From Chryseobacterium camelliae (GTDB lineage: Bacteria > Bacteroidota > Bacteroidia > Flavobacteriales > Weeksellaceae), in assembly GCF_027920545.1 (NCBI RefSeq), contig NZ_CP115859.1, forward strand, positions 744,001 through 808,000: a stretch of 64,000 nucleotides of DNA. The letters are read 5' to 3'. The notes beneath the pieces are model-generated. The model saw only the letters and a program-made list of their open reading frames with translations. It was not told the DNA's origin and did no database searches. Positions within the stretch are counted from its first letter, which is position 1. Each line of letters starts with the position of its first letter. The translations under genes and the position numbers were made by a program. Positions 1 to 64,000 of this stretch are shown here, one piece after another.

Positions 1-63
1 TTCGGGGATTTCGTTTTCAGATTTGAAGATCTCATGCCATGAAGACGTATTTACTGAATCCAT
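1..63 (-). CDS. N-terminal fragment of an unidentified protein, cut by the window edge
   Basis: An ATG at 63 (minus strand) opens a frame that stays open to base 1 and gives 21 residues beginning MDSVNTSSWHEIFKSENEIP. Only this start is visible. The spacing of Trp, the following acidic/hydrophobic residues and the Pro loosely resembles the first residues of uracil-DNA glycosylases, but 21 residues cannot settle the family. It is divergent from the thiol peroxidase gene and the two share the 165-bp spacer. Confidence 0.4.
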   Translation of the reverse strand, partial: MDSVNTSSWHEIFKSENEIPE

Positions 64-204
64 AAATTTTCTGTTTTTAATACTTTTGAAATTTGAAAGA
101 ATAAAGTTAGACGTAAAATTTGACTTTAATAAAAGGGCTTAATAGATTTGCTCTATTTGGGCGGTTTTTAAATGAAAATTAATATAAGCTGCCTGAAAAA
201 AGAA

Positions 205-212
205 TAATTTTG
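205..212 (+). promoter_or_regulatory. -7 promoter element of the thiol peroxidase gene
   Basis: TAATTTTG matches the Bacteroidota -7 consensus TAnnTTTG and lies 16 bp before the ATG at 229. No clear TTG -33 box sits at the usual distance, so this is a partial match. Confidence 0.4.
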
Positions 213-228
213 TTTAAAAATAAAATTC

Positions 229-801
229 ATGTATTCAAAATTCGTTTTCGGTGCCTTATTGTTTTTCTCATCGTTTGCTTTGGCACAAAACTCTAAAACG
301 GCAAACACGGTTTTAGCTGGAGGAAAGCCCGTTCATACCTATGCCCAATTACCGGCTGTTAATAAACCGGCTCCCAAATTCACGCTTACAGATGTTACCA
401 TGAAGGATCAAACGTTGGATTCTTACAAAGGAAAATACCTGATCCTGAATATTTTTCCGAGTGTAGATACGGGTGTTTGTTCAGCTTCTGTGCATCATTT
501 CAACGAGGATGCAGCCAGCATTCCTAATACAGTCGTTCTTTGTATTTCCAAAGATTTACCTTTCGCTCAAAAAAGATTCTGTGGTGCAGAAGGAATTAAA
601 AATGTGGTGATGCTTTCAGACTTCCGTTCAGATTTTGGAAAAACGTACGGAGTAGAAATTACAGATTCTGCGATGAAAGGATTGTTGAGCAGAGCTGTTG
701 TGGTAATTGATCCTTCCGGAAAAATCATCTATAAAGAGCAGGTTGCAGATATTTCCCATGAACCGAATTATGAAGCGGCAATCAAAGCGGTGAAAAACTA
801 A
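229..801 (+). CDS. tpx: Thiol peroxidase (Tpx, atypical 2-Cys peroxiredoxin), exported
   Basis: Reduces peroxides with a pair of cysteines and is recycled by a thioredoxin-like donor. Residues 1-19 form a signal peptide ending in ALA with Gln20 as the first mature residue, so this copy should act in the periplasm, unlike the cytoplasmic E. coli enzyme. The peroxiredoxin fold starts near residue 45. The peroxidatic cysteine is Cys84 in PSVDTGVCSASV and the resolving cysteine is Cys118 in KRFCGAEG; their 34-residue spacing equals that of E. coli Tpx Cys61/Cys95. Without the leader the length (about 170 aa) is normal for Tpx. It is monocistronic, with a promoter-like box upstream and a terminator immediately downstream. 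Confidence 0.9.
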   Translation: MYSKFVFGALLFFSSFALAQNSKTANTVLAGGKPVHTYAQLPAVNKPAPKFTLTDVTMKDQTLDSYKGKYLILNIFPSVDTGVCSASVHHFNEDAASIPNTVVLCISKDLPFAQKRFCGAEGIKNVVMLSDFRSDFGKTYGVEITDSAMKGLLSRAVVVIDPSGKIIYKEQVADISHEPNYEAAIKAVKN

Positions 802-820
802 GTTTTACTTTAAAATAACT

Positions 821-854
821 AAAAATCTCAGGTAATAATTACTTGAGATTTTTT
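821..854 (+). terminator. Terminator after tpx
   Basis: AAATCTCA(G/A)GTAA-type stem around a short AT loop followed by a run of six T; it starts 19 bp after the tpx stop codon. Confidence 0.75.
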
Positions 855-861
855 ATGGAAA

Positions 862-956
862 GATGCTTCGACAGGCTCAGAATGACAGCTCTAATTTGAT
901 TTACTAAAATGTTGTTGTTAGTATTAAGGATGTCATGCTGAGCGGAGTCGAAGCAT
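862..956. repeat. Intergenic inverted repeat (flavobacterial REP-like)
   Basis: Left arm 862-888 (GATGCTTCGACAGGCTCAG then AATGACAG) and right arm 931-956 (TGTCATGCTGAGCGGAGTCG then AAGCAT) are near-perfect reverse complements separated by about 42 bp. The same arm sequence recurs alone at 21111-21135, so this is a dispersed element. It fills the space between tpx and the convergent gene ending at 1007. Bases 889-930 show nothing else. Confidence 0.75.
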
Positions 957-1006
957 TTTAGCCATTCCCTATTTATTCCTATTTTTAGTGGAAAACAATT
1001 GTTAGC

Positions 1007-1705
1007 TTACTTTCTTTTTCCCTTCCCTTTCTTTTTCGTGGTCACCACAATAACTCCGTTCTGAGCTTTTGGACCATATAAAGCCATTATAGAAGCATCC
1101 TTTAAAATATGTATGGTTTCTATTGAATCAGGATCTGTTTGCTGCAATTCTTTCAAGTCAACTATCTTTCCATCTAATACAACCACAGGTTTCTCTTCCT
1201 CTTTCAAGGTTGATCGTGCTCCTCCAATCCTGATTTCCTTTTTATCCAATTTTGCGGGATCCGCCTTAGAATTATTTTGTTGAGTTTTCATCAGATCACT
1301 TTCAGAAACCACTGTAGGCGATCCAAGAGACATTTTTTTGGTTTGACGTTGACCAAATTCAGGAAGAATCACCTCATCCAGTTTTTCTGTCTTTAAAGTA
1401 TCCTGTGTTATATTTTGCTGAGCCTGTACGGAAACCCAACCTCCTGTCGTAAGGATAAAGCCTACCGCAAACTTCACAAAAACAGAATTAACAGAAGAAT
1501 ATTGCAGGCTTCTATTCAGCTGAGAGGCGTAGAAATTGCCGCAGATTTCTTCTTTAGAATTTGAAAATACATCGATAATTTCCTCATCTGAAGCGGCAGT
1601 AAAATCCATTACCGTTTTCGAGCATACAGAACAGAACCTTCCCTTTTCTTCGGGAGTCATTGCCTCCCAGTTTTCGTGACATGGTGTGGGTATGGTGATT
1701 TTCAT
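1007..1705 (-). CDS. Membrane protein with CHENW cysteine motif and free-standing TonB-receptor plug-like module
   Basis: Function unknown. Three parts are visible in 232 residues. Residues 1-60 carry C9-H10-E-N-W, then C25-x2-C28 and a later Cys in EEICGNF; this could bind metal or be redox active and probably lies in the cytoplasm. Around residues 75-95 there is one hydrophobic membrane segment. The C-terminal 60 residues resemble the plug region of SusC-type receptors (VVVLDG, then IETIHILKDASIMALYG, then NGVIVVTTKK), but no beta-barrel follows. The lysine-rich tail is short. The next gene upstream is a paralogue with the same architecture. The domain reading is by eye; the function is open. 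Confidence 0.65.
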   Translation of the reverse strand: MKITIPTPCHENWEAMTPEEKGRFCSVCSKTVMDFTAASDEEIIDVFSNSKEEICGNFYASQLNRSLQYSSVNSVFVKFAVGFILTTGGWVSVQAQQNITQDTLKTEKLDEVILPEFGQRQTKKMSLGSPTVVSESDLMKTQQNNSKADPAKLDKKEIRIGGARSTLKEEEKPVVVLDGKIVDLKELQQTDPDSIETIHILKDASIMALYGPKAQNGVIVVTTKKKGKGKRK

Positions 1706-1794
1706 ACTAATATCTTTTATGTATACAGATGCCTTGTTTTGATAAAAAGTTGGAAAAGATATTAGAAAAAACTATATTTCTGTCGTTCTATTCA

Positions 1795-2394
1795 CTATCC
1801 TTTTTTAGATTTTTTGTTTTTAAGTATCTTTTTGGAGGTAATAACAACTGCTCCGTATTGAGCTTCTTTACCATAAATTGCTGTTGCCGCTTTTTCGTCC
1901 AATATATCTATTGATTCTATATTTTCCCGATTCAGCTTCTTCATTTTATCTTCTGAAATTCTGAAACCGTCTAAAAAAATCTTTGGCTGTGTAGACTCTA
2001 TATCTTCTTTTGAAGGCGTTCCCAGCCAATGAGAAAGACCAATTGTATCATTTACTTTGCGAAAACCTACAAACCCTTGTTTAAAATCTATTTTTTTCAG
2101 GTCTTCGTCTGTTTTTAGTTTCTGACCATTCACGGTGATGGATGCTCCTACACTCACTACTAATCCTAAGGCTATTTTTCCAAAAACAGATAAAGCGATA
2201 TTCCTGTTTAGCTGATTTTCATTAAAATTTCCACAAATGGTAGATTCAGATTTCATTTCCTGATAAAGTTCCTCATCAGAACTACGGGTAAAATCTCTCA
2301 CTGTTTTAGAACATACTGAACAAAACCTTCCTTTTTCTTCCGAAGTCATTGTTTCCCAGTTTTCATGGCAGGATGTTGGTATTGTAATTTTCAT
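1795..2394 (-). CDS. Second CHENW / plug-like membrane protein, paralogue of the downstream gene
   Basis: 199 residues with the order seen in its neighbour: C9-H10-E-N-W, C25-x2-C28, a third Cys in STICGNF, one membrane segment at about residues 68-90, and a plug-like C-terminus (IESIDILDEKAATAIYGKEA, then YGAVVITSKK). The first 45 residues are almost identical to the downstream gene whereas the middle part has diverged, which indicates a tandem duplication with conservation concentrated at the cysteine module. An 89-bp gap separates the two genes, and the TPR gene lies 59 bp upstream. Function unknown. Confidence 0.65.
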   Translation of the reverse strand: MKITIPTSCHENWETMTSEEKGRFCSVCSKTVRDFTRSSDEELYQEMKSESTICGNFNENQLNRNIALSVFGKIALGLVVSVGASITVNGQKLKTDEDLKKIDFKQGFVGFRKVNDTIGLSHWLGTPSKEDIESTQPKIFLDGFRISEDKMKKLNRENIESIDILDEKAATAIYGKEAQYGAVVITSKKILKNKKSKKG

Positions 2395-2453
2395 AATAAC
2401 ATTTTTTATTTATACAGAAACTTCGTTTTTATAAAAGGTTGGAAAATATTTGA

Positions 2454-3392
2454 TTACTTTATCATTAAGGAAATTTTCTTTCTAAACCTAAAGACAATCA
2501 GCCCTGAAAAAATTAAAGCAAAAACAGAAACAAACATTCCCATAAGATAAGCTTTTCTTGTCGGTTCTGTCTGGTGCTTTATCTCTCCGGTTGCATTTCT
2601 TTTCAGATTATCAACAGCCGGCAAAGAATGTAATTTCATTCTTTCCTCTAAAACAGGTAGGTCAAATCCATATTCCTTCGCCATTTTATATGTTTCCAAC
2701 GCCTCTTCTTTCTCACCGGATAAATAAGAAATATTGCCTAAATCAAATAAAAGCTGCGCTACAATTTTGTCTTTGGGCTTTACAAATGAAACTCTCTCAT
2801 TCAACTGATAATAAACCATTTCCTTAAGTTTAAAAAGTTCGGCTTTGTCCAAATCCGATACAGGATATTTTCCATTGCCAAAATCTTGTTCAATTAAAAA
2901 CTTCGATGTGATATTTTTTTCACCCTTAATTTTAGCCTTTAAAATATTGACATGAATCCATTCCGAACGGAAATGGGATTCGGAGTTGATTTTTACTGCT
3001 TTTTCAATCCATTTTAAGGCTTCAGAATTATTACCTGTTAACTCATAAGCTGTTCCTAGATTTGAAGCGGTAGAATATTTATTGGGTTGAAGTTGTTCAA
3101 TCTTTTTATACAGATCAATGGCTTCCTGATATTTCCCCTGAATAATTAGGATCAGTCCTTTATCTGATAGATATTCTACTTTCCCGGTCTCTTTATATCC
3201 CGTTTCCAGAGAAGCTAAAATCCGCATCAATTCTTCATCACCTACAAACTGATGACCATAAGGAACAAAACCTTCATAATCTTCATAAAGAACAGATCCA
3301 TCTTCTAATTGTAAGATCTCCCCATTCAGACATGCAAAAACCGGAATAGAACATAAGACCCCAAAGATTAAACTAAAAAAGTATTTTCTCAT
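2454..3392 (-). CDS. Exported TPR-repeat protein with C-terminal membrane anchor
   Basis: Function not recognised. Residues 1-20 look like a signal peptide (VFA then Cys21). Tetratricopeptide-like helices run from about residue 60 to 150 (GKYQEAIDLYKKIEQLQPNK, then TGNNSEALKWIEKAVKIN) and again near 220-250 (SGEKEEALETYKMAKEYG). One strong membrane segment occupies roughly residues 283-305, followed by a basic tail, so most of the protein should face the periplasm. TPRs usually mediate protein contacts. It lies 11 bp downstream of the SDR gene and upstream of the two CHENW proteins on the same strand, so these four may be co-transcribed. Confidence 0.6.
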   Translation of the reverse strand: MRKYFFSLIFGVLCSIPVFACLNGEILQLEDGSVLYEDYEGFVPYGHQFVGDEELMRILASLETGYKETGKVEYLSDKGLILIIQGKYQEAIDLYKKIEQLQPNKYSTASNLGTAYELTGNNSEALKWIEKAVKINSESHFRSEWIHVNILKAKIKGEKNITSKFLIEQDFGNGKYPVSDLDKAELFKLKEMVYYQLNERVSFVKPKDKIVAQLLFDLGNISYLSGEKEEALETYKMAKEYGFDLPVLEERMKLHSLPAVDNLKRNATGEIKHQTEPTRKAYLMGMFVSVFALIFSGLIVFRFRKKISLMIK

Positions 3393-3403
3393 ATTCGTAT
3401 CTT

Positions 3404-4174
3404 TTATTTTATTATTGGAGAATGAAAATACCTCGGATCAGGATACTGAAATTCAAAATCGAGTTCTGAAATTAATTTTGCGGACGAAATCAGCCTTCCT
3501 TTTTCGGTACGTTCTCCCGAATACGGCAGGTCTTTCTGTGCATTAATAACCTCTTCCTTATTGGGGTGAACTGGCGCTACAAGATTATATACTTTTCCCT
3601 GCGACTGCTGATCCAGCATTTTTTCAATCACCGAACAGATGTCTGCATAATGAATATGATTCACCGGCTGATCCAGGTTGGAAATATTATAATTTTTCAG
3701 CAACCGTTGATCTCCCATTAATCCTGCCAATCTTAAAACATTAGCTTTCGGAAACCGATCCTTAATAAAATTCTCGCTTTCCACATTTTCTACCGGCTGA
3801 TCTTCTTCCTTATATTCTTTTTCAAATTCAGGATAAACTCCTGTTGAGCTCGTTAAAAAGAGCTGACCTTTATAATCTCCAAGGAATTTCAGCACATTTC
3901 CCTGTCTTGTTTTCATAGAAACCTGCTTTCCTCTGATTCCCGAAAACGGAATACTGATAATGATCGCATCCAGTTCGTGGGCAATCTCCCATTCTTTTAA
4001 GGTTTCGGAGGCTTCATCAGGAAAACTGACTAAGGTTGGAAAATATCCTTTGGATGTAAATGCTTCTATTTTCGATTCGGAGGTGGTTGTTACGAAGATT
4101 TCATATCGGTCCGATAAACGTTCCGCAATATGATTACCCAACCAGCCACAACCGATAATTCCTAGTTTTTTCAT
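3404..4174 (-). CDS. NAD(P)-binding SDR / epimerase-like protein
   Basis: 256 residues. The N-terminus IIGCGWLGNHIAERL is a Rossmann GxGxxG motif at residues 6-12. FLTSSTGVYPEF near 105 and the following segment match the atypical extended SDR group (E. coli YeeZ type) used as sugar-nucleotide epimerases or reductases; the substrate cannot be read. The ATG at 4174 is well placed directly before the Rossmann strand. The TPR gene follows 11 bp later. Confidence 0.65.
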   Translation of the reverse strand: MKKLGIIGCGWLGNHIAERLSDRYEIFVTTTSESKIEAFTSKGYFPTLVSFPDEASETLKEWEIAHELDAIIISIPFSGIRGKQVSMKTRQGNVLKFLGDYKGQLFLTSSTGVYPEFEKEYKEEDQPVENVESENFIKDRFPKANVLRLAGLMGDQRLLKNYNISNLDQPVNHIHYADICSVIEKMLDQQSQGKVYNLVAPVHPNKEEVINAQKDLPYSGERTEKGRLISSAKLISELDFEFQYPDPRYFHSPIIK

Positions 4175-4217
4175 GAATGTTTTTTTGTTTCAATCCAATT
4201 AAACAGCTTATTCAAAA

Positions 4218-4417
4218 ATATCACTTTTAATCATACGATTCCTATTATTCATAATGAATTCCGTCAGTCCGGTGTTTTTCTAAAGGAACAATGTATCGGG
4301 AACTTTATGGTGGTACAGGAGTTCCCGATATAAAATTCTTTCAGAGTTTCACCCGAACTGACAGAAGGAAAAAACTAAAAACAATGAATAATTGTTTTTT
4401 GTCATCTAAGACGGGTT
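4218..4417. repeat. Foldback repeat, copy 1 of a 200-bp tandem pair
   Basis: Begins ATATCACTTTTAATCATACG and contains an imperfect palindrome whose ends are CCGTCAGTCCGGTG (4261-4274) and CACCCGAACTGACAG (4350-4364); the inner arms carry ATGTATCGGGAACT and AGTTCCCGATA. It ends with a copy of the last codons of the neighbouring DUF6261 gene (CTAAGACGGGTT, minus-strand Asn-Pro-Ser-stop). Roughly 80 percent like copy 2 by eye. Confidence 0.75.
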
Positions 4418-4450
4418 ACATTCAAGGTAAAACAATTTCCTCTCCTAAAA

Positions 4451-4650
4451 ATATCATTTTTTAATGATACGATTGCTGTCATTCATAATGAATCCGTCAG
4501 TTCGAGTGTTTTTCCGAAGGAAAAATGTATCGAGAACTTTATGATAATACCGGAGTTCCCGATACAAAATTCTTTCAGAATTTCACTCGTACTGACGGAA
4601 GGAAACCACTCAACACAATGCTGAATTGTTTTTCATCATCTAAGACGGGT
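4451..4650. repeat. Foldback repeat, copy 2, overlapping the end of the DUF6261 gene
   Basis: Same unit as copy 1: ATATCATTTTTTAATGATAC, then CCGTCAGTTCGAGTG (4493-4507) pairing with CACTCGTACTGACGG (about 4583-4597), inner arms ATGTATCGAGAACT and AGTTCCCGATAC. The last 11 bases are the 3' end of the DUF6261 coding sequence. The 33 bp between the copies (4418-4450) retain a faint match to the codons just before the DUF6261 stop. Together the repeats explain the whole 465-bp gap 4175-4639. Confidence 0.75.
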
Positions 4651-5338
4651 TTTGATCTTTTCTCCTGAGTTCGGAATTCTTCGCTGCCTTCACCAGCTCA
4701 TTGGTATCGCTGTAGAGAAGCTCCCATTCGGGAACGTCTTTCATGGCGGTCAGCAGGTTGAAATAGGTTTTCAGGTTTTTCTCCAATCCCCTGCGAATGG
4801 CGGTAGCACTGGTCAGCTGACGAAGATCTGCATTGGCTGCTGCCTGATCTGCAAAAATGATTTCAAAGTCTTCATGCTTAGCCTTCATGTCTGCAAACGC
4901 CGCATCCAAAGCAAGAATAGCGATTTTCTGAAGATTTCCGGGCGTTTCCAGCTCTTCGATCAGCTTTTTCATCTGGGCCGTCTGTGAGGAATAGCTTAAC
5001 CGGTCCAGATCCAGCCCGAACTTTTTAAATATTCCGTACAGGTCTTCTGCAACCTGATAGTTAGCCGCTGAAGAAAGTTTCCGGTACCCGTTCAGGAACG
5101 CCTTAAGATTGTTATAGGCAAGATCTCTTTCGTAGTCTGCCGAAGCGACGTCTTTTCCTTTTCCGCTGTAGATCTGCTTTGCATACACTTTGTCATACTC
5201 CTTCCATGAAGTTTCCAAAGTTGCGGTAAGGGGATGATTGGTAATCACAGGATATTTTCCTGACTGAGCATTTGAAATAACGCGTTGAGCTAAGGTCGCA
5301 AGGTCCTTAGTACTCAGCTTCGTGAGTGTAATTTTCAT
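4640..5338 (-). CDS. DUF6261 family protein
   Basis: 232 residues, all predicted helical, starting MKITLTKLSTKDLATLAQRV; this opening and the overall length match DUF6261, a family abundant in Chryseobacterium and without known function. There is no signal peptide, so it is probably cytoplasmic. Codon use is richer in G and C than that of its neighbours (many GCC, CTG, CAG), which hints at an origin or expression history different from theirs. The stop codon lies inside copy 2 of the foldback repeat. Confidence 0.65.
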   Translation of the reverse strand: MKITLTKLSTKDLATLAQRVISNAQSGKYPVITNHPLTATLETSWKEYDKVYAKQIYSGKGKDVASADYERDLAYNNLKAFLNGYRKLSSAANYQVAEDLYGIFKKFGLDLDRLSYSSQTAQMKKLIEELETPGNLQKIAILALDAAFADMKAKHEDFEIIFADQAAANADLRQLTSATAIRRGLEKNLKTYFNLLTAMKDVPEWELLYSDTNELVKAAKNSELRRKDQNPS

Positions 5339-5510
5339 ACGTGATTTGTGTTTTTAGTTAATAAATTAAAAATCAAATATATAAAATTTTGAATATCATC
5401 GATTTAATTTAACACAAAGTCCGTAAATATTTTTTTTCGGTTTATTGTTTCTAAGATGACAAAGGCGTCTCGCTCAAAGAAAGAAAGCAAAATAGTGTAG
5501 GAAATCTCTA

Positions 5511-5704
5511 AATAAAAACTTCTTTGGTTACAAACACCCTTGTTTTAAACCAAAGAAGTCCTCCGAAGGTCTCCCGCAACTTGCGGGAGACTAAAGAAGT
5601 TCTCCGGTAGTCACAAACAACCCTGTTTTAAACCAACGAAGTACTCCGAAGGTTTGTTTCAAGGCTGTTTGTAATGATCGGAGGAGTTGGGTGGTTTGAA
5701 ACAG
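5511..5704. repeat. Nested foldback repeat, copy 1 (with hairpin insert)
   Basis: Shares over 90 percent of its sequence with 6555-6707 in direct orientation. The outer arms are TTACAAACACCCTTG and its reverse complement (slightly changed here), and a second arm set is built on TGTTTTAAACCAACG. Compared with copy 2 it has about 40 extra bases containing a perfect 10-bp-arm hairpin at 5570-5590 (TCTCCCGCAA / TTGCGGGAGA). It ends just before the stop of the DUF6624 gene. Bases 5339-5510 show no gene. Confidence 0.75.
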
Positions 5705-5713
5705 GCTGTTTTG

Positions 5714-6328
5714 TTAATTCGGATTGAACTGAATATTGAAATTCTTTAAATAATCCTCTATTGGTTCCATTCCCATTTCTTTTCTTCTTTCGTTCACAGT
5801 TTCAGGATTTTCTAATTTATACAATTTACCATTTTCTATTTGTGAACCATATATTTGGGGAGTTCCTTCATCCATTAACATCCTATCTTTCATCAATGCG
5901 TATTGTTGTTTAGATAAATCTCCATTTTCAACCGCTTTCTCTATTTGTGGAAAATACTTTTTTCTGATTTCTTTAGTACTATGTTGTAGTCCCAACCAGA
6001 TTGCATCCATTTGTTTTTGACCCACCTCCTTTAATGTTGGCATACCACACTTTTCAATAATGCTAATCACTAATTCTTGATTCCTGTGATCTTCTTTAGC
6101 GTATTTGATAAGTTCATTTGATTTTCTAATCCTTTGGTCACTTTCTAAAACTTCGCTCAAGATTTGATTTTTTTTGCTGCAATCGACTTCAATAATATCT
6201 ACTGAACCTACATAGACAAATTTATCCCTATTCATATAAAGGAATATTGATATTATTAAAACAAGAGCGGTTAATATGCTAAATACTATTTTTTTTATTT
6301 TCATTTCTATTTTTGTGTCATATTCCAA
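5714..6328 (-). CDS. DUF6624 family protein, N-terminal membrane anchor
   Basis: 204 residues. A membrane segment lies at about 14-31; a second possible start is Met9 (6304), which would still include it. The rest should be periplasmic and carries the DUF6624 pattern: SDQRIRKSNELI, GMPTLKEVGQKQMDAIWLGL followed by QHS, then ALMKDRMLMDEGTPQIYGSQ and a C-terminal ERRKEMGMEPIEDY. The activity of this family is unknown to me; conserved Asp, His and Arg suggest an enzyme. The gene lies between the two nested foldback repeats, is AT-rich, and looks like accessory content. Confidence 0.6.
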   Translation of the reverse strand: MEYDTKIEMKIKKIVFSILTALVLIISIFLYMNRDKFVYVGSVDIIEVDCSKKNQILSEVLESDQRIRKSNELIKYAKEDHRNQELVISIIEKCGMPTLKEVGQKQMDAIWLGLQHSTKEIRKKYFPQIEKAVENGDLSKQQYALMKDRMLMDEGTPQIYGSQIENGKLYKLENPETVNERRKEMGMEPIEDYLKNFNIQFNPN

Positions 6329-6417
6329 ACCAGGTTGACCATTTTTGGTTAAAAATTAATTGTCTCAAAAGTAGGAATTATTTTTAAGTGCCGGAATAAA
6401 GCATGGATAATTTCCCC

Positions 6418-6480
6418 CCGATCTCGAGGATTTGCAATCCGTGAGCAAGAATAAAGCACTGATTATAAATCCGCGCTATC
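6418..6480. repeat. REP-like remnant
   Basis: GGATTTGCAATCC (6428-6440) followed by ATTATAAATCCGCG resembles dispersed flavobacterial intergenic repeats. Only one copy is seen in this window, so the assignment rests on general recall. The rest of 6329-6488 contains no gene. Confidence 0.35.
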
Positions 6481-6488
6481 ATAAAAAG

Positions 6489-6549
6489 AAAAACCTGCCT
6501 CAAAGCAGTTTTTTTTATTTAAATAAGTTTTAAAAACAAAGTATCATAA
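6489..6549. other. Degenerate second copy of the hutU 3' end and terminator
   Basis: Bases 6489-6502 (AAAAACCTGCCTCA) are identical to 8748-8761 at the terminator shared by ptuB and hutU. The match continues at a lower level for about 45 bp: GCAG, T-run, ATTTAAATAAG, then AAAACAAAGTATCAT against 8791-8804, which is the last codons of hutU. It is in the same orientation as the true end. It therefore looks like a duplicated hutU end on the far side of the Septu cassette. Confidence 0.6.
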
Positions 6550-6554
6550 TCCCC

Positions 6555-6707
6555 AATAAAAACTTCTTTGGTTACAAACACCCTTGTTTTAAACCAAAGA
6601 AGTACTCCGGTAGTCACAAACACTCCTGTTTTAAACCAACGGAGGACTCCGAAGGTTTGTTTCAAGGGTGTTTGTAATGATCGGAGGAGTTGGGTGGTTT
6701 GAAACAG
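6555..6707. repeat. Nested foldback repeat, copy 2
   Basis: Direct repeat of 5511-5704 without the hairpin insert. Perfect 15-bp inverted arms: 6572-6586 (TTACAAACACCCTTG) and 6663-6677. Internally there are two direct copies of an ACAAACA(C)-n-CTGTTTTAAACCAA unit and an inverted one ending GGTGGTTTGAAACAG. It lies directly upstream of the ptuA promoter. Confidence 0.75.
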
Positions 6708-6756
6708 AGTTTATTTAAAAAGATTTATCTTTTTAAATTACGGAAAACCATAATAA

Positions 6757-6783
6757 TTGAATGAAATTACTTCTATATATTTG
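6757..6783 (+). promoter_or_regulatory. Promoter of the ptuAB operon
   Basis: TTG at 6757-6759, 16 bp, then TATATTTG at 6776-6783, a full match to TAnnTTTG. The spacer is a few bases shorter than typical. The predicted 5' leader is about 28 nt. Sits after the foldback repeat, so the cassette brings its own promoter. Confidence 0.55.
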
Positions 6784-6817
6784 AAACAAAATTAATAAAA
6801 ACATTAACTTAAATATA

Positions 6818-7999
6818 ATGTTAAGAATTAACGACATAAAAATAACAGGTATTGGTCCTATTAAAAATTTAGAATTAACTTTCAATAATCATTTCAATAT
6901 TATTTGTGGTCAAAATGGAATAGGTAAAACAACTATTTTAGATTGTTTAGCTCAATCATTTGGAGCCAATTACACTTCGTTAAAAAAAACCGCAGGTCTG
7001 CAAAGCGGAAATTGGACTATTGAAATTTCAATTAATGGTCACACACAAAACAAGTCCTTTGACATTACTTCTTTTCATCCAAATGAAAATACTTATAACG
7101 GAGCAAACGGGCTTTATGAAAGTTCTAACGATATTATAGTATTCAAAACACATCGTGATATTCCTTATCAGCAATTAAGCTCATTGGTTACAAATCCTCA
7201 AAAACAAATCCACGACTTTGCTCACGAAACAATGCTTGGGTCATTCCCAAATAACTTGAAGAATTGGTTTGTAAGTCAACATTTGTGGTCAGCTCACGAA
7301 AATCATTTAGATGAACAACAGATTAGGAATATCAATTTAGCGAAGGAATGCTTTAGTATTTTGAATTCAGAAATTTCATTTAGTAAGGTAATTCCCAACT
7401 CGAATGATATAATGTTAAATACGCCAAATGGAGAAATTTATTTTGAATATTTATCATCAGGCTATAAATCTTGTATGGCTGTATTACTTGGGTTAATTAA
7501 AGAGATTGAGTTTCGATATAAAAACCCAAGTAAATTCATAAAAGATTTCGAAGGAATAGTTTTCATTGACGAAATTGATTTGCATTTGCATCCTGAATGG
7601 CAAGCCAAAATCTGTCAAGCATTAAAAGTTATTCTACCGAATGCACAAGTATTTACATCAACACATAGCCCTCATATTATTCAAGTGGCAGATGCTAACG
7701 AAATCATTCCTCTAACACTTGATGATGCAAATGAGATTAAATTAAATCCAATTATTAATCAAGAATATGGTTGCCAGGGTTGGACAGTTGAAGAAATATT
7801 AACTGATGTTATGGGAATGGAAGAAACAAGAACTTCTACATATTTAGATGCCATAATAAATTTTAATTCTGCGCTTGACAATGATGATTTTGAAGCTGCA
7901 AATGTTCAGTTTTTAATTCTAGATGCAATGTTACATCCAGAAAATTCACTAAGAAAAATATTAAAAATTCAATTAACTGGAATTTCTGCAAATGATTAA
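6818..7999 (+). CDS. ptuA: Septu-type anti-phage ATPase PtuA (AAA / ABC-type)
   Basis: 393 residues. Walker A GQNGIGKTT at residues 31-39, an ABC-signature-like YLSSGYKSCMAVLL in the second half, Walker B IVFIDEIDLHLHPEW and the switch STHSPHII. This is the SMC/OLD-like ATPase arrangement with a short insertion in place of a long coiled coil. The C-terminal GWTVEEILTDVMGMEE and LHPEN segments recall the tails of Septu and retron-associated ATPases. In Septu, PtuA forms a complex with the HNH nuclease PtuB and restrains or licenses DNA cleavage during phage infection. Here ptuB follows with an 8-bp overlap. No reverse transcriptase is nearby, so this is a stand-alone system, not a retron. The gene is visibly AT-richer than its surroundings, as expected of horizontally moved defence genes. 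Confidence 0.8.
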   Translation: MLRINDIKITGIGPIKNLELTFNNHFNIICGQNGIGKTTILDCLAQSFGANYTSLKKTAGLQSGNWTIEISINGHTQNKSFDITSFHPNENTYNGANGLYESSNDIIVFKTHRDIPYQQLSSLVTNPQKQIHDFAHETMLGSFPNNLKNWFVSQHLWSAHENHLDEQQIRNINLAKECFSILNSEISFSKVIPNSNDIMLNTPNGEIYFEYLSSGYKSCMAVLLGLIKEIEFRYKNPSKFIKDFEGIVFIDEIDLHLHPEWQAKICQALKVILPNAQVFTSTHSPHIIQVADANEIIPLTLDDANEIKLNPIINQEYGCQGWTVEEILTDVMGMEETRTSTYLDAIINFNSALDNDDFEAANVQFLILDAMLHPENSLRKILKIQLTGISAND

Positions 8000-8744
8000 A
8001 TTAAATAGAACACCCAAACCTATAGAACTTACAGATGCAGTCAAAAATAATTTAACAAATGAGTTTAAATCTACTGGCAAATCTGTTTGGAATACTGATT
8101 ACATAAAAAAAGGATTATTAAGTTTTTCTCATAATAAATGTTGTTATTGTGAAACTAATATAAAAGAAGAAAGCAAATATTTAGAAGTTGAGCATTTCCA
8201 CCACAAAGAAACTTATAAAGATGAAGTTTTAGACTGGGAAAACTTATTACCTTCTTGTAAAAGATGTAATGGTACAAAAAATGATCACGACACTAAATTA
8301 GAACCGATAGTTGACCCAAGTAAAATTGATCCAAAAAATCATTTAAAATATTGGCGTTACAGAATAAAGGGCTCTGATGAATTGGGTAAGCTTACTGTTT
8401 CTGTTCTAAAACTAAATGACCAAGATAGGTTAGTAAAGAAAAGATTTGAAATAGGGAATGCAATTCAAGAAAGATTAGAACAATTAAATGAATTAACTGA
8501 TGATTATATTAATGGTATTCAAAGAAGTACACGTAGAAAGAACAGAATTGTCAATGGAATAAAAGATCTTATGAAAGAAGGTCTTCCTAGTTCGATCTAT
8601 TCGGCAACTGCAGCAACTGTAATTTTAACTGATACGGAATTCGATACATTAAAAAGAAAGTTGAATTCAGTAGATTTGTGGGATGCAGAATTATCTCAAT
8701 TAGAGATTCATATTACAACAACAGCATTAGACCTTGAAAGATGA
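7992..8744 (+). CDS. ptuB: Septu-type HNH endonuclease PtuB
   Basis: 250 residues. The HNH core spans about residues 48-100: zinc ligands in CCYC (Cys50/51 and Cys53) and CKRC (Cys89, Cys92), the catalytic VEH (Glu67-His68) and the Asn84/Asn93 region WENLLPSCKRCNGTKNDH. The helical C-terminal half fits the PtuB / retron-associated HNH family. The ATG overlaps the ptuA stop (ATGATTAA), which indicates translational coupling. It is the effector that should cut DNA when released by PtuA. It ends at a strong terminator facing hutU. No third Septu gene is seen. Confidence 0.8.
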   Translation: MIKLNRTPKPIELTDAVKNNLTNEFKSTGKSVWNTDYIKKGLLSFSHNKCCYCETNIKEESKYLEVEHFHHKETYKDEVLDWENLLPSCKRCNGTKNDHDTKLEPIVDPSKIDPKNHLKYWRYRIKGSDELGKLTVSVLKLNDQDRLVKKRFEIGNAIQERLEQLNELTDDYINGIQRSTRRKNRIVNGIKDLMKEGLPSSIYSATAATVILTDTEFDTLKRKLNSVDLWDAELSQLEIHITTTALDLER

Positions 8745-8745
8745 T

Positions 8746-8775
8746 AAAAAAACCTGCCTCATGGCAGGTTTTTAA
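8746..8775. terminator. Bidirectional terminator between ptuB and hutU
   Basis: AAAAACCTGCC TCAT GGCAGGTTTTT: perfect 10-11 bp stem, A-run before and T-run after, so it can serve both convergent genes. Begins one base after the ptuB stop. Confidence 0.85.
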
Positions 8776-8788
8776 TATTTAAAAAGTC

Positions 8789-10774
8789 CTAAAACAAATT
8801 ATCATCCACAATATTCGGAAGCGTTACTTTTAAATTCGGTTCTACTTCCATGGCTCTTTTAATGGCGAAAATAGCGCCTTCATTTCTTGCCCAGCTGCGT
8901 CTTGAGATTCCGTTGTTCACATCCCAGAACAGCATTGATTTTAATCTTCTGTCGGCATCATCGCTTCCATCCAACAACATCCCGAAACCACCGTTGATTA
9001 CTTCTCCCCAGCCAACGCCACCTCCATTGTGAATAGAAACCCAGGTTGCCCCACGGAAACTGTCACCAATCACATTGTGGATCGCCATATCTGCCGTAAA
9101 TCTTGAACCGTCGTAGATATTGGAAGTCTCTCTGTATGGAGAATCCGTTCCCGAAACATCGTGATGGTCTCTACCCAATACTACCGGTCCGATCTCCCCG
9201 TTTTTAATGGCTTTATTGAAAGCTTCTGCAATCTTCATTCTTCCTTCCGCATCCGCATATAAGATTCTCGCCTGTGAACCTACCACAAGTTTATTTTCCT
9301 GCGCTCCCTTGATCCACTGAATATTGTCTTTCATCTGCTGCTGGATCTCCTCAGGAGAGTTCTGCTGAATTTCTTCCAGCACCGCACAGGCAATATCATC
9401 GGTTTTCTGTAAGTCTTCCGGCTTTCCGCTGGTACACACCCAACGGAACGGCCCGAAACCGTAATCGAAACACATCGGTCCCATAATATCCTGAACATAA
9501 GAAGGGAATTTAAATTCTCTTCCCAACGTAGGATTTTCTGCCATTACATCGGCTCCCGCTCTTGAAGCTTCCAACAGGAAAGCATTTCCGTAATCGAAGA
9601 AATAGGTTCCTTTTTCCGTATGCTTATTGATGGCAGCAGCGTGTCTTCTCAACGTCTCCTGAACTTTATCCTTAAATAATTCAGGGTCTTCCGCCATCAT
9701 TTTATTGGATTCCTCAAAACTTTGCCCGACAGGATAATAACCTCCCGCCCAAGGATTGTGCAACGAAGTCTGGTCTGAACCGATATCGATTCTTAAATTT
9801 TCCTGATCGAATTTCTCCCAAACCTCCACAATATTTCCAAGGTAAGCAAGAGAAACGGTTTCTTTATCTTCCTGGGCTTGTCTCACTCTTGCTACCAGCT
9901 CGTCAAGGTTTTCATGGATTTCGTTCACCCATTTCTGATCGTGACGAATTTTAGTAATCTTTGGATTCACCTCGGCACAAACGGTAACACAACCTGCAAT
10001 ATTTCCTGCTTTCGGCTGAGCTCCACTCATTCCTCCCAAACCTGAAGTCACGAAAAGCCCGCCTTTAGGTTCTTTATGTATTTTTCTGAACGCATTTAAA
10101 ACGGTAATCGTAGTCCCATGAACAATTCCCTGCGGACCGATATACATATAGCTTCCTGCCGTCATTTGTCCGTACTGCGTCACACCCAACGCATTGAATT
10201 TCTCCCAGTCATCCGGCTTAGAGTAATTCGGGATCATCATTCCGTTGGTAACCACCACTCTCGGCGCATCTTTGTGAGAAGGGAACAATCCCATCGGATG
10301 GCCTGAGTACATTACCAAAGTCTGTTCGTCTGTCATTTCAGACAAATATTTCATCGTCAAAAGATACTGTGCCCAGTTGGAAAACACCGCTCCGTTTCCA
10401 CCATACGTAATCAGTTCATGGGGATGCTGCGCCACCGAATAATCCAGGTTGTTCTGAATCATCAGCATGATCGCTTTTGCCTGCTCAGATTTTCCCGGAT
10501 ATTCAGCAATCGGTCTCGCCTTCATCTCATAATCCGGACGGAAACGGTACATATAAATTCTGCCGTATTTTTCCAACTCCTCCTTAAATTCAGGCAGTAA
10601 TTCGGCATGAAACTGAGGTTCAAAATAACGTAAAGCGTTCTTCAGGGCTAATTTTTTCTCTTCGTCTCCTAAAATTTCTTTACGCTTCGGCGCATGGTTG
10701 ATATTGGTTTCGTAAGGTCTGGATGTCGGTAACTGGCTTGGAATGCCTTGTTGTATCTGTTCCTGGAAAGTCAT
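8789..10774 (-). CDS. hutU: Urocanate hydratase
   Basis: 661 residues, collinear over its full length with urocanases of the longer (Bacteroidota) type. Converts urocanate to imidazolone propionate in histidine breakdown, using tightly bound NAD+ as an electrophile. Recognisable stretches are VMYSGHPMGLFPSH, GLGGMSGAQPKAGNIAG (dinucleotide region, about 250-265) and DYGNAFLLEASRAGADV with the GFGPFRWVCTSG loop whose Cys is near the active site. No other hut gene is in the window. The protein ends DDNLF, and the DNA coding these last residues is partly duplicated at 6530-6549. Confidence 0.95.
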   Translation of the reverse strand: MTFQEQIQQGIPSQLPTSRPYETNINHAPKRKEILGDEEKKLALKNALRYFEPQFHAELLPEFKEELEKYGRIYMYRFRPDYEMKARPIAEYPGKSEQAKAIMLMIQNNLDYSVAQHPHELITYGGNGAVFSNWAQYLLTMKYLSEMTDEQTLVMYSGHPMGLFPSHKDAPRVVVTNGMMIPNYSKPDDWEKFNALGVTQYGQMTAGSYMYIGPQGIVHGTTITVLNAFRKIHKEPKGGLFVTSGLGGMSGAQPKAGNIAGCVTVCAEVNPKITKIRHDQKWVNEIHENLDELVARVRQAQEDKETVSLAYLGNIVEVWEKFDQENLRIDIGSDQTSLHNPWAGGYYPVGQSFEESNKMMAEDPELFKDKVQETLRRHAAAINKHTEKGTYFFDYGNAFLLEASRAGADVMAENPTLGREFKFPSYVQDIMGPMCFDYGFGPFRWVCTSGKPEDLQKTDDIACAVLEEIQQNSPEEIQQQMKDNIQWIKGAQENKLVVGSQARILYADAEGRMKIAEAFNKAIKNGEIGPVVLGRDHHDVSGTDSPYRETSNIYDGSRFTADMAIHNVIGDSFRGATWVSIHNGGGVGWGEVINGGFGMLLDGSDDADRRLKSMLFWDVNNGISRRSWARNEGAIFAIKRAMEVEPNLKVTLPNIVDDNLF

Positions 10775-10867
10775 AGTACAGTTTAAGTTCAGTTAAAATT
10801 TCAAAGTTTTAAAGATATTCAAATTAAAAAATCCCTGCAAATAATGTGTAAAAATTCGCAATCCGGG

Positions 10868-11020
10868 GGAATTCCCCTCCTCTGGAGGGGTGGCGAAAAT
10901 TCGTAAGAATTTTTGACGGGGTGGTTTGAGACGATGAGAGTTTTAAACTATTACCCGTTTTTTCTAGAACCACCCCGTCTTCTCCCTTTGGTCGAATCCA
11001 CCCCTCCAAAGGAGGGGAAT
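10868..11020. repeat. Foldback repeat at the 3' side of the DUF559 gene
   Basis: Left arm 10868-10927 (AATTCCCCTCC, CTGGAGGGGTGG, GACGGGGTGGTTT) and right arm 10967-11020 (GAACCACCCCGTC, TCCACCCCTCC, AAAGGAGGGGAAT) are inverted copies with a 39-bp centre. Each arm also has its own CCCCTCC / GGAGGGG hairpin. The right arm is repeated in direct orientation at 11490-11542, on the other side of the DUF559 gene. Confidence 0.8.
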
Positions 11021-11036
11021 GTTGTTGTGTGTAGCT

Positions 11037-11456
11037 TTATCGGTGGGCGTAATGTTCAATAATAAAATCTTCCAGCTCTTTCATAACGACACCCAGGTTG
11101 TTTTTAATATCGAAATCTGTAATTCTAAAAACATATAATCCAAAAGATTCCAGGTATTTCTGCCTTTCCAAATCATAAGATTCTTTTACATCATGGCTCC
11201 AGCCGTCAATTTCTATCACTAATCCGAGTGTTTTCACATAAAAATCAACGATATAATTTCCTATAATTCGTTGTCTGTCAAAATCTATCCTGTGGAAGCT
11301 TCCTGCTCGGACCTTTTTCCAGAACAGCACTTCGCTGAGGATTCCGGCTTTCCGTTTCCCGTTGAGTAACCGTTTTAATCTGGGGTTATAAGGCAGGCCT
11401 TCTATATAGTTTTTGTAAATGGAAATTTCGTTGATGAGAGTTAGGATTTCTTTCAT
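11037..11456 (-). CDS. DUF559 family endonuclease-like protein (Vsr / PD-(D/E)XK fold)
   Basis: 139 residues, the normal size for DUF559. The catalytic signature is visible in the middle: VRAGSFHRIDFDRQRIIGNY, IVDFYVKTLGLVIEIDGWSH, that is an Asp and the E-x-D of a PD-(D/E)XK nuclease followed by His. Members are small proteins related to very-short-patch repair nucleases; their biological role is not established. Direct repeats of about 53 bp flank the gene closely, 16 bp after the stop and 33 bp before the start. The start at 11456 gives the complete N-terminal helix. Confidence 0.8.
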   Translation of the reverse strand: MKEILTLINEISIYKNYIEGLPYNPRLKRLLNGKRKAGILSEVLFWKKVRAGSFHRIDFDRQRIIGNYIVDFYVKTLGLVIEIDGWSHDVKESYDLERQKYLESFGLYVFRITDFDIKNNLGVVMKELEDFIIEHYAHR

Positions 11457-11489
11457 TATTTGTTGTTTTTGGGTGTTTGTATGTTTTTT

Positions 11490-11542
11490 GAACCACCCCG
11501 TCTTCTCCCTCCGGTCGAATCCACCCCTCCAAGGGAGGGGAA
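11490..11542. repeat. Single-arm copy of the CCACCCCGTC / CCCCTCC repeat
   Basis: Same orientation and about 90 percent the same sequence as 10967-11020 (GAACCACCCCGTC, TCTCCCT, GGTCGAATCCACCCCTCC, GGGAGGGGAATT). With that copy it brackets the DUF559 gene. Confidence 0.8.
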
Positions 11543-11581
11543 TTTCTGCGGCGGATAGTCAGAATGGTTCTTATCAAAAAT

Positions 11582-11613
11582 AAAAAACCTCACTGAATTT
11601 CAGTAAGGTGTTC
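11582..11613 (-). terminator. Terminator of the acidic protein gene
   Basis: AACCTCACTGA AATT-centred stem with TCAGTAAGGT, preceded on the plus strand by AAAAAA, which is the T-run of a minus-strand terminator. 20 bp after the stop at 11633. Confidence 0.7.
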
Positions 11614-11632
11614 AATATCTTGTGGGTAAAGT

Positions 11633-11923
11633 TTATGTTAAAACATCATCATTTTCCTCTTCGTGGTCATCTGCATTATCGCTCCGGCTCCAATAGTTAT
11701 TTTCTTCATCTTCACTCCCGATTTCTTCCATATTATCGTCATCATCCACTCCCGGAATATCCAGTCCTTTATCTAGACTGTCATAATAATCTTCATCTTC
11801 TATCGGTTTTCCGTCGCCGTCGAGAGGAATATGTCTTTCGCGATTGAAAATATCTTCGTTGGATTTGTATTCCCGCTGTTCCAATCTTCTGTCTTGTTCT
11901 TGTTTGCTATTTTCAGGTATCAT
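11633..11923 (-). CDS. Small, highly acidic hypothetical protein
   Basis: 96 residues, no family recognised. About a third of the residues are Asp or Glu, concentrated in the C-terminal half (GVDDDDNMEEIGSEDEENNY), preceded by a polar N-terminus with NSKQEQDRRLEQREYKSNED. No signal peptide or membrane segment, probably disordered. It has its own terminator, which supports a real gene. Confidence 0.55.
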   Translation of the reverse strand: MIPENSKQEQDRRLEQREYKSNEDIFNRERHIPLDGDGKPIEDEDYYDSLDKGLDIPGVDDDDNMEEIGSEDEENNYWSRSDNADDHEEENDDVLT

Positions 11924-12040
11924 GATTTTCGTATTTAGTGGTTACCTAAATTTAAACAAAAATAATTCCAAGTTCCTAAGAATTTTGAGAATAAATATCA
12001 TTTTTATTTTGTCGTAAATTTTGCAGGATTCTTCATAAAC

Positions 12041-12075
12041 AAAAAACCTCACTTCCATAAAAAAGTGAGGTTTCT
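12041..12075. terminator. Bidirectional terminator hairpin
   Basis: AAAAAACCTCACTT CCATAAAA AAGTGAGGTTT; 9-10 bp stem with an A-run before and T-rich sequence after. On the minus strand it follows the gene remnant ending at 12095. Confidence 0.7.
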
Positions 12076-12094
12076 CTAACTTTACTATTAAAAA

Positions 12095-12208
12095 TTATTT
12101 TTCTTCATCTTTATGTTTATTCCAAGCTTTGGCAGCGGTTTTCCGAATACTAAAACCTGTGATGACTGAAATGTCTATATCAATAAGAGGGTTCTGTTTT
12201 GAGTCCAA
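12095..12208 (-). pseudogene. Remnant of a small gene without an ATG
   Basis: A minus-strand frame of 37 codons ends GFSIRKTAAKAWNKHKDEEK and stops 20 bp before a good terminator. It is closed upstream by TAA at 12209 and has no ATG, only a TTG at its very beginning. The terminator suggests the 3' end of a formerly longer gene. It accounts for most of the 311-bp gap 11924-12234. Confidence 0.3.
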
Positions 12209-12234
12209 TTATCATTCCGAACGCTGCAAAAAAA

Positions 12235-12630
12235 TTATTTTTTTATTTGAATTAATTCTCCTTTTCTCTTCATTATATTTTTGTAGTCCCACTGAATTTT
12301 TTCAGATTTCTGAAGACACCTTTTCAGATCCTCTTCATTAATTTCTGATACATCATTATAAAATACTGAAGCATCCTGAAATTTTTCCCCATGAACGTTC
12401 AGAAGACCTTCATTAAATGATTTTCCGCTCCAGAACATTAGTCGAATTCCCTTCTTTTGCTTGCTGTATCCTACAATAGGATTTCCCTCCAAAAACCAGA
12501 CAGGATGCGCATGCCATACTCTGGATTCGGCCTCTATCAAATTTTCACTGATGATTTCAGAGAGTTTCTCACAGATCTGTTGATCCGGCTCTGTTTGTGA
12601 TTCGTTGTATTTTTGGATATCGGAACTCAT
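12235..12630 (-). CDS. DUF1801 domain protein
   Basis: 131 residues. The sequence ESRVWHAHPVWFLEGNPIVG then GYSKQKKGIRLMFWSGKS is typical of DUF1801 (YdhG-like fold), cytoplasmic, of unknown biochemical role. The C-terminus is basic (MKRKGELIQIKK). It is single, with no operon partner; the 122-bp spacer to pcm carries a fragment of another dispersed motif (AGATTCCTACGGAATGACA, 12677-12695). Confidence 0.7.
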   Translation of the reverse strand: MSSDIQKYNESQTEPDQQICEKLSEIISENLIEAESRVWHAHPVWFLEGNPIVGYSKQKKGIRLMFWSGKSFNEGLLNVHGEKFQDASVFYNDVSEINEEDLKRCLQKSEKIQWDYKNIMKRKGELIQIKK

Positions 12631-12752
12631 GTTTTAGTTTTATTATTAATACGATTCTGTCACAGCTTAATTGTTTAGATTCCTACGGAATGACAAAAAG
12701 ACTGCTTAAAGTTAAGCAATCCTATTTAAAATCTTAAATATAATAAAAGCGT

Positions 12753-13403
12753 TTACTGATTGGTGCTTCCCAACATCGGTACAAATTTATAGGCCCCGAA
12801 TTCCTCTTTCTCAAATTCAGTCGGAGAAACTTTTGTGAATCTATATAAAACCTGCTCATCGGTAGGTCCTAAAGGAATAACCATTTTTCCGCCAACTTTC
12901 AATTGTTTCAATAATTCTGTCGGCAGCACAGAAGCACCACAAGTCACAATGATTTTGTCAAATGGAGCAAAAGTAGGAAGTCCCGCAAAACCGTCTCCAA
13001 AACTCTGAAATTTTGGAAACAAATGCATTTCACGAAGTTTTTTCTTAGAAAAGTCAAACAGGTCTTTTTGTCTTTCAACGGTATAAACATGGGCTTTCAT
13101 TGCCAATAAAACCGCCGTCTGATACCCACATCCGGTTCCGATTTCAAGAATTTTTTCGCCCTGCTTTACCTGTAAAAGTTCGGACTGCTCGGCAACCGTT
13201 GAAGGATGTGAAATCGTTTGGTGGGCCAGAATAGGAAAAGCACGGTCTTCATAGGCAAAATCTTCAAAAATACTTTCAATGAAAAGATGTCTCGGAACTT
13301 CATTCATTGCCGAAAGTACATTTTCATCCGAAATTCCGATCCTGTTTCGTAGATAATCCACTAAAATTTTTCTTTTTCCTTTGTGTACAAACGAATCCTG
13401 CAT
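12753..13403 (-). CDS. pcm: Protein-L-isoaspartate O-methyltransferase
   Basis: 216 residues, normal for bacterial Pcm. Methylates L-isoaspartyl residues with S-adenosylmethionine to start repair of aged proteins. Seen are the family strand order with PRHLFIESIFEDFAYEDRAF (substrate loop with the conserved acidic and Tyr residues), the HQTISHPSTVAEQSELL segment, the SAM loop ILEIGTGCGYQTAVLLAM (about 83-100) and the post-II region GDGFAGLPTFAPFDKIIVTC. The start codon is practically at the predicted transcription start, so the messenger may be leaderless. Confidence 0.93.
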   Translation of the reverse strand: MQDSFVHKGKRKILVDYLRNRIGISDENVLSAMNEVPRHLFIESIFEDFAYEDRAFPILAHQTISHPSTVAEQSELLQVKQGEKILEIGTGCGYQTAVLLAMKAHVYTVERQKDLFDFSKKKLREMHLFPKFQSFGDGFAGLPTFAPFDKIIVTCGASVLPTELLKQLKVGGKMVIPLGPTDEQVLYRFTKVSPTEFEKEEFGAYKFVPMLGSTNQ

Positions 13404-13407
13404 GTCA

Positions 13408-13415
13408 CAAAAATA
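13408..13415 (-). promoter_or_regulatory. -7 element of pcm
   Basis: Minus-strand TATTTTTG, full match to TAnnTTTG, ending 5 bp before the pcm ATG. No clear TTG at -33. Confidence 0.45.
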
Positions 13416-13525
13416 AGAAATTTTGTTGATGGTTTATAGTTGTTTGTTAATCGTTTTAAATTTCTAACAACTGTCAACTTCTAACCACCAACAAATTGTT
13501 ATCTTTACAAAAATTTAATACAGCT

Positions 13526-14488
13526 ATGTTAAAAGCAGGTTTGGTAGGAGCCGGACATTTAGGAAAAATACATTTACGTCTTCTTAATCAGTCAGATAAA
13601 TATGAATTTGTAGGTTTCCATGATAAAGATGTAGAAAACGGAAAAAAATTAGAAGCCGAATTCGGATACAAATATTTTGAGAATTTCGATGAATTGCTGG
13701 AGCAAATCGAGATGCTGGACATTGTAACTCCCACCATTTATCATTACGATTATGCCTTGAAAGCCATTGAAAAAAAGCTTCATTTTTTTATTGAAAAACC
13801 TGTAACGCAAACTTTGCAGCAAGCTGAAGAAATTCTTTATAAATGCCGTGAAAATGGTATTAAAGCTCAGGTTGGGCACGTTGAAAGGTACAACCCCGCT
13901 TTTATCGGAGCGAAGGATTATATCCAGGACCCCATGTTCATTGAAATCCATAGACTGGCAGAGTTCAACCCTCGCGGAACGGATGTTTCTGTTGTACTGG
14001 ATTTAATGATCCATGATCTTGACATTCTGTTAAGCATTGTAAAATCTAAAGTGAAAAACATTCATGCAAGCGGTGTCTGTGTGGTAAGCAAAACTCCGGA
14101 TATTGCCAATGCCAGGATTGAGTTTGAGAACGGATGTGTTGCCAATCTTACAACTTCCCGAATTTCGATGAAAGCCATGAGAAAAAGTCGATTTTTCCAA
14201 AAAGACGCTTATGTTTCGGTTGATTTCTTAGAGAAAAAGGCGGAAGTGATCAGAATGAAAGATGCTCCTGAAAATCCTACCCCTTTTGATATGATTATTG
14301 AAAATGCAGAAGGTGAAAAGAATCAGATTTTGTTTGAATATCCGAACATCCAGCCTAATAATGCCATTTTAGACGAACTCGAAAGCTTTGCTGATGCGAT
14401 TACTGAAAGTAAAAATGTAGAGGTTTCTTTGGAAGACGGTACTGAAGCGCTAAAAGTGGCTTTGGAGATTATGAAGCTGATTTCCTAA
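13526..14488 (+). CDS. Gfo/Idh/MocA family oxidoreductase
   Basis: NAD(P)-dependent sugar or related dehydrogenase; substrate unknown. With the ATG at 13526 the protein is 320 residues and begins MLKAGLVGAGHLGKIHL, placing the Rossmann GxGxxG at residues 7-12. An in-frame start 30 bp upstream would precede the fold without purpose, so 13526 is preferred. FIEKPVTQTLQQAEEIL holds the family's EKP lysine; GHVERYNPAF and the DLMIHDLDILL segment (His in the active-site area) belong to the C-terminal domain. The -7-like TATCTTTA lies at 13500-13507. Single gene with its own terminator. Confidence 0.85.
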   Translation: MLKAGLVGAGHLGKIHLRLLNQSDKYEFVGFHDKDVENGKKLEAEFGYKYFENFDELLEQIEMLDIVTPTIYHYDYALKAIEKKLHFFIEKPVTQTLQQAEEILYKCRENGIKAQVGHVERYNPAFIGAKDYIQDPMFIEIHRLAEFNPRGTDVSVVLDLMIHDLDILLSIVKSKVKNIHASGVCVVSKTPDIANARIEFENGCVANLTTSRISMKAMRKSRFFQKDAYVSVDFLEKKAEVIRMKDAPENPTPFDMIIENAEGEKNQILFEYPNIQPNNAILDELESFADAITESKNVEVSLEDGTEALKVALEIMKLIS

Positions 14489-14520
14489 TTTGAATCACAT
14501 GAATTTTTAAATTGATATAC

Positions 14521-14543
14521 AACGGGCTTTAGCCCGTTTTTTT
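14521..14543 (+). terminator. Terminator after the Gfo/Idh/MocA gene
   Basis: AACGGGCTTTAGCCCGTTTTTTT: perfect GC-rich stem with T-run, 32 bp after the stop codon. Bases 14544-14718 show nothing. Confidence 0.9.
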
Positions 14544-14718
14544 ATGAACAAATTTCAAAATCGGTTTTAACCAAAATCTTTTTCAACCATTAAGATAAAT
14601 TAAGTTATTAAGGTTGGTTAAGAAATGATCGCAGTCTTACATTCAGCCTTAATCTATCAATTTTGATAAAATCTTTTGGACTTATTTTTTATTTAATTTT
14701 AATTCAACAATTTTTAGA

Positions 14719-14726
14719 TATATTTG
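14719..14726 (+). promoter_or_regulatory. -7 element of the GH5 gene
   Basis: TATATTTG, full TAnnTTTG match, 58 bp before the ATG. No -33 TTG at the right distance. Confidence 0.4.
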
Positions 14727-14784
14727 TCATTGTATAACTATAATTCTTAAAAATAATCCCTTATTATTAAATAATTAAACTATT

Positions 14785-16506
14785 ATGAAAAGAGTCATCC
14801 TTCTATCCGCTTTTTTATTGTCTCAATTTGGGACATCACAACTTTTAAAGACCGACGGTCAGAAAATTGTAAATGACAAAGGAGAAAATGTTCAATTGAG
14901 AGGTCTTGGCTTGGGAGGATGGATGCTGCAGGAAGGTTATATGCTGAAAACTGCTGATTTTGCCGGCCCTCAATATAAAATCAAAGAAAAAATAGCAGAC
15001 CTGATCGGTGAAGACGGAATGAATGAATTTTATACCGCCTACCTGAAAAACGGAATTACCAAGCAGGATATCGACTTTTTGAAAAAAGCAGGATTCAACT
15101 CTATCCGACTTCCGATGCATTATAATCTGTATACTTTGCCTATTGAAAAAGAGCCTAAAAAAGGACAAAATACCTGGCTGGAAGAAGGTTTTAAAATGAC
15201 AGACAACCTTTTAAAATGGTGTGCAGACAACAAGATGTATCTGATCCTGGATCTTCACGCCGCACCGGGTGGGCAAGGAAATGACGTAAATATACCCGAC
15301 AACGACAAAACGAAGCCTTCACTTTGGGACAGCGAGGAAAATCAGAAAAAAACGATTACGCTTTGGAAAAAACTTGCGGAAAGATATAAGGATGAACCAT
15401 GGATCGGAGGTTATGATCTCATTAACGAACCAAATATCAACTTCACAGGGAAAAATCCTAACGGAACAGACGAAATGTCGAATGCTCCCCTTTGGAAGCT
15501 GCAAAAAGAGATTACAGAGGTCATTCGTACGGTTGACAAAAAACATATCATCATTATCGAAGGGAATGGTTGGGGAAATAATTATAACGGTTTAACCCCT
15601 CTTTGGGATGACAATATGGTGTTTAGTTTCCATAAATACTGGAATTATAATGATGATGCAACGTTAAAATTTGCTTTAGATTTAAGAGAAAAACACAATA
15701 TCCCTATTTGGCTGGGAGAAACCGGTGAAAATTCGAACGTTTGGTTTACGGAACTTATCCGGCTTTTAGACAAGCATAATATCGGCTATGCATTCTGGCC
15801 TATGAAAAAGATTGACAATATTGCGGGAATTACCAACGTAAAAATCACCCCGGAATATCAGAAATTGCTGGATTACTGGAAAAACGGAGGTGAAAAACCA
15901 TCAAAAGAGTTTGCAAAAAAGGCTTTACTGCAGATTGCCGATCATTACAAGTTTAATAATGTTGAAATTAAAAATGACGTTATTGATGCCATGTTCAGAC
16001 AGACCAGAGAGGATTCTGCAAAACCTTTTAAAAATCTTCAGGCTCCGGGAAAAATCCAGGCAACAGACTATGATTTGGGAAGAATGGGAACCGCATATCT
16101 GGACAAAGATTTCATCAACCTCTGGGTGAGCGATCCGGCCAAAAGATCTGAATGGAATTCCGGAAACCAGCTGAGAAATGACGGGGTTGACATTTTCAAA
16201 ACCAATGATCATCAATACTACGTCGGGAAAACGGAAAGCGGAGAATGGCTTCAGTATACCCTTAATGCAAAAAGTGGAAAAGCATATACCTTTGACATCA
16301 ATTATGCAAGCAGCAACAATGCAAAAATCAGGATCGAAGATGCTTCCGGAAAATCACTGGCAACGGTTTCATTAGATTCTACCAAGGGGAATGAAGCCTG
16401 GAAAACCGTTTCTGCAAAAAACATTGACCTTAAAAAAGGAGAAAATACAATCAGGATATATTTCGAAAATGACGGGGTCAACCTGAAATATTTTGAAGTA
16501 AAATAA
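14785..16506 (+). CDS. Secreted GH5 glycoside hydrolase with C-terminal carbohydrate-binding module
   Basis: 573 residues. Signal peptide 1-18 (GTS then Gln). The GH5 barrel covers about 25-370: GLGLGGWMLQEGY, SIRLPMHYN, LDLHAAPGGQ, acid/base Glu215 in DLINEPN, and nucleophile Glu312 in IWLGETGENS. A helical linker leads to a beta-sandwich at about 425-573 resembling CBM6/CBM35 (ESGEWLQYTLNAKSGKAYTF, KKGENTIRIYFENDGVNLKY). The likely role is cutting a beta-glucan outside the cytoplasm; the opening resembles exo-/endo-beta-1,3- or 1,6-glucanases of GH5, but the linkage cannot be fixed by eye. There is no sorting domain at the C-terminus. It lies alone, about 18 kb from the polysaccharide locus. 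Confidence 0.85.
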   Translation: MKRVILLSAFLLSQFGTSQLLKTDGQKIVNDKGENVQLRGLGLGGWMLQEGYMLKTADFAGPQYKIKEKIADLIGEDGMNEFYTAYLKNGITKQDIDFLKKAGFNSIRLPMHYNLYTLPIEKEPKKGQNTWLEEGFKMTDNLLKWCADNKMYLILDLHAAPGGQGNDVNIPDNDKTKPSLWDSEENQKKTITLWKKLAERYKDEPWIGGYDLINEPNINFTGKNPNGTDEMSNAPLWKLQKEITEVIRTVDKKHIIIIEGNGWGNNYNGLTPLWDDNMVFSFHKYWNYNDDATLKFALDLREKHNIPIWLGETGENSNVWFTELIRLLDKHNIGYAFWPMKKIDNIAGITNVKITPEYQKLLDYWKNGGEKPSKEFAKKALLQIADHYKFNNVEIKNDVIDAMFRQTREDSAKPFKNLQAPGKIQATDYDLGRMGTAYLDKDFINLWVSDPAKRSEWNSGNQLRNDGVDIFKTNDHQYYVGKTESGEWLQYTLNAKSGKAYTFDINYASSNNAKIRIEDASGKSLATVSLDSTKGNEAWKTVSAKNIDLKKGENTIRIYFENDGVNLKYFEVK

Positions 16507-16524
16507 CAAAAAATCTTAACTTGC

Positions 16525-16558
16525 AAATCCCTTTTAGTTTCTAAAAGGGATTTATTTT
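16525..16558 (+). terminator. Terminator after the GH5 gene
   Basis: AAATCCCTTTT AGTTTCT AAAAGGGATTT followed by ATTTT; 11-bp stem, 18 bp after the stop. Confidence 0.8.
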
Positions 16559-16571
16559 AATCCAAAATATT

Positions 16572-17450
16572 ATGAAAAAAATAAGTCTTCTTTTTCTTCT
16601 GATCTCGGCCTTTGCATTTGCCCAGCAATCTGCTTTGGAACAAAAGATCAATTCAATAATTAAAGGTAAGAAAGCAACGGTGGGAATTTCTGTTTTAGGC
16701 TTTGAAAGCAATTTTAAATACAATAAGAATGCAGACAAAAAACTACCGATGCAGAGTGTCTTTAAGTTTCATATTGCAGCTGCCGTTCTGGATTTTGTAG
16801 ATAAAGGGAAACTGTCTTTAGATCAGAAAATTTTATTAGATAAATCCAATTTGCTGGAAAACACATGGTCACCTCTCCGCGATAAATATCCCAATGGAAG
16901 TATTGAAGTTCCTCTAAGTGAAATTCTTGAGTTTACGGTGGCTAAAAGTGATAATAACGGCTGTGATATTCTTCTGAAATTATTGGGCGGAACACAAACC
17001 GTTCAGAAATTCATGAAATCTAAAGGGGTGAAAGGTTTCCAGATTAAATATAATGAAGAAGCCATGCATAAAGACTGGAATGTTCAGTACGAAAATTACA
17101 GTACTACAAATTCTGCGGTACAAACACTGAAAAAGTTTTATGACGGAAAATTATTGTTAAAAAAATCTACGGATTATCTGATGAAAGTAATGTTATCAAC
17201 TTCTACCGGATTAAACAAATTAGTGGAACAGCTTCCAAAAAACACTCCTGTGGCAAGAAAAACGGGAGCTTCCGGAAAGAATAATGCCGGCTTAACGGGC
17301 GCAGAAAACGAAATTGCCATCGTAACTTTACCGAATGGCAAGCATTATGCAATAGCTGTATTTGTCAGTAATTCAATGGAAACAGATGCTGTCAACTGTA
17401 AAATGATTTCGGACATTTCAAAGACTGTGTGGGATTATTTTAATAAGTAA
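16572..17450 (+). CDS. bla: Class A beta-lactamase, Chryseobacterium CIA/CGA-like
   Basis: 292 residues. Signal peptide 1-17 (AFA then Gln18). Hydrolyses beta-lactams in the periplasm by an acyl-serine mechanism. All class A motifs are visible: S62-V-F-K65 (S70xxK73), SDNNGCD (SDN130), YNEEAMHKDWN (Glu166 omega loop) and RKTGASGKN (KTG234). The composition NEEAMHKD and the overall length fit subclass A2, the CIA/CGA/PER-like extended-spectrum group found on Chryseobacterium chromosomes. A terminator separates it from the GH5 gene, and no regulator of AmpR/BlaI type is nearby, so expression is probably constitutive. The downstream small gene starts 30 bp later. Confidence 0.92.
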   Translation: MKKISLLFLLISAFAFAQQSALEQKINSIIKGKKATVGISVLGFESNFKYNKNADKKLPMQSVFKFHIAAAVLDFVDKGKLSLDQKILLDKSNLLENTWSPLRDKYPNGSIEVPLSEILEFTVAKSDNNGCDILLKLLGGTQTVQKFMKSKGVKGFQIKYNEEAMHKDWNVQYENYSTTNSAVQTLKKFYDGKLLLKKSTDYLMKVMLSTSTGLNKLVEQLPKNTPVARKTGASGKNNAGLTGAENEIAIVTLPNGKHYAIAVFVSNSMETDAVNCKMISDISKTVWDYFNK

Positions 17451-17480
17451 AATTTAAAGCTTAATTTTAAAATCGTTCAA

Positions 17481-17897
17481 ATGAAAAGAATATTTTTAGC
17501 CATCGGAATTTTTAGCAGTGTATTTTTCTTTGCTCAGAAAAGTAACACTTACCTTTATCTGGGCTACAACAGTATGTGCTGCGGAACGCCTTCAACCGAT
17601 CCCGTAATCACTTATATTGAAAATTTTCAAAGCAAAAACAGAAGAAAACCGATTGAGATTTACACACAGTCGGGCCTTGGAAGGGAAGGTGAATTCAAGC
17701 TGTTTATCGGGATTGATGCCCTTTCAAAATCCAAAAGAAAAAATTTCATCAAAGGGCTTGAAGAAACCGTAATTTTGCAGAATAATAAAAGAAACCGCAG
17801 CAGTGACGGAACTATATTCTTTACGCCAACCCAATCTGTAAGTAAAGAAAATTTAAAGAAATTAAATAATTTAACTATATATAAAAAAGGAAATTAA
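17481..17897 (+). CDS. Small secreted protein of unknown function
   Basis: 138 residues; no family recognised. Signal peptide 1-18 (FFA then Gln19). The mature part has an early CC pair (YNSMCCGTPSTDP) and a basic C-terminus. It is packed between the beta-lactamase (30 bp) and the dehydrogenase (1 bp), so probably part of the same transcript; it shows no similarity to lactamase regulators or inhibitors. Confidence 0.55.
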   Translation: MKRIFLAIGIFSSVFFFAQKSNTYLYLGYNSMCCGTPSTDPVITYIENFQSKNRRKPIEIYTQSGLGREGEFKLFIGIDALSKSKRKNFIKGLEETVILQNNKRNRSSDGTIFFTPTQSVSKENLKKLNNLTIYKKGN

Positions 17898-17898
17898 A

Positions 17899-18792
17899 AT
17901 GATTAAAAACATTGTCGTAATCGGAGCCGGAACCATGGGAAATGGTATTGCACATACTTTCGCACAAAGCGGTTTTAGTGTAAACCTGGTAGATGTTTCT
18001 CAGGAGGCTTTAGACAGAGGTTTAAAAACAATTACAACCAATCTTGACAGAATTATTGCAAAAGGAAATCTTACAGAAGAACAAAAAGCTGAAACTTTAG
18101 GAAATATCACTACTTTCACGGCTCTTCAGGATGCTGTAGGAAATGCTGATCTTATCGTAGAAGCGGCTACTGAAAACCAGGATTTGAAATTAAAAATCTT
18201 CGGTCAGATGGACGAATTTGCACCTGAAAACTGTATTTTGGCGACGAATACATCATCAATTTCTATTACTAAAATTGCTGCGGCTACAAAAAGAGCTGAT
18301 AAAGTAATCGGAATGCACTTTATGAATCCTGTTCCAATTATGAAATTGGTGGAAATCATCAAAGGTTATTCCACTTCGCAAGAAACATATAGTGCGGTTG
18401 CAGAAATGAGCAAAACCCTAGGAAAAGTTCCTGTGGAAGTGAACGATTATCCTGGATTTGTGGCTAACAGAATCTTAATGCCGATGATCAACGAATCTAT
18501 CGAAACACTTTACAACGGAGTTGCCGGCGTTGAGGAAATTGATACGGTAATGAAATTGGGAATGGCTCATCCTATGGGACCGCTTCAATTGGCAGATTTT
18601 ATCGGTCTTGATGTTTGCTTGGCGATCTTAAATGTAATGTACGACGGTTTCAAAAATCCTAAATATGCTCCAAATCCATTGTTGGTAAATATGGTAATGG
18701 CAGGAAAATTAGGAGTAAAATCAGGAGAAGGCTTCTATGACTATTCTGAAAGCAAAAAGGCTGAAAAAGTAGCTAAAATGTTCTCAAAATAA
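17899..18792 (+). CDS. 3-hydroxybutyryl-CoA dehydrogenase
   Basis: 297 residues. Oxidises L-3-hydroxyacyl-CoA with NAD+ in fatty-acid or butyrate metabolism. The N-terminal Rossmann motif VIGAGTMGNGIAHTF occupies residues 6-20; the catalytic region reads IGMHFMNPVPIMKLVEII (His and Asn of the pair) with ATNTSSIS before it, and the C-terminal domain carries NDYPGFVANRILMPMINE and AHPMGPLQLADFIGLD. It begins one base after the preceding stop, an arrangement that suggests co-transcription with the secreted protein and perhaps the beta-lactamase. Confidence 0.92.
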   Translation: MIKNIVVIGAGTMGNGIAHTFAQSGFSVNLVDVSQEALDRGLKTITTNLDRIIAKGNLTEEQKAETLGNITTFTALQDAVGNADLIVEAATENQDLKLKIFGQMDEFAPENCILATNTSSISITKIAAATKRADKVIGMHFMNPVPIMKLVEIIKGYSTSQETYSAVAEMSKTLGKVPVEVNDYPGFVANRILMPMINESIETLYNGVAGVEEIDTVMKLGMAHPMGPLQLADFIGLDVCLAILNVMYDGFKNPKYAPNPLLVNMVMAGKLGVKSGEGFYDYSESKKAEKVAKMFSK

Positions 18793-18864
18793 TAAAAATG
18801 AATGCGTGAATTGTCAATTGTGAATTTTTAAATTGACATGTCATAAATTCGTTTCGGAGAAAAA

Positions 18865-18895
18865 TTGACTTGCATTGCAAAATTCATTACTTTTC
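18865..18895 (+). promoter_or_regulatory. Promoter of the polytopic membrane protein gene
   Basis: TTG at 18865-18867, 20-bp spacer, TACTTTTC at 18888-18895 (7 of 8 matches to TAnnTTTG with its last base changed). The ATG follows after 4 bp, so transcription should start at or next to the start codon. Confidence 0.5.
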
Positions 18896-18899
18896 TTCG

Positions 18900-20216
18900 A
18901 TGAAACTTAAAGAAAAAAATATTCAAATATTATTGGTCATCATTACTGTAATGGTGACCATTTTACGTTTTTTACTCAATGAAAAAGGAAGAGTAAGCCC
19001 CGATTCTATCCGCTATATGAAGTTTGCTCATGTACTTCCGGAAATTGATAATACGATTACTCCTTTAGGATATCCTTTAAGCATCAAAATCTTTACTTTT
19101 TTAGGAACTGATGAATTTTGGGCCAGTAAGATCGTAGGAATTTCAGCCATGCTTTTCATTGTTTTTTTCGCTTGGAAAAAGAATTTTTATTCCCGGGAAT
19201 CTACCGTTTTAGTAGCCCTTTTCAGCTTTGTTTCTATTTTTGCGGCAACCTTAAGTGAAGCATTCATTCTTCCTTTTGTTTTACTTTTTCTGTATGCAGC
19301 TGATACGATTATTAAAGAAAAGCTTAAAGGCTGGAAAGCTGTTTTTTATCTTTCTATGAGCTTAATCCTGCTTTATAATGTCAGGTACAGTGCATTATTT
19401 ATGATGGGAGCAACCGGTCTTTATGGTCTGTTGTTCATTAAACGCAGCTACGGACGTGCATTTTTGTTTTCGGGGATTATTTCCGGCATTTATATTATCC
19501 TTTATAAGTTTTTATTTATTGATTATTTTAACGAAGACTACATTCAACAATCTCTGGAAATGGGGCTATATCCTACTTCCAAGCTCTTACCTGAATTATT
19601 TCAAGGGCTTGCCACCACTTTTAATCCGTTCATCCATATGTCGGATCCGGGAGGCGGAATGATTAATTACGGAATTTACGGATTAGGCGTTTTGAATATC
19701 CTTGTCATGGTTTTTCTATTTACAAGATATAAACTTACCAATACAGAATTTTTCTTTGTTTTTACAGGTATTTCCGGAATTATATGTTCGTTTTTCATTC
19801 AATATTTTTATCCTGTGGATCCGATTGGGTATCGATTACTTGCTCCGTTTAGCTTTCCTCTATGGCTGGTTTATTTCAGAAAGCTATTTCAACTTTTTAA
19901 TGTTAAAGTCTATGCTATCGGAATTGTAAGCATCATGTCCGGAGTTTTCTTCACCTGGCTTTCCAAAGGAAATTATCTGGAAAACAGAAAAGAAGTCACC
20001 CGTTTTTTACAATCTGAAAATTTGGATAAAGTTCCTTTACAATTCTATTTAAAAACAATGGAAGATCTTGAAAAAATGCAAACAGCAGAACTCATAAGTA
20101 CGGTAAATTCAAATATAGAGATCACATTTAAAGCTTCTGATACCCTAAAAAAAACAACCTTAACCTATTATAAAGTTTCACAAAAAATTAAAATCGACAA
20201 GAACAAATATCAATAA
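18900..20216 (+). CDS. Polytopic membrane protein, possibly a GT-C type glycosyltransferase
   Basis: 438 residues from the ATG at 18900 (MKLKEKNIQILLVIIT); an upstream in-frame start would be before the promoter. About nine to eleven hydrophobic segments alternate with short loops through residue 370, then a charged soluble tail of about 70 residues (KEVTRFLQSENLDKVPLQFY). The first loop contains SPDSIRYMKFA, and the layout with an acidic motif in the first periplasmic loop recalls GT-C enzymes that use lipid-linked sugars. No family is certain; the function is unknown. Confidence 0.6.
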   Translation: MKLKEKNIQILLVIITVMVTILRFLLNEKGRVSPDSIRYMKFAHVLPEIDNTITPLGYPLSIKIFTFLGTDEFWASKIVGISAMLFIVFFAWKKNFYSRESTVLVALFSFVSIFAATLSEAFILPFVLLFLYAADTIIKEKLKGWKAVFYLSMSLILLYNVRYSALFMMGATGLYGLLFIKRSYGRAFLFSGIISGIYIILYKFLFIDYFNEDYIQQSLEMGLYPTSKLLPELFQGLATTFNPFIHMSDPGGGMINYGIYGLGVLNILVMVFLFTRYKLTNTEFFFVFTGISGIICSFFIQYFYPVDPIGYRLLAPFSFPLWLVYFRKLFQLFNVKVYAIGIVSIMSGVFFTWLSKGNYLENRKEVTRFLQSENLDKVPLQFYLKTMEDLEKMQTAELISTVNSNIEITFKASDTLKKTTLTYYKVSQKIKIDKNKYQ

Positions 20217-20222
20217 TTTTGT

Positions 20223-20230
20223 TATCTTTG
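20223..20230 (+). promoter_or_regulatory. -7 element of the small acidic gene
   Basis: TATCTTTG, full match to TAnnTTTG, 24 bp before the ATG at 20255. Confidence 0.5.
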
Positions 20231-20254
20231 ATTTAAAGTTAAAACATTAGAAAA

Positions 20255-20494
20255 ATGAAATTACCAAAGTTTTTATTAGCAGATAATTCAGAATTTCCGG
20301 AAGATCTTTTCGTAGTTCATACAGAATATCCAAGATTCATCTTAAATGTTGAGGAAGAAGAAGTTGAGTGGTTAGATGATTTAGAAGGTGATGATGAAGA
20401 AACTATGGCTGACGAAGCTACTAAAGTAGTAGAAGCAGCGTTCAAATGGTGTGATGAGGAGTTGGCTAAGTACGACGAAGAAGAGGAAGATTAA
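20255..20494 (+). CDS. Small acidic conserved protein
   Basis: 79 residues, no known function, of a kind I recall as widespread in Flavobacteriia. It begins MKLPKFLLADNSEFPEDLFV, continues VHTEYPRFILN and is then very acidic: roughly 40 percent Asp plus Glu overall and an all-acidic tail. Cytoplasmic. It has its own promoter box and a strong terminator, so it is a free-standing transcription unit. Confidence 0.75.
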   Translation: MKLPKFLLADNSEFPEDLFVVHTEYPRFILNVEEEEVEWLDDLEGDDEETMADEATKVVEAAFKWCDEELAKYDEEEED

Positions 20495-20514
20495 TAACAA
20501 TCCTATTAAAACAT

Positions 20515-20547
20515 AAAAAGGAACTCAGTTGAGTTCCTTTTATTTTT
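20515..20547. terminator. Terminator after the small acidic gene
   Basis: AAAAAGGAACTCA GT TGAGTTCCTTTTATTTTT: perfect 11-bp stem with T-rich tail; the A-run also allows use from the minus strand for the gene ending at 20566. Confidence 0.85.
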
Positions 20548-20565
20548 ATATAATATCCGTCTTTT

Positions 20566-20970
20566 TTATTCTGCTTTATTAAATTTAAGCAATAAAAGAT
20601 TGTCCTGATACAATTCTAAAGTGTTTCCTGAAACCACATATCTGTTGGCTTTCTGCACCATATCCAGGAAGTTTTTTTCTACACTCATATTATCACAAGC
20701 CATTTTAGTAGACCCCATCTGTGAAGCGGCAAACTTACCTGAAGCTGTTTCCATGGTTACTGCACCAAAATATCTGTTACATCCTGAATTTCCGCTTATT
20801 TTTGCTCCTTCTACGTTCAGTGTCGGAGTTTGTCCTTTTACATTATCTGCCAAAGTCCATTTTGTATTCGCGATCGAAGGCTGTGCCTTTCCTGCCTTTG
20901 ATGAAGAAGCCACTGTACCGCACGATACCAAAACAGCTGCTGTGCATATACTTAAAAAAAGATTTTTCAT
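20566..20970 (-). CDS. META-domain (HslJ-like) lipoprotein
   Basis: 134 residues. The leader ends VLVSC at Cys17, a lipobox without an acidic pair after it. The META domain follows: ANTKWTLADNVKG, then ISGNSGCNRYFGAVTM (the conserved SGCNxYxG core) and STKMACDN, then LELYQDNLLLLKF. HslJ-like proteins are linked with heat-shock and novobiocin responses in E. coli; the role here is unknown. Minus-strand TAAATTTG at 20991-20998 is a plausible -7 box. Confidence 0.85.
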   Translation of the reverse strand: MKNLFLSICTAAVLVSCGTVASSSKAGKAQPSIANTKWTLADNVKGQTPTLNVEGAKISGNSGCNRYFGAVTMETASGKFAASQMGSTKMACDNMSVEKNFLDMVQKANRYVVSGNTLELYQDNLLLLKFNKAE

Positions 20971-20990
20971 TTTATTCTTTTGATTTAATC

Positions 20991-20998
20991 CAAATTTA
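20991..20998 (-). promoter_or_regulatory. -7 element of the META-domain gene
   Basis: Minus-strand TAAATTTG, full match to TAnnTTTG, 20 bp before the ATG. Confidence 0.45.
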
Positions 20999-21110
20999 CG
21001 GAAATTATATTATTTGAAAAGTTGTTGAGGAATTTTATTGTTTTTTTAACGATTGTTTCCGGCTGTAAATTTATGGATTCGTGAACTTTGTTCTGATACT
21101 AACAGTGCTA

Positions 21111-21135
21111 TCATGCTGGGCTTGTCGAAGCATCT
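21111..21135. repeat. Single arm of the 862-956 intergenic repeat
   Basis: TCATGCTGGGCTTGTCGAAG then CATCT corresponds to the right arm at 933-956. Only one arm is present here. Confidence 0.6.
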
Positions 21136-21145
21136 ATAAAAAACA

Positions 21146-21171
21146 GAAACGGACTTTTAAAAGTCCGTTTC
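21146..21171 (-). terminator. Terminator after pheT
   Basis: GAAACGGACTTTTAAAAGTC then CGTTTC: near-perfect palindrome, preceded on the plus strand by AAAAAACA, the T-run of the minus strand; 28 bp after the pheT stop. Confidence 0.8.
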
Positions 21172-21198
21172 CTGATATATTCTATAATTATTAGAAAA

Positions 21199-23601
21199 TT
21201 ATCCTCTCAATTCAGCGTTGAATTCTTTCTGGAAAGATTTAATCAACGAGTCCATTACTGCAGCAATTTCTTTCTCTTCCAATGTTTTTTCTTCATTTAA
21301 AAGCTCAAAACTCATTGCGTAAGACTTTTTACCTTCAGGAAGATTTTTCCCTTCATATACATCAAACAAATTGATGTTTTTAATGAACGGAGATTTATTT
21401 TTCTTAGCTGTCTGATAAAGATCTTCGTAGTTTACATTTTTATCAATCAGTAAAGCCAAATCTCTTCTGATCTTATTAAATTTAGGAATATCTTTGAATT
21501 TCAATTCATTGTTAGAACGTAATTCCTGAGCCAGTTCCAATTCAAACTCAGCATAGAAACACTCCTGATCGATATCAAAATCTTTCAACTGCTGAGCAGA
21601 AACTTTTCCAATTCTTACCAAAACTTTTCCGTCAACCTCATAAGCCAAAGCATCAGAGAATCTGTCATCAGACAAAGCAACTTCTTTATAATCAATCGCT
21701 AATCTTTCCAACAAAACTTTAACATAAGCTTTCAAGTTATAGAAACTTGTTGCAGATTTTGGCTGTAACCAGTTTTCAGCAACTTCTCTTCCGGTAACCA
21801 GAATGGCTAATTGCTTTCTCTCTTCGTACTTTTCTTTTTTATGATAAATTTTTCCGAACTCAAAAAACTTGATATCCTGATTTTTTCTGTTGATATTGTA
21901 GATCGCATTTTGAAGAAGCCCTTCCAATAAAGATTTTCTCATAAATGCCAAATCACCGCTCAAAGGATTCAATAGTTTTACGGCATTTGTTTCATCTTTT
22001 ACAGAAGTTAATGAATTGTTCATTACTTCGTTGAAACCTAAACTTTGTAAAGTTCTTGCCCAGTTATTTTCTAATTCGTCCTGATCGTTTGCACTCAGCT
22101 TTACAGGAGTAAATGAAATCTTTTGCGGGGCATCAATTTTATTGTATCCGTAGATTCTTAAAATCTCTTCAATAACGTCGATTTCTCTTGTTACATCTGC
22201 TCTGTAAGCAGGAACAGAGATTTCCAACCCGTTTTGAATTTCATTTAAAACCTGAATTTCCAGCGCTTTTAAAATTTCTTTTACTTTCTCTCTGTGAATT
22301 TTTGTTCCTAAAATCTGTTCAATTTTAGAGAACCTGATGATCACATAGCTGTCTTCTATTTTCTTTGGATATTCCTCCAACAATTCACCTACTAATGTAC
22401 CTTCTGCCAATTCTGTAATTAACTTAACGGCATGCGTAATGGCAGTTCTTGTAAGATTCGGATCTACTCCTCTTTCAAACCTGAAAGAAGCATCTGTATT
22501 CAGTCCGTGGAATTTTGCTCCTTTTCTTACCGCAACAGGATTGAAGTAAGCACTTTCCAAGAAAATAGTTTTTGTTTCCGTAGAAACTCCTGAATCTGCA
22601 CCGCCAAAAACTCCGGCAATACACATCGGGTTGTCTTTTCCGTCTTTAATGATGATTTCAGAACCGTTCAACGTTCTTTCCACACCATCCAAAGTTGTGA
22701 ATTTCGTTCCTTCTTTTACCGTTCCTACTTTCACTTTTTTGTCTGCAATTTTGTCTGCATCAAAAGCGTGAAGCGGCTGTCCGTAACCGTGAAGAATATA
22801 ATTTGTAATGTCTACAATATTGTTGATCGGGCTCAATCCGATTGCTTTTAACCTGTCTTTCAACCAAGACGGAGAATCTGTAACTTTTACGTTTTCAATC
22901 ACAGCTCCGATATATCTCGGACACAATTCGGTATCCTCAACTTCCAATTTGAAGTCGTGAGAGCCTTCATTATTTAAAACTACTGAAGAAACTTTTTCAA
23001 AAGTAGATTTTAACTGATTGGTAGAAAGGAAAGCATACAAGTCTCTTGCGACACCGTAGTGAGACATGGCATCGGTTCTGTTCGGCGTTAAACCGATTTC
23101 AAAGACTTCATCGTTTGTAAGCTCGAAATAATCAGCGAAATTTTTTCCGACTTCATATTTCTCTGCATCCAACACCATGATTCCTCCATGATCTTCGCTA
23201 AGCCCTAATTCATCTTCTGCGCAAATCATTCCCTGAGAAACTTCTCCTCTGATTTTCGCTTCTTTTATTTCAAAAAAGTTTCCGGTTTTATCATAGATTT
23301 TAGTTCCGACAACTGCTACAGGAACCGTTTGCCCTGCTTCCACATTCGGAGCACCACAAACAATATTCAAAACTTTTCCGTTTCCTACTTCTACAGTAGT
23401 TTTCTTCAGTTTATCTGCATTAGGATGCTTTTCGCAAGTTAAAACCTTACCAACCACAATCCCTTCCAAGCTGCCTTTTACACTTTCAAATTTTTCAATT
23501 CCTTCAACTTCAAGGCCTATATCGGTAAGGAACTCTCCTATTCTTTCAGGTTTGATTTCCGTTTTAATATAGTCTTTCAGCCAGTTATTTGATATCTTCA
23601 T
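21199..23601 (-). CDS. pheT: Phenylalanine--tRNA ligase beta subunit
   Basis: 800 residues from the ATG at 23601 (MKISNNWLKDYIKTEIKPER), the start common to PheT; the frame is open 147 bp further upstream but gives an unrelated leader. Partner of PheS in the alpha2-beta2 synthetase. Domains in order: B1, a tRNA-binding (EMAP-like) domain at about 40-155 (GIVVGKVLTCEKHPNADKLK), B3/4 with editing site (about 210-390), B5 and the catalytic-like core (480-690), and a C-terminal anticodon-binding FDX-ACB domain (about 705-800, KFKDIPKFNKIRRDLALLID). pheS is not adjacent. Confidence 0.96.
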   Translation of the reverse strand: MKISNNWLKDYIKTEIKPERIGEFLTDIGLEVEGIEKFESVKGSLEGIVVGKVLTCEKHPNADKLKKTTVEVGNGKVLNIVCGAPNVEAGQTVPVAVVGTKIYDKTGNFFEIKEAKIRGEVSQGMICAEDELGLSEDHGGIMVLDAEKYEVGKNFADYFELTNDEVFEIGLTPNRTDAMSHYGVARDLYAFLSTNQLKSTFEKVSSVVLNNEGSHDFKLEVEDTELCPRYIGAVIENVKVTDSPSWLKDRLKAIGLSPINNIVDITNYILHGYGQPLHAFDADKIADKKVKVGTVKEGTKFTTLDGVERTLNGSEIIIKDGKDNPMCIAGVFGGADSGVSTETKTIFLESAYFNPVAVRKGAKFHGLNTDASFRFERGVDPNLTRTAITHAVKLITELAEGTLVGELLEEYPKKIEDSYVIIRFSKIEQILGTKIHREKVKEILKALEIQVLNEIQNGLEISVPAYRADVTREIDVIEEILRIYGYNKIDAPQKISFTPVKLSANDQDELENNWARTLQSLGFNEVMNNSLTSVKDETNAVKLLNPLSGDLAFMRKSLLEGLLQNAIYNINRKNQDIKFFEFGKIYHKKEKYEERKQLAILVTGREVAENWLQPKSATSFYNLKAYVKVLLERLAIDYKEVALSDDRFSDALAYEVDGKVLVRIGKVSAQQLKDFDIDQECFYAEFELELAQELRSNNELKFKDIPKFNKIRRDLALLIDKNVNYEDLYQTAKKNKSPFIKNINLFDVYEGKNLPEGKKSYAMSFELLNEEKTLEEKEIAAVMDSLIKSFQKEFNAELRG

Positions 23602-23726
23602 TGCTCTATTTTGAAACTTTTTTAAATGAATTTTGCGACTACAAATGTCGTGTTTTTTTGAGAGATAGAGAAATTTCAGGATAACTTTAAGATAAAATAC
23701 TTCACTTTTTATTTGTCCTGAAAAAC

Positions 23727-23759
23727 AAAAAAGAGACTGAACAATCAATCTCTTTTTTT
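23727..23759. terminator. Terminator after dnaN
   Basis: AAAAAAGAGACTGA ACAA TCAATCTCTTTTTTT: 13-14 bp stem with one G-U pair. Lies between the dnaN stop and the pheT leader. Confidence 0.85.
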
Positions 23760-23775
23760 ATTTATTTTAATACGA

Positions 23776-24906
23776 TTACAATCCGATTACCGGCATTGAC
23801 AGCATTAGGATGTTTTCATTGTCTTCAAGACCGTCAAGAGGCTCAATAATTCCCGGTCTGTTTGGCTGAGACATTTTCATTGTAATATCATCAGAACCCA
23901 AAATCGTTAGCATTTCCGTTAAGAATTTCGAGCTGAATCCGATGTTGATGTCTTCTCCGTTATAATCGCAAGGAATCTGCATGTCTGCTTTGTTTGCATA
24001 TTCCGTATCTTCTGCATGAAGGTGAAGAATGTTTGCAGACAGTTTAAATCTTACTTGGTTGGTCGATTTATTTGACATGATAGACGCTCTTTTGATCGCT
24101 CCCAACAATAAGTTTCTGTTGATCGTCAATACATTCGGGTTTTCTTTTGGAATTACCGCTGTATAGTTCGGGTATTTACCATCAATCAATCTACAGATCC
24201 AGATATGTTTACCAAAAGTAAATTTAGCCATGTTCTCGTTGAAATCGATGGTAACATCATCATTTGAACTTGCTAATATATTTTTGAAAATATTCAGAGG
24301 TTTTTTAGGCATGATGAATTCCATTGGCTCTGCATTCATCAGATCTGTTCTTTTATAGACCACCAATCTGTGAGAATCGGTAGAAACAAAATTCGTTTCG
24401 TTTTCTCCAAACTGGAACAGAACTCCCGTCATTACCGGACGAAGAGAATCGTTACTTGTTGCAAAAAGTGTATTGGTAAGGGCTTCAGACAAAACTCCCG
24501 CCGACATGGTAACACTTTGAGAAGCATCAAATTCCGGCAATTCAGGATAATCATCCGCATTGTCCAACGCTACTGCGAAATTATCTTTTTCGTCTAAAAT
24601 TTCAAGCTGACTTCCCGTTCCTTCTGCATTATCCTTTACAGCCAACGTAAGAGGTTGCTCTCCGTAAGTCTTAATAAAATCTTGAAAAATCTTGGCAGGA
24701 ACAGCAAATTTCCCTGTATCATCAGACTTCACTTCAAGAGAAGTCACCAGAGTTGTTTCGCCATCAGATGCTGTAATGGTAACGTTTGTTCCGTCTAATT
24801 CAAAAAGATAGTTTTCTAAAATAGGTCTCGATTGAGAGCTTGATATTACACCACTTACAGTTTGTAACGCCTTCTGCAGTTCACCACTTGAAATAATAAA
24901 TTTCAT
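23776..24906 (-). CDS. dnaN: DNA polymerase III beta subunit (sliding clamp)
   Basis: 376 residues, the usual size for DnaN. Three clamp domains of about 120 residues each: it opens MKFIISSGELQKALQTVSGV, has SNDSLRPVMTGVLF at the start of domain 2, and ends with IEPLDGLEDNENILMLSMPV and IGL, the C-terminus forming part of the partner-binding pocket. Here it is separate from dnaA/recF, as usual in Bacteroidota, and is a single-gene unit with promoter and terminator. Confidence 0.96.
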   Translation of the reverse strand: MKFIISSGELQKALQTVSGVISSSQSRPILENYLFELDGTNVTITASDGETTLVTSLEVKSDDTGKFAVPAKIFQDFIKTYGEQPLTLAVKDNAEGTGSQLEILDEKDNFAVALDNADDYPELPEFDASQSVTMSAGVLSEALTNTLFATSNDSLRPVMTGVLFQFGENETNFVSTDSHRLVVYKRTDLMNAEPMEFIMPKKPLNIFKNILASSNDDVTIDFNENMAKFTFGKHIWICRLIDGKYPNYTAVIPKENPNVLTINRNLLLGAIKRASIMSNKSTNQVRFKLSANILHLHAEDTEYANKADMQIPCDYNGEDINIGFSSKFLTEMLTILGSDDITMKMSQPNRPGIIEPLDGLEDNENILMLSMPVIGL

Positions 24907-24927
24907 AGATTTAAAAATAAGTTTCTA

Positions 24928-24935
24928 CAAATATA
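24928..24935 (-). promoter_or_regulatory. -7 element of dnaN
   Basis: Minus-strand TATATTTG, full match to TAnnTTTG, 21 bp before the dnaN ATG. Confidence 0.5.
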
Positions 24936-24989
24936 ATAAATAGAAAACAGATAGAAAAAAATAATTATGAGAGTTATTAACAACCATCA

Positions 24990-25598
24990 TTAATCTGTTT
25001 TCAAACTTGAAATTATGTTTAAGTTCCTGTAATCGTTAATTTTCGCATCAAAAATCTCCGTTGTATAGTAACTGATATTCACTTTTTTATTCACTAGGCT
25101 GCTATATTCTTTGGGTAAATCAAGATTAGATTCAATCGTTGAAACCCAATACAATTTGGTTAAGATTTTATTATCTCCCACCACATGAAATACTACAAAA
25201 TTATCTTTTTCAATTTTTGAAATTGTGCCTGTAATAAGCAATTGAGAAGATTCTGCTTCGCTATCACTTTCACCATCACCCATTACCTTTGAAAAGACGT
25301 CAGGACACTCGCCCACCATCATCATTCCTACTTGAACTCCGAAATTCTCCATTTTTTTCTCATCCTTGATATCAGCTACCAGATCAATTCCAAAATCTCT
25401 TTTAAGTTCATTCTTATAAGATGTTGCATGTTTGAATGCACACAGCCCAAACTGCGTACTCAGCTCTTTTTTTGTTTTGTTTGTTGCATCAATATTCTTT
25501 ACACATTCACAAACTTCGCGAGAAAACTTTTGTTTATATTCCTGAGAGAAAGCAGAACAAGAGATTAACGTAAATGTTCCGATCAATAAATTTTTCAT
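24990..25598 (-). CDS. Secreted protein of unknown function with conserved cysteines
   Basis: About 202 residues from the ATG at 25598 (MKNLLIGTFTLISCSAFSQ); two further ATGs just upstream at 25601 and 25607 are equally possible, but longer starts would overlap the promoter. Signal peptide with Gln as the first mature residue. The N-terminal half is helical with four Cys (REVCECVKN, FGLCAFKH, GECPDVF), which could form disulfides; the C-terminal half (ITGTISKIEKDNFVVFHVVG) looks like a small beta-domain. Family not recognised. Confidence 0.65.
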   Translation of the reverse strand: MKNLLIGTFTLISCSAFSQEYKQKFSREVCECVKNIDATNKTKKELSTQFGLCAFKHATSYKNELKRDFGIDLVADIKDEKKMENFGVQVGMMMVGECPDVFSKVMGDGESDSEAESSQLLITGTISKIEKDNFVVFHVVGDNKILTKLYWVSTIESNLDLPKEYSSLVNKKVNISYYTTEIFDAKINDYRNLNIISSLKTD

Positions 25599-25615
25599 CA
25601 TTATCATTATTTTTT

Positions 25616-25665
25616 CAAAGATAATTGATTCCACAACCAATCTCAAAATACTTATACTATATTTG
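25616..25665. promoter_or_regulatory. Divergent promoter region
   Basis: Minus strand: TTG (25644-25646), 20 bp, TATCTTTG (25616-25623), serving the secreted-protein gene. Plus strand: TATATTTG (25658-25665) serving dgkA, with no good -33 box. The two promoters overlap within 50 bp, and the dgkA ATG is only 10 bp after its -7 box. Confidence 0.6.
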
Positions 25666-25675
25666 TAAAAAAACG

Positions 25676-26041
25676 ATGCGAAAACCACCCATACATACAA
25701 GTTTTTTAAATGCTTTCCGAGGTGTTTTTTTAATGGTAAAAAGTGAAAGAAATTTTCAGATTGAAGTTCTGGCTTTCTTTATCAATCTGTTTTTAATTTT
25801 TTACTTCAAACTTTCCACAGTTGATACTATTCTGATTCTAATTGTTTCTTCCGGCGTCTTGATTGCAGAAATTTTCAACACCGCCATCGAAAAGATCTGT
25901 GATATGATTCACCCTGAATTTGATCAAAGAATCGGTTTTATTAAGGATATTGCTGCAGGTGCGGTTGTCCTTATGACAGTTGTTTCAGTAATTGTAGGAG
26001 TTTTAGTCTATTGGAAATGTTTTTCATATCATTTTCTTTAA
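25676..26041 (+). CDS. dgkA: Diacylglycerol kinase family (undecaprenol kinase-like)
   Basis: 121 residues from the ATG at 25676 (MRKPPIHTSFLNAFRGVFLM); an earlier frame start would lie inside the promoter. Small trimeric membrane lipid kinase with three membrane helices. The family motif is present: AEIFNTAIEKICDMI, then FDQRIGFIKDIAAGAVVL. Gram-negative members phosphorylate diacylglycerol, others undecaprenol; the sequence alone does not decide. Ends at a bidirectional terminator facing purL. Confidence 0.9.
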   Translation: MRKPPIHTSFLNAFRGVFLMVKSERNFQIEVLAFFINLFLIFYFKLSTVDTILILIVSSGVLIAEIFNTAIEKICDMIHPEFDQRIGFIKDIAAGAVVLMTVVSVIVGVLVYWKCFSYHFL

Positions 26042-26055
26042 TTTTCCATTCAGAT

Positions 26056-26087
26056 AAAAAAAGACTGCCATTAATGACAGTCTTTTT
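26056..26087. terminator. Bidirectional terminator between dgkA and purL
   Basis: AAAAAAAGACTG(C)CAT TAATG(A)CAGTCTTTTT: stem with one mismatch, A-run and T-run on both sides; 11 bp before the purL stop. Confidence 0.8.
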
Positions 26088-26097
26088 CTTTTTATTG

Positions 26098-29000
26098 TTA
26101 TTTGAAGTATTCCACTCCGTTTTTGAATATATTGTGGTAATTCGCGGTCGGAATGTTTTTCATCAATCCTTCTGCAAAACGTTCAGGGTGTCCCATTCTA
26201 CCGAATATTTTACCGTCCGGGCTGGTAATTCCTTCGATTCCGAATAATGAATTATTTGGATTGAACGGCATTCCGTGAGCGATGTTTCCATCCAGATCCA
26301 AGTATTGTGTTGCGATCTGTCCGTTTTCATACAACTTTTGGATTTCCGCTTCCGAAGCCATGAAACGACCTTCACCGTGAGAAATCGGAATCGTGAATAC
26401 CTGATCTTTCATTCCTTTTAACCAAGGCGATTCGTCATTCACCACTCTTACGTTCACCATCTGAGAAATGTGTCTTCTGATCGCATTGTGAGCCAACGTT
26501 GGAGAATTTTCATCCAAATCTTTGATTCTTCCGTAAGGCAGCAACCCTGATTTTACCAACGCCTGGAAACCGTTACAGATACCGATGATCATCCCGTCTC
26601 TGTCCAGTAATTCGTGAACCGCGTTTCTCATCTTTTCGTTTTTCAAAACATTCACAATGAATTTCGCAGAACCATCCGGCTCATCACCAGCAGAGAAACC
26701 ACCTGAGAATGCCAAGATCTGAGAAGTTTTGATTTCTTCTACCCAAGCATCAATACTCTCATCCAATAATTGGTGGTTGATATTGATTAGCGGCAAGCTG
26801 CTGATTACAGCTCCTTCTTTTGCAAAAGCATTCAACGTATCGTATTCACAGTTTGTTCCCGGGAAAACCGGCGCAAATACTTTTGGCTGAGCAACTCCGT
26901 GCTTTTTAATGATGATATTTCTCGGGTTGATCGAGTTTAATTTTTCATCGATCTCAATCGTGATTTTTTCTTTTTCAATCGTTGGGAAAAGATTCTCAAA
27001 CGTATTGGTATTGGCTGCTAATAATTTGTTGATTGCTATAGGTTGACCGTTGATGGCTAAGACTTCATCTGTAACCACCTTTCCGATTAACTGAAGGCTT
27101 GCAGCATTTAATTCTTCTTTAGATTCGATGATTAGGCTACCGATATTTTTAGCTAATAAAGCATTTTCAGCCACTGTAATTTCAGCACCTAATCTGTTTC
27201 CGAAACTCATTTTTGCCAAAGCAACTGCAACTCCTCCTTCTTTAACCGTTTTCACAGAAACGATTTTTCCGGCTTTGATATTTTCAAAAATAAATTCAAA
27301 AGCAGCTTTCAAAGCGTCATAATTCGGAAGCCCGTTTTCCTGAGCAGTGTGATTGAAGAAATATACTTTATTTCCTGCATTTTTAAATTCAGGAGAGATA
27401 ATGTTTTTCTTTTCTCCGTTCGCACAAGCGAAAGAAATCAACGTTGGCGGAACATTCAGATCCTGATACGTACCACTCATTGAATCCTTACCTCCGATTG
27501 CAGCTAATCCAAAGTTAATCTGAGCATCGTAAGCTCCCAACAAAGAAGCCAAAGGTTTCCCCCATTTTTCAGGATTCTGACCTAATTTCTCAAAATACTC
27601 CTGGAAACTGAATCTGATATTTTTATAATCGCCACCCATTGCAACGATTTTAGCCACACTTTCAACGACAGCATAAGAAGCTCCCAACAAAGAGTTCTGC
27701 TTAGAAATCTCCACATCAAATCCCCAACTCGCCAAAGAAACAGTTTCAATATCTTTTGCTCCGATGATCGGTAATGTCTGAACACTTCCTTCCATCAAAG
27801 TCTGCTGGTATTTTCCACCTAAAGGCATCGCCACCGTAGTCGCACCGATAGAAGAATCGAACATTTCCAGCAATCCTTTTTGAGAAGCCACATTTTTATC
27901 TCCTAAAATTTTCAGGAAGTTGTCTTCATTGAATGACGGGGTTTCTTCTTTTACTTCGTTCAGGTGAGTAATTTTAACTTCCTGGCTTTTTGAACAACCG
28001 TTCGTATCTAAAAATGCTCTTGAAAGGTCAACAATTTTATCGCCTTTCCAGAACATCTGCATTCTACCTGAATCTGTCACTTTTGCAACCTCAACAGCTA
28101 CAATGTTTTCAGCTTCACAGAATTTGATGAACTGTTCTTTATCTTTTGGTTCAACCACAACGGCCATTCTTTCCTGAGATTCGGAAATAGCCAGCTCAGT
28201 TCCATTTAAACCTTCGTATTTTAAAGGTAAAACATCAAGATTTACTTCTAAAGAATCAGCAATTTCACCAATCGCTACAGAAACACCTCCAGCTCCGAAG
28301 TCATTTGATTTTTTGATCAGTCTTGTTACTTCAGAGTTTCTGAACAATCTCTGGATTTTACGTTCTTCAACCGCATTTCCTTTCTGAACTTCAGAACTCA
28401 TCGTGTGGATAGAAGTTTCGTCCTGTTCTTTTGAACTTCCGCTTGCTCCTCCAACACCATCACGACCTGTTGCTCCACCTAAAATAATGATAGAATCACC
28501 AGCTTCAGGTTTTTCACGTCTTACCCAATCCACAGGAACCGCTCCGGCAACGAAACCAACTTCCATTCTTTTTGCTTTATAACCTTCATCGTAGATTTCA
28601 GAAACCATTGTAGTTGCCAAACCGATTTGGTTACCATAAGAAGAATATCCGTTTGCAGCCTGTTTTGTAATTGTTTTTTGAGGTAATTTACCCGGTAATG
28701 TTTTATCAACAGATTCCAACACATCAGCTGCACCCGTTAATCTCATCGCCTGGAAAACGAAAGAACGCCCGGACAAAGGATCTCTGATCGCTCCTCCTAA
28801 ACACGTTGAAGCTCCTCCGAAAGGCTCAATTTCTGTCGGGTGATTGTGTGTTTCGTTTTTAAATAATAAATACCAAGGTTCTTTTTTACCGTCGTATTCC
28901 GCTTCAATCTGGATCGTACAAGCGTTGATTTCATCAGAAACCACCAAGTTCTCCAAATTGCCTGTTTTATGGAAATATCTTCCGCAAACTGTTGCCAGGT

Positions 29001-29793
29001 CCATTAAAGAGATGGGTTTCAATTCACGGCCTAAGAATTTTCTTTTTTCGATATAATCATTGAAAATGTTTTCCAATGTATGTTTGAACTGCCCTTCGAA
29101 TTCGATATTTGACAGCTCTGTTTCAAACGTTGTGTGACGACAGTGGTCACTCCAATAGGTGTCTAAAACTTTAAGTTCAGTTTCCGTAGGATTTCTGTTC
29201 TCCGTTTTAAAATATTCCTGAATGAATTTTAAATCATCTAAACCTAATGCAAAACCATGATTGTTAAAGAACTCTTCAAGCTGAGCATCATCAAAATTGA
29301 TAAAGTTTTCGTGAACGATCACTTTTGACGGAGCTTCTTCTGCAGGAATATCTAAAATGGTTAAATCTTTTTCCTGAGATTCCACTTTATTGATTAAAAG
29401 GTCTTTGATTTTTGCTAAATCAGATTCGGAAACTCCTTCAAATTCTATCAATTTACCGCTTCTTACTTTAGACTTTTCATTTTCAGTTAATAAAGCGATG
29501 CATTGTTGAGCAGAATCTGCACGTTGGTCGTATTGTCCCGGTAAAAATTCCATTCCGAAATAGATTCCTTTTGCAGGATTTTCTTCATGCAAAATATCAG
29601 TAACCGGATCTACGAAAGTGCTGTTGACCACTTTTCCGAATTCACCATCATTTAATCCAAAAATATCGTAAACGTTATACACTTTTACACTTTGGACAGA
29701 CGGCACCACCGCTTTTACTTCATCAAAAATTTTTGGACTTTCAACATCGAAAATTCCTCTTTTTTCTACGAAAATTCTTTTGTTATTAGACAT
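26098..29793 (-). CDS. purL: Phosphoribosylformylglycinamidine synthase (large single-chain form)
   Basis: 1231 residues. Fourth step of purine synthesis: FGAR plus glutamine and ATP to FGAM. The single chain combines the N-terminal PurS-like domain, two ATP-binding halves (DTYWSDHCRHTTF near 205, NDFGAGGVSVAIGEIA, GGKDSMSGTY) and a C-terminal glutaminase of the class I type with the nucleophile Cys near residue 1070 in IIGICNGFQALV and the SHGEGRF His region. This is the proteobacterial-type arrangement instead of separate PurL/PurQ/PurS. purB lies about 1 kb away on the same strand. Confidence 0.96.
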   Translation of the reverse strand: MSNNKRIFVEKRGIFDVESPKIFDEVKAVVPSVQSVKVYNVYDIFGLNDGEFGKVVNSTFVDPVTDILHEENPAKGIYFGMEFLPGQYDQRADSAQQCIALLTENEKSKVRSGKLIEFEGVSESDLAKIKDLLINKVESQEKDLTILDIPAEEAPSKVIVHENFINFDDAQLEEFFNNHGFALGLDDLKFIQEYFKTENRNPTETELKVLDTYWSDHCRHTTFETELSNIEFEGQFKHTLENIFNDYIEKRKFLGRELKPISLMDLATVCGRYFHKTGNLENLVVSDEINACTIQIEAEYDGKKEPWYLLFKNETHNHPTEIEPFGGASTCLGGAIRDPLSGRSFVFQAMRLTGAADVLESVDKTLPGKLPQKTITKQAANGYSSYGNQIGLATTMVSEIYDEGYKAKRMEVGFVAGAVPVDWVRREKPEAGDSIIILGGATGRDGVGGASGSSKEQDETSIHTMSSEVQKGNAVEERKIQRLFRNSEVTRLIKKSNDFGAGGVSVAIGEIADSLEVNLDVLPLKYEGLNGTELAISESQERMAVVVEPKDKEQFIKFCEAENIVAVEVAKVTDSGRMQMFWKGDKIVDLSRAFLDTNGCSKSQEVKITHLNEVKEETPSFNEDNFLKILGDKNVASQKGLLEMFDSSIGATTVAMPLGGKYQQTLMEGSVQTLPIIGAKDIETVSLASWGFDVEISKQNSLLGASYAVVESVAKIVAMGGDYKNIRFSFQEYFEKLGQNPEKWGKPLASLLGAYDAQINFGLAAIGGKDSMSGTYQDLNVPPTLISFACANGEKKNIISPEFKNAGNKVYFFNHTAQENGLPNYDALKAAFEFIFENIKAGKIVSVKTVKEGGVAVALAKMSFGNRLGAEITVAENALLAKNIGSLIIESKEELNAASLQLIGKVVTDEVLAINGQPIAINKLLAANTNTFENLFPTIEKEKITIEIDEKLNSINPRNIIIKKHGVAQPKVFAPVFPGTNCEYDTLNAFAKEGAVISSLPLININHQLLDESIDAWVEEIKTSQILAFSGGFSAGDEPDGSAKFIVNVLKNEKMRNAVHELLDRDGMIIGICNGFQALVKSGLLPYGRIKDLDENSPTLAHNAIRRHISQMVNVRVVNDESPWLKGMKDQVFTIPISHGEGRFMASEAEIQKLYENGQIATQYLDLDGNIAHGMPFNPNNSLFGIEGITSPDGKIFGRMGHPERFAEGLMKNIPTANYHNIFKNGVEYFK

Positions 29794-29822
29794 TAGATGT
29801 CAGATATTAAATATTATTAGAC

Positions 29823-30785
29823 TTATTTACTTAATTTATTCGGATGATCCGGATGTTCTTTCTCAAAATTTTCGGCTTCTTTTTCCTTATTTTCAAGCCA
29901 TTTTTCAAAAGGAATCTTTTCATTCTCATCATCCAGGGCAAAAATATTTTTGCCGTTTTCTGCGACCAGGAATTTGAAATCATACATCAATCCAGCGTCC
30001 AGTTTTCTGTAATCATAACTATTTACCTGATAAAAAGGGAAATTTTCTTTTGGTCTTTCTACGATTTCAAAGAATAATTTCTTTTCATTTTCAGATAATT
30101 TTGTGTAATGATTTACATAATACAATTCTGAAAGCTTCTTATTTTGTTTTTCAAAAAACTGAAGAATATTCTTCTCTTTTTCGTTGTATTTGAATGGATT
30201 CGGATAGTATTTTCCGTCAACTTCAATTGTACTTTCAGATTTCGAAACAGGCTTTATTATTTCTCCTTTAAAATTCATCACACCCCAGGTTCCACCGACC
30301 ATTGCTTTGTGTTCGTCTTCGGTTTTTTCCCAGCCGCAGCCGTCACAAAAAGCTGCATAACCATAATTAAAAGGTGACACAAAATCATGCTCAGGTTTGA
30401 TAATAACCGTTCCGTTTCTGTCTACAAAACCAACCTTCCCGTTTTTAACAAACCTACGCACACTTTCAGAGAAATAATCTGCTCCGTTGTCGTAGAAGAA
30501 AGGCCTGTACAGGAAATTTCCTTTTCGGTCGTAGACATATCCCCATTCATTTTTTCCGGGTTTCTCACCGTTTTTATCACCATCAAAATAAATGGTTTCC
30601 CCTGTTACCAGCTCTCCGTCTTTCAAATAAGAAAAAACTTTGAACTGTGCAGGAACAATGACTTTTCCGTCCTGATTTTTAACTCCAACCAATGAATCTT
30701 TTGATTTAAAATACTTCAACACTTCTTTCTCCTGAGAAAAAGAAAGTACTGGCATTAATAAAATAGCTAAAAGTATTTTTTTCAT
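29823..30785 (-). CDS. Secreted WG-repeat protein
   Basis: 320 residues. Signal peptide 1-17 (SFS then Gln). Repeats of the WG type: LVGVKNQDGKVIVPAQFKVF, EWGYVYDRKGNFLYRPFFYD, KVGFVDRNGTVIIKPEHDFV and TWGVMNFKGEIIKPVSKS, at about 32-190, probably forming a beta-structured binding surface. The C-terminal 120 residues are charged and helical. Such proteins are common in Bacteroidota with unknown ligands. Lies between purL and purB without functional link that I can see. Confidence 0.8.
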   Translation of the reverse strand: MKKILLAILLMPVLSFSQEKEVLKYFKSKDSLVGVKNQDGKVIVPAQFKVFSYLKDGELVTGETIYFDGDKNGEKPGKNEWGYVYDRKGNFLYRPFFYDNGADYFSESVRRFVKNGKVGFVDRNGTVIIKPEHDFVSPFNYGYAAFCDGCGWEKTEDEHKAMVGGTWGVMNFKGEIIKPVSKSESTIEVDGKYYPNPFKYNEKEKNILQFFEKQNKKLSELYYVNHYTKLSENEKKLFFEIVERPKENFPFYQVNSYDYRKLDAGLMYDFKFLVAENGKNIFALDDENEKIPFEKWLENKEKEAENFEKEHPDHPNKLSK

Positions 30786-30813
30786 TAATTGATTTGGTCG
30801 GGTTAAAATAAAA

Positions 30814-30836
30814 TATGCAGCCGAAAAAGCTGCATA
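30814..30836 (-). terminator. Terminator after purB
   Basis: TATGCAGC CGAAAAA GCTGCATA: 8-bp perfect stem; plus-strand AAAATAAAA in front of it supplies the minus-strand T-rich tail; 6 bp after the purB stop. Confidence 0.75.
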
Positions 30837-30842
30837 CTTACA

Positions 30843-32270
30843 TTATACTTTAAGATCAGCCTCTAATCCTATTAAGTCTTTGTTTTGGTCAATAATCGGT
30901 TGAACTTCATTTGCAATGAATTCTTCCGTCTGAATGGGTGCAAAACCGATGAAGTTTTTAGGATCGAGAACCTCTTTTAATTTTGATTTATCAAGTTTTA
31001 ATGAATCATCATTCAGGATTCTTTCAATAAGGTCGTTTTCTTTACCTTCTACTTTTACCTGCTTAGACGCTTCCATCGAATGAACTCTGATCACTTCGTG
31101 GATTTCCTGACGGTCACCACCTGCTTTCACTTCTTCCATGATGATGTATTCTGTCGCCATGAAAGGAAGCTCATCCATAATATGCTTGTTGATTCTGTTC
31201 GGATACACCACGATTCCGTTCATGATGTTATTCCAGATCAATAGAATCGCATCAACCGCTAAAAACGCTTGTGGAATTGTTAATCTCTTGTTTGCAGAAT
31301 CATCCAACGTTCTTTCAAACCACTGTGTTGAAGCTACCATTGCAGAACTTGTCGTTAAAGACATTACATATTTTGCCAATGCTCCGATTCTTTCGCTTCT
31401 CATTGGATTACGCTTGTAAGCCATTGCCGATGAACCGATCTGGTTTTTCTCAAATGGTTCTTCAATTTCCTTAAGGTTTTGAAGTAAACGTAAATCGTTG
31501 GTGAATTTATGTGCAGATTGAGCGATATTTCCTAATAAAGCCACCACTTTAGCATCGATTTTTCTGTCATAGGTCTGACCTGAAACTCCGAACACTTTTT
31601 CGAAACCGAATCTTTTTGATAATTCTTTATCCAAGTGTTTTACTTTAGAGTAATCACCGTTGAAAAGCTCCAAGAAACTTGCAGCAGTTCCTGTAGTTCC
31701 TTTTACTCCTCTGAATCTCAATGTTTCTAAGAAGAAATCAAGCTCTTCGATGTCAAGAACCAAACTCTGTAACCAAAGTGTCGCTCTTTTTCCAACAGTC
31801 GTTAACTGAGCCGGCTGGAAGTGTGTAAATCCTAAAGTTGGTAAATCTTTATATTGAATAGCAAAATCAGAAAGATTTTTCATCACGTTAACCAACTTTT
31901 TCTTTAAGATTAAAAGTCCGTCACGGATTTGAATTAAGTCTGTATTATCTCCTACAAATGCTGAAGTTGCTCCCAAGTGAATAATTCCTTTAGCTGAAGG
32001 CGCCACATCACCATAAGCGTGAACGTGAGCCATTACATCATGACGGAATTTTTTCTCATACTCAGCTGCTTTATCGTAATCGATGTTTTCAGCATTAGCT
32101 TTCAATTCAGCGATTTGCTCGTCTGTAATTTCAAGTCCAAGGTCTTTTTCGATTTCAGCAAGGGCAATCCAAAGCTTTCTCCAGTTCTGGAATTTATTGT
32201 TGTGAGAAAAGTTAAACAACATTTCTTCGCTTGAATAGCGTTCTTCCAAAGGATTTTTGTAGGAATTCAT
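30843..32270 (-). CDS. purB: Adenylosuccinate lyase
   Basis: 475 residues. Two purine-pathway eliminations: SAICAR to AICAR and adenylosuccinate to AMP, both releasing fumarate. The fumarase/aspartase superfamily signature reads GSSAMAYKRNPMRSE near residue 281; HDVMAHVHAYG (about 78) and GATSAFVGDNTDL carry the conserved His and substrate-binding residues, and TLGFTHFQPAQ (about 147) the second conserved His. The 475-residue size and sequence match the longer eukaryote-like type of Bacteroidota. Confidence 0.95.
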   Translation of the reverse strand: MNSYKNPLEERYSSEEMLFNFSHNNKFQNWRKLWIALAEIEKDLGLEITDEQIAELKANAENIDYDKAAEYEKKFRHDVMAHVHAYGDVAPSAKGIIHLGATSAFVGDNTDLIQIRDGLLILKKKLVNVMKNLSDFAIQYKDLPTLGFTHFQPAQLTTVGKRATLWLQSLVLDIEELDFFLETLRFRGVKGTTGTAASFLELFNGDYSKVKHLDKELSKRFGFEKVFGVSGQTYDRKIDAKVVALLGNIAQSAHKFTNDLRLLQNLKEIEEPFEKNQIGSSAMAYKRNPMRSERIGALAKYVMSLTTSSAMVASTQWFERTLDDSANKRLTIPQAFLAVDAILLIWNNIMNGIVVYPNRINKHIMDELPFMATEYIIMEEVKAGGDRQEIHEVIRVHSMEASKQVKVEGKENDLIERILNDDSLKLDKSKLKEVLDPKNFIGFAPIQTEEFIANEVQPIIDQNKDLIGLEADLKV

Positions 32271-32296
32271 TCTTTTCTTTTACTTTTTAGATGATG

Positions 32297-32304
32297 CAAA
32301 AATA
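32297..32304 (-). promoter_or_regulatory. -7 element of purB
   Basis: Minus-strand TATTTTTG, full match to TAnnTTTG, 26 bp before the ATG. Confidence 0.45.
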
Positions 32305-32378
32305 CGCTTTTTCAGTGAGAGAGAAAAATGCTTTTTTTGAACACAAATTTTATTCAATAATCATAAAAATTTATTACT

Positions 32379-32408
32379 AAAAAAGCCACTCTCTCGAATG
32401 ACTTTTTA
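32379..32408 (-). terminator. Terminator after the small secreted protein gene
   Basis: Minus strand AAAAAGTCATT CGAGAG AGTGGCTTTTTT; stem includes G-U pairs; overlaps the region just past the stop at 32411. Confidence 0.6.
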
Positions 32409-32410
32409 CT

Positions 32411-32809
32411 TTATTGATAAATGACAATATTCTTTTTTTTCAACTGATAGCCTGTCTTTTTATACGGTACTAAAACATAGTCTCCGCTTTTCCAGGCCTT
32501 CTCTTTTCCGAGTTTTGTCAGAATAAGGCTTCCTTTATTTTGTTCGGGAAGAAAAACTTCCGCTTTTTTCATGTCTTTGCTAAAAATAATAGCCGTCATT
32601 GAAGTGGAGCTTCCCTTTGGCTTCACTTCGGTTAGTTTAACTTTTTGTTCAAAAACCCTCACACAATCATTCTTGATTTGCGAATACGTATAGCCTGCTG
32701 AACCTTTGCAACCGTGAGCATCTTTGTCACCACCCAAAACCGGAGCTTTTTGTTGAGCAAAAACTAAAGAACCAAGGAACATTGCACTGAATAGAATTGT
32801 TTTTTTCAT
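32411..32809 (-). CDS. Small secreted protein of unknown function
   Basis: 132 residues. Signal peptide 1-18 (VFA then Gln19). The mature protein has an N-terminal pair of Cys in AHGCKGSAGYTYSQIKNDC, likely disulfide-bonded, then a beta-rich region (SMTAIIFSKDMKKAEVFLPE) and a basic end KKKNIVIYQ. The GCxGSAGYT-S-x-K-x2-C pattern is one I recall from other Bacteroidota secreted proteins, without a function attached. It lies between purB and the GH3 gene and has its own terminator. Confidence 0.6.
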   Translation of the reverse strand: MKKTILFSAMFLGSLVFAQQKAPVLGGDKDAHGCKGSAGYTYSQIKNDCVRVFEQKVKLTEVKPKGSSTSMTAIIFSKDMKKAEVFLPEQNKGSLILTKLGKEKAWKSGDYVLVPYKKTGYQLKKKNIVIYQ

Positions 32810-32885
32810 GTTTTTAAATATTAAGTTTACAATTTGGTAAAAATTATGCCAAAAATCGGGTATCAGTTTATTTTTTTCTAAATTA

Positions 32886-32914
32886 CAAAAAAAGCCACTC
32901 CAATTGAGCGGCTT
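32886..32914 (-). terminator. Terminator after the GH3 gene, end of the polysaccharide locus
   Basis: AAAAAAAGCC(A)CTC CAATT GAG(C)GGCTT: 9-bp stem with one mismatch; A-run on the plus strand equals the minus-strand T-run. 8 bp after the stop at 32922. Confidence 0.75.
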
Positions 32915-32921
32915 ATGGAAT

Positions 32922-35252
32922 TTATTTTGTCCAATTGATTTTTGAATGTTTTACCTCGGAAGAATTGGTACCGATCATGATATCAAATTCTCCGGACTCC
33001 CAATCATATTTTAAATCTCCATTATAGAATTTCAGATTTTCCGGACTAATATTGAAGGTAACTTTTTTAGATTCACCTTTTTTCAATAGTACTTTTTGGA
33101 AACCTTTCAATTCTTTTACAGGTCTTGTAATACTTCCCACCATGTCTCTGATATACAACTGAACCACTTCTGCTCCGTCATAATTCCCTGAATTGGTTAC
33201 GGTAACTGAAGCCTGAATCGTCTGATTTCCTTTTGGATTTGCATTTGAAACTGTCATATCAGAATAAGTGAATTTTGTATAACTCAATCCATAACCAAAC
33301 GGATATAACGGTGTGTTACACTCATCCATATAGTTTGAACGGAATCTCTGATATTCACATTTATCAACCAAAGTCTGATCTAATGGGCGACCTGTATTTT
33401 TAGCATTATAATAAATCGGAACCTGCCCTAAACTTCTCGGGAATGTCATCGGTAATTTTCCTGAAGGGTTTACTTTTCCAAAAAGAACGTCTGCAATTGC
33501 ATTTCCTGCTTCTGAACCGGCAAACCAGGCATTCAAGATGGCATCAGGAGCATCTTTTACGTTCGTTAACGCTAAAGGACGACCTGTGAAAAGCACCATT
33601 GCAATTGGCTTCCCTGTCTTTTTCAACTCATTCAACAAATCTACCTGAGACTGAGGAATCGTAATTTCAGTTCTTGAAGAAGATTCTCCACTCATTTCCG
33701 CAGATTCTCCGATTGCTAAAACGATAACATCTGCTTTGTTAGCTACATCTACCGCTTCTTTCAGCAATTCTTCTTTCGAACGGTTATCTCTATCGGTTTT
33801 CTTACCGTGAGCTGCATAAATATCTTCTAATTTTGCATCATAATCGATATTGGCTCCTTTAGCAGAAAGGAATTTCACATCTTTGCCATAATTCGCCTGA
33901 AGACCTTGCATTAAGTTAATCGAAATAGCATGTTTTGTAGCGACACTCCAGGTTCCTGCCATATTTAGAGAATTGTTTACCAATGGGCCAATTACAGCAA
34001 CCGTTCCTGATTTTTTCAAAGGCAATACCTGGTTTTCATTTTTCATCAATACCATCGACTGAGCAGCGGCATTTCTTGCAATGTTACGGTTTTCCAGATT
34101 GTAAACCTCTTTCTCTGCCAGTTTAGCGCTACCGTACTTGTAAGGATCATCAAACAAGCCTAAATCGTATTTTGACTCCAAAATTCTTCTTGCCGCCATA
34201 TCGATTTCAGCCTGCGTCACTTTTCCTTCTGATAGAGATTTTTTTAATGTTGTTAAAAAACCTTCTCCTACCATATCCATATCAACACCGGCTTTCAATG
34301 CCAACGCCGAAACCTGCTGAAGATCTCCCATTCCATGGTCAACCATTTCATTGATTCCTGTATAATCGGTAACCACAAAACCTTTGAACTTCCATTGGTT
34401 TCTTAAAACTTCCGTTTGCAGCCATCTGTTTCCTGTCGCAGGAACTCCGTCAATTTCGTTGAAAGAAGCCATTACAGAAGCTACCCCAGCATTAACAGCT
34501 GCTTGATACGGCGGAAAATATTCGTTGAACATTCTCACATGACTCATATCAACCGTATTGTAATCTCTTCCCGCTTCACCTGCTCCATACAATGCGAAAT
34601 GCTTCACACAAGCCAAGATCGTATTTCCTGTGGAAAGGTCTTTCCCCTGGTAACCATACACCATATTTTTAGCAATTTCACTTCCTAAATAAGGATCTTC
34701 ACCAGAACCTTCAGACACCCTTCCCCATCTTGGTTCACGAGAAATATCCACCATGGGAGAGAACGTCCAGTTAATTCCGTCAGAAGAGGCCTCCCTTGCC
34801 GCCACTCTTGCCGACTGCTGAACCAAATTCATGTCCCAAGAAGCTGCCAAACCTAATGGAATCGGGAAGGTAGTTTCGTAACCGTGAATAACATCCATCC
34901 CAAAAATCAAAGGAATTTTCAGACGGCTATTTTCCACCGCAACTTTCTGAACCGCTCTGATTTTCTCAGCACCTTTTATATTGAATAATCCACCCACTAA
35001 GCCCTGCTCTACTTTTTTTCCAATATCTGAGCTTTTAGCCAGACCTGTAGTAAAATCACCTGAACTTGGTAAGTTCAACTGACCGATTTTTTCATCCAGT
35101 GTCATTTTCGACAAAAGATTATCTACAAAGGTTTTCTTTTTAGCCTGATATTGAGCCGTCTGATAAGACTGAACAGGCTTCGTTACCATTTCCTGCGCTG
35201 AAAGCACAGGTGCCAATGCTAAAGTGGCGATTACAATTAAATTTTTACTCAT
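32922..35252 (-). CDS. bglX: GH3 beta-glucosidase, exported (BglX-like)
   Basis: 776 residues. Signal peptide 1-19 (LSA then Gln). Removes terminal beta-linked glucose from oligosaccharides in the periplasm. Domains: the (beta/alpha)8 domain about 30-390 with nucleophile Asp296 in GFVVTDYTGINEM and CVKHFALYGAGEAGRDYNTV; the alpha/beta sandwich about 400-620 with the acid/base region around VIVLAIGESAEMSGESSSRT; and a C-terminal fibronectin-like domain (DGAEVVQLYIRDMVGSITRP). In Bacteroidota, GH3 enzymes next to GH144 genes often act on sophoro-oligosaccharides. Last gene of the locus that starts with susC. Confidence 0.93.
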   Translation of the reverse strand: MSKNLIVIATLALAPVLSAQEMVTKPVQSYQTAQYQAKKKTFVDNLLSKMTLDEKIGQLNLPSSGDFTTGLAKSSDIGKKVEQGLVGGLFNIKGAEKIRAVQKVAVENSRLKIPLIFGMDVIHGYETTFPIPLGLAASWDMNLVQQSARVAAREASSDGINWTFSPMVDISREPRWGRVSEGSGEDPYLGSEIAKNMVYGYQGKDLSTGNTILACVKHFALYGAGEAGRDYNTVDMSHVRMFNEYFPPYQAAVNAGVASVMASFNEIDGVPATGNRWLQTEVLRNQWKFKGFVVTDYTGINEMVDHGMGDLQQVSALALKAGVDMDMVGEGFLTTLKKSLSEGKVTQAEIDMAARRILESKYDLGLFDDPYKYGSAKLAEKEVYNLENRNIARNAAAQSMVLMKNENQVLPLKKSGTVAVIGPLVNNSLNMAGTWSVATKHAISINLMQGLQANYGKDVKFLSAKGANIDYDAKLEDIYAAHGKKTDRDNRSKEELLKEAVDVANKADVIVLAIGESAEMSGESSSRTEITIPQSQVDLLNELKKTGKPIAMVLFTGRPLALTNVKDAPDAILNAWFAGSEAGNAIADVLFGKVNPSGKLPMTFPRSLGQVPIYYNAKNTGRPLDQTLVDKCEYQRFRSNYMDECNTPLYPFGYGLSYTKFTYSDMTVSNANPKGNQTIQASVTVTNSGNYDGAEVVQLYIRDMVGSITRPVKELKGFQKVLLKKGESKKVTFNISPENLKFYNGDLKYDWESGEFDIMIGTNSSEVKHSKINWTK

Positions 35253-35452
35253 AACTTCTTCATTTTTTTATTGTATCCGTGAATCTTTGATTTCATCAAT
35301 CTATATTCTTTAATTATAGTTCTATTTTTTGTTCATAATTTACTTTAAACGCAAAACTCGCAAAGGTTTTTCTTTAAAACTGTCCTGAATATTTTTCTTT
35401 TGCAAAGGCGTTTTACTCAGCAAAGACTTACTGTTTAAATACTTACACTAAA

Positions 35453-36160
35453 TTATTTCTCTTTTCTTTTTGATAACATCCATTCATACAAAGCAGGATT
35501 TGAATAGGTTGAATCCCACGAATTATGGTTATCATTCGGAAAGATTGTCAATTCTGCGGAAGGATTAACCGGATGAAGTTTCTGATAAAAATTGAATGCA
35601 TTTTCAGGTAAAACCACATCATCCATCCCGCCATGAAAAATTTTCATGTTCAAATGCTTGTATCGATCTATATTTGCATACATTACTCTGTCTGTCGGTG
35701 CACAAACTGAAGCTACCGCAGCAAACATTTCAGGGTGCTCCATCGCCAGCTTCAATGTTCCCCAACCTCCCATCGAAAGTCCGGTAAGGTAAATTCTGGA
35801 AGCATCAATCTTATATTTTTTCTGAATTTCTTTAATTAAATTATAAACGGTAACCGTATCCCACCAGGTATTTTCCGGACATTGAGGCGCTAAAATCGCA
35901 ACAGGCTCTTTTATCAGATGTTTATAGGTAAACGGACTGTGCGCTTTTACGAGCTCCAGATTATTTCCTCTTTCACCGGAACCATGAAGAAATACAATCA
36001 ACGGAACATTCCCTTTTGTTTTTTGAGGATAATCGAGAATGTAAGAGATCTTTTCCTGCCTTTTAATTTCTTTGTTCAGCTCCGCTTTAATTTCCTGGGC
36101 ATTTACAGTCAATGACAGCGGCAAAAGCAAAAGCGGTAAATGGTTTAGTTTTAATTTCAT
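35453..36160 (-). CDS. Secreted alpha/beta-hydrolase (esterase-like, dienelactone hydrolase / Esterase_phd type)
   Basis: 235 residues. Signal peptide 1-21 (VNA then Gln22). Catalytic Ser in LTGLSMGGWGTLKLAM (GxSxG near 130), oxyanion region FLHGSGERGNNLEL, Asp near HGGMDDVVLPENA, His in PNDNHNSWDSTYSN. Substrate not certain: such enzymes in polysaccharide loci are usually carbohydrate esterases or peptidase-like hydrolases. It lies between the GH144 and GH3 genes on the same strand, which argues for removal of an acyl group from the glycan. The 200-bp gap to the GH3 gene (35253-35452) shows nothing further. Confidence 0.8.
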   Translation of the reverse strand: MKLKLNHLPLLLLPLSLTVNAQEIKAELNKEIKRQEKISYILDYPQKTKGNVPLIVFLHGSGERGNNLELVKAHSPFTYKHLIKEPVAILAPQCPENTWWDTVTVYNLIKEIQKKYKIDASRIYLTGLSMGGWGTLKLAMEHPEMFAAVASVCAPTDRVMYANIDRYKHLNMKIFHGGMDDVVLPENAFNFYQKLHPVNPSAELTIFPNDNHNSWDSTYSNPALYEWMLSKRKEK

Positions 36161-36193
36161 TTTACTATTTCAGATTTTTGCTTGGTTTTAACT

Positions 36194-36284
36194 AGCCCCG
36201 ATTGTAGCGGCATCCTTTTTTGTTGCGGCCGGAGCGTAGCGGAGGCCGTAATAAAAAAGATATAGCGGAAAGCGGGATTAAGCT
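36194..36284. repeat. Large palindromic REP-like element
   Basis: Arms AGCCCCGATTGTAGCGGC..CCTTTTTTGTTGCGG and its imperfect inverse CCGTAATAAAAAAG..AGCGG..GCGGGATTAAGCT surround GGCCGGAGCGTAGCGGAGGCC-type sequence (ends with GGCC on both sides). The element sits between the esterase and GH144 genes inside the polysaccharide locus. I recall the core as a common flavobacterial repeat. Confidence 0.7.
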
Positions 36285-36295
36285 CCTAAAAAATA

Positions 36296-37684
36296 TTACC
36301 GAATGTTATATTTTTCAGATTTGAAGCTTAGTTTCTTTAATCCCTGCTGGATTTCAGGAGCATTCATGAACAGTTTCCATAAAAATCCTGTTCTGTAGTT
36401 TTCAATCATCGGAGCAATCGTTCCCTGATCAATCGCTAAATATCTTGGCATTGTCCAATTGTCATAATTGATTGAGGTTGCATCATAAGGACCTGCCGAA
36501 CCAATGAATTCCGGTTTCTGAGTGTAAATAAACCTCAGGAAATTCATAGATTCTTTCGGTGAATAAGGAAAACTACTCAATGCCGCCGTTGGAGTGATTA
36601 CCCCGCGATCGTTTTGTGGAAAATGGGCATCGTAGCCAACACCACCGTCTTTATTTCTCGAGTAACTTGCCGTAAGTCCCCAATAATTAGGTCCGTAACC
36701 TTTCCATCCTTTTGGGTTTTCGACACAGTATTTATAGTCGATAAGTACCTGATTTTTATTTAAATCAAAATAATTTTTAATCAATTTATCGGATAAATTC
36801 GTCGGATCCAGGCCAATGTAAGAATATTGTGTCCAAAATAACGGTCCGCCATATTCTTCAGCTCCGTTATGCTTTACATACATCGGAAGCCCATATTTTT
36901 CTTTGTCTGAAAGATAAGTCCCGTTTCTCGTCCAGCCTTTGTAATAGGTTTCCGCATCTATGGAATATGTTGGAGATGAAGCTGCCAAAATATAGGTAAT
37001 CAAACACTCATTGTACCCTTGCAGCGGGAAATTCATTTCCCATTGATATTCCGGCGACCAGTGCCAGTAAAGAACTTTTTCGCCACCTTTTGTGTACCAG
37101 TTCCACTGAATTCCTTTCCAAAGTTCATCACATTTTTTGGCAAGCGCTTTTTCTTCTGCATTTCCGTTTTTGAAGTATTCACGAACCATTAAAATTCCTG
37201 ATGTCAAAAACGCTGTTTCTACCAAATCTCCGCCATTATCTTTTTTTCCGAAAGGAACCGTTTTCCCTGTTTCTCCATTAATCCAGTGTGGCCAAGCTCC
37301 TTTATGGCGATCTGCTTTTGCCAGAAAATCCATCATGGTTGTCAGTCGCTTTACCGCCTCTTTTCTGGGAACAAAGCCTCGCTCAACTCCGACCAATATG
37401 GTTGCCAAGCCAAATCCTGATCCACCCGTTGTAACAACGTGTTTATCATTATCCGGATAAATATTGTCTTCGTGATAACGTTCTCTTCCCAACATTGAAT
37501 TGGGTTCTGCATAATCCCAAAAATACTTTAAAGCATCTTTCTGAACCTTGTTCATCAATTGCTCATCGGTTATATTGGATTTTACTACTGATTTTTGAGT
37601 AGATTCTTGTTTTGAAACTTGAGAGTTTTTGCAGGAAACAGCAAATAGAGATGCTGCAATGATGGGTAATAGTATCCTTTTCAT
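36296..37684 (-). CDS. GH144-type glucanase lipoprotein (glycoamylase family, PF10091-like)
   Basis: 462 residues from the ATG at 37684 (MKRILLPIIAASLFAVSC), which gives a lipobox at Cys18; a longer frame start adds 8 residues before the leader. Family landmarks: TTGGSGFGLATILVGVERGF, NGGDLVETAFLTSGILMVRE, YLYW-type aromatic regions, YQWEMNFPLQGYNECLITYI and GYDAHFPQNDRGVITPTAAL. Characterised GH144 enzymes cut beta-1,2-glucan to sophorose-type oligosaccharides. No acidic pair follows the lipid Cys (CKNSQVS), which suggests a periplasm-facing anchor. 69 bp downstream of susD. Confidence 0.85.
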   Translation of the reverse strand: MKRILLPIIAASLFAVSCKNSQVSKQESTQKSVVKSNITDEQLMNKVQKDALKYFWDYAEPNSMLGRERYHEDNIYPDNDKHVVTTGGSGFGLATILVGVERGFVPRKEAVKRLTTMMDFLAKADRHKGAWPHWINGETGKTVPFGKKDNGGDLVETAFLTSGILMVREYFKNGNAEEKALAKKCDELWKGIQWNWYTKGGEKVLYWHWSPEYQWEMNFPLQGYNECLITYILAASSPTYSIDAETYYKGWTRNGTYLSDKEKYGLPMYVKHNGAEEYGGPLFWTQYSYIGLDPTNLSDKLIKNYFDLNKNQVLIDYKYCVENPKGWKGYGPNYWGLTASYSRNKDGGVGYDAHFPQNDRGVITPTAALSSFPYSPKESMNFLRFIYTQKPEFIGSAGPYDATSINYDNWTMPRYLAIDQGTIAPMIENYRTGFLWKLFMNAPEIQQGLKKLSFKSEKYNIR

Positions 37685-37753
37685 TGAATCATTTTTTATG
37701 GAATACAAAAGAAGAGGAGAACTTTCATTCTCCTCTAAAGTTTATTAATAGTT

Positions 37754-39172
37754 CTAGTAACCAGGGTTTTGAGTTAAGATTCCATTACTTTGCACAATTG
37801 AGTTCAATGGAATCGGGAATACTTCATTTTTCCCAGCTTTATATCCGTAAGAAGCTAAAACGGTTGTAGCTTGACCTGTTCTTACAAGATCCACAAATCG
37901 GTCACCTTCCAGAGCAAGTTCCACTCTTCTTTCATTCCAGATCGCAGTTCTTAAACCAGCTTGTCCAGATGCAGTTGTATTTGGAAGTTGTGCTCTTGTT
38001 CTCACTTTATTCAAATTTGTAGTTGCCACCCCTGTATTTCCTAATTCGTTTGCAGCTTCAGCATTAATAAGAAGAACTTCAGCAAATCTTAAGATTCTAA
38101 TATTCTGAATAGAGCCATATCCACAAGAGTTATTATTAAGGGATTTTGGAACATACACTTTTTGATTCCACATATTACCTGCCTGAGGATCACCCTTTTT
38201 AATTAAATCACCTTCAATTGTAGTTTCTCCTTCTCTTAAAATGGTCAATTCTTTTCTGATATCTCCCGGTTCAAATGCGTTTTCCAAAGCTGTTGTCGGA
38301 GTAAAGAACCCCCATCCAAACTGGTTTCTTACCCCCTGTACTTCGGCATATTGGCTTCCACCAAACTGAGTAGAACACTGACAGTTAACTTCAAAAACCG
38401 ATTCTGAACCAAACTCTCCAGCAGGCCTAAATAAATGATTAAAATCAGAATCTAAAGCATACCCCATTCCTATAACCTGGTTTGAAGTGTCGTAAGCTTT
38501 TTGCCAATCTTTCTTATATAGATAAACTTTTGATAGAAGACCTAGTGCCCCTCCTTTCGTCACTCTTCCTAGGTCAGCTGCTCCATAAGCCTGTGGTAAA
38601 ACTGCAGCAGCACTTGTAAGATCAGAAATGATAAAATCATAAACCTCATTTACAGAGTTTCTTGGAATATTATAATTCGCTTGAAGACCATCATAAATTG
38701 GGACACCTCCATAAATTCTCACTAAATTAAAATAAAAATAAGCTCTTAGCATTTTCGCTTCTGCAATAAGTCTATTTTTAAGAGTAGCATCCATCTCGAT
38801 AGCAGGAACATTAGTAATAACTTGATTACATCTGTTTACTGCTTGCCATTGACCTATCCAATATCCTTCTACTCCCCCGTCGCTTTGTGTATAAGTGAAA
38901 TTATTATAGACATTAATAAATGATGCATCTCCAGGGTTAGAACCTTTTTCTACATCATCTGCTGGAACTCCGAAAAGATATTGATAAGGAAACGCTGAGT
39001 TTTCCCAACTTCTCAAGAAACTGTATATAGCACTCGTTGCCTGTATTGCATCGTCTTGGGTTTTGAAAAATTCAGTAGCATCTTTTTTCCAATATTCATC
39101 GACATTAAGATAATCATCTTTACATCCGACTATGAAAGATAATAATACGATTGATAAAAATATTTTTTTCAT
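37754..39172 (-). CDS. SusD/RagB-like surface glycan-binding lipoprotein
   Basis: 472 residues. Lipobox FIVGC with Cys17, followed by KDD, which resembles the flavobacterial lipoprotein export signal (Lys plus acidic pair), so surface exposure is expected. SusD features: N-terminal YLNVDEYWKKDATEFFKTQD, TPR-like helices (MLRAYFYFNLVRIYGGVPIY) and the C-terminal RFAEVLLINAEAANELG followed by IWNERRVELALEGDRFVDLV. Binds glycan at the lid of the SusC channel. Its start is 10 bp after the susC stop. Confidence 0.93.
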   Translation of the reverse strand: MKKIFLSIVLLSFIVGCKDDYLNVDEYWKKDATEFFKTQDDAIQATSAIYSFLRSWENSAFPYQYLFGVPADDVEKGSNPGDASFINVYNNFTYTQSDGGVEGYWIGQWQAVNRCNQVITNVPAIEMDATLKNRLIAEAKMLRAYFYFNLVRIYGGVPIYDGLQANYNIPRNSVNEVYDFIISDLTSAAAVLPQAYGAADLGRVTKGGALGLLSKVYLYKKDWQKAYDTSNQVIGMGYALDSDFNHLFRPAGEFGSESVFEVNCQCSTQFGGSQYAEVQGVRNQFGWGFFTPTTALENAFEPGDIRKELTILREGETTIEGDLIKKGDPQAGNMWNQKVYVPKSLNNNSCGYGSIQNIRILRFAEVLLINAEAANELGNTGVATTNLNKVRTRAQLPNTTASGQAGLRTAIWNERRVELALEGDRFVDLVRTGQATTVLASYGYKAGKNEVFPIPLNSIVQSNGILTQNPGY

Positions 39173-39182
39173 GACTTTTTAA

Positions 39183-41999
39183 TTAAAATGTTAGGTTCAT
39201 CCCAAATGTATAGATTGCAGATATTGGATAAATATTATTATCAACTCCCATTTGCACTCTATCTGAGTTCATAATCTCTGGTGAAAAACCGTGATATTTG
39301 AAACTTGTCCAAGGGTTTTGTGCGCTTACATATAATCTAAGCTTCTTCACAGCTAATTTTTGTGCAAAAGCTTTCGGCAAATTATATCCCACTTGAATAT
39401 TTCTGATTCTGATATAACTACCATCTTCTACATAAAAACTATTTGGTAAGATAATAGCCTGATTATTGGTAGTCATTGCATAAGAATTAGAAGTACCTGC
39501 GCCATGCCATCTATTATTATAGAAATCTAAATCCCAGCTCTCGTTACCATAACGCTGTTCTCTGTTATAGTTGTAAATTTTGTTTCCGAAAACACCTTGG
39601 AAATCAATTCCGAAATCGAAATCATAAACATTCATATTAAATCCAAAGCCATAAGTCCCTTTTGGCATAGGACTTCCTAAAAATGTTTTATCTCTAGCAT
39701 CTATAACACCATCACCATTCATATCCTTAAATTTAAAGCCACCAACTGTAGCTCCATTCTGAGTAGCCCATCCATTTACTTCTGCTTGATTTTGAAAAAC
39801 ACCATCTACCTGATAACCATAATAAGAACCTACTGCCTGACCTGCTTCTAATCTTATAATATTATTTCCGAATAAGCTAGCCCCAGTTTCTAAGAATGAA
39901 CCACCATATACTGATGTAATTTCATTCTTAAGCGAAGTAAAGTTTCCGTACAAACCAATTTTTACATTTTCATTTATTTTTTTGTCATAATTTACGGAAA
40001 CCTCAAATCCTTTGTTATTAAATGAATATGCATTCGTGATATAGTTTTTCCAATTGCTAGCTCCTGAAACAGTACCTTGGGTAATTCCCCAAACTACATC
40101 TTTCGTCTCTTTATCAAAATAAGTAGCATCGATTTTTAAGGTATTATTTAGCAAAGCCATTTCTACCCCAAAATCTTTACCTGTAGTAATTTCCCAACCA
40201 ATATTAGGATCTATAATCATATCTATTGTTTGTGCCGGGCTACCAGTAGTTCCAAAATAAGCACCACTAGTGATATTCGAAGTATAAAGATTTACAGCTC
40301 TTGGAACATCCGGATTACCTAACCTTCCCCAGCTACCTCTTAATTTCAGAAGATTAAACACATTCTGACCACTCATAAAATCTTCTCTGGAAATTACCCA
40401 ACCTGCACTTACTGCAGGAAATGTCCCATATCTTTTATCTGAAGCATACTGTGAGTTACCGTCTCTACGAATTGATGCATTTACTAAATACTTTCCTTCG
40501 TAATCATAATTGATTCTTCCAAAAAAAGATTCCGTTCTTGTATGAAATGGTATTACATTTCTAGCCCCTTCCTCATAATTTGTTAAAAGTATATTCGTTC
40601 CATTAGAAATACTCAACGATTCATTAGTACCATCATATACAAGCTTGAATGCCTCTGCATAAGCCTGTGTATTATAATTTCTTGATCTTGAGAAACCAGC
40701 TAATAATTCTAGATTATGATTTCCAAGACTTTTTTTCCAACTAAGTGTATTATCCCAAACATAATTTCTTTCCGTATAGTCTCTGGTAACTAATTTTGAA
40801 TCAGAAGGATTAGGTATGTAAGTTATAGCAGGTGTAAATTCATACTTACTTGTATTAATATTATCATTGGTATAGCTTATTCTGAAGGTAAAATCATTTA
40901 AAAACTTTGCCTCTCCCCATACATTATTAAGAAGCCTCTCTTGTCTAGTTTGTGATCTGTAAAGATCTAATTGTGCTCTAGGGTTATTTACCGTAACTAA
41001 AGTAAAATATTGATAAGTACCCGTCGCAGGATTGATCGGTGCATAAACAGGAGGTGCGTTATATGCATTTAATAAAGGATTTTGCGCGGCATCCGTGTGC
41101 ATTTTGGAAAAGGAAAAATTATCTCCTATCGTAATATTATTTGTGATTTTATAGCTAAGGTTGACTTTGGTATTCAATCTATTAAAACCACTTCCGGAAT
41201 TGACGCCTTTTCCTGCAGCAAGATTACCCTCATCTTGTAAATAACCAATACTGCCATAATAATTTAGCTTACCAACACTTCCAGAGGCAGAAAAATCATT
41301 AGAATTAACAATACTTGTACGTAAAATTTCATCTAACCAATTTGTATTTGCTGGATATTGAGATGCTGATATAGAACCCGTAGAAGATCCTGTATCATTG
41401 ACTAACTTCTCATTGTACAATTCAATATATTGATTTGCATTGACCATTTTAGGTATATTAGTCACTTTTTTAATCCCTAAATAAGAATTAACATTAAAAA
41501 TAGGTTTTCCTTTACCCGTCTTCGTCTTTATAATAACAGCTCCATTGGAAGCTCTTGCACCAAAAATTGCCAAACTTGATGGGTCTTTCAGAACACTCAT
41601 CGATTCTATATCCTGTGGATTAAGATAGGAAATATCATCAGTAATCATCCCATCTACAATAAATACAGTCTTACCTGAAAGAGAACCAACTCCACGAATA
41701 TCTACTCTGGGTGAACCACCGGGTGTACCTGCATTAATAACCTGAACACCTGCCAATTTACCTTGAACAGAACTCATCGGGTTTGAATTCGGCTTATCTG
41801 CAAGATCTTTTGCTGAAACGATACCAATACTACCAGTAACATTTTCTTTTTTCTGTGTACCATATCCAATCAGTACTACTTCCTCAATTTTCTGTTCCTT
41901 AGTTACAGAATCTTTATTAGGAGTAACCTGCGCATTGACGTTCATACCGAAGTACAGAACCGCAATGAGACATGAATACTTTAAATCACGTTGTTTCAT
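39183..41999 (-). CDS. SusC/RagA-type TonB-dependent outer-membrane receptor
   Basis: 938 residues from the ATG at 41999 (MKQRDLKYSCLIAVLYFGMN); the frame is open 45 bp more but that would precede the leader. Imports oligosaccharides with energy from TonB. Signal peptide ends NVNA, Gln next. The plug begins almost at once (EEVVLIGYGTQKKENVTGSI, DIRGVGSLSGKTVFIVDGMI, then SMSVLKDPSSLAIFGARASN), so the usual N-terminal carboxypeptidase-D-like domain of SusC is absent. The 22-strand barrel fills the remainder and ends with Phe. First gene of the PUL; no SusR, hybrid two-component or ECF/anti-sigma gene is adjacent. Confidence 0.94.
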   Translation of the reverse strand: MKQRDLKYSCLIAVLYFGMNVNAQVTPNKDSVTKEQKIEEVVLIGYGTQKKENVTGSIGIVSAKDLADKPNSNPMSSVQGKLAGVQVINAGTPGGSPRVDIRGVGSLSGKTVFIVDGMITDDISYLNPQDIESMSVLKDPSSLAIFGARASNGAVIIKTKTGKGKPIFNVNSYLGIKKVTNIPKMVNANQYIELYNEKLVNDTGSSTGSISASQYPANTNWLDEILRTSIVNSNDFSASGSVGKLNYYGSIGYLQDEGNLAAGKGVNSGSGFNRLNTKVNLSYKITNNITIGDNFSFSKMHTDAAQNPLLNAYNAPPVYAPINPATGTYQYFTLVTVNNPRAQLDLYRSQTRQERLLNNVWGEAKFLNDFTFRISYTNDNINTSKYEFTPAITYIPNPSDSKLVTRDYTERNYVWDNTLSWKKSLGNHNLELLAGFSRSRNYNTQAYAEAFKLVYDGTNESLSISNGTNILLTNYEEGARNVIPFHTRTESFFGRINYDYEGKYLVNASIRRDGNSQYASDKRYGTFPAVSAGWVISREDFMSGQNVFNLLKLRGSWGRLGNPDVPRAVNLYTSNITSGAYFGTTGSPAQTIDMIIDPNIGWEITTGKDFGVEMALLNNTLKIDATYFDKETKDVVWGITQGTVSGASNWKNYITNAYSFNNKGFEVSVNYDKKINENVKIGLYGNFTSLKNEITSVYGGSFLETGASLFGNNIIRLEAGQAVGSYYGYQVDGVFQNQAEVNGWATQNGATVGGFKFKDMNGDGVIDARDKTFLGSPMPKGTYGFGFNMNVYDFDFGIDFQGVFGNKIYNYNREQRYGNESWDLDFYNNRWHGAGTSNSYAMTTNNQAIILPNSFYVEDGSYIRIRNIQVGYNLPKAFAQKLAVKKLRLYVSAQNPWTSFKYHGFSPEIMNSDRVQMGVDNNIYPISAIYTFGMNLTF

Positions 42000-42097
42000 A
42001 TAGTTTAATTTTATTCGTACAATCAAATCAGGATAAAAACGCATGGTTTTTATGGTCTTTTAACCGAAATTACTTATTCTCAAAAAAAGACATTAAT

Positions 42098-42172
42098 CAA
42101 AAGTAAAAAAATATCTTAAACAATGTTAAAGTTACTTAAAAAATAATATTAAACACCATAAACTATGTTAAA
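42098..42172 (-). promoter_or_regulatory. Candidate susC promoter with direct-repeat operator
   Basis: Minus-strand TACTTTTG (42098-42105) matches TAnnTTTG and would give a leader of about 90 nt. Two 13-bp direct repeats AAAC(A/T)ATGTTAAA lie at 42118-42130 and 42160-42172, 42 bp apart, that is about four helical turns. The first contains the TTG 15 bp before the -7 box. The remaining DNA 42173-42363 is AT-rich without other features. Confidence 0.4.
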
Positions 42173-42363
42173 ATATAAAGAAAACAAATATTTATTGAAT
42201 TTTTCATTAAAAACAAACAACATGATTATATTTTTCACAGTGAAAAAAAACCGGAATAAATCTAAAAAACACCTAAAAGACACTTCAATGCTTCCTTTTT
42301 AAGCTTTAATAAATTTTCTTGCATCAAAAGTGAAATATATACTGTTATTTTTCGTTAAATTTT

Positions 42364-42371
42364 TACCTTTG
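42364..42371 (+). promoter_or_regulatory. -7 element of the DUF4197 gene
   Basis: TACCTTTG, full match to TAnnTTTG, 40 bp before the ATG at 42412. Confidence 0.4.
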
Positions 42372-42411
42372 GTGCGGTATTTGAAAATACTAAGAATAAT
42401 TATTAAAAGAC

Positions 42412-43089
42412 ATGAAAAAATATATTATTGCCGCAGGTCTGATGATAGGAACAGGAGCGATATTATCCACGATTACTCATTCCTGCACATCTCTAGCCAC
42501 CAGCGATTTAGGATTATCAATCATAAAAAACATTCTATTAAAGGGTATCGATAAAGGAGCCGGAATTTATGGTAACAGAGAGGCATTTCTTCAAAATAAT
42601 CTCGTGGATAAGGCTTTACCAAAAGAATTGAGAGATATCAACTCAACCCTGGAGAAAATAGCTCCTTCCCTGGTAAAAAAAGAAAGAGAATATATTGCTG
42701 ATGCTGCCGTATATACCGTAAACATCTCAAAACCCATCTTACAGAATGCAGTTCACACCTTAAATGCTCAGGATGTTACAAGAATTATTCAGGGAGAAAA
42801 AGGAACAGCCACTCTTATTTTAAAGGAAAAAACCTCTCAACAGCTTATTGCTGCCATTTCTCCAAAAGTAGAGGAAGAGCTTAATAAATACGGAATTGTA
42901 AAAACGATCAACACGGCTTTATCCGGAAGCAATCTGCTGGGAAGCCTTCTTGGTGGTAATAAAACCAGTGTCAATGCGGGCGGACTAAGCACATTAGCTT
43001 CGGAGCAACTGGTGAACGGAATGTTTAATATTATTGAGGATTACGAAGTACAAAACTCCAAATCCCTATTGGGACCACTTGGCAAATAG
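42412..43089 (+). CDS. DUF4197 family exported protein
   Basis: 225 residues. N-terminal hydrophobic segment with a possible lipobox (ITHSC, Cys25; leader of 24 residues). The body follows the DUF4197 pattern: LKGIDKGAGIYGNREAFLQN, IALPSLVKKERE-like repeat (APSLVKKEREYI) and ARII..GEKGTAT-type segment (DVTRIIQGEKGTATLILKEK), with a C-terminal VNGMFNIIEDYE. Role unknown. Divergent from susC, but without obvious glycan function. Confidence 0.75.
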   Translation: MKKYIIAAGLMIGTGAILSTITHSCTSLATSDLGLSIIKNILLKGIDKGAGIYGNREAFLQNNLVDKALPKELRDINSTLEKIAPSLVKKEREYIADAAVYTVNISKPILQNAVHTLNAQDVTRIIQGEKGTATLILKEKTSQQLIAAISPKVEEELNKYGIVKTINTALSGSNLLGSLLGGNKTSVNAGGLSTLASEQLVNGMFNIIEDYEVQNSKSLLGPLGK

Positions 43090-43130
43090 AAAAAAAATCG
43101 CTATATTTATATATAACTTTATAATTGCAG

Positions 43131-43436
43131 ATGGATATATTACAAGGAAATCAACACGCAAGCCCGGAAGATTTTTATAAATCTTTGAAGGCTAAACTGG
43201 AAGATCACCACGATTTTCCGGAAGATTATTTATTCAAATTTATCATTCCTACAGATCAGGCGAAGCTTACAGAAATATACAAGGTTTTTGACGGTATCAA
43301 ATTCACATTGGGAAACCGTGAAAGTAAAAACGGAAAGTACACAGCATGTAACATCAATGCATTTGTTTTAGATGCCGATCAGGTCGTTACGATCTATCAA
43401 GAAGTCTCAAAAATAGAAGGAGTAATCTTATTGTAA
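43131..43436 (+). CDS. DUF493 family protein (YbeD-like)
   Basis: 101 residues from the ATG at 43131 (MDILQGNQHASPEDFYKSLK); an in-frame TTG 6 bp upstream is less likely. The ferredoxin-like fold of DUF493 is recognisable: FPEDYLFKFIIPTDQ, then FTLGNRESKNGKYTA. The E. coli relative YbeD is linked by context to lipoate metabolism, but the function is unknown. The gene begins 41 bp after DUF4197 and may share its transcript. Confidence 0.8.
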   Translation: MDILQGNQHASPEDFYKSLKAKLEDHHDFPEDYLFKFIIPTDQAKLTEIYKVFDGIKFTLGNRESKNGKYTACNINAFVLDADQVVTIYQEVSKIEGVILL

Positions 43437-43439
43437 TAA

Positions 43440-43465
43440 AAAAGTCAGCAATATTGCTGACTTTT
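43440..43465. terminator. Bidirectional terminator
   Basis: AAAAGTCAGCA ATAT TGCTGACTTTT: perfect 11-bp stem between the convergent DUF493 and ArsC-like genes. Confidence 0.9.
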
Positions 43466-43485
43466 CATTTTATATTATATTTCGA

Positions 43486-43833
43486 TTATTTTTCAACGAA
43501 ATTTTTCACATTTTCAATAGGTCTTCCCAATATTGCAGAAGAACCTTTGATTAAAATCGGTCGCTGAATCAGGGACGGGTTTTTAGACAAAACTTCAATC
43601 CAGGCTTCGTCAGAAAGCTGCTTCCCTGCAAAGTTATCCGTATACAATTTATCTGTTACACGAATAATGTAAGAAACATCCTTTCCAAGCTTCTTCAAAA
43701 CCGTTTTTATCTCTAGAACACTTAGCGGATCTTTGATCATATCAATCATCTCAAACGGGATGTTATTTTGTACCAGATACTCTAATGCCGCATTCGATTT
43801 TGAACAATTTCCGTTGTGTAAAACTTTAATCAT
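43486..43833 (-). CDS. ArsC-family thiol protein (arsenate reductase-like)
   Basis: 115 residues. Thioredoxin-like ArsC/Spx fold with the single catalytic Cys10 in LHNGNCSKSNAAL and the LIQRPILIKG segment that carries the conserved Arg-Pro. The family covers glutathione/glutaredoxin-dependent arsenate reductases and relatives of unknown substrate; no ars operon surrounds it, so arsenate reduction is only one possibility. Confidence 0.85.
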   Translation of the reverse strand: MIKVLHNGNCSKSNAALEYLVQNNIPFEMIDMIKDPLSVLEIKTVLKKLGKDVSYIIRVTDKLYTDNFAGKQLSDEAWIEVLSKNPSLIQRPILIKGSSAILGRPIENVKNFVEK

Positions 43834-43909
43834 CTTTTTAATAATGTTTGGTAAATTGATGAACCTGTAAATAACAGCTCAACAACTCTGCAATTTAACA
43901 ATTGATCTC

Positions 43910-44524
43910 TTAAAACAACCCGTTCAGTTCCGCTTCTATTTTTTCTAAAATAAAACCAAAATCTTCAGGTTTTTCAACAAAATCTAAATCATCAACTTCA
44001 ATCACAAGAAGCTTCCCTTCCGTATAATTAGAAATCCATTTCTCGTATTTCTGATTAAGTTTCGACAGATATTCTATGCTGATTGAGGCTTCGTACTCTC
44101 TTCCTCTTTTATAAATTTTCTTTACCAGATTCGGAACATCGGATTTTAAATAAATCAATAAATCCGGAGCAGAAACAAACCCCTTCATCAGACTGAATAC
44201 AGAAACGTAATTATTGAAGTCCCGGTCTGACAAAAGATTCATATCATTCAGATTTTCAGCAAAAATATGAGCATCTTCGTAGATCGTACGATCCTGAATA
44301 ATATTTTTACCGCTTTCCCTGATTTCTTTTACCTGGCGAAATCTGCTTCCTAAAAAGTAGATCTGTAAGGCAAAACTCCATTTGCTCATATCGGCATAAA
44401 AATCTTCCAAATAAGGGTTATGATCCACATCTTCAAACTGAGCATCCCAACCGTAATGTTTGGACAGCATCGTGGTCAAAGTCGTTTTTCCGGCTCCAAT
44501 ATTTCCTGTAACTGCAATATGCAT
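43910..44524 (-). CDS. Deoxynucleoside kinase (deoxyadenosine/deoxycytidine-kinase type)
   Basis: 204 residues. Phosphorylates deoxynucleosides for salvage. P-loop GNIGAGKTT at 7-15; IIQDRTIYEDAHIFAENL holds the DRS-type base-binding and catalytic Asp-Arg; the LID arginines appear in KKIYKRGREYEASI. The N-terminal MHIAVTGNIG is the natural start. The next gene on the strand lies 24 bp upstream. Confidence 0.88.
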   Translation of the reverse strand: MHIAVTGNIGAGKTTLTTMLSKHYGWDAQFEDVDHNPYLEDFYADMSKWSFALQIYFLGSRFRQVKEIRESGKNIIQDRTIYEDAHIFAENLNDMNLLSDRDFNNYVSVFSLMKGFVSAPDLLIYLKSDVPNLVKKIYKRGREYEASISIEYLSKLNQKYEKWISNYTEGKLLVIEVDDLDFVEKPEDFGFILEKIEAELNGLF

Positions 44525-44548
44525 TTTTTGTATAGTATTAACTGATGA

Positions 44549-45466
44549 TTATAAATTTTCCACACCAAGCGACTGAACTTCCGAAACTTCTTCTATGAGC
44601 TTAATTAAATCCGGCTGCTCTTTCTTTTCTTCAGATTCCTCAGAGTTTTTATTTTCTTTTTGCACTGGTTCAGGTTCCGTTTGATGTTTAGTTTCTTTGC
44701 TATTTTCCGGCGTGTAAAGATAAAGTTTGTTGGCTTTGATTTCAAAATATGCCAATGTGTTTTTATCCACAATTTGTGCATCTGGATCTTCAAAAATCTT
44801 AACCAATTCTTTATCTAAAATGTATTTGAAAATCGTATTTTTAGCCACAATCAGGATCATATCGTTTTCCCTTCGGAAGCGTTTTCCGTTTTCTACCTCG
44901 GCTTCAAAGAGTTTTTCAAATTTGAGCGTATATACCCTGAATTGTTTTTTAGTTAAAACATAGACCTTATTATCGTACACCAAAAGATCAATGAGATCGT
45001 CGAAATTAGCATCAAAAGGATAGGAATTGATCGTGGTTTCATTCCTGAAATTATATTGTAAAAGACGTTTTGTGCTTTCATCCATCAGCCAGATCTGCTG
45101 CAGGTCTTCTGCGTAAGCATATTTTATAAAGCTGAATTTTTGTTTGAAATCTACACGCTGTATTTCGTTCAGATTCTGATCTACAAATTTCAGCTCCTGA
45201 GCATTTTCAGAAAACAAAGCTACACTTAAAGGATTCTGAACATTCTGTGGCTTAAAAGGTACGGTAAGCATCATTTTCCCGATCTGCTTTCCGGTAGAGT
45301 CGTATTTTGTAAAACTGAAATCTTTGTTTTTATAAATGTACAGATTGCCGTAATCGTCAGCAAGCATGTCTCCGGCTTCCTTAAGTTTTAGGCTGTCTAA
45401 AGGAAGAATTTTCTGTGCAGATAATGAACAGAAGACGAAAAATAATATGATATGTAAAAACTTCAC
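44549..45466 (-). CDS. Secreted hypothetical protein, beta-propeller-like
   Basis: 305 residues; starts with GTG (plus-strand CAC at 45464-45466), the only start that includes the signal peptide MKFLHIILFFVFCSLSAQ (Gln next after the SA). Repeated strands such as GDMLADDYGNLYIYKNKD, QQIWLMDESTKRLLQYNF and LLVYDNKVYVLTKKQFRVYT suggest a propeller. The last 50 residues are acidic and low in complexity (ESEEKKEQPD). Function not recognised. Upstream of the deoxynucleoside kinase by 24 bp. Confidence 0.6.
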   Translation of the reverse strand: MKFLHIILFFVFCSLSAQKILPLDSLKLKEAGDMLADDYGNLYIYKNKDFSFTKYDSTGKQIGKMMLTVPFKPQNVQNPLSVALFSENAQELKFVDQNLNEIQRVDFKQKFSFIKYAYAEDLQQIWLMDESTKRLLQYNFRNETTINSYPFDANFDDLIDLLVYDNKVYVLTKKQFRVYTLKFEKLFEAEVENGKRFRRENDMILIVAKNTIFKYILDKELVKIFEDPDAQIVDKNTLAYFEIKANKLYLYTPENSKETKHQTEPEPVQKENKNSEESEEKKEQPDLIKLIEEVSEVQSLGVENL

Positions 45467-45574
45467 TCAGCTTTTTTAATACGGTCAATATACTGAAAAT
45501 ATCTAACTCAAAAAGATTGCCAAAGGTAATGGAATCCTTCTTAACATTTACTACTTTAAAACAATCATTTTATT

Positions 45575-46603
45575 TCAGTTTTTTATAGCAACTTCAAATA
45601 TTTTTGACCAATTTTTGCCGGTAACCAGCATATTGTCTCCTTTAAAGGCTATTCCGTTCAGTACATGCTCCTCATTTCCCTCCATATTTTTTTCTGCAAT
45701 TTCTGTAAAATCAAACTTACCAACAACTTCCCCGGTATTGGGATTAATTTTCAGAACTACAGGTTTAAACCAAACGTTGGAATAAATAAAACCGTTATGA
45801 TATTCAAGTTCATTCAGTTTATCATAAATTTCTTTATTTCCGGCAACAGAAACGGTTTTCACCACTTTTGAAGGATCGTTCACATCCAGAAAATACAGAT
45901 GATTTGAACCATCGGTCGCTACAAGATTTTTTCCGTCGTAGGTCAGTCCCCAACCTTCAGCAAGAGCGTTCGGTAAAGGGAATTCGGATAGCCTTTTAAA
46001 TGTATTTTTATCATAAACAAATCCTAATCTGTTCTGATAAGTTAATTGATAAACTTTATCTCCTACAATTGCACAGCCTTCTGAGAAAATATTATTTGCC
46101 TGCTTTTCGGTTACAAGCGGTTTAGTTTCTCCCAATGTATATTTTATCAGCTGAGAAGAACCGGCAAGCCCGTCACTTTCATACACGGTAGTTCCTTCCA
46201 AAAGAAATCCTTCTATAAAGTTATTCGGATCATGAGGATATTCTGATACGATTTCATAGCCTATATTTTTCTCCAGAGCTTTAGTAAAAACATTGATGGT
46301 AGCATCCTGATTTAAAGTTTCCCCGTTTTTTGTTTTGATCACGAAAGTCACTTTATTATCTCCCAATGCAAAAAAATTTGGATCTATCTTTAAACCGGAG
46401 GTTTCTTTATCTCCAAAACTGATGGTGATTGTTTCTGCATGATCTGTAATTTCTTTCGGAAGCACCAGTTGATCTCCAAAATGGTATCCTTTTGATTCCA
46501 TAGCATCATTATACCCCTTTAAAGAAGTAAGCATTTTATCTTTATCATTACAGGACATCAACATAATCATTGATGTGAGACAAACTAACAGATTTCTTTT
46601 CAT
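45575..46603 (-). CDS. Glutaminyl-peptide cyclotransferase lipoprotein, copy 1
   Basis: 342 residues. Lipobox SMLMSC-like (MLMSCNDKDKM), Cys at about 18. Residues 30-110 form an Ig-like domain (AETITISFGDKETSGLKIDP); residues 112-342 are a five-bladed propeller of the plant/bacterial glutamine cyclotransferase type (YPHDPNNFIEGFLLEG, YESDGLAGSSQLIKY, AEGWGLTYDGKNLVATDGSN, LNELEYHNGFIYSNVW, VLNGIAFKGDNMLVTGKNW). Cyclises N-terminal Gln of exported proteins to pyroglutamate. Tandem paralogue of the next gene, with about two thirds of residues shared by eye. Confidence 0.88.
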   Translation of the reverse strand: MKRNLLVCLTSMIMLMSCNDKDKMLTSLKGYNDAMESKGYHFGDQLVLPKEITDHAETITISFGDKETSGLKIDPNFFALGDNKVTFVIKTKNGETLNQDATINVFTKALEKNIGYEIVSEYPHDPNNFIEGFLLEGTTVYESDGLAGSSQLIKYTLGETKPLVTEKQANNIFSEGCAIVGDKVYQLTYQNRLGFVYDKNTFKRLSEFPLPNALAEGWGLTYDGKNLVATDGSNHLYFLDVNDPSKVVKTVSVAGNKEIYDKLNELEYHNGFIYSNVWFKPVVLKINPNTGEVVGKFDFTEIAEKNMEGNEEHVLNGIAFKGDNMLVTGKNWSKIFEVAIKN

Positions 46604-46621
46604 TGATTATTAATATTTATT

Positions 46622-46629
46622 CAAAAATA
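46622..46629 (-). promoter_or_regulatory. -7 element of cyclotransferase copy 1
   Basis: Minus-strand TATTTTTG, 18 bp before the ATG. The same octamer is used for copy 2 at 47744-47751. Confidence 0.45.
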
Positions 46630-46644
46630 GTGTTTTTCCTTTAC

Positions 46645-46670
46645 TAAAAAAGCGCTCCCAAGGAACGCTA
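46645..46670 (-). terminator. Terminator after cyclotransferase copy 2
   Basis: Minus strand AGCGTTCC TTGG GAGCGCTTTTTT: 8-bp stem with one mismatch and T-run; separates the two paralogues transcriptionally. Confidence 0.75.
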
Positions 46671-46699
46671 TCTTTATATTTTGATCTGGCTACAGATTG

Positions 46700-47722
46700 C
46701 TATTTAATGACAACCTCGTATATTTTTGACCAGTTTTTACCGGTTACCAGCATATTATCACCTTTAAAAGCAATTCCGTTCAGTACATCATCACTTCCTT
46801 TTGTATTTTGCTTAGCAATATCTGTGAAATCAAACTTCCCGACAACTTCTCCGTTTGCAGGGTTGATCTTTAAGATAATCGGTTTTTGCCATACGTTTGC
46901 ATAGATAAATCCATTATGATATTCAAGTTCATTCAACTGATCGTAAGCCTGTGAACTTCCTGCGACCGCGATGTATTTTACCAGTTTTGAAGGATCATTG
47001 GCATCTAAAAAGTATAACAGTTTACTTCCGTCAGAAGCAATCAGGCTTTTGCCGTCATAAGTCAATCCCCATCCTTCTCCCAGAACATTCGGGTAAGCAA
47101 ATTCTTTTAACAACTTTAAAGAGCTTTTATCATAAATATACCCTTTTTTGCTTTGCCATGTCAGCTGATAGACTTTATCTCCGACAATAGTACTTCCTTC
47201 AGAAAAATCTTCCTGAGCCTGTTTTGTAGAAGCAAGAGGAGTTGTTGTTCCCAGCGTATATTTCAGGATCTGAGAAGAACCGTTTTGTCCGTCACTTTCA
47301 TAGATAGTATTGCCTTCAATCTGAAAACCCTGTACGAAGTTTTTAGGATCGTGAGGATATTCCGCTACAATTTGATACGTTATGTTTTGTTCAGGATTTT
47401 TTGCAAAAACATTGATGGTAGCATCCTGATTAAGAGTTTCTCCTCCTTTCTTTTTGATGTTGAAAGTAACCGCATTATCGCCTAAGGTGAAAAATTTCGG
47501 GTCTATCGTTAAATCTGAAGTTTCTTTATCTCCAAAGCTCACCGTAATGCTTTCTGCATTATCTGTAACTTCTTTCGGAAGGGTAAGCTTATCACCAAAA
47601 TGATATCCTTTTGCCTCCATAGAATTGTTATAATCACTCAAAGTACTTAAGATTTTTTCATCTTTATTACATGAAGCTAATAACAAAATCGCAGCAAAAC
47701 CTGCTATGATATTCTTTTTCAT
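46700..47722 (-). CDS. Glutaminyl-peptide cyclotransferase lipoprotein, copy 2
   Basis: 340 residues from the ATG at 47722 (MKKNIIAGFAAILLLASC); an earlier frame start adds 11 residues ahead of the leader. Lipid Cys18 followed by NKDEK, which includes a Lys plus acidic pair and might direct it to the surface. Same architecture as copy 1: Ig-like domain then propeller with YPHDPKNFVQGFQIEG, YESDGQNGSSQILKY, GEGWGLTYDGKSLIASDGSK and LNGIAFKGDNMLVTGKNW. Own promoter box and own terminator, so the paralogues can be regulated separately. Confidence 0.88.
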   Translation of the reverse strand: MKKNIIAGFAAILLLASCNKDEKILSTLSDYNNSMEAKGYHFGDKLTLPKEVTDNAESITVSFGDKETSDLTIDPKFFTLGDNAVTFNIKKKGGETLNQDATINVFAKNPEQNITYQIVAEYPHDPKNFVQGFQIEGNTIYESDGQNGSSQILKYTLGTTTPLASTKQAQEDFSEGSTIVGDKVYQLTWQSKKGYIYDKSSLKLLKEFAYPNVLGEGWGLTYDGKSLIASDGSKLLYFLDANDPSKLVKYIAVAGSSQAYDQLNELEYHNGFIYANVWQKPIILKINPANGEVVGKFDFTDIAKQNTKGSDDVLNGIAFKGDNMLVTGKNWSKIYEVVIK

Positions 47723-47743
47723 TGAATTTCTAAATATTTCCCC

Positions 47744-47751
47744 CAAAAATA
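47744..47751 (-). promoter_or_regulatory. -7 element of cyclotransferase copy 2
   Basis: Minus-strand TATTTTTG, 21 bp before the ATG at 47722, in the narrow gap after the VOC gene. Confidence 0.45.
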
Positions 47752-47758
47752 GCAAAAT

Positions 47759-48142
47759 TTATTCCGCTTTACTAATTTCATCAATATGTTGACCAAATTG
47801 TAATATATATCCGTTATTGTCATAGATTGCGAATTCTCTCATTTCCCAATCAAAGGTTTCAATCTCATAACAGATTTTGGTTTTGGTCTTCAGATCTTCC
47901 CAAAGCTCATCTACTTCATCTACAGTAAAATAAAAAGATCCGGTAAAGACAATTCCGTTAAAAGTTTCCTGCTTGTTCGGTTTGGTCAGCATGATTCCGA
48001 CTCCGTTTTTCTCCAGGGAAGCCCATTGCCAGTCATCGTTTCTTTCCTGTAAGGTAAAGCCCAGGATTTGGGTATAAAAACCAATCGTATCATCAAGGTT
48101 TTCGATCCATAATATCGGACGAAGCGCTTTGTATTTTGACAT
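47759..48142 (-). CDS. VOC-superfamily (glyoxalase/bleomycin-resistance-like) protein
   Basis: 127 residues from the ATG at 48142 (MSKYKALRPILWIENLDDTI); a TTG 15 bp upstream in frame is less likely. A single VOC domain of paired beta-alpha-beta-beta-beta units: LDDTIGFYTQILGFTLQERN, KNGVGIMLTKPN, FDWEMREFAIYDNNGYILQF with the conserved late Glu/Asp region. No substrate can be assigned. It follows the SRPBCC gene by 4 bp and is therefore probably co-transcribed with it. Confidence 0.82.
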   Translation of the reverse strand: MSKYKALRPILWIENLDDTIGFYTQILGFTLQERNDDWQWASLEKNGVGIMLTKPNKQETFNGIVFTGSFYFTVDEVDELWEDLKTKTKICYEIETFDWEMREFAIYDNNGYILQFGQHIDEISKAE

Positions 48143-48146
48143 ATCT

Positions 48147-48572
48147 TTAGTTTTCAAAATGAGATTTCAGACTCTGACCAATAATTCCGTTCCAGCCTTC
48201 TGCAAAAGCTTCTCTGGAAAAATTGGCTCCTAATTCTTTCAGGTTATCAATATCATCATGAATAAGTGTAACAGATGTTTCTTCTCCCTGCTGCTTTAAT
48301 TCCCAGGTTACGGTTGTAATTCCATCAGACAATTCAGGATAAGACCAGGTGTGTTTCAGTTTTTTGTCGGGAATTATTTCCAAGATTTCACCCTGATGAT
48401 GGTATTTTTTCTCATCTCCGGGTTCATAGAAATTAAAAACGTGCCCTGTTTCCAATTTAAAATCGGAAATATCGAAATACCAGGATTTCATCTCCTGCTT
48501 ATCCGTCAAAGCTTTCCAGACTTTTTCAACCGGAGCTTTTACTTTATATTGAACGATAATGGGAATACTCAT
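48147..48572 (-). CDS. SRPBCC-domain (AHSA1-like) protein
   Basis: 141 residues. START-like helix-grip fold: VKAPVEKVWKALTDKQEMKS, WYFDISDFKLETGHVFNFYE and C-terminal FAEGWNGIIGQSLKSHFE, the pattern of AHSA1-related small cytoplasmic proteins that bind a hydrophobic ligand. Function not defined. Directly ahead of the VOC gene. Confidence 0.82.
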   Translation of the reverse strand: MSIPIIVQYKVKAPVEKVWKALTDKQEMKSWYFDISDFKLETGHVFNFYEPGDEKKYHHQGEILEIIPDKKLKHTWSYPELSDGITTVTWELKQQGEETSVTLIHDDIDNLKELGANFSREAFAEGWNGIIGQSLKSHFEN

Positions 48573-48610
48573 TTTATTTAAATTTAAAGGGTATATTTTT
48601 TACAAATCAA

Positions 48611-50224
48611 TTATCCATGAGAGAAACCTGTAATTTTTGCTTCATCAAAATCAAGCTGCATCTCAATGGTTCTCATGACATGGTCATCAAATATTTTTTC
48701 ACGTTTTAAACGATGAAGTTCGTTTCTCTGTGCCTGAATAATTTGTCTCATCACCTCTTTATTTTCATTCATCGCCGTTACATAATCTCCGGTGGTAGCC
48801 ATACATTGTACTTTATCCGCCATCATCATCATTTCATTTTCCAGTTTATGCTTTTGATGCTGTACAAGACTGTTTTTTCCGGCTAATTCAGAGAAATCAT
48901 CATCCAGTTTTTGCAAAGCCGTTTCTTTCAGCTTTCTCAATAGAATGACTTCCTGCTTTTCTTCCGGCAATTCACTTCCTGCATCACTGATTTTCAAAAA
49001 CTTTAAAATAGGAGTAAGAAGCAAGCCCTGTCCTACTAAGGTAATCAATATGATCACAAAAGTGACAAACAAAATAATATTTCGGTGCGGAAAAGCTTCT
49101 CCATTTGGTAAAAATGCGGGGATAGACAATGCAGCTGCTAAAGAAACCACCCCTCTCATGGCAGCAAAACTGATGATAAACGGTTCGCGCCAATCCGGTT
49201 TCGGAACTTTTAGCCTTAATTCTTTAGAACAAAGCCTTGGAAAGTACATCAAAGCATAGCTATACAAAATTCTGGTGAAAATAATTGCTCCTCCGATGAT
49301 AACGCTATAAAAGATCCCTTCAGAAATGGTGTATTCTTTCATTCCTGCCACAACAATCGGCAATTCCAATCCGATGAGAATGAAAATAATCGTATTCATT
49401 AAAAAGATCAAAACGCTCCAGACATTTCCCGACTGAATCCTGGAAGTATGGCTTAAATAGCAATGAGAATTATAAGACATCAGCAAGCCTCCTGCAACCA
49501 CGGACAGTACTCCGGAAAAATGGAAATGCTCTGCTCCTATGTACATGACATAAGGAACGATTAACGTTATAATAGTATCAATATTTGAGTTTGACGGAAT
49601 AATTCTTAGTAAAGCTCCGAAAAGCAATCCTGCTCCTACTCCAATGGCAATACCTCCGATCGCCATGGTGAAAAAGTCTTTTACCGCTTCTCCAAAAATG
49701 AACTGCCCGGAAATCACTGCTGCTAAAGCAAATTTAAATACAATTAAACTCGAAGCATCATTAATCAAACTTTCTCCTTCCAGAATACTTGTAATCTTCT
49801 TTGGAATTTTCATATGCTTCAACACAGAAGTTGCTGCTACGGCATCCGGCGGAGAATTCACTCCTCCCAATAAAAATCCCATTGCCACCGTAAGTCCGGG
49901 AATAATGGATGATGACAAATACGCCACCACAATGGAGGTTAAAAATACCAGTCCGAAAGCCATGGAAAATATCTGCTTTCTCCATTTATGAAAATCCTGC
50001 CATGACGTAAACCATGCCGCTTCAAATAAAATTGGAGGAAGAAAAATCAGGAAAACCAAATCTGGCTCTATCTCAATATGCGGCATCCCCGGAATGACAC
50101 TTATCAATAAACCAGCAATGACCAGAAATATCGGATAAGCAACCTTTAGCTTCTGCCCTATCATGACCAATATCATCACAGACAGCAATACCGCGATTGA
50201 TATTATAACATATGTGTGAATCAT
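48611..50224 (-). CDS. CPA1-family Na+/H+ (cation/proton) antiporter
   Basis: 537 residues. About twelve membrane helices to residue 410, then a cytoplasmic helical tail (residues 420-537, GSELPEEKQEVILLRKLKET). CPA1 hallmarks: IFLPPILFEAAWFTSWQDF, GGVNSPPDAVAATSVL (SPPDAVA where many members have SPTDPVA), and EGESLINDASSLIVFKFALA with the ion-binding ND. FAAMRGVVSLAAALSIP is the conserved Arg helix. Probably exchanges Na+ or K+ for H+ in the inner membrane. It sits next to a bestrophin-family channel gene. Confidence 0.92.
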   Translation of the reverse strand: MIHTYVIISIAVLLSVMILVMIGQKLKVAYPIFLVIAGLLISVIPGMPHIEIEPDLVFLIFLPPILFEAAWFTSWQDFHKWRKQIFSMAFGLVFLTSIVVAYLSSSIIPGLTVAMGFLLGGVNSPPDAVAATSVLKHMKIPKKITSILEGESLINDASSLIVFKFALAAVISGQFIFGEAVKDFFTMAIGGIAIGVGAGLLFGALLRIIPSNSNIDTIITLIVPYVMYIGAEHFHFSGVLSVVAGGLLMSYNSHCYLSHTSRIQSGNVWSVLIFLMNTIIFILIGLELPIVVAGMKEYTISEGIFYSVIIGGAIIFTRILYSYALMYFPRLCSKELRLKVPKPDWREPFIISFAAMRGVVSLAAALSIPAFLPNGEAFPHRNIILFVTFVIILITLVGQGLLLTPILKFLKISDAGSELPEEKQEVILLRKLKETALQKLDDDFSELAGKNSLVQHQKHKLENEMMMMADKVQCMATTGDYVTAMNENKEVMRQIIQAQRNELHRLKREKIFDDHVMRTIEMQLDFDEAKITGFSHG

Positions 50225-50287
50225 TATTTTGTTTATTTTTTAATTATTTTTTTGGCAATCGTTTTTAATTAAAGACTTTTACTCCAA

Positions 50288-51292
50288 TTAAAGCACAATA
50301 TTGTTTTTCGGAGCAATGGCTGGAGGAAGATCCGTTTCATCCAGCATATCTCTCATATCAATTTCTATCGTACGGCTGATCTGAGTAATCGGAACATCGT
50401 TCGGACTTCCTTCAAAAGGATTAACAGAAGCCTCTCCTACACTATCCAATGTATGAAAACACCAGGTTACCAGCAATGAAAAAGGAATGTTAAACCACAA
50501 GGTAAATCCTTCCACTACAGTTCCGTCCCCCAGCTTATCAAACTCTTTTAATAATCCAAAAGGTACAAAAACGATAAACAGTAATAAAAGATACGTTGTG
50601 ATCGAAGAAAAGTTTCTCGGATATGGAAAGTTTTTAATTCTTTCCGCTTTTCCCTGATTGTCCGTAAATTTTACCAGCTGCTGATTGATCTGTGTCCACT
50701 GAAAATCATTGATTTCGCCTTTTGCATATGCTTCCGACAACACACTGCTTTGTTTTGCCATCAATTGTGTCGCCCTGTTTTTCTTACTTAAAATATAGTG
50801 AAGCTCATCTTCAGAAAGATATTTTTTCAATTCTTCATCCAGCCTGGAAAGCTTTTCCGGAATGTCATATTTTTGAGCATACTCATCGAACTGAGCCGTA
50901 GACATATTTTCCCAGGCTCTTGCTTCCCGAAGCTGAAAACGCAGTGCAGTAAGCCAGGCATAATGGCGCAGAAACATTTCTTTTACTTGGTTTGAATTTT
51001 TGGCAGAAAGCGAATCTCTCAAAATATATCCGAAACTACGGCTGTCATTGATGATGGCTCCATAAATCTGTCTGGCCTCCCAAAGCCGGCTGTAGCTTGC
51101 ATTATTTTTAAAACCTACAATAAATGCAACTGCAGTTCCCATAATTGCAATCGGTTGCCATGGAAACGACAAAAAAGTATATCCTAAAAAATACAAAACG
51201 GTGGGAATTGCCGATAGAACAGCTAAACAAAGAATACTTCTCTTCGTCCAGACCACAAATTCAAGAGCTCCAAATTTTTTTCCTGAATGCAT
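50288..51292 (-). CDS. Bestrophin-family (UPF0187) ion channel-like protein
   Basis: 334 residues. Four membrane segments: two N-terminal (about 15-70, FLGYTFLSFPWQPIAIMGTA) and two near 220-280, with helical cytoplasmic parts between. Typical sequences are FKNNASYSRLWEARQIYGAI, NDSRSFGYIL and VNPFEGSPNDVPITQISRTI near the C-terminus (calcium clasp region in animals). Bacterial bestrophins conduct cations (KpBest) or other ions. 63 bp from the CPA1 gene, so a joint role in ion balance is plausible. Confidence 0.85.
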   Translation of the reverse strand: MHSGKKFGALEFVVWTKRSILCLAVLSAIPTVLYFLGYTFLSFPWQPIAIMGTAVAFIVGFKNNASYSRLWEARQIYGAIINDSRSFGYILRDSLSAKNSNQVKEMFLRHYAWLTALRFQLREARAWENMSTAQFDEYAQKYDIPEKLSRLDEELKKYLSEDELHYILSKKNRATQLMAKQSSVLSEAYAKGEINDFQWTQINQQLVKFTDNQGKAERIKNFPYPRNFSSITTYLLLLFIVFVPFGLLKEFDKLGDGTVVEGFTLWFNIPFSLLVTWCFHTLDSVGEASVNPFEGSPNDVPITQISRTIEIDMRDMLDETDLPPAIAPKNNIVL

Positions 51293-51349
51293 AAGTGATT
51301 ATTGGTTTTTAATTTTTTTTAAAATCTTTTTTTTTGCAAAAAGAACTTT

Positions 51350-52024
51350 CTAATTCTTCGTAAACGGGATATTATTATAAAAGCCGATCTGAATCTGCCC
51401 CCTGTTTTTAGTTTCCTGAATCTGATTCATATATCCGGCTTCAATTCTCATATTTTTATTGATAACATACCCTAAAGCTCCATATACTCGGTTTCTGTCA
51501 AAAACAGGACTGTTAAAATGCAGGAAAATCTCATTATAAACAGAACCATAAAAAGTTTTAGGCAACATTTCTTTATTATTAATCGGAATATTCAATCCTA
51601 TCAGATATCGAAACCTCATCCTGAAATCATCCTGCAAAAAACGTTCTTCCAAACGGTAACGATGCTGAAGGTTAAAACGTCCGAACTTCTGTTTTGTAAT
51701 ATATTGCTGGAAAATGCGGTGCTCAATATTTTCAGTTTTTTCGCCATTCACATAAGGCTGGCTGAGTATAAAACCATACCCCAACAAAATATTGTTATTA
51801 TTTTCCGTCAGATCATATCCTAAACCTGTACGGATTAAAAGTTGCTCCAAATCTCCAACCGCATCAAAATTCCGGTACTGAACTTCATTATGCCAGTTTA
51901 GCTTTTTACTGATTTTATTGTTTCCGAAATACATATACCAAGCACCTGCATCGTTTTTCTGTGCATACGAAAAGGTAGTTCCCAAAGTAAAAATTCCTGC
52001 CACTAATAATTTTAAAATCTTCAT
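51350..52024 (-). CDS. DUF2490 family outer-membrane protein
   Basis: 224 residues. Signal peptide 1-21 (SYA then Gln). The mature part is a series of amphipathic strands: DAGAWYMYFGNNKISKKLNW, HNEVQYRNFDAVGDLEQLLI, NLQHRYRLEERFLQDDFRMR, IRIEAGYMNQIQ-like and a final strand near NIPFTKN, the pattern of DUF2490 beta-barrels. Function unknown. 57 bp from the bestrophin gene on the same strand; the 225-bp gap 52025-52249 holds the next gene's terminator and AT-rich sequence. Confidence 0.8.
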   Translation of the reverse strand: MKILKLLVAGIFTLGTTFSYAQKNDAGAWYMYFGNNKISKKLNWHNEVQYRNFDAVGDLEQLLIRTGLGYDLTENNNNILLGYGFILSQPYVNGEKTENIEHRIFQQYITKQKFGRFNLQHRYRLEERFLQDDFRMRFRYLIGLNIPINNKEMLPKTFYGSVYNEIFLHFNSPVFDRNRVYGALGYVINKNMRIEAGYMNQIQETKNRGQIQIGFYNNIPFTKN

Positions 52025-52191
52025 TCTTTATTTTTTCATTATTAAAATCTATCAAATAATTAAATTCAATATTAATTATCAATAATAAGCAAAATAAATT
52101 TTTTATGAAAATTTTCCTGTCTGTTTAAAATCAGCTGATAACTTTACAATCAAATTTAGAAATTTTTGAAATGTAAATGTATATAAAATAA

Positions 52192-52216
52192 AAACCGACA
52201 GTTTGTACCGCCGGTT
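52192..52216 (-). terminator. Terminator after the PhnB-like gene
   Basis: Minus strand AAACCGGCGG TACAAA CTGTCGGTTTTT: 10-bp stem using G-U pairs plus a T-run. Confidence 0.65.
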
Positions 52217-52249
52217 TATGTGTATTTTATTTATTCTTAAAAATAAATA

Positions 52250-52702
52250 TTATGGATGCTGTTGCATTTTAGCAGGATCATCGTAGTTTACCATCCAGTT
52301 AATTCCGAATTTATCGGTAAACATTCCGAAATACGCTCCCCAAAATGTATCTGCCATTGGCATTGTTACCATTCCGTCTGCTGATAGACCGGCAAATAAT
52401 TTGTCCGCCTCTTCTTTTGATTCCGCATTAATGGAAATTGAAAAGTTGTTTCCTGCTTTATAATGAGATGCCCATTCACCGCCTGTATCGCTTCCCATCA
52501 GCACTGTTTCTTTAGAAATAGGAAGAGAAACGTGCATGATTTTGTTTTTTTCTTCTTCAGACATTTCTCCGCATTCTTCAGATGGGGGCATTTCTCCGAA
52601 AGTTCCGATGTATGGATATTCTCCACCGAAAACAGATTTGTAAAAATCGAATGCTTCTTTACAATTTCCGTTAAATGTTAAATAAACGTTTACTGACGCC
52701 AT
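52250..52702 (-). CDS. PhnB/YjdN-like VOC protein
   Basis: 150 residues, PhnB-type VOC fold: VNVYLTFNGNCKEAFDFYKS, VFGGEYPYIGTFGEMPPSEE, IMHVSLPISKETVLMGSD and C-terminal GAYFGMFTDKFGINWMVNYD. Despite the old name (phosphonate) and demethylubiquinone annotations the function is unknown. First of a run of small VOC/SRPBCC genes on the minus strand. Confidence 0.85.
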   Translation of the reverse strand: MASVNVYLTFNGNCKEAFDFYKSVFGGEYPYIGTFGEMPPSEECGEMSEEEKNKIMHVSLPISKETVLMGSDTGGEWASHYKAGNNFSISINAESKEEADKLFAGLSADGMVTMPMADTFWGAYFGMFTDKFGINWMVNYDDPAKMQQHP

Positions 52703-52736
52703 AGTTTTTTATAGTTTAAAGTTTTAGGTTCGAGGT

Positions 52737-53279
52737 TTATTGTTTTTCAGATACACTTTTCAATTTTGAAAGCCCCTTTTGATAATCTTTTCCGATAGCA
52801 TCTTCCATATTCATAAACAGCTTCATGATCGTAAAAGGATAAGGAATTTTTGAAGTAAATCCCCAAGTTGCCTTACTTCCGTTTCCTTCAGGAGTAACGG
52901 TAACATAAGCGTTTGCTTCACTTTCATAAGGCGTTAAAAATTTAATTTCCGTATCAATTCTTTTATTGGCTGCATCCACTTTTTTCACTTCCTGACAGCC
53001 TTTTCCTGCATTCTCATTCTTACTTTCCCAACACACTTTTTCTCCAGGATTACCGGTTACCCCACTCCATTCTTTTTTCATATTAGGATCCAGATCATTC
53101 CATGGGCTCCATACATCCATTGCTTTCAGCGTACTGGTATTTTGCCAGACTTTTTCAGTAGGAGCATTGATGGTTATTGATTTTTCGTATTTGCAATCTC
53201 CGGAAATAAACGCAGCTATAATGAGCAATAAGACCAATATTAAAGCCAGTCCTATAAAAATTCTTTTTAATGTTTTCAT
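52737..53279 (-). CDS. Membrane-anchored SRPBCC (polyketide cyclase-like) protein
   Basis: 180 residues from the ATG at 53279 (MKTLKRIFIGLALILVLLLI); the frame is open 69 bp more, but those residues would come before the membrane segment. One N-terminal anchor at 6-28, then a START-like domain: ITINAPTEKVWQNTSTLKAM, WSPWNDLDPNMKKEWSG, EVKKVDAANKRIDTEIKF and WGFTSKIPYPFTIMKLFMNM. The domain faces the periplasm. Ligand unknown. Confidence 0.8.
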   Translation of the reverse strand: MKTLKRIFIGLALILVLLLIIAAFISGDCKYEKSITINAPTEKVWQNTSTLKAMDVWSPWNDLDPNMKKEWSGVTGNPGEKVCWESKNENAGKGCQEVKKVDAANKRIDTEIKFLTPYESEANAYVTVTPEGNGSKATWGFTSKIPYPFTIMKLFMNMEDAIGKDYQKGLSKLKSVSEKQ

Positions 53280-53383
53280 CTGTTTATTTTTAATTTTTAT
53301 GGTCAGATGGAATAGCCTCCAATAATCTTCCCTTTGATTATACGGCATTCTTATGGCTATTTCATGATGATTTTAGTTGAAAT

Positions 53384-53755
53384 TTATCTGTGCTGATCTA
53401 TTAAAATCATATTTCCATCAGGATCTTTCAGGAAAATATGTTCAGGGCCTGAAGTCGTTTCATCCGCTTCTTTATCCAGTTCTACTCCTTGAGCTTTTAA
53501 ATGTTTCTGAATATCACGAACATCATCAAAAACCTCAAGATTCTGTGCAGTCTGATCCCATCCCGGGTTAAAAGTCAGCATATTTCCATCAAACATCGCC
53601 TGAAAAAGCCCGATTAAATGATCGCCGTTTTTCATGATCAGATAATTATGTTCCATGCTTCCACCCATTGCGCTGAAACCTAATTTTTCATAGAAGTCTT
53701 TTGATTTTTGCAGATCCTTTACACTTAAACTTACTGAAAATGCTCCTAATTTCAT
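53384..53755 (-). CDS. VOC-superfamily protein
   Basis: 123 residues. One VOC domain: FSVSLSVKDLQKSKDFYEKL, GFSAMGGSMEHNYLIMKNGD and C-terminal GPEHIFLKDPDGNMILIDQH. Cytoplasmic, substrate unknown. Its start overlaps the stop of the membrane protein gene upstream by 4 bp, showing coupled translation. Confidence 0.82.
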   Translation of the reverse strand: MKLGAFSVSLSVKDLQKSKDFYEKLGFSAMGGSMEHNYLIMKNGDHLIGLFQAMFDGNMLTFNPGWDQTAQNLEVFDDVRDIQKHLKAQGVELDKEADETTSGPEHIFLKDPDGNMILIDQHR

Positions 53756-54156
53756 TCTTTATTTTTATTTAAAGCCAATTTATATCCTGCTAACACCAAT
53801 CCCCAAACCGCAATTCCTAATACCCAGAACCAAACAGGTGTCGGAAGCATCGCCAGATTGATAATGGTGATGATCACAAAAATAACTCCCCCGATTATTG
53901 CATATTTATTTTTACCGTCATTAGCAATTTTAGTTGAAACAAATCCTACCACCAAAGCTGCCAGAGCATACGCAATGATTACAAAAAACAAGGCCATAAA
54001 AGGTGCATTGGGAATATATTCTTTCATGGCTTCCATATCATCACTTTTCATTCCCGCAGGTAACGGATATAAATAATGACCCAGCATTTCCACCGCCGCA
54101 ACCGTAAGCGAGCCGGCAACGATTCCGCCTATAACGGCTAAAATTCTTTTTAACAT
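53752..54156 (-). CDS. Small four-helix membrane protein
   Basis: 134 residues, family not recognised. Four hydrophobic segments at about 5-27, 54-74, 83-103 and 108-127; the first loop carries GHYLYPLPAGMKSDDMEAMK. GG/GxxxG-rich first helix (AVIGGIVAGSLTVAAVEMLG). Overlaps the VOC gene by 4 bp; the gene upstream ends 4 bp before. These three genes probably form one transcript. Confidence 0.7.
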   Translation of the reverse strand: MLKRILAVIGGIVAGSLTVAAVEMLGHYLYPLPAGMKSDDMEAMKEYIPNAPFMALFFVIIAYALAALVVGFVSTKIANDGKNKYAIIGGVIFVIITIINLAMLPTPVWFWVLGIAVWGLVLAGYKLALNKNKE

Positions 54157-54159
54157 GGC

Positions 54160-54630
54160 TTATTGATTTTTTATACGAGTTTTAAAGTCTAAAGTTCCGT
54201 CATAGCTTTTCCAGTCGCCAATGAATTCGATATATTGACCTTCAATTTTCTCAGTGGTTCTATTCCATTTAAAAGTATAAATGAATTTTCCCTTAAAAAG
54301 TCCGGAATGTTTTCCTTTGTTTTCTTCAGCAAGTTCGTAATTCCCATACACCGTTCCGCTTTTCTTATTGTCTTTGTATTTGGTGATGGTAAACTTACCT
54401 TCAAATTTGGCGTACACCTGATCTACAAGAGAATATCCTGAAACAAAATATTCCTGATCATTTTTTATATTTTGCTCTGAAATATTAACTTTCAGTTTAA
54501 TCGACTCTTTATTATTTCCAATGGTTCCCCAATAAGGTTTGCTATTATTCAGCCAGACCGATGAAATATCGGGCATTTGGCCAAAGAAAAAATTAGAAAT
54601 AAGAATGAGGAACAGTAAAGCTTTTTTCAT
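54160..54630 (-). CDS. Secreted protein of unknown function
   Basis: 156 residues. Signal peptide 1-17 (FFG then Gln18). The mature protein is beta-rich, with Gly/Tyr/Trp strands such as YFVSGYSLVDQVYAKFEGKF, TITKYKDNKKSGTVYGNYEL and EFIGDWKSYDGTLDFKTRIK; this looks like a lipocalin-like or barrel fold, but no family is certain. 3 bp ahead of the four-helix protein gene. Confidence 0.6.
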   Translation of the reverse strand: MKKALLFLILISNFFFGQMPDISSVWLNNSKPYWGTIGNNKESIKLKVNISEQNIKNDQEYFVSGYSLVDQVYAKFEGKFTITKYKDNKKSGTVYGNYELAEENKGKHSGLFKGKFIYTFKWNRTTEKIEGQYIEFIGDWKSYDGTLDFKTRIKNQ

Positions 54631-54693
54631 GGTTACTAAATATTAGGTTGAATATCATTTTCAGATTTTCCTCAAAAAAATTTACGGTAATAT

Positions 54694-55149
54694 TTACACA
54701 CCAAACTGTGCCAAGTGATGGTTCAGGTGTTTTGCAAACATATTATTCCATTCCTGGGAAGACAGCTTTCCGAACGAATGAGATTCTTTTCCGTCAAAAG
54801 CAGCTGCTCCGAGTTGTTGGGTTTTCTGAATAAAGCCAATTAATCTTTTCTTTTCTTCTTCAAAATTCTTTCTCCCTTTAATTAAAAACTGAGGAGCCGT
54901 AGGAGAATCCCTAGGATAAGCCTTCTCACCCACTACTTTAGGTTTTACGAAGCTTTTTAAAATAAATTTTGCAATAGCCCCCGGTTTTTTATGTTTTTCC
55001 GGTTCATAAACCATCTCGTAAGATACACTGCAGTGCGCCAACATTTGATCAACCGTCATTCTCCCCCAAAGACCGTGAGTGTCTTCTACAAGATTATTAA
55101 TTCTATCAATGTAATTCTGAGCATCTTTGATATCAAATACGTTTTCCAT
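54694..55149 (-). CDS. DUF1569 / DinB-like protein
   Basis: 151 residues, helical, with the His pattern of DinB-type metal sites: WGRMTVDQMLAHCSVSYEMV and the C-terminal NMFAKHLNHHLAQFG. Such proteins may be thiol-dependent transferases, but the substrate here is unknown. Separate unit with a TATATTTG box at 55172-55179. Confidence 0.8.
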   Translation of the reverse strand: MENVFDIKDAQNYIDRINNLVEDTHGLWGRMTVDQMLAHCSVSYEMVYEPEKHKKPGAIAKFILKSFVKPKVVGEKAYPRDSPTAPQFLIKGRKNFEEEKKRLIGFIQKTQQLGAAAFDGKESHSFGKLSSQEWNNMFAKHLNHHLAQFGV

Positions 55150-55171
55150 AGTTTATGCAATTGTTAAAAAA

Positions 55172-55179
55172 CAAATATA
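55172..55179 (-). promoter_or_regulatory. -7 element of the DUF1569 gene
   Basis: Minus-strand TATATTTG, full match, 22 bp before the ATG. Confidence 0.45.
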
Positions 55180-55290
55180 TCAGTTTTTTCTTTTGCTTTT
55201 AAATTATTTTTAACAATACAATCAAACCACTGGTAAACAATTACTTGAAATCTATTTTAACGGAATAGAAAAATACGAATTATTATTAGA

Positions 55291-56505
55291 TTAAACTTCC
55301 GTTTCTTCGTTTTCTGTAGAATTATCAGTGTTCTCTTTTTCAGGCTTTACAAATCTGAACATCAGCCAAAGTTTGATCTTCAGCGCAATCCATCCTAAAA
55401 GAACATAAACGATTAAAAGAACTCCCAAGTGCTGTAAATAAGGATAAGTAAGTTCTACGGAGCCTTTTTGAATCAATAAAATTTTAAACGCCTGTAAAAA
55501 AGGAGTCAATGGGATAATATTCGCAATAAACTGAACAAAAGCAGGCATTGAGCTTAAAGGCCAAGTAAAGCCACTGATAATAAAAGCGGGAGAAGCAATG
55601 ACCATTAAAATCTGAGTCGCTTTTAATGCATCAGGAATCAGTACACTTACCAACACTCCGAGAAAAGAAACCGATCCCACGAAAAAGCTTGTTATCAAAA
55701 TAAAATTGAGAATTCCTTCCGGCATAGGAACTTTAAAAATCATGTGCATGAAATAATACATTCCTACAATAAAGATAGAAAATACCCAGATAGGAATTAC
55801 TTTGATTAACATCGTAGGAAACGCCCACCTTTTCATTTTAGCATATTCTTTGACGAAGGTTCCGCCCTGAAATTCTGCCGCAAAACTTACAGCCATTGCC
55901 AGAAGAATCACCTGCTGTAAGACTACAGCCAGCATTGCCGGCCACATGAAAATCAGGTAATTTCCTGTTGTATTGAAAAGAGTAATATAATTGGCTTTAA
56001 AAGGCTCGTATTGGGTAACGGCTTTGCTTGCAGGCATTCCTGCTTTTTGCAGTGCTTTAATGGAAACTCCGGCAGAAAATGTTCCTATGGTTAACTGTAA
56101 TGCTTTTGAGGCAAAATTTGCGGTTAAAACATTTCCCGTATTCACATATACATTAAGCTCAGGATATTTTTTCTGAAGTATGGATGCTTCAAATTTTGCG
56201 GGAATAATAACCACTGCCGCAGCTTCATGCTTGATCACTTCATCCTTCATGCTGAAAGGTTCCTGCAAGTAACGGATTACTTTAATGCTTTTGTTGTCTT
56301 CCAACATTTCTGTTAATTGATTCGATAAAGGCGTATTGTCTCTATCAATCACCAAAACAGGTGTATTTTCCACTTTTCCGCTTTCATAAACAAAGCCCAA
56401 CAATGTTGCATAGAAAACCGGCGCTAAAAAGAAAACGGTTCTCAATGTAGAATTGCCGATAAACAGCTTGAATTCTCGTTTTAAAAGTCGGAAAAACTCT
56501 TTCAT
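55291..56505 (-). CDS. ABC-2 type transport permease (YhhJ-like)
   Basis: 404 residues. One N-terminal membrane helix, a large extracytoplasmic domain (about 45-180, VIDRDNTPLSNQLTEMLEDN), then five helices (FLIFMWPAMLAVVLQQVILL, SSMPAFVQFIANIIPLTPFL). This is the ABC-2 arrangement of multidrug exporters with a periplasmic domain. Charged C-terminal tail. It follows the HlyD gene by 2 bp. No ATP-binding subunit is encoded in the window; the 141-bp gap after the stop (55150-55290) holds nothing more. Confidence 0.88.
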   Translation of the reverse strand: MKEFFRLLKREFKLFIGNSTLRTVFFLAPVFYATLLGFVYESGKVENTPVLVIDRDNTPLSNQLTEMLEDNKSIKVIRYLQEPFSMKDEVIKHEAAAVVIIPAKFEASILQKKYPELNVYVNTGNVLTANFASKALQLTIGTFSAGVSIKALQKAGMPASKAVTQYEPFKANYITLFNTTGNYLIFMWPAMLAVVLQQVILLAMAVSFAAEFQGGTFVKEYAKMKRWAFPTMLIKVIPIWVFSIFIVGMYYFMHMIFKVPMPEGILNFILITSFFVGSVSFLGVLVSVLIPDALKATQILMVIASPAFIISGFTWPLSSMPAFVQFIANIIPLTPFLQAFKILLIQKGSVELTYPYLQHLGVLLIVYVLLGWIALKIKLWLMFRFVKPEKENTDNSTENEETEV

Positions 56506-56507
56506 AT

Positions 56508-57467
56508 CTATTTCAGGATAACGTTTGAATTGACCAGGATGTCTTTAGCTTTATTCATATCCGTAGGCTTTACTTTAATTTCATAAATCGCATCCTGTAA
56601 CTGATAATCAGGGTATGCAGTAGTAATGTCCGCATATTTTGTCAGCTGCTTGATATATAAAATTTTTCCCTCCAGAGTTTCTTTATTATATACAACCTGC
56701 ATCGTAACAGTTTGTCCTTTTTTGTATTTTGAGATCTGACTTTCGGGAACGGTAAATCTGAAAAAAGTACTTTCCGGAATATAACCGTTAAACAGAGCAT
56801 AACCAGCCGTAGCCAGCTCACCCGGATTCAGGCTAATCGTTTCGATTTCCATATCATTGGTAGCAATTACATATCTTTCAGAATAAGCTACATTGGCTTC
56901 CTGTAATGCACCTTTTGCCTGTGAAGCCTGTCCTGCCGCCATTTCCACTTTTTCGAAACGGGTTCCTCTCTTTACATCATCCAATTCGGCAACCACGGCA
57001 TCATACTGAGCTTTTGCGCCCTGCATTTTGGCATATACTTCATCATAAGCCTGCGGAGACATTAAGCTGTCCCGATACATATTGGAAGCTCTCCGGAAAG
57101 ATTTTTGAGCAAAATCATATTGTTCTTTTAATCCTTTATATTTTGCCTGCAACTGTTTCATTTGGTCAGCCGTAGCTCCGTTTTTAGCCATCTGCTCCTG
57201 AGCTGTAGCAGCACTTACTGCACCTTGAGCCTGAGCAATTTTTGCAGATACTTCGGGAATATCCAAAAGCGCCAAAGTATCGCCTTTTTTCACAGTCTGT
57301 CCTTCTGTAACGTATATTTTTAAAATTCTTCCCGGCACTTTCGGAGCAAAAGAAATAACATCTTTTTTAGTTTTACCTTCGGAGGCATTCAGTCTTTCGT
57401 TCTTTTTATTGCAGCTTGTCAATAAAAACAGAACAGCAAACACGAGGGATATATTTTTTTGCATCAT
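56508..57467 (-). CDS. HlyD-family periplasmic adaptor lipoprotein
   Basis: 319 residues. Lipobox LLTSC (Cys20; start at 57467 or the next ATG at 57464), followed by NKKNERL without an acidic pair, so inner-membrane or periplasmic. Biotinyl-lipoyl half-motif KIYVTEGQTVKKGDTLALLD at 51-70, a coiled-coil hairpin at about 78-180 (AQAQGAVSAATAQEQMAKNG), the second lipoyl half and a beta-barrel domain (TVPESQISKYKKGQTVTMQV). It bridges the permease and the TolC protein. 15 bp after the TolC stop. Confidence 0.9.
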   Translation of the reverse strand: MMQKNISLVFAVLFLLTSCNKKNERLNASEGKTKKDVISFAPKVPGRILKIYVTEGQTVKKGDTLALLDIPEVSAKIAQAQGAVSAATAQEQMAKNGATADQMKQLQAKYKGLKEQYDFAQKSFRRASNMYRDSLMSPQAYDEVYAKMQGAKAQYDAVVAELDDVKRGTRFEKVEMAAGQASQAKGALQEANVAYSERYVIATNDMEIETISLNPGELATAGYALFNGYIPESTFFRFTVPESQISKYKKGQTVTMQVVYNKETLEGKILYIKQLTKYADITTAYPDYQLQDAIYEIKVKPTDMNKAKDILVNSNVILK

Positions 57468-57482
57468 TTCGAATTTAAAGTA

Positions 57483-58892
57483 TTAGTAAAATTTAGTAAT
57501 ATCCAATTCCTGAGTAGATCTCATCAGCTCTATCCCTGCTCTTCTCTGATTAAATATGGCATTTTGATATTCAAGTTCGGCAATTTCAAGATCATTCTCC
57601 GCATCAATAAGCTGTGAGGACTTGCTCATTCCGTATCTGAATTCTTTTTCAGCCTGAACCAAAGCGTTTTTTGCCAATTCTTTTTCTTTAGCCTTCAAGG
57701 CAATCTGAGCGGTTGCAATATCATAATTGGTCCGGTTATTCGCTAAATTTAACGTGAGCTTTTTTAAAGCATCTTCTTTTTGATTCTGCAGAATTTCTTT
57801 TCCAATTTTCGCTGTTTCTTCAGCATGTTTTCCTTCTTTACCATCAAAAATCTCCCATTTAAAACCCACTCCTGCCGTAATTAAAGGAAGAATATTAATA
57901 TTGGTGGGCTTCCAGTCAAGCTTTGCTCCTCCATATCCAATTTCAGGAATGGCCGGAATTATATTTTCCGAGGTTTTGATTCTGCTTCCGTACAATCCGA
58001 TATAGTAGGCAGAAGCCATTAACTGAACTTTAGGAATCATCCAAGTTCTTTCTGCTTTTATTTTATAGTCTGCCGCAACGATCCCATGATTTAATGCCTG
58101 AATTTCGGCTCTTTGTTCAATTCCATTTTCAGCAGTCAATATTTCTACCGGTTCCAAGACAGGTTCGATCTGTTTGAGTCTTTCTTTACTGATTCCTGTA
58201 AAAATGTAAAGCTGAGTGAGAAGCAAGTCTTTTTTACCTTCATATTCAACTATTTTAGCATTTAAAGTCGCCTGAGCCAATTCAATTTTTTTATGATCAT
58301 AAGGAGTGATCAAACCATAGCCTAATGCTTTATCCGCAGTTTTTCTGTTGATATCCAATCTTTTTTTGCTTTCATCCAACACTCTTTTCGACTGATGAAT
58401 CAAAGCCAATTGATCATAAGCTTTTGAAACATTGGCCATCACTTCATCCTTAGTTTTGGTAAGCAAAATATCTTCGGATAGCTTCTTTTCTCCAATCGCT
58501 TTTTTTAAATATTTGACCTTTCCTCCTGAATAAACCAACATCTTTGCATCGGTTTTGGCAATACCAGAAAATCCTGAAATATTTAAATTATTATTGAAAT
58601 ACCCCTTCGGAATCTGGATAAACGGTGTAAGATTGATTTCCGGAGAAGTCAACCGGGCTGTTGCATTGAGATAACCGACCTGTCCGCTGACTTCCAGCGT
58701 AGGAAGAAAAACATCTTTGAGTTTATGTTCGTCGAGATCGGTAAGTTTGTTTTGGGTGATCTGCATTTTGAGGTCCGAATCCCGAACCATCGCACTGTCT
58801 AAAAGCTCTCTAAAACCCGGAGCAGATTGTGCCCAACTGAAGGCTGGAAACAGAAAAAAACCAAACGTAAAAATCAATAAATTGTTTTTCAT
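57483..58892 (-). CDS. TolC-family outer-membrane efflux protein
   Basis: 469 residues. Signal peptide 1-21 (SWA then Gln). Two repeats of long helices with beta strands: LRELLDSAMVRDSDLKMQIT-type (RELLDSAMVRDSDLKMQITQ) and ELAKNALVQAEKEFRYGMSK, ending LIDAENDLEIAELEYQNAIF, the standard end of TolC repeats. Forms the trimeric exit duct for the HlyD/ABC-2 pair downstream on the same transcript. A TATATTTG box lies at 58918-58925. Confidence 0.92.
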   Translation of the reverse strand: MKNNLLIFTFGFFLFPAFSWAQSAPGFRELLDSAMVRDSDLKMQITQNKLTDLDEHKLKDVFLPTLEVSGQVGYLNATARLTSPEINLTPFIQIPKGYFNNNLNISGFSGIAKTDAKMLVYSGGKVKYLKKAIGEKKLSEDILLTKTKDEVMANVSKAYDQLALIHQSKRVLDESKKRLDINRKTADKALGYGLITPYDHKKIELAQATLNAKIVEYEGKKDLLLTQLYIFTGISKERLKQIEPVLEPVEILTAENGIEQRAEIQALNHGIVAADYKIKAERTWMIPKVQLMASAYYIGLYGSRIKTSENIIPAIPEIGYGGAKLDWKPTNINILPLITAGVGFKWEIFDGKEGKHAEETAKIGKEILQNQKEDALKKLTLNLANNRTNYDIATAQIALKAKEKELAKNALVQAEKEFRYGMSKSSQLIDAENDLEIAELEYQNAIFNQRRAGIELMRSTQELDITKFY

Positions 58893-58917
58893 GGTTCATG
58901 TTTCTAACAAATATAAC

Positions 58918-58925
58918 ATAAAAAA
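58918..58925 (-). promoter_or_regulatory. -7 element of the efflux operon
   Basis: Minus-strand TATATTTG, full match to TAnnTTTG, 25 bp before the TolC ATG. Confidence 0.5.
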
Positions 58926-58996
58926 TCCTGAAATCCCAGAATAAAATTCTATTAACAGTGAATTTTAAATAAATTTAATTTTGATGCTTTATCTAT

Positions 58997-59026
58997 AAAA
59001 AACTCCTCTCAAAAATTGAGAGGAGC
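58997..59026 (-). terminator. Terminator after ecotin
   Basis: AAAAAACTCCTCTCAA AAAT TGAGAGGAGC: 10-bp perfect stem with A-run on the plus strand, i.e. the minus-strand T-run. 16 bp after the ecotin stop. Confidence 0.85.
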
Positions 59027-59042
59027 TTCTATATAATATCAT

Positions 59043-59531
59043 CTATTTTTGAACCGCTTTCTTCATTTTTGCATCCGGGCGCAGCACTCTGTAGCGAACT
59101 TCCAGATCTTTCGGCACATAAAACACTAAAGGCAATTTGCTGTTATATCTCACAATTTCAGGCTGAAGAGAGACAAACTTCTGGGTCTTTTTCTGATCAG
59201 GACATGCCATCAGAGTTCCTCCGGTTTCTCCATTCGATTCTACTTCATAGTAGTTGTAACCCCAACCCTGTAAATCCTGGGTTTTCATATTTCCCATCAG
59301 AAAATATTTGTTACAATCCAGCATTTTTTCTTTTCCTACGAAGAATTCAACCTTTAAATCATTTTCATTTTTTGCCACGGGAAGCTGAATATACACTTGC
59401 TTATATCCTTCCTTAGCTTTTGGAAACATTTCAATCTGTAATTTCTCGAACTTTTCAGTCTTCTTTTGTGCAAAAGCATTCACTCCTGCCACCATTGCCA
59501 AACCTACCATTAATGTCTTTGAAAATTTCAT
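59043..59531 (-). CDS. eco: Ecotin (periplasmic serine protease inhibitor)
   Basis: 162 residues. Signal peptide 1-21 (AFA then Gln22). Clear full-length match to E. coli ecotin: IEMFPKAKEGYKQVYIQLP, LDCNKYFLMGN, DLQGWGYNYYEVES, TLMACPDQKKTQKFV, VRYNSKLPLVFYVPKD and VRYRVLR. The disulfide is Cys73-Cys110. The P1 residue, three before Cys110, is Leu107 (Met84 in E. coli). Ecotin dimers block trypsin-fold proteases, including host elastase. It lies 42 bp downstream of the macroglobulin gene, so the two inhibitors are probably co-transcribed. Confidence 0.95.
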   Translation of the reverse strand: MKFSKTLMVGLAMVAGVNAFAQKKTEKFEKLQIEMFPKAKEGYKQVYIQLPVAKNENDLKVEFFVGKEKMLDCNKYFLMGNMKTQDLQGWGYNYYEVESNGETGGTLMACPDQKKTQKFVSLQPEIVRYNSKLPLVFYVPKDLEVRYRVLRPDAKMKKAVQK

Positions 59532-59573
59532 ATTTTTTGTATTTAATTTTTACTAATTCTTTAAAGCCAAAAA

Positions 59574-62500
59574 TCATTCCAAAATCTGAATATTGGTTCC
59601 CTTTGTATGACTATTCATCTGCGGTGCATAATAATTCTGCATTGTAGTAATCCCATTTGAGAACTTTCCTGATGCGTTGGCAACATAATCATATTCAAAC
59701 ACATATTTCCCTTTTGGCATATATTGAATATAAAAATTTGTAGACGCATCTTTAGTAGATTGATAATATCCTAAATTATTTTTCCACTGATATCCTGAAA
59801 GTACTTCGATAGGTTCAAACCCGGCAGCTCTCATATCTTTGATATGAATAAATTCCATGGGACGATCGGTGTTTACAATCATTCTTACCGTTACTTTATC
59901 ACCAACTTTCAATGGTGTCTCGGAAGATATTTTCTGTAATTCTTCACCGTTTACTGTTTTTATCTTTTTGTACAGTTCTTTAGTAATTGAAATGTAGTTT
60001 TCAGAAGATTTTATTTTATCCAGATCTTCATAATATTGCCAGAACAATCCACCCTGAACAATTCCCGGACCCGGTTTTGTCACGGTTACTGTTGCCAGGT
60101 TTTTATCAACAACATCAGTTTTCACAGAAGATTTTACATATCCTGTTACCTGAGTTTCGGGTTTCAGTTCTTTTCCGCCCCAAACAATGGTTGCCTGATC
60201 ACTGTCTGCGCTCGTCCATGATTTTCCTGAGTTCAAGATGGTGAAAATAACTTCTGACGTTCCTCTTGAACTTCCCCAGGAATTCACTTCTTTTTGAGTG
60301 ATCAGCCAGATTTTCATGTCTTCGATAAATTTCTGATCGTTTGGTTTTAAAGTATTGAAAGCTTCCAACGCTCCTGCATGATTCACTACTTTTGAATTGA
60401 ACCAGCCCCAGTCATCCAGATTTTGTTTCCAGTACACTCCTTGTGTTTTTGAGTTTACAGAAGTTTCTTTTAGATAGGTCATTAATTTATTCGAAACATC
60501 TTTCAAACCATAATCATTCATTAATAAAGCTGCTCTGTGCAATCCGAAGAACGTAAAATCTGTAATTTTTGCCGTTTTCGCTTTTTGCTTTACCAATGAT
60601 TTCAAGGTTGCCCTTTTACCTTTTAACGGATATTGTTTTTCCCAGTAATTCCGGGTATCCAGATAATCTATCGCCCAGTTGCTCCAAGCATTATCTTTCT
60701 TCACCTCCCAATATTTACCGATTTCATTGTCTACATATTTCACCAAATTTCCAACCAATTCTTTTTGTTCTGAACTTTGATAATCTTTCACATTATCTTT
60801 CAGCCAGGCATTTATTTTCCCTAAGTTTTTAAGAATGTACAACGAAGTTGAATAAGAGCTCGGATAACCTTGATACCAAGAGAAACCTCCGTCAGGATTT
60901 TGCAGTTTTTTGAAATCATCCCAATCTCCCTGAATGGTATTTCTCATCGTATTGACATCAAATAAAAGCGATAGTTTCGTCATTTGTTCACTTTCATTTT
61001 TACTTTCCAATACCCAAGGTGTTTCTTCCAGTAATAGCTGCTTCAATTCCTGATTCTTTTCAAGATTTGAATTTAATAATCCTTTATTCTGATATTCTTC
61101 AAATACAGTTTTCATCTTTGGATTTGCCTTGAAAATTTCAGAAGCCAAAACATCGGCAAACCATTTATTGAAAATCACATCGGCAGAATTATTCTGATCG
61201 TTTTTAAGACTCGGAAGTGCAAACATGATTTCCCAGATCGGATTAGTCGTCAGTTCCAAAGTATTTGAAACATTGGAAATCGTAGTTGAAGCTGCATTTT
61301 TAAGATTCTCCAGCTCAAAAGTTTTAGTCTCTCCTTCTTTCACAAAAACCGGAACCGCATCTGTCACCAACATTCTGTTCGGTAAAACAGCAACCGCGTT
61401 TTGTTCTCCGTCAGAATATTGTCCTGCTTTTGCAATAACTTTTAGAATGATCGAAGAAACATTATTCGGCACTTTGAGTTTCCATGTTAGCACAGAATTT
61501 CCGTTTTCATCTACTGAAAAAGCCTGTTCTTTATTATACCCTGAAACCGCCGTTAATGTACTTAACCCAAATTTTTCTGAAATATCTTCATTGGTAAAGG
61601 CGTCAAAAACCTGTAACTGAGCAGAACCATTCAGTTTTTTATTCGTTAAATTTGAAAGCTTAGACTGAAGATTAAGCTCATCTCCTTCTCTTAAAAATCT
61701 TGGATAATTCGGCGTTACCGAGAATTCTTTCTGAGTCACCACTTCTTTTTCCAATGTTGCCGATCTGGCATTTTTTGTATGGGCAAGGAACATCAGCTTC
61801 CATTTTGTAAGTGCTTCCGGAGAAGTAAATTCGAAGCTTACATTCCCTTCCGAATCTGTTTTTAAATCCGGGTAGAAGAAAGCGGTTTCGTTGAGATTTT
61901 GACGAACCGGAACTTTACTCAAATCAGCTTGCGGTGGAGTCTCCATTTTTGGAGCTTTTACCGCTTCGGGAACTACATTTTGCCTAACATCTATCATCGC
62001 ATCATTAACTATTGCTTCTTTTGCTATTGCAACACTTCTTTTTACCCCTTCTATTGGTGGTGGAGGTGGCGGAGTATAAGCTGCAGCTTTTACCCCTTCC
62101 TGATTCGAAAAGCCTGTGGTCGTTTCAAGCAGACGCTCATTCATCCATAATACACTTGCATCAAACCAATCAAAACCGGGGACTTCTACTTGCTTTCCGT
62201 TACTATATTCCAATCTTTTCTGATAATATTTTTGAAGAAGATATTGTCTGATATCATAAGAGGTTACGATTGAAGTCGGGACATAAAAATTATACCAGCT
62301 AAATCGATTAGCAGCAAATTTATCCAACGACATATCATACATATTAGCCAAAACTTCTGCACTGATTTTCTCCTTTCCATTGCCTAAAACTTTTACAGAC
62401 CATTTTTCTTTTGAATTTGGTTGAATTTTATCCCTGAAAGTAATAGTTTCTATTTTTATTGATTTTTCTTCAGCATCTTTTATGTCGAGATTTACAGATT

Positions 62501-64000
62501 GTGTCTGAACATCATTAAATGCAACAATCTGGAACTGAACATTCAGTGCTTGTACATTTTTATCTTTCGGAATTTCTGCTGTGTATTCCAGGATTCCGTT
62601 TTTAAACTGCTGTATTTCTGAAATTGTTTTTCCCGATCCGTCCTGAACAAAAACATTCACCAAAGCATCAGGAATCGAAGAATACACATAAAAAACAGCC
62701 TTCTCCCCTCTTACAAATTCCTTTTTCGGCTCCAACACTGTAAGGAATGTTTTTTGATTGGATGCTAAGGAATTTTTATTCCAAACGCTGAAATTCTGTA
62801 CGGTTTTTATCGTGTCTTTGCCTTCAATATTATATAATTCAAGCAAATATTCTCCTGCTTCCAGTTTTCCAAGATCAAGAGATTCTTCATTACGGGTTGC
62901 TCCATTCAGAATGGCAGATGAAACTTTAAAGTTTTTAGCCTCATCATTTTTATCATACAGATCATGCGAGAATTTACTGATGAATTCTTCTTTTGAATAT
63001 TTCGGTAAATTCTGAAGTTCAGATTTAAAATTATTTCTAAAAATCCTGTCAGGAGATTGAAGTTTCGAAAGTTTTACCTGATAAGATTTTTTAAGGAGCT
63101 GTTCGTTATAATTTTTGGTTTCAACCTTTACTTTTACATTTTCACCGGAGAAAACATTTTGAATTCCTTCAGCTTGTATGTAATGAGAAACCGAAGACAC
63201 TTTCAGTTCGGTGTCTGCTGTTTGTGTTTCGCCATTAATATCGGTTACGGAAGCATTAATCTCATAATTATCAATTTGAATGCCTTCCAGTTTTTCATCT
63301 TTTTTAAGATCAAGCCTGATGATAAATTCTCCTTTTTCATTGGTTTTTGCCTCTCCTAAAATTGAATTTTCATTATCATTATCCTGTGGGTACCAACTAA
63401 AATATCTCCAACGAATGTTTCGTTTTCTAATTTCATAGTTGACCGTTGTGTTACTCAAAGCAACTCCCGAAAACATGATGGCCTTACCTTTCAGATTGAT
63501 CGTCTGCCCGTACTTATATTCCTCTTTTACAGGATCAAAAGTTACTTCAAACTTGGGTCTTTTATATTCTTCCACCCTGAAATTATGATATCCGTTGTTT
63601 TCTGAAGTTCTCAGATAAAATGTTCCGTTCAGCTTACCTTTCGGGAGCATAAAACTTCCATGATAAGAACCAAATTCATTGGTGGTGAACGTCTGTGAAG
63701 AAACTTCCTGCCCGTTTGCATCCTGAAGCGTTATTTTTTGTTGTAATCCCGCTACAACGGATTCAATTTCTTGATCACGCTGCGTGTTGATTACTTTAAA
63801 ATAAATGGTTTGCCCCGGTCTGTAAATCGCCCGGTCTGTAAAAATCTGAGCTTTACTCGTCTTGGTTTGTTTGTTTTGATTGGTAGTCTCAGCATATCCG
63901 TTTCCATAAATTTCCATCATCTGAAAATCATTGGTATTTGGCTGCCTGATTAAAAAAGTCCTGTAATATTCTTTATTAGCTGTCGTCGGAAACCTGAAAA
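59574..64000 (-). CDS. Alpha-2-macroglobulin family protein, N-terminus cut by the window edge
   Basis: About 1475 C-terminal residues are visible; the frame remains open to base 64000 and continues upstream of the Met at 63920. MG-type beta-sandwich domains (TDRAIYRPGQTIYFKVINTQ, GSYHGSFMLPKGKLNGTFYL, VEEYKRPKFEVTFDP, TFLTVLEPKKEFVRGEKAVF), then a proline-rich insert (YTPPPPPPIEG, about 61980-62090) and ETAFFYPDLKTDSEGNVSFE, then the helical thioester-like domain (GDWDDFKKLQNPDGGFSWYQ) and a receptor-binding-like C-terminal domain. Bacterial relatives trap proteases in the periplasm. At the usual place of the GCxEQ thioester the sequence is LPSLKNDQNNSADVIFNKWF, with no Cys. Confidence 0.92.
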   Translation of the reverse strand, partial: FRFPTTANKEYYRTFLIRQPNTNDFQMMEIYGNGYAETTNQNKQTKTSKAQIFTDRAIYRPGQTIYFKVINTQRDQEIESVVAGLQQKITLQDANGQEVSSQTFTTNEFGSYHGSFMLPKGKLNGTFYLRTSENNGYHNFRVEEYKRPKFEVTFDPVKEEYKYGQTINLKGKAIMFSGVALSNTTVNYEIRKRNIRWRYFSWYPQDNDNENSILGEAKTNEKGEFIIRLDLKKDEKLEGIQIDNYEINASVTDINGETQTADTELKVSSVSHYIQAEGIQNVFSGENVKVKVETKNYNEQLLKKSYQVKLSKLQSPDRIFRNNFKSELQNLPKYSKEEFISKFSHDLYDKNDEAKNFKVSSAILNGATRNEESLDLGKLEAGEYLLELYNIEGKDTIKTVQNFSVWNKNSLASNQKTFLTVLEPKKEFVRGEKAVFYVYSSIPDALVNVFVQDGSGKTISEIQQFKNGILEYTAEIPKDKNVQALNVQFQIVAFNDVQTQSVNLDIKDAEEKSIKIETITFRDKIQPNSKEKWSVKVLGNGKEKISAEVLANMYDMSLDKFAANRFSWYNFYVPTSIVTSYDIRQYLLQKYYQKRLEYSNGKQVEVPGFDWFDASVLWMNERLLETTTGFSNQEGVKAAAYTPPPPPPIEGVKRSVAIAKEAIVNDAMIDVRQNVVPEAVKAPKMETPPQADLSKVPVRQNLNETAFFYPDLKTDSEGNVSFEFTSPEALTKWKLMFLAHTKNARSATLEKEVVTQKEFSVTPNYPRFLREGDELNLQSKLSNLTNKKLNGSAQLQVFDAFTNEDISEKFGLSTLTAVSGYNKEQAFSVDENGNSVLTWKLKVPNNVSSIILKVIAKAGQYSDGEQNAVAVLPNRMLVTDAVPVFVKEGETKTFELENLKNAASTTISNVSNTLELTTNPIWEIMFALPSLKNDQNNSADVIFNKWFADVLASEIFKANPKMKTVFEEYQNKGLLNSNLEKNQELKQLLLEETPWVLESKNESEQMTKLSLLFDVNTMRNTIQGDWDDFKKLQNPDGGFSWYQGYPSSYSTSLYILKNLGKINAWLKDNVKDYQSSEQKELVGNLVKYVDNEIGKYWEVKKDNAWSNWAIDYLDTRNYWEKQYPLKGKRATLKSLVKQKAKTAKITDFTFFGLHRAALLMNDYGLKDVSNKLMTYLKETSVNSKTQGVYWKQNLDDWGWFNSKVVNHAGALEAFNTLKPNDQKFIEDMKIWLITQKEVNSWGSSRGTSEVIFTILNSGKSWTSADSDQATIVWGGKELKPETQVTGYVKSSVKTDVVDKNLATVTVTKPGPGIVQGGLFWQYYEDLDKIKSSENYISITKELYKKIKTVNGEELQKISSETPLKVGDKVTVRMIVNTDRPMEFIHIKDMRAAGFEPIEVLSGYQWKNNLGYYQSTKDASTNFYIQYMPKGKYVFEYDYVANASGKFSNGITTMQNYYAPQMNSHTKGTNIQILE

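Follow-up and report, generated by a model that had tools for sequence, protein, structure and literature searches.

The window, by which we mean the whole stretch of 64,000 nucleotides that was analysed, carries two genes, ptuA and ptuB, that are convergent with hutU; the 3' end of hutU borders a variable interval. The features at the locus are the following, in window coordinates.

4640 to 5338, minus strand: DUF6261 gene (PF19775, 1e-18), which in many relatives anchors the variable interval on its downstream side
5714 to 6328, minus strand: DUF6624 gene (PF20329, 5.4e-14), a resident neighbour beyond the hutU copy
6432 to 6547, minus strand: decayed second hutU 3' end with terminator, in the same orientation as hutU, forming the far edge of the interval
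6555 to 6735, no strand assigned: repeat of about 180 bp, rich in inverted repeats, resident backbone and not Septu
6738 to 6817, plus strand: Septu-specific leader, its left edge approximate (about 6713 to 6750), where identity with the relative L059 is lost
6818 to 7999, plus strand: ptuA, 393 aa, SMC/ABC-type ATPase (PADLOC, Pfam, PDB profile match, alignments)
7992 to 8744, plus strand: ptuB, 250 aa, HNH nuclease (PADLOC, Pfam, PDB profile match, alignments)
8748 to 8774 (approximate), no strand assigned: hairpin of six pairs read by eye, preceded by an A-run and followed by a T-run
8789 to 10774, minus strand: hutU, urocanate hydratase (Pfam Urocanase domains; NCBIfam TIGR01228, 419.7 of 375 bits)

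Both reading frames are open and overlap by 8 nucleotides (7992–7999). The two kilobases that hold most of them have GC contents of 0.312 (7001–8000) and 0.320 (8001–9000), and the flanking kilobases 0.298 and 0.452, so the description of two AT-rich genes with an 8-bp overlap in the sequence-only reading stands. That reading had assigned the pair to Septu, and the PADLOC search bears this out with matches along the full length of both proteins: PtuA to PDLC00305 (535.6 bits, E 2.2e-161, positions 1–390 of 392) and PtuB to PDLC00342 (332.7 bits, E 3.1e-100, positions 1–246 of 247). The best models are those of PtuA and PtuB themselves, and not of families outside Septu and the retrons. Among the Pfam families, PtuA exceeds the cut-offs of AAA_15, AAA_21, AAA_23 and SMC_N, and PtuB lies narrowly above that of HNH (23.4 against 21.4 bits). 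The top PDB match of PtuA by sequence is the PtuA of 8ee4 (4.4e-18; 1.1e-22 with a 20-row profile), which we take to be E. coli Septu, and the chains ranking after it carry the labels AAA family ATPase, PtuA or retron ATPase; for PtuB the top match is 9n69_F (0.0014 with the single sequence; 1.4e-6 with a 22-row profile). The AlphaFold monomer models of PtuA and PtuB are poor (mean pLDDT 46.7 and 63.0).

The motifs expected of an ATPase with Walker A and B sites and an ABC-like signature, and of an HNH nuclease with a CxxC/CxxC zinc site, had already been claimed and could be located. In PtuA they are GQNGIGKTT (Walker A, residues 31–39), LSSGYKS (signature, 212–218) and IVFIDE (Walker B, 247–252), together with H283; in PtuB the key residues are C50/C53, H68, N84, C89/C92, N93 and K96. 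The functional roles given to these residues are those usual in the two families. The key residues are invariant in alignments of 20 PtuA rows (the others 69–84% identical to the query, picked from the best 120 of 2211 matches) and 22 PtuB rows (68–83% identity, picked from the best 120 of 554 matches). The identity falls to 22% for PtuA and 33% for PtuB in a set of nine hand-chosen pairs from Bacteroidota, Bacillota, Pseudomonadota, two further genomes and one phage; the invariant columns there include G31, N33, G34, G36, K37, L212–G215, D251, E252 and H283 of PtuA and C50, C53, H68, N84, C89, C92, N93 and K96 of PtuB.

Two MAGs, one of Flavobacteriaceae (L002) and one of Sporocytophaga (L003), hold relatives at 81–83% identity with the identical 8-nucleotide overlap and different neighbouring genes. 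In searches of genome sets, a match was found in one of 246 genomes of the family at E ≤ 1e-60 (its own) and in two of 395 genomes of the phylum at E ≤ 1e-80 (its own and G438), with 2211 PtuA matches in a large protein set at E ≤ 1e-10.

The same kinds of protein also serve as the effectors of type I-A retrons, and the pair could be the remnant of such a retron, or work with one, the reverse transcriptase and msr/msd having been lost or lying elsewhere. The retron models ATPase_I-A and HNH_I-A do match in PADLOC, at lower scores, and inverted repeats lie upstream of ptuA (6562–6677). The NCBIfam retron cut-offs, however, are missed by both proteins (Ec78 models NF041760 and NF041761: 122 of 500 bits for PtuA, 69 of 150 bits for PtuB), and TIGR02646 scores 43.7 bits against a cut-off of 52.15. 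A search of the 3,437,155-base genome with the reverse transcriptase family PF00078 gave nothing at E ≤ 0.001, and no reverse transcriptase was seen when the translations of ORFs of at least 100 aa from L002, L003 and a 4.2-kb stretch of G438 were read. Rfam at its gathering scores finds no retron RNA in the window, Flavo-1 being the only match, in a search that an undescribed RNA would escape. The earlier statement that the cassette has neither reverse transcriptase nor msr/msd and is not a retron agrees with these results. The upstream inverted repeats are not retron RNA, because they are retained in L059, a relative without Septu, and recur beside DUF6624. With no reverse transcriptase found in the genome, no msr/msd found in the window, missed cut-offs and upstream repeats that belong to the backbone, we reject the retron explanation as most improbable.

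Because both PADLOC matches are full-length, no reverse transcriptase was found in the genome and the retron cut-offs of NCBIfam are missed, we conclude that the cassette is very probably a type I Septu anti-phage system, complete and stand-alone, composed of a PtuA ATPase and a PtuB HNH nuclease. The features of membership are present (full-length PtuA with an adjacent full-length PtuB, no reverse transcriptase, intact motifs), and no observation made here contradicts the assignment. With Septu type I (PDLC00305/PDLC00342) it has in common that both proteins are full-length, that the ATPase gene precedes the HNH gene and that no reverse transcriptase is present; there is no defining difference, and the cassette here stands in a variable slot behind a flavobacterial hutU. 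Retron I-A (Ec78/Eco7, Septu type II) has homologous PtuA and PtuB effectors, whereas the cassette here lacks reverse transcriptase and msr/msd and scores below the retron cut-offs. Its PtuA is also about 150 residues shorter than the PtuA chains labelled as retron (542–550 aa, one of 456). Type II is defined, in PMC8565338, by a preceding reverse transcriptase (PtuC).

The shortness of PtuA had been proposed to mark a sub-type. Compared with the PtuA of 8ee4 (465 against 393 aa), a block around Walker A and a block from the signature to the H-switch align, and between them lie 146 residues here against 216 in 8ee4; we presume this interval to be the place of the coiled-coil arm. The idea of a sub-type adds nothing new: the top PADLOC model already has 392 positions, and pairs with a short PtuA and free of reverse transcriptase are also present on plasmids, in one phage and in other phyla. 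The short PtuA belongs to an established sub-family, and the Septu described here is of an ordinary, known kind, one more flavobacterial member. PtuA relatives of 392–434 aa, followed by a PtuB-like gene of 243–252 aa, were found on plasmids (four of the five plasmid records matched at E ≤ 1e-40 were examined, the fifth being a Deinococcus record), in Burkholderia phage KS9 and in genome G438. No reverse transcriptase is among the annotated genes of the plasmid and phage stretches, the gene tables of the plasmids being incomplete. PADLOC assignment covered the C. difficile, Klebsiella and KS9 pairs, those of Pantoea, Azospirillum and G438 being left out; the best models of the C. difficile and Klebsiella pairs are again PDLC00305/PDLC00342. 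KS9, the only phage with such a pair (two records), carries it as gp32–gp33, with a short PtuA (434 aa), a PtuB and the 8-nucleotide overlap; it differs from the cassette in identity (22% and 33%) and in its best PADLOC models (PDLC00279 and PDLC00336), and an integrase gene adjoins it.

We suggest that the pair most likely works like the Septu systems that have been studied. Li et al. reportedly described in 2024 a 6:2 PtuA:PtuB assembly that is inhibited by ATP. A PtuA oligomer would recruit PtuB and keep the nuclease inactive while ATP is plentiful, phage infection would release it, and the released PtuB would cut an essential nucleic acid and so stop the infected cell before phage is made. 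For this strain we infer the complex, the ATP gating, the trigger, the substrate and the protection by analogy. PMC13096335 reports that E. coli Septu EcB88 requires K43 and D316 of PtuA (Walker A/B) and H75 and N91 of PtuB, and that it acts in an abortive-infection-like manner, the variable loop of tRNA-Tyr being cut after infection. These four residues are taken as the equivalents of K37, D251, H68 and N84, a likeness of motif kinds (Walker A/B and H-N-H, essential in EcB88) drawn without alignment. PtuAB of retron Eco7 degrades tRNA-Tyr, and the Septu of E. coli ATCC 25922 is reported to act on nicked DNA (both from PMC11555353). To the solved Septu and retron pairs this one is only distantly similar (the best PtuB profile match is 1.4e-6), and the choice of substrate is for this reason not readable from the sequence.

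A system that looks complete may still be silent, and the signals around the genes bear on this. The cassette had been credited with its own promoter, a claim that does not hold in that form: a sigma-70 scan of 6300–8900, which does not cover Bacteroidota promoters, returned 14 sites against 13.7 expected, and the candidate TTG-N16-TATATTTG at 6757–6783 was read by eye. The motif resembles what we take to be the flavobacterial promoter consensus. It lies within the Septu-specific leader; across this AT-rich stretch the BLAST alignment with L059 continued as far as 6819. A passenger that has decayed or fallen silent, with intact genes that are unexpressed or no longer protective, would agree with a sigma-70 signal no better than chance; we nevertheless consider it improbable, since the candidate promoter is of a type outside that scan, the frames are open over their full length, the catalytic residues are conserved, and L002 and L003 keep the identical overlap.

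The strong terminator that was likewise assigned to the cassette has a simpler explanation. The hairpin at 8748–8774 is absent from the hits of the scan over 6300–8900; like hairpins follow hutU directly in four of 19 relatives (L039, L045, L047 and L051), and L034 and L035 have a comparable one farther from hutU. Because such hairpins follow hutU in relatives, it is most simply read as a hutU terminator, probably a two-way one shared between the cassette and the convergent hutU.

On the other side of the cassette lies the second hutU 3' end. It was detected by nhmmer (E 1.8e-8) and matches the genome's own hutU at 83% over 6489–6547 and the hutU end of a relative at 81% over the whole of 6432–6547 (5e-26). 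On this comparison we read the cassette as cargo, held in a variable slot whose two edges are hutU and a decayed copy of that gene's 3' end; neither the copy nor the variable locus figured in the sequence-only reading. Among the matches listed, the hutU end most like that of the window is in G234 (L059). The two loci match through hutU to 45 nucleotides past the stop codon (95.7%), and again leftwards from about 6713–6750. Between these stretches the window has Septu, whereas L059 has ORFs of 229, 408 and 85 aa, the first two of which we read as TIR and PIN proteins; either Septu was gained here or it was replaced in L059. The repeat of about 180 bp is present at the matching place in L059. 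Its only other genomic copy is in two pieces (5511–5559 and 5590–5704); the copies are direct and flank DUF6624 and the hutU 3' remnant, and the genome's only DUF6261 match adjoins. Upstream of DUF6261 in several relatives, not all, there are many short direct or inverted repeats.

Three other relatives show the locus in different states. Near-identical 204-aa counterparts of the DUF6624 gene are present in L053, L059 and L084. In G218 (L084), hutU, terminator and DUF6624 follow each other with nothing between them, like an empty site, and other cargo lies beyond DUF6624. In G253 (L053), the order is hutU, a 445-aa ORF, a hutU end that extends as far back as −125, then the same DUF6624 gene, which fits an entry of cargo at the hutU end that brings a new end and displaces the old one. 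In G037 (L045), of another genus, genes for a PtuB-like (204 aa) and a PtuA-like protein (383 aa) lie directly behind hutU; slot and orientation are the same as in the window, the sub-families (PDLC00352 and PDLC00303) differ, and a second hutU end was not found there.

For a wider survey 59 stretches were fetched: 19 were chosen by kinship and a hutU match, before any search for duplications in relatives, 34 were preselected for at least two hutU-end matches and six for high-scoring single matches. L088, from the last group, was dropped for its shortness; the 59 loci tested include the window. A copy had to match at E ≤ 1e-6, lie within 5 kb and start at least 12 nucleotides before the hutU stop. 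By this fixed rule, a copy of the hutU end lies downstream in 20 of the 59 loci: 3/19 of those chosen by kinship, 16/34 of those preselected, 0/5 of the single-match loci, and the window. The first of these is the fairer estimate of frequency. Two hutU-end matches are no proof of duplication, because 18 of the 34 preselected loci show none by the rule. As a control, the same rule was applied to the 3' ends of eight further genes from these stretches, each with five or more usable loci, and gave 3/128, two of these three positives coming from a multi-member gene family. When a locus was counted as bearing cargo if at least one ORF of at least 80 aa lay between hutU and the first conserved neighbour, 47 of the 59 did so. 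Copies go with cargo, since 20 of the 47 loaded loci have one and none of the 12 others does. In 27 of the 47 the fixed rule found no second hutU end; either the scar has been lost from these loci or much cargo enters in another way.

The best alignments of 24 copies (a set without two weak ones from L058 and L068) start between −127 and −13 nucleotides from the hutU stop. Twelve start before −60, and ten of these, the best-kept copies, lie between −127 and −107. Such clustering is a hint that one point is preferred, and hence that a site-specific recombinase encoded elsewhere may act here; the remaining starts could be scattered through decay. We did not retain a single crossover point, given the scatter from −127 to −13 and a picture blurred by decay and alignment ends. 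L056 (G244) has three successive hutU 3' ends, all inside about 570 nucleotides from the stop and 93–96% alike, as if modules or ends were stacked.

What the slot holds was surveyed in the ORFs that separate hutU from the first anchor gene and have a length of 145 aa or more, 97 in all. This set excludes the window itself, L088, and two loci whose anchor is missing or distant (L067 and L071). At E ≤ 1e-5 these ORFs match 306 PADLOC models, none with more than six members; the 25 that are listed include GajA, Old, AriA and PtuA. At E ≤ 1e-4 they match 51 Pfam families, and the 25 listed include EcoRV, TIR_2, PIN_8, OLD-like TOPRIM, T5orf172, KwaB, GmrSD_N, RelA_SpoT and protein kinase as well as non-defence families such as GerE. 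Our impression is of an enrichment in defence genes, many of the matched PADLOC defence models having one ATPase domain in common.

The arrangement resembles an integrase-borne island at the 3' end of a gene, in which direct repeats of the target's 3' end surround the cargo. Such repeats are present in the window and 19 other loci and were not seen in 27 of the 47 cargo loci. The hutU slot differs in that, in eight genomes searched with PF00589, no tyrosine integrase lies in or beside the cargo; the nearest to hutU on the same contig is at 147 kb, in the window's own genome. Phage_integrase is also not among the 25 of 51 cargo Pfam families listed. Phages and plasmids were considered as the origin of the modules and set aside: hutU-end DNA has no match at E ≤ 1e-3 in 50,697 phage and 72,556 plasmid records. 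One exact degenerate pattern found none on viral contigs. We found no description of a hutU integration site in the open-access literature, and the slot seems undescribed; in PMC5122569, urocanate hydratase is the cargo of an element and not its target.

We put forward, tentatively and as something that may well prove wrong, that in these flavobacteria defence cassettes are accommodated at the 3' end of hutU, in a slot that functions with no resident integrase. Modules would arrive with their own copy of the last ~125 nucleotides of hutU and its terminator; the module would replace the hutU end, so that the enzyme stays whole and the old end is left as a scar; and the scar would mark the next exchange and might be reused for it, Septu being one of many interchangeable cargoes. 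Under this proposal many loaded loci would be without a scar because scars decay. For the way in which modules move, the main alternative to a site-specific recombinase is homology-assisted illegitimate recombination of DNA that has been taken up.

A rival explanation would make the nuclease module serve mainly its own spread, the HNH protein cutting unoccupied hutU 3' ends in a homing-like way with defence as a side effect. In PMC3630166, fungal mitochondrial inserts supply their target gene with a new 3' end and encode an endonuclease; the hutU-end copies that some loci have on the far side of the cargo recall these mobile ORFs, and there are nuclease families among the slot cargo. The cargo beside hutU copies, however, includes ORFs that are not recognised as nucleases (445 aa in L053, about 150 aa in several loci), and the close Septu relatives L002 and L003 have different flanking genes; we think homing highly unlikely. 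The variable slot behind hutU offers a fixed address at which to look for new defence genes among the unannotated cargo of this bacterial family. It is also a compact natural example in which to ask how defence genes change places without an integrase nearby. This Septu also adds a caution, in that its short PtuA belongs to a sub-family already established.

Some smaller observations concern the surroundings. ORFs of 146–152 aa lie directly behind hutU and in the same direction in L046, L055, L058, L062, L064, L065, L078, L079 and L080, and a hutU 3' copy follows in all nine loci except L079. The window has a 139-aa protein upstream of hutU (11037–11456), which we presume to resemble DUF559-type endonucleases. 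ORFs similar to it, also of 139 aa, are found in L046 and L050; there they stand behind hutU, enclosed by inverted CCCCTCC..GGAGGGG repeats that end just before a hutU 3' copy, and the unit may be a small mobile element. The Flavo-1 RNA lies at 36190–36283 (69.6 bits); together with the names of the relatives it suggests an origin in Flavobacteriia, and we would place the genome in Chryseobacterium or a neighbour. Two adjoining genes at 1007–1705 and 1795–2394 encode related proteins with a common CHENWE..CSVCSKTV start; they are 55% identical over the first 105 aa, and their end resembles a TonB-receptor plug by eye.
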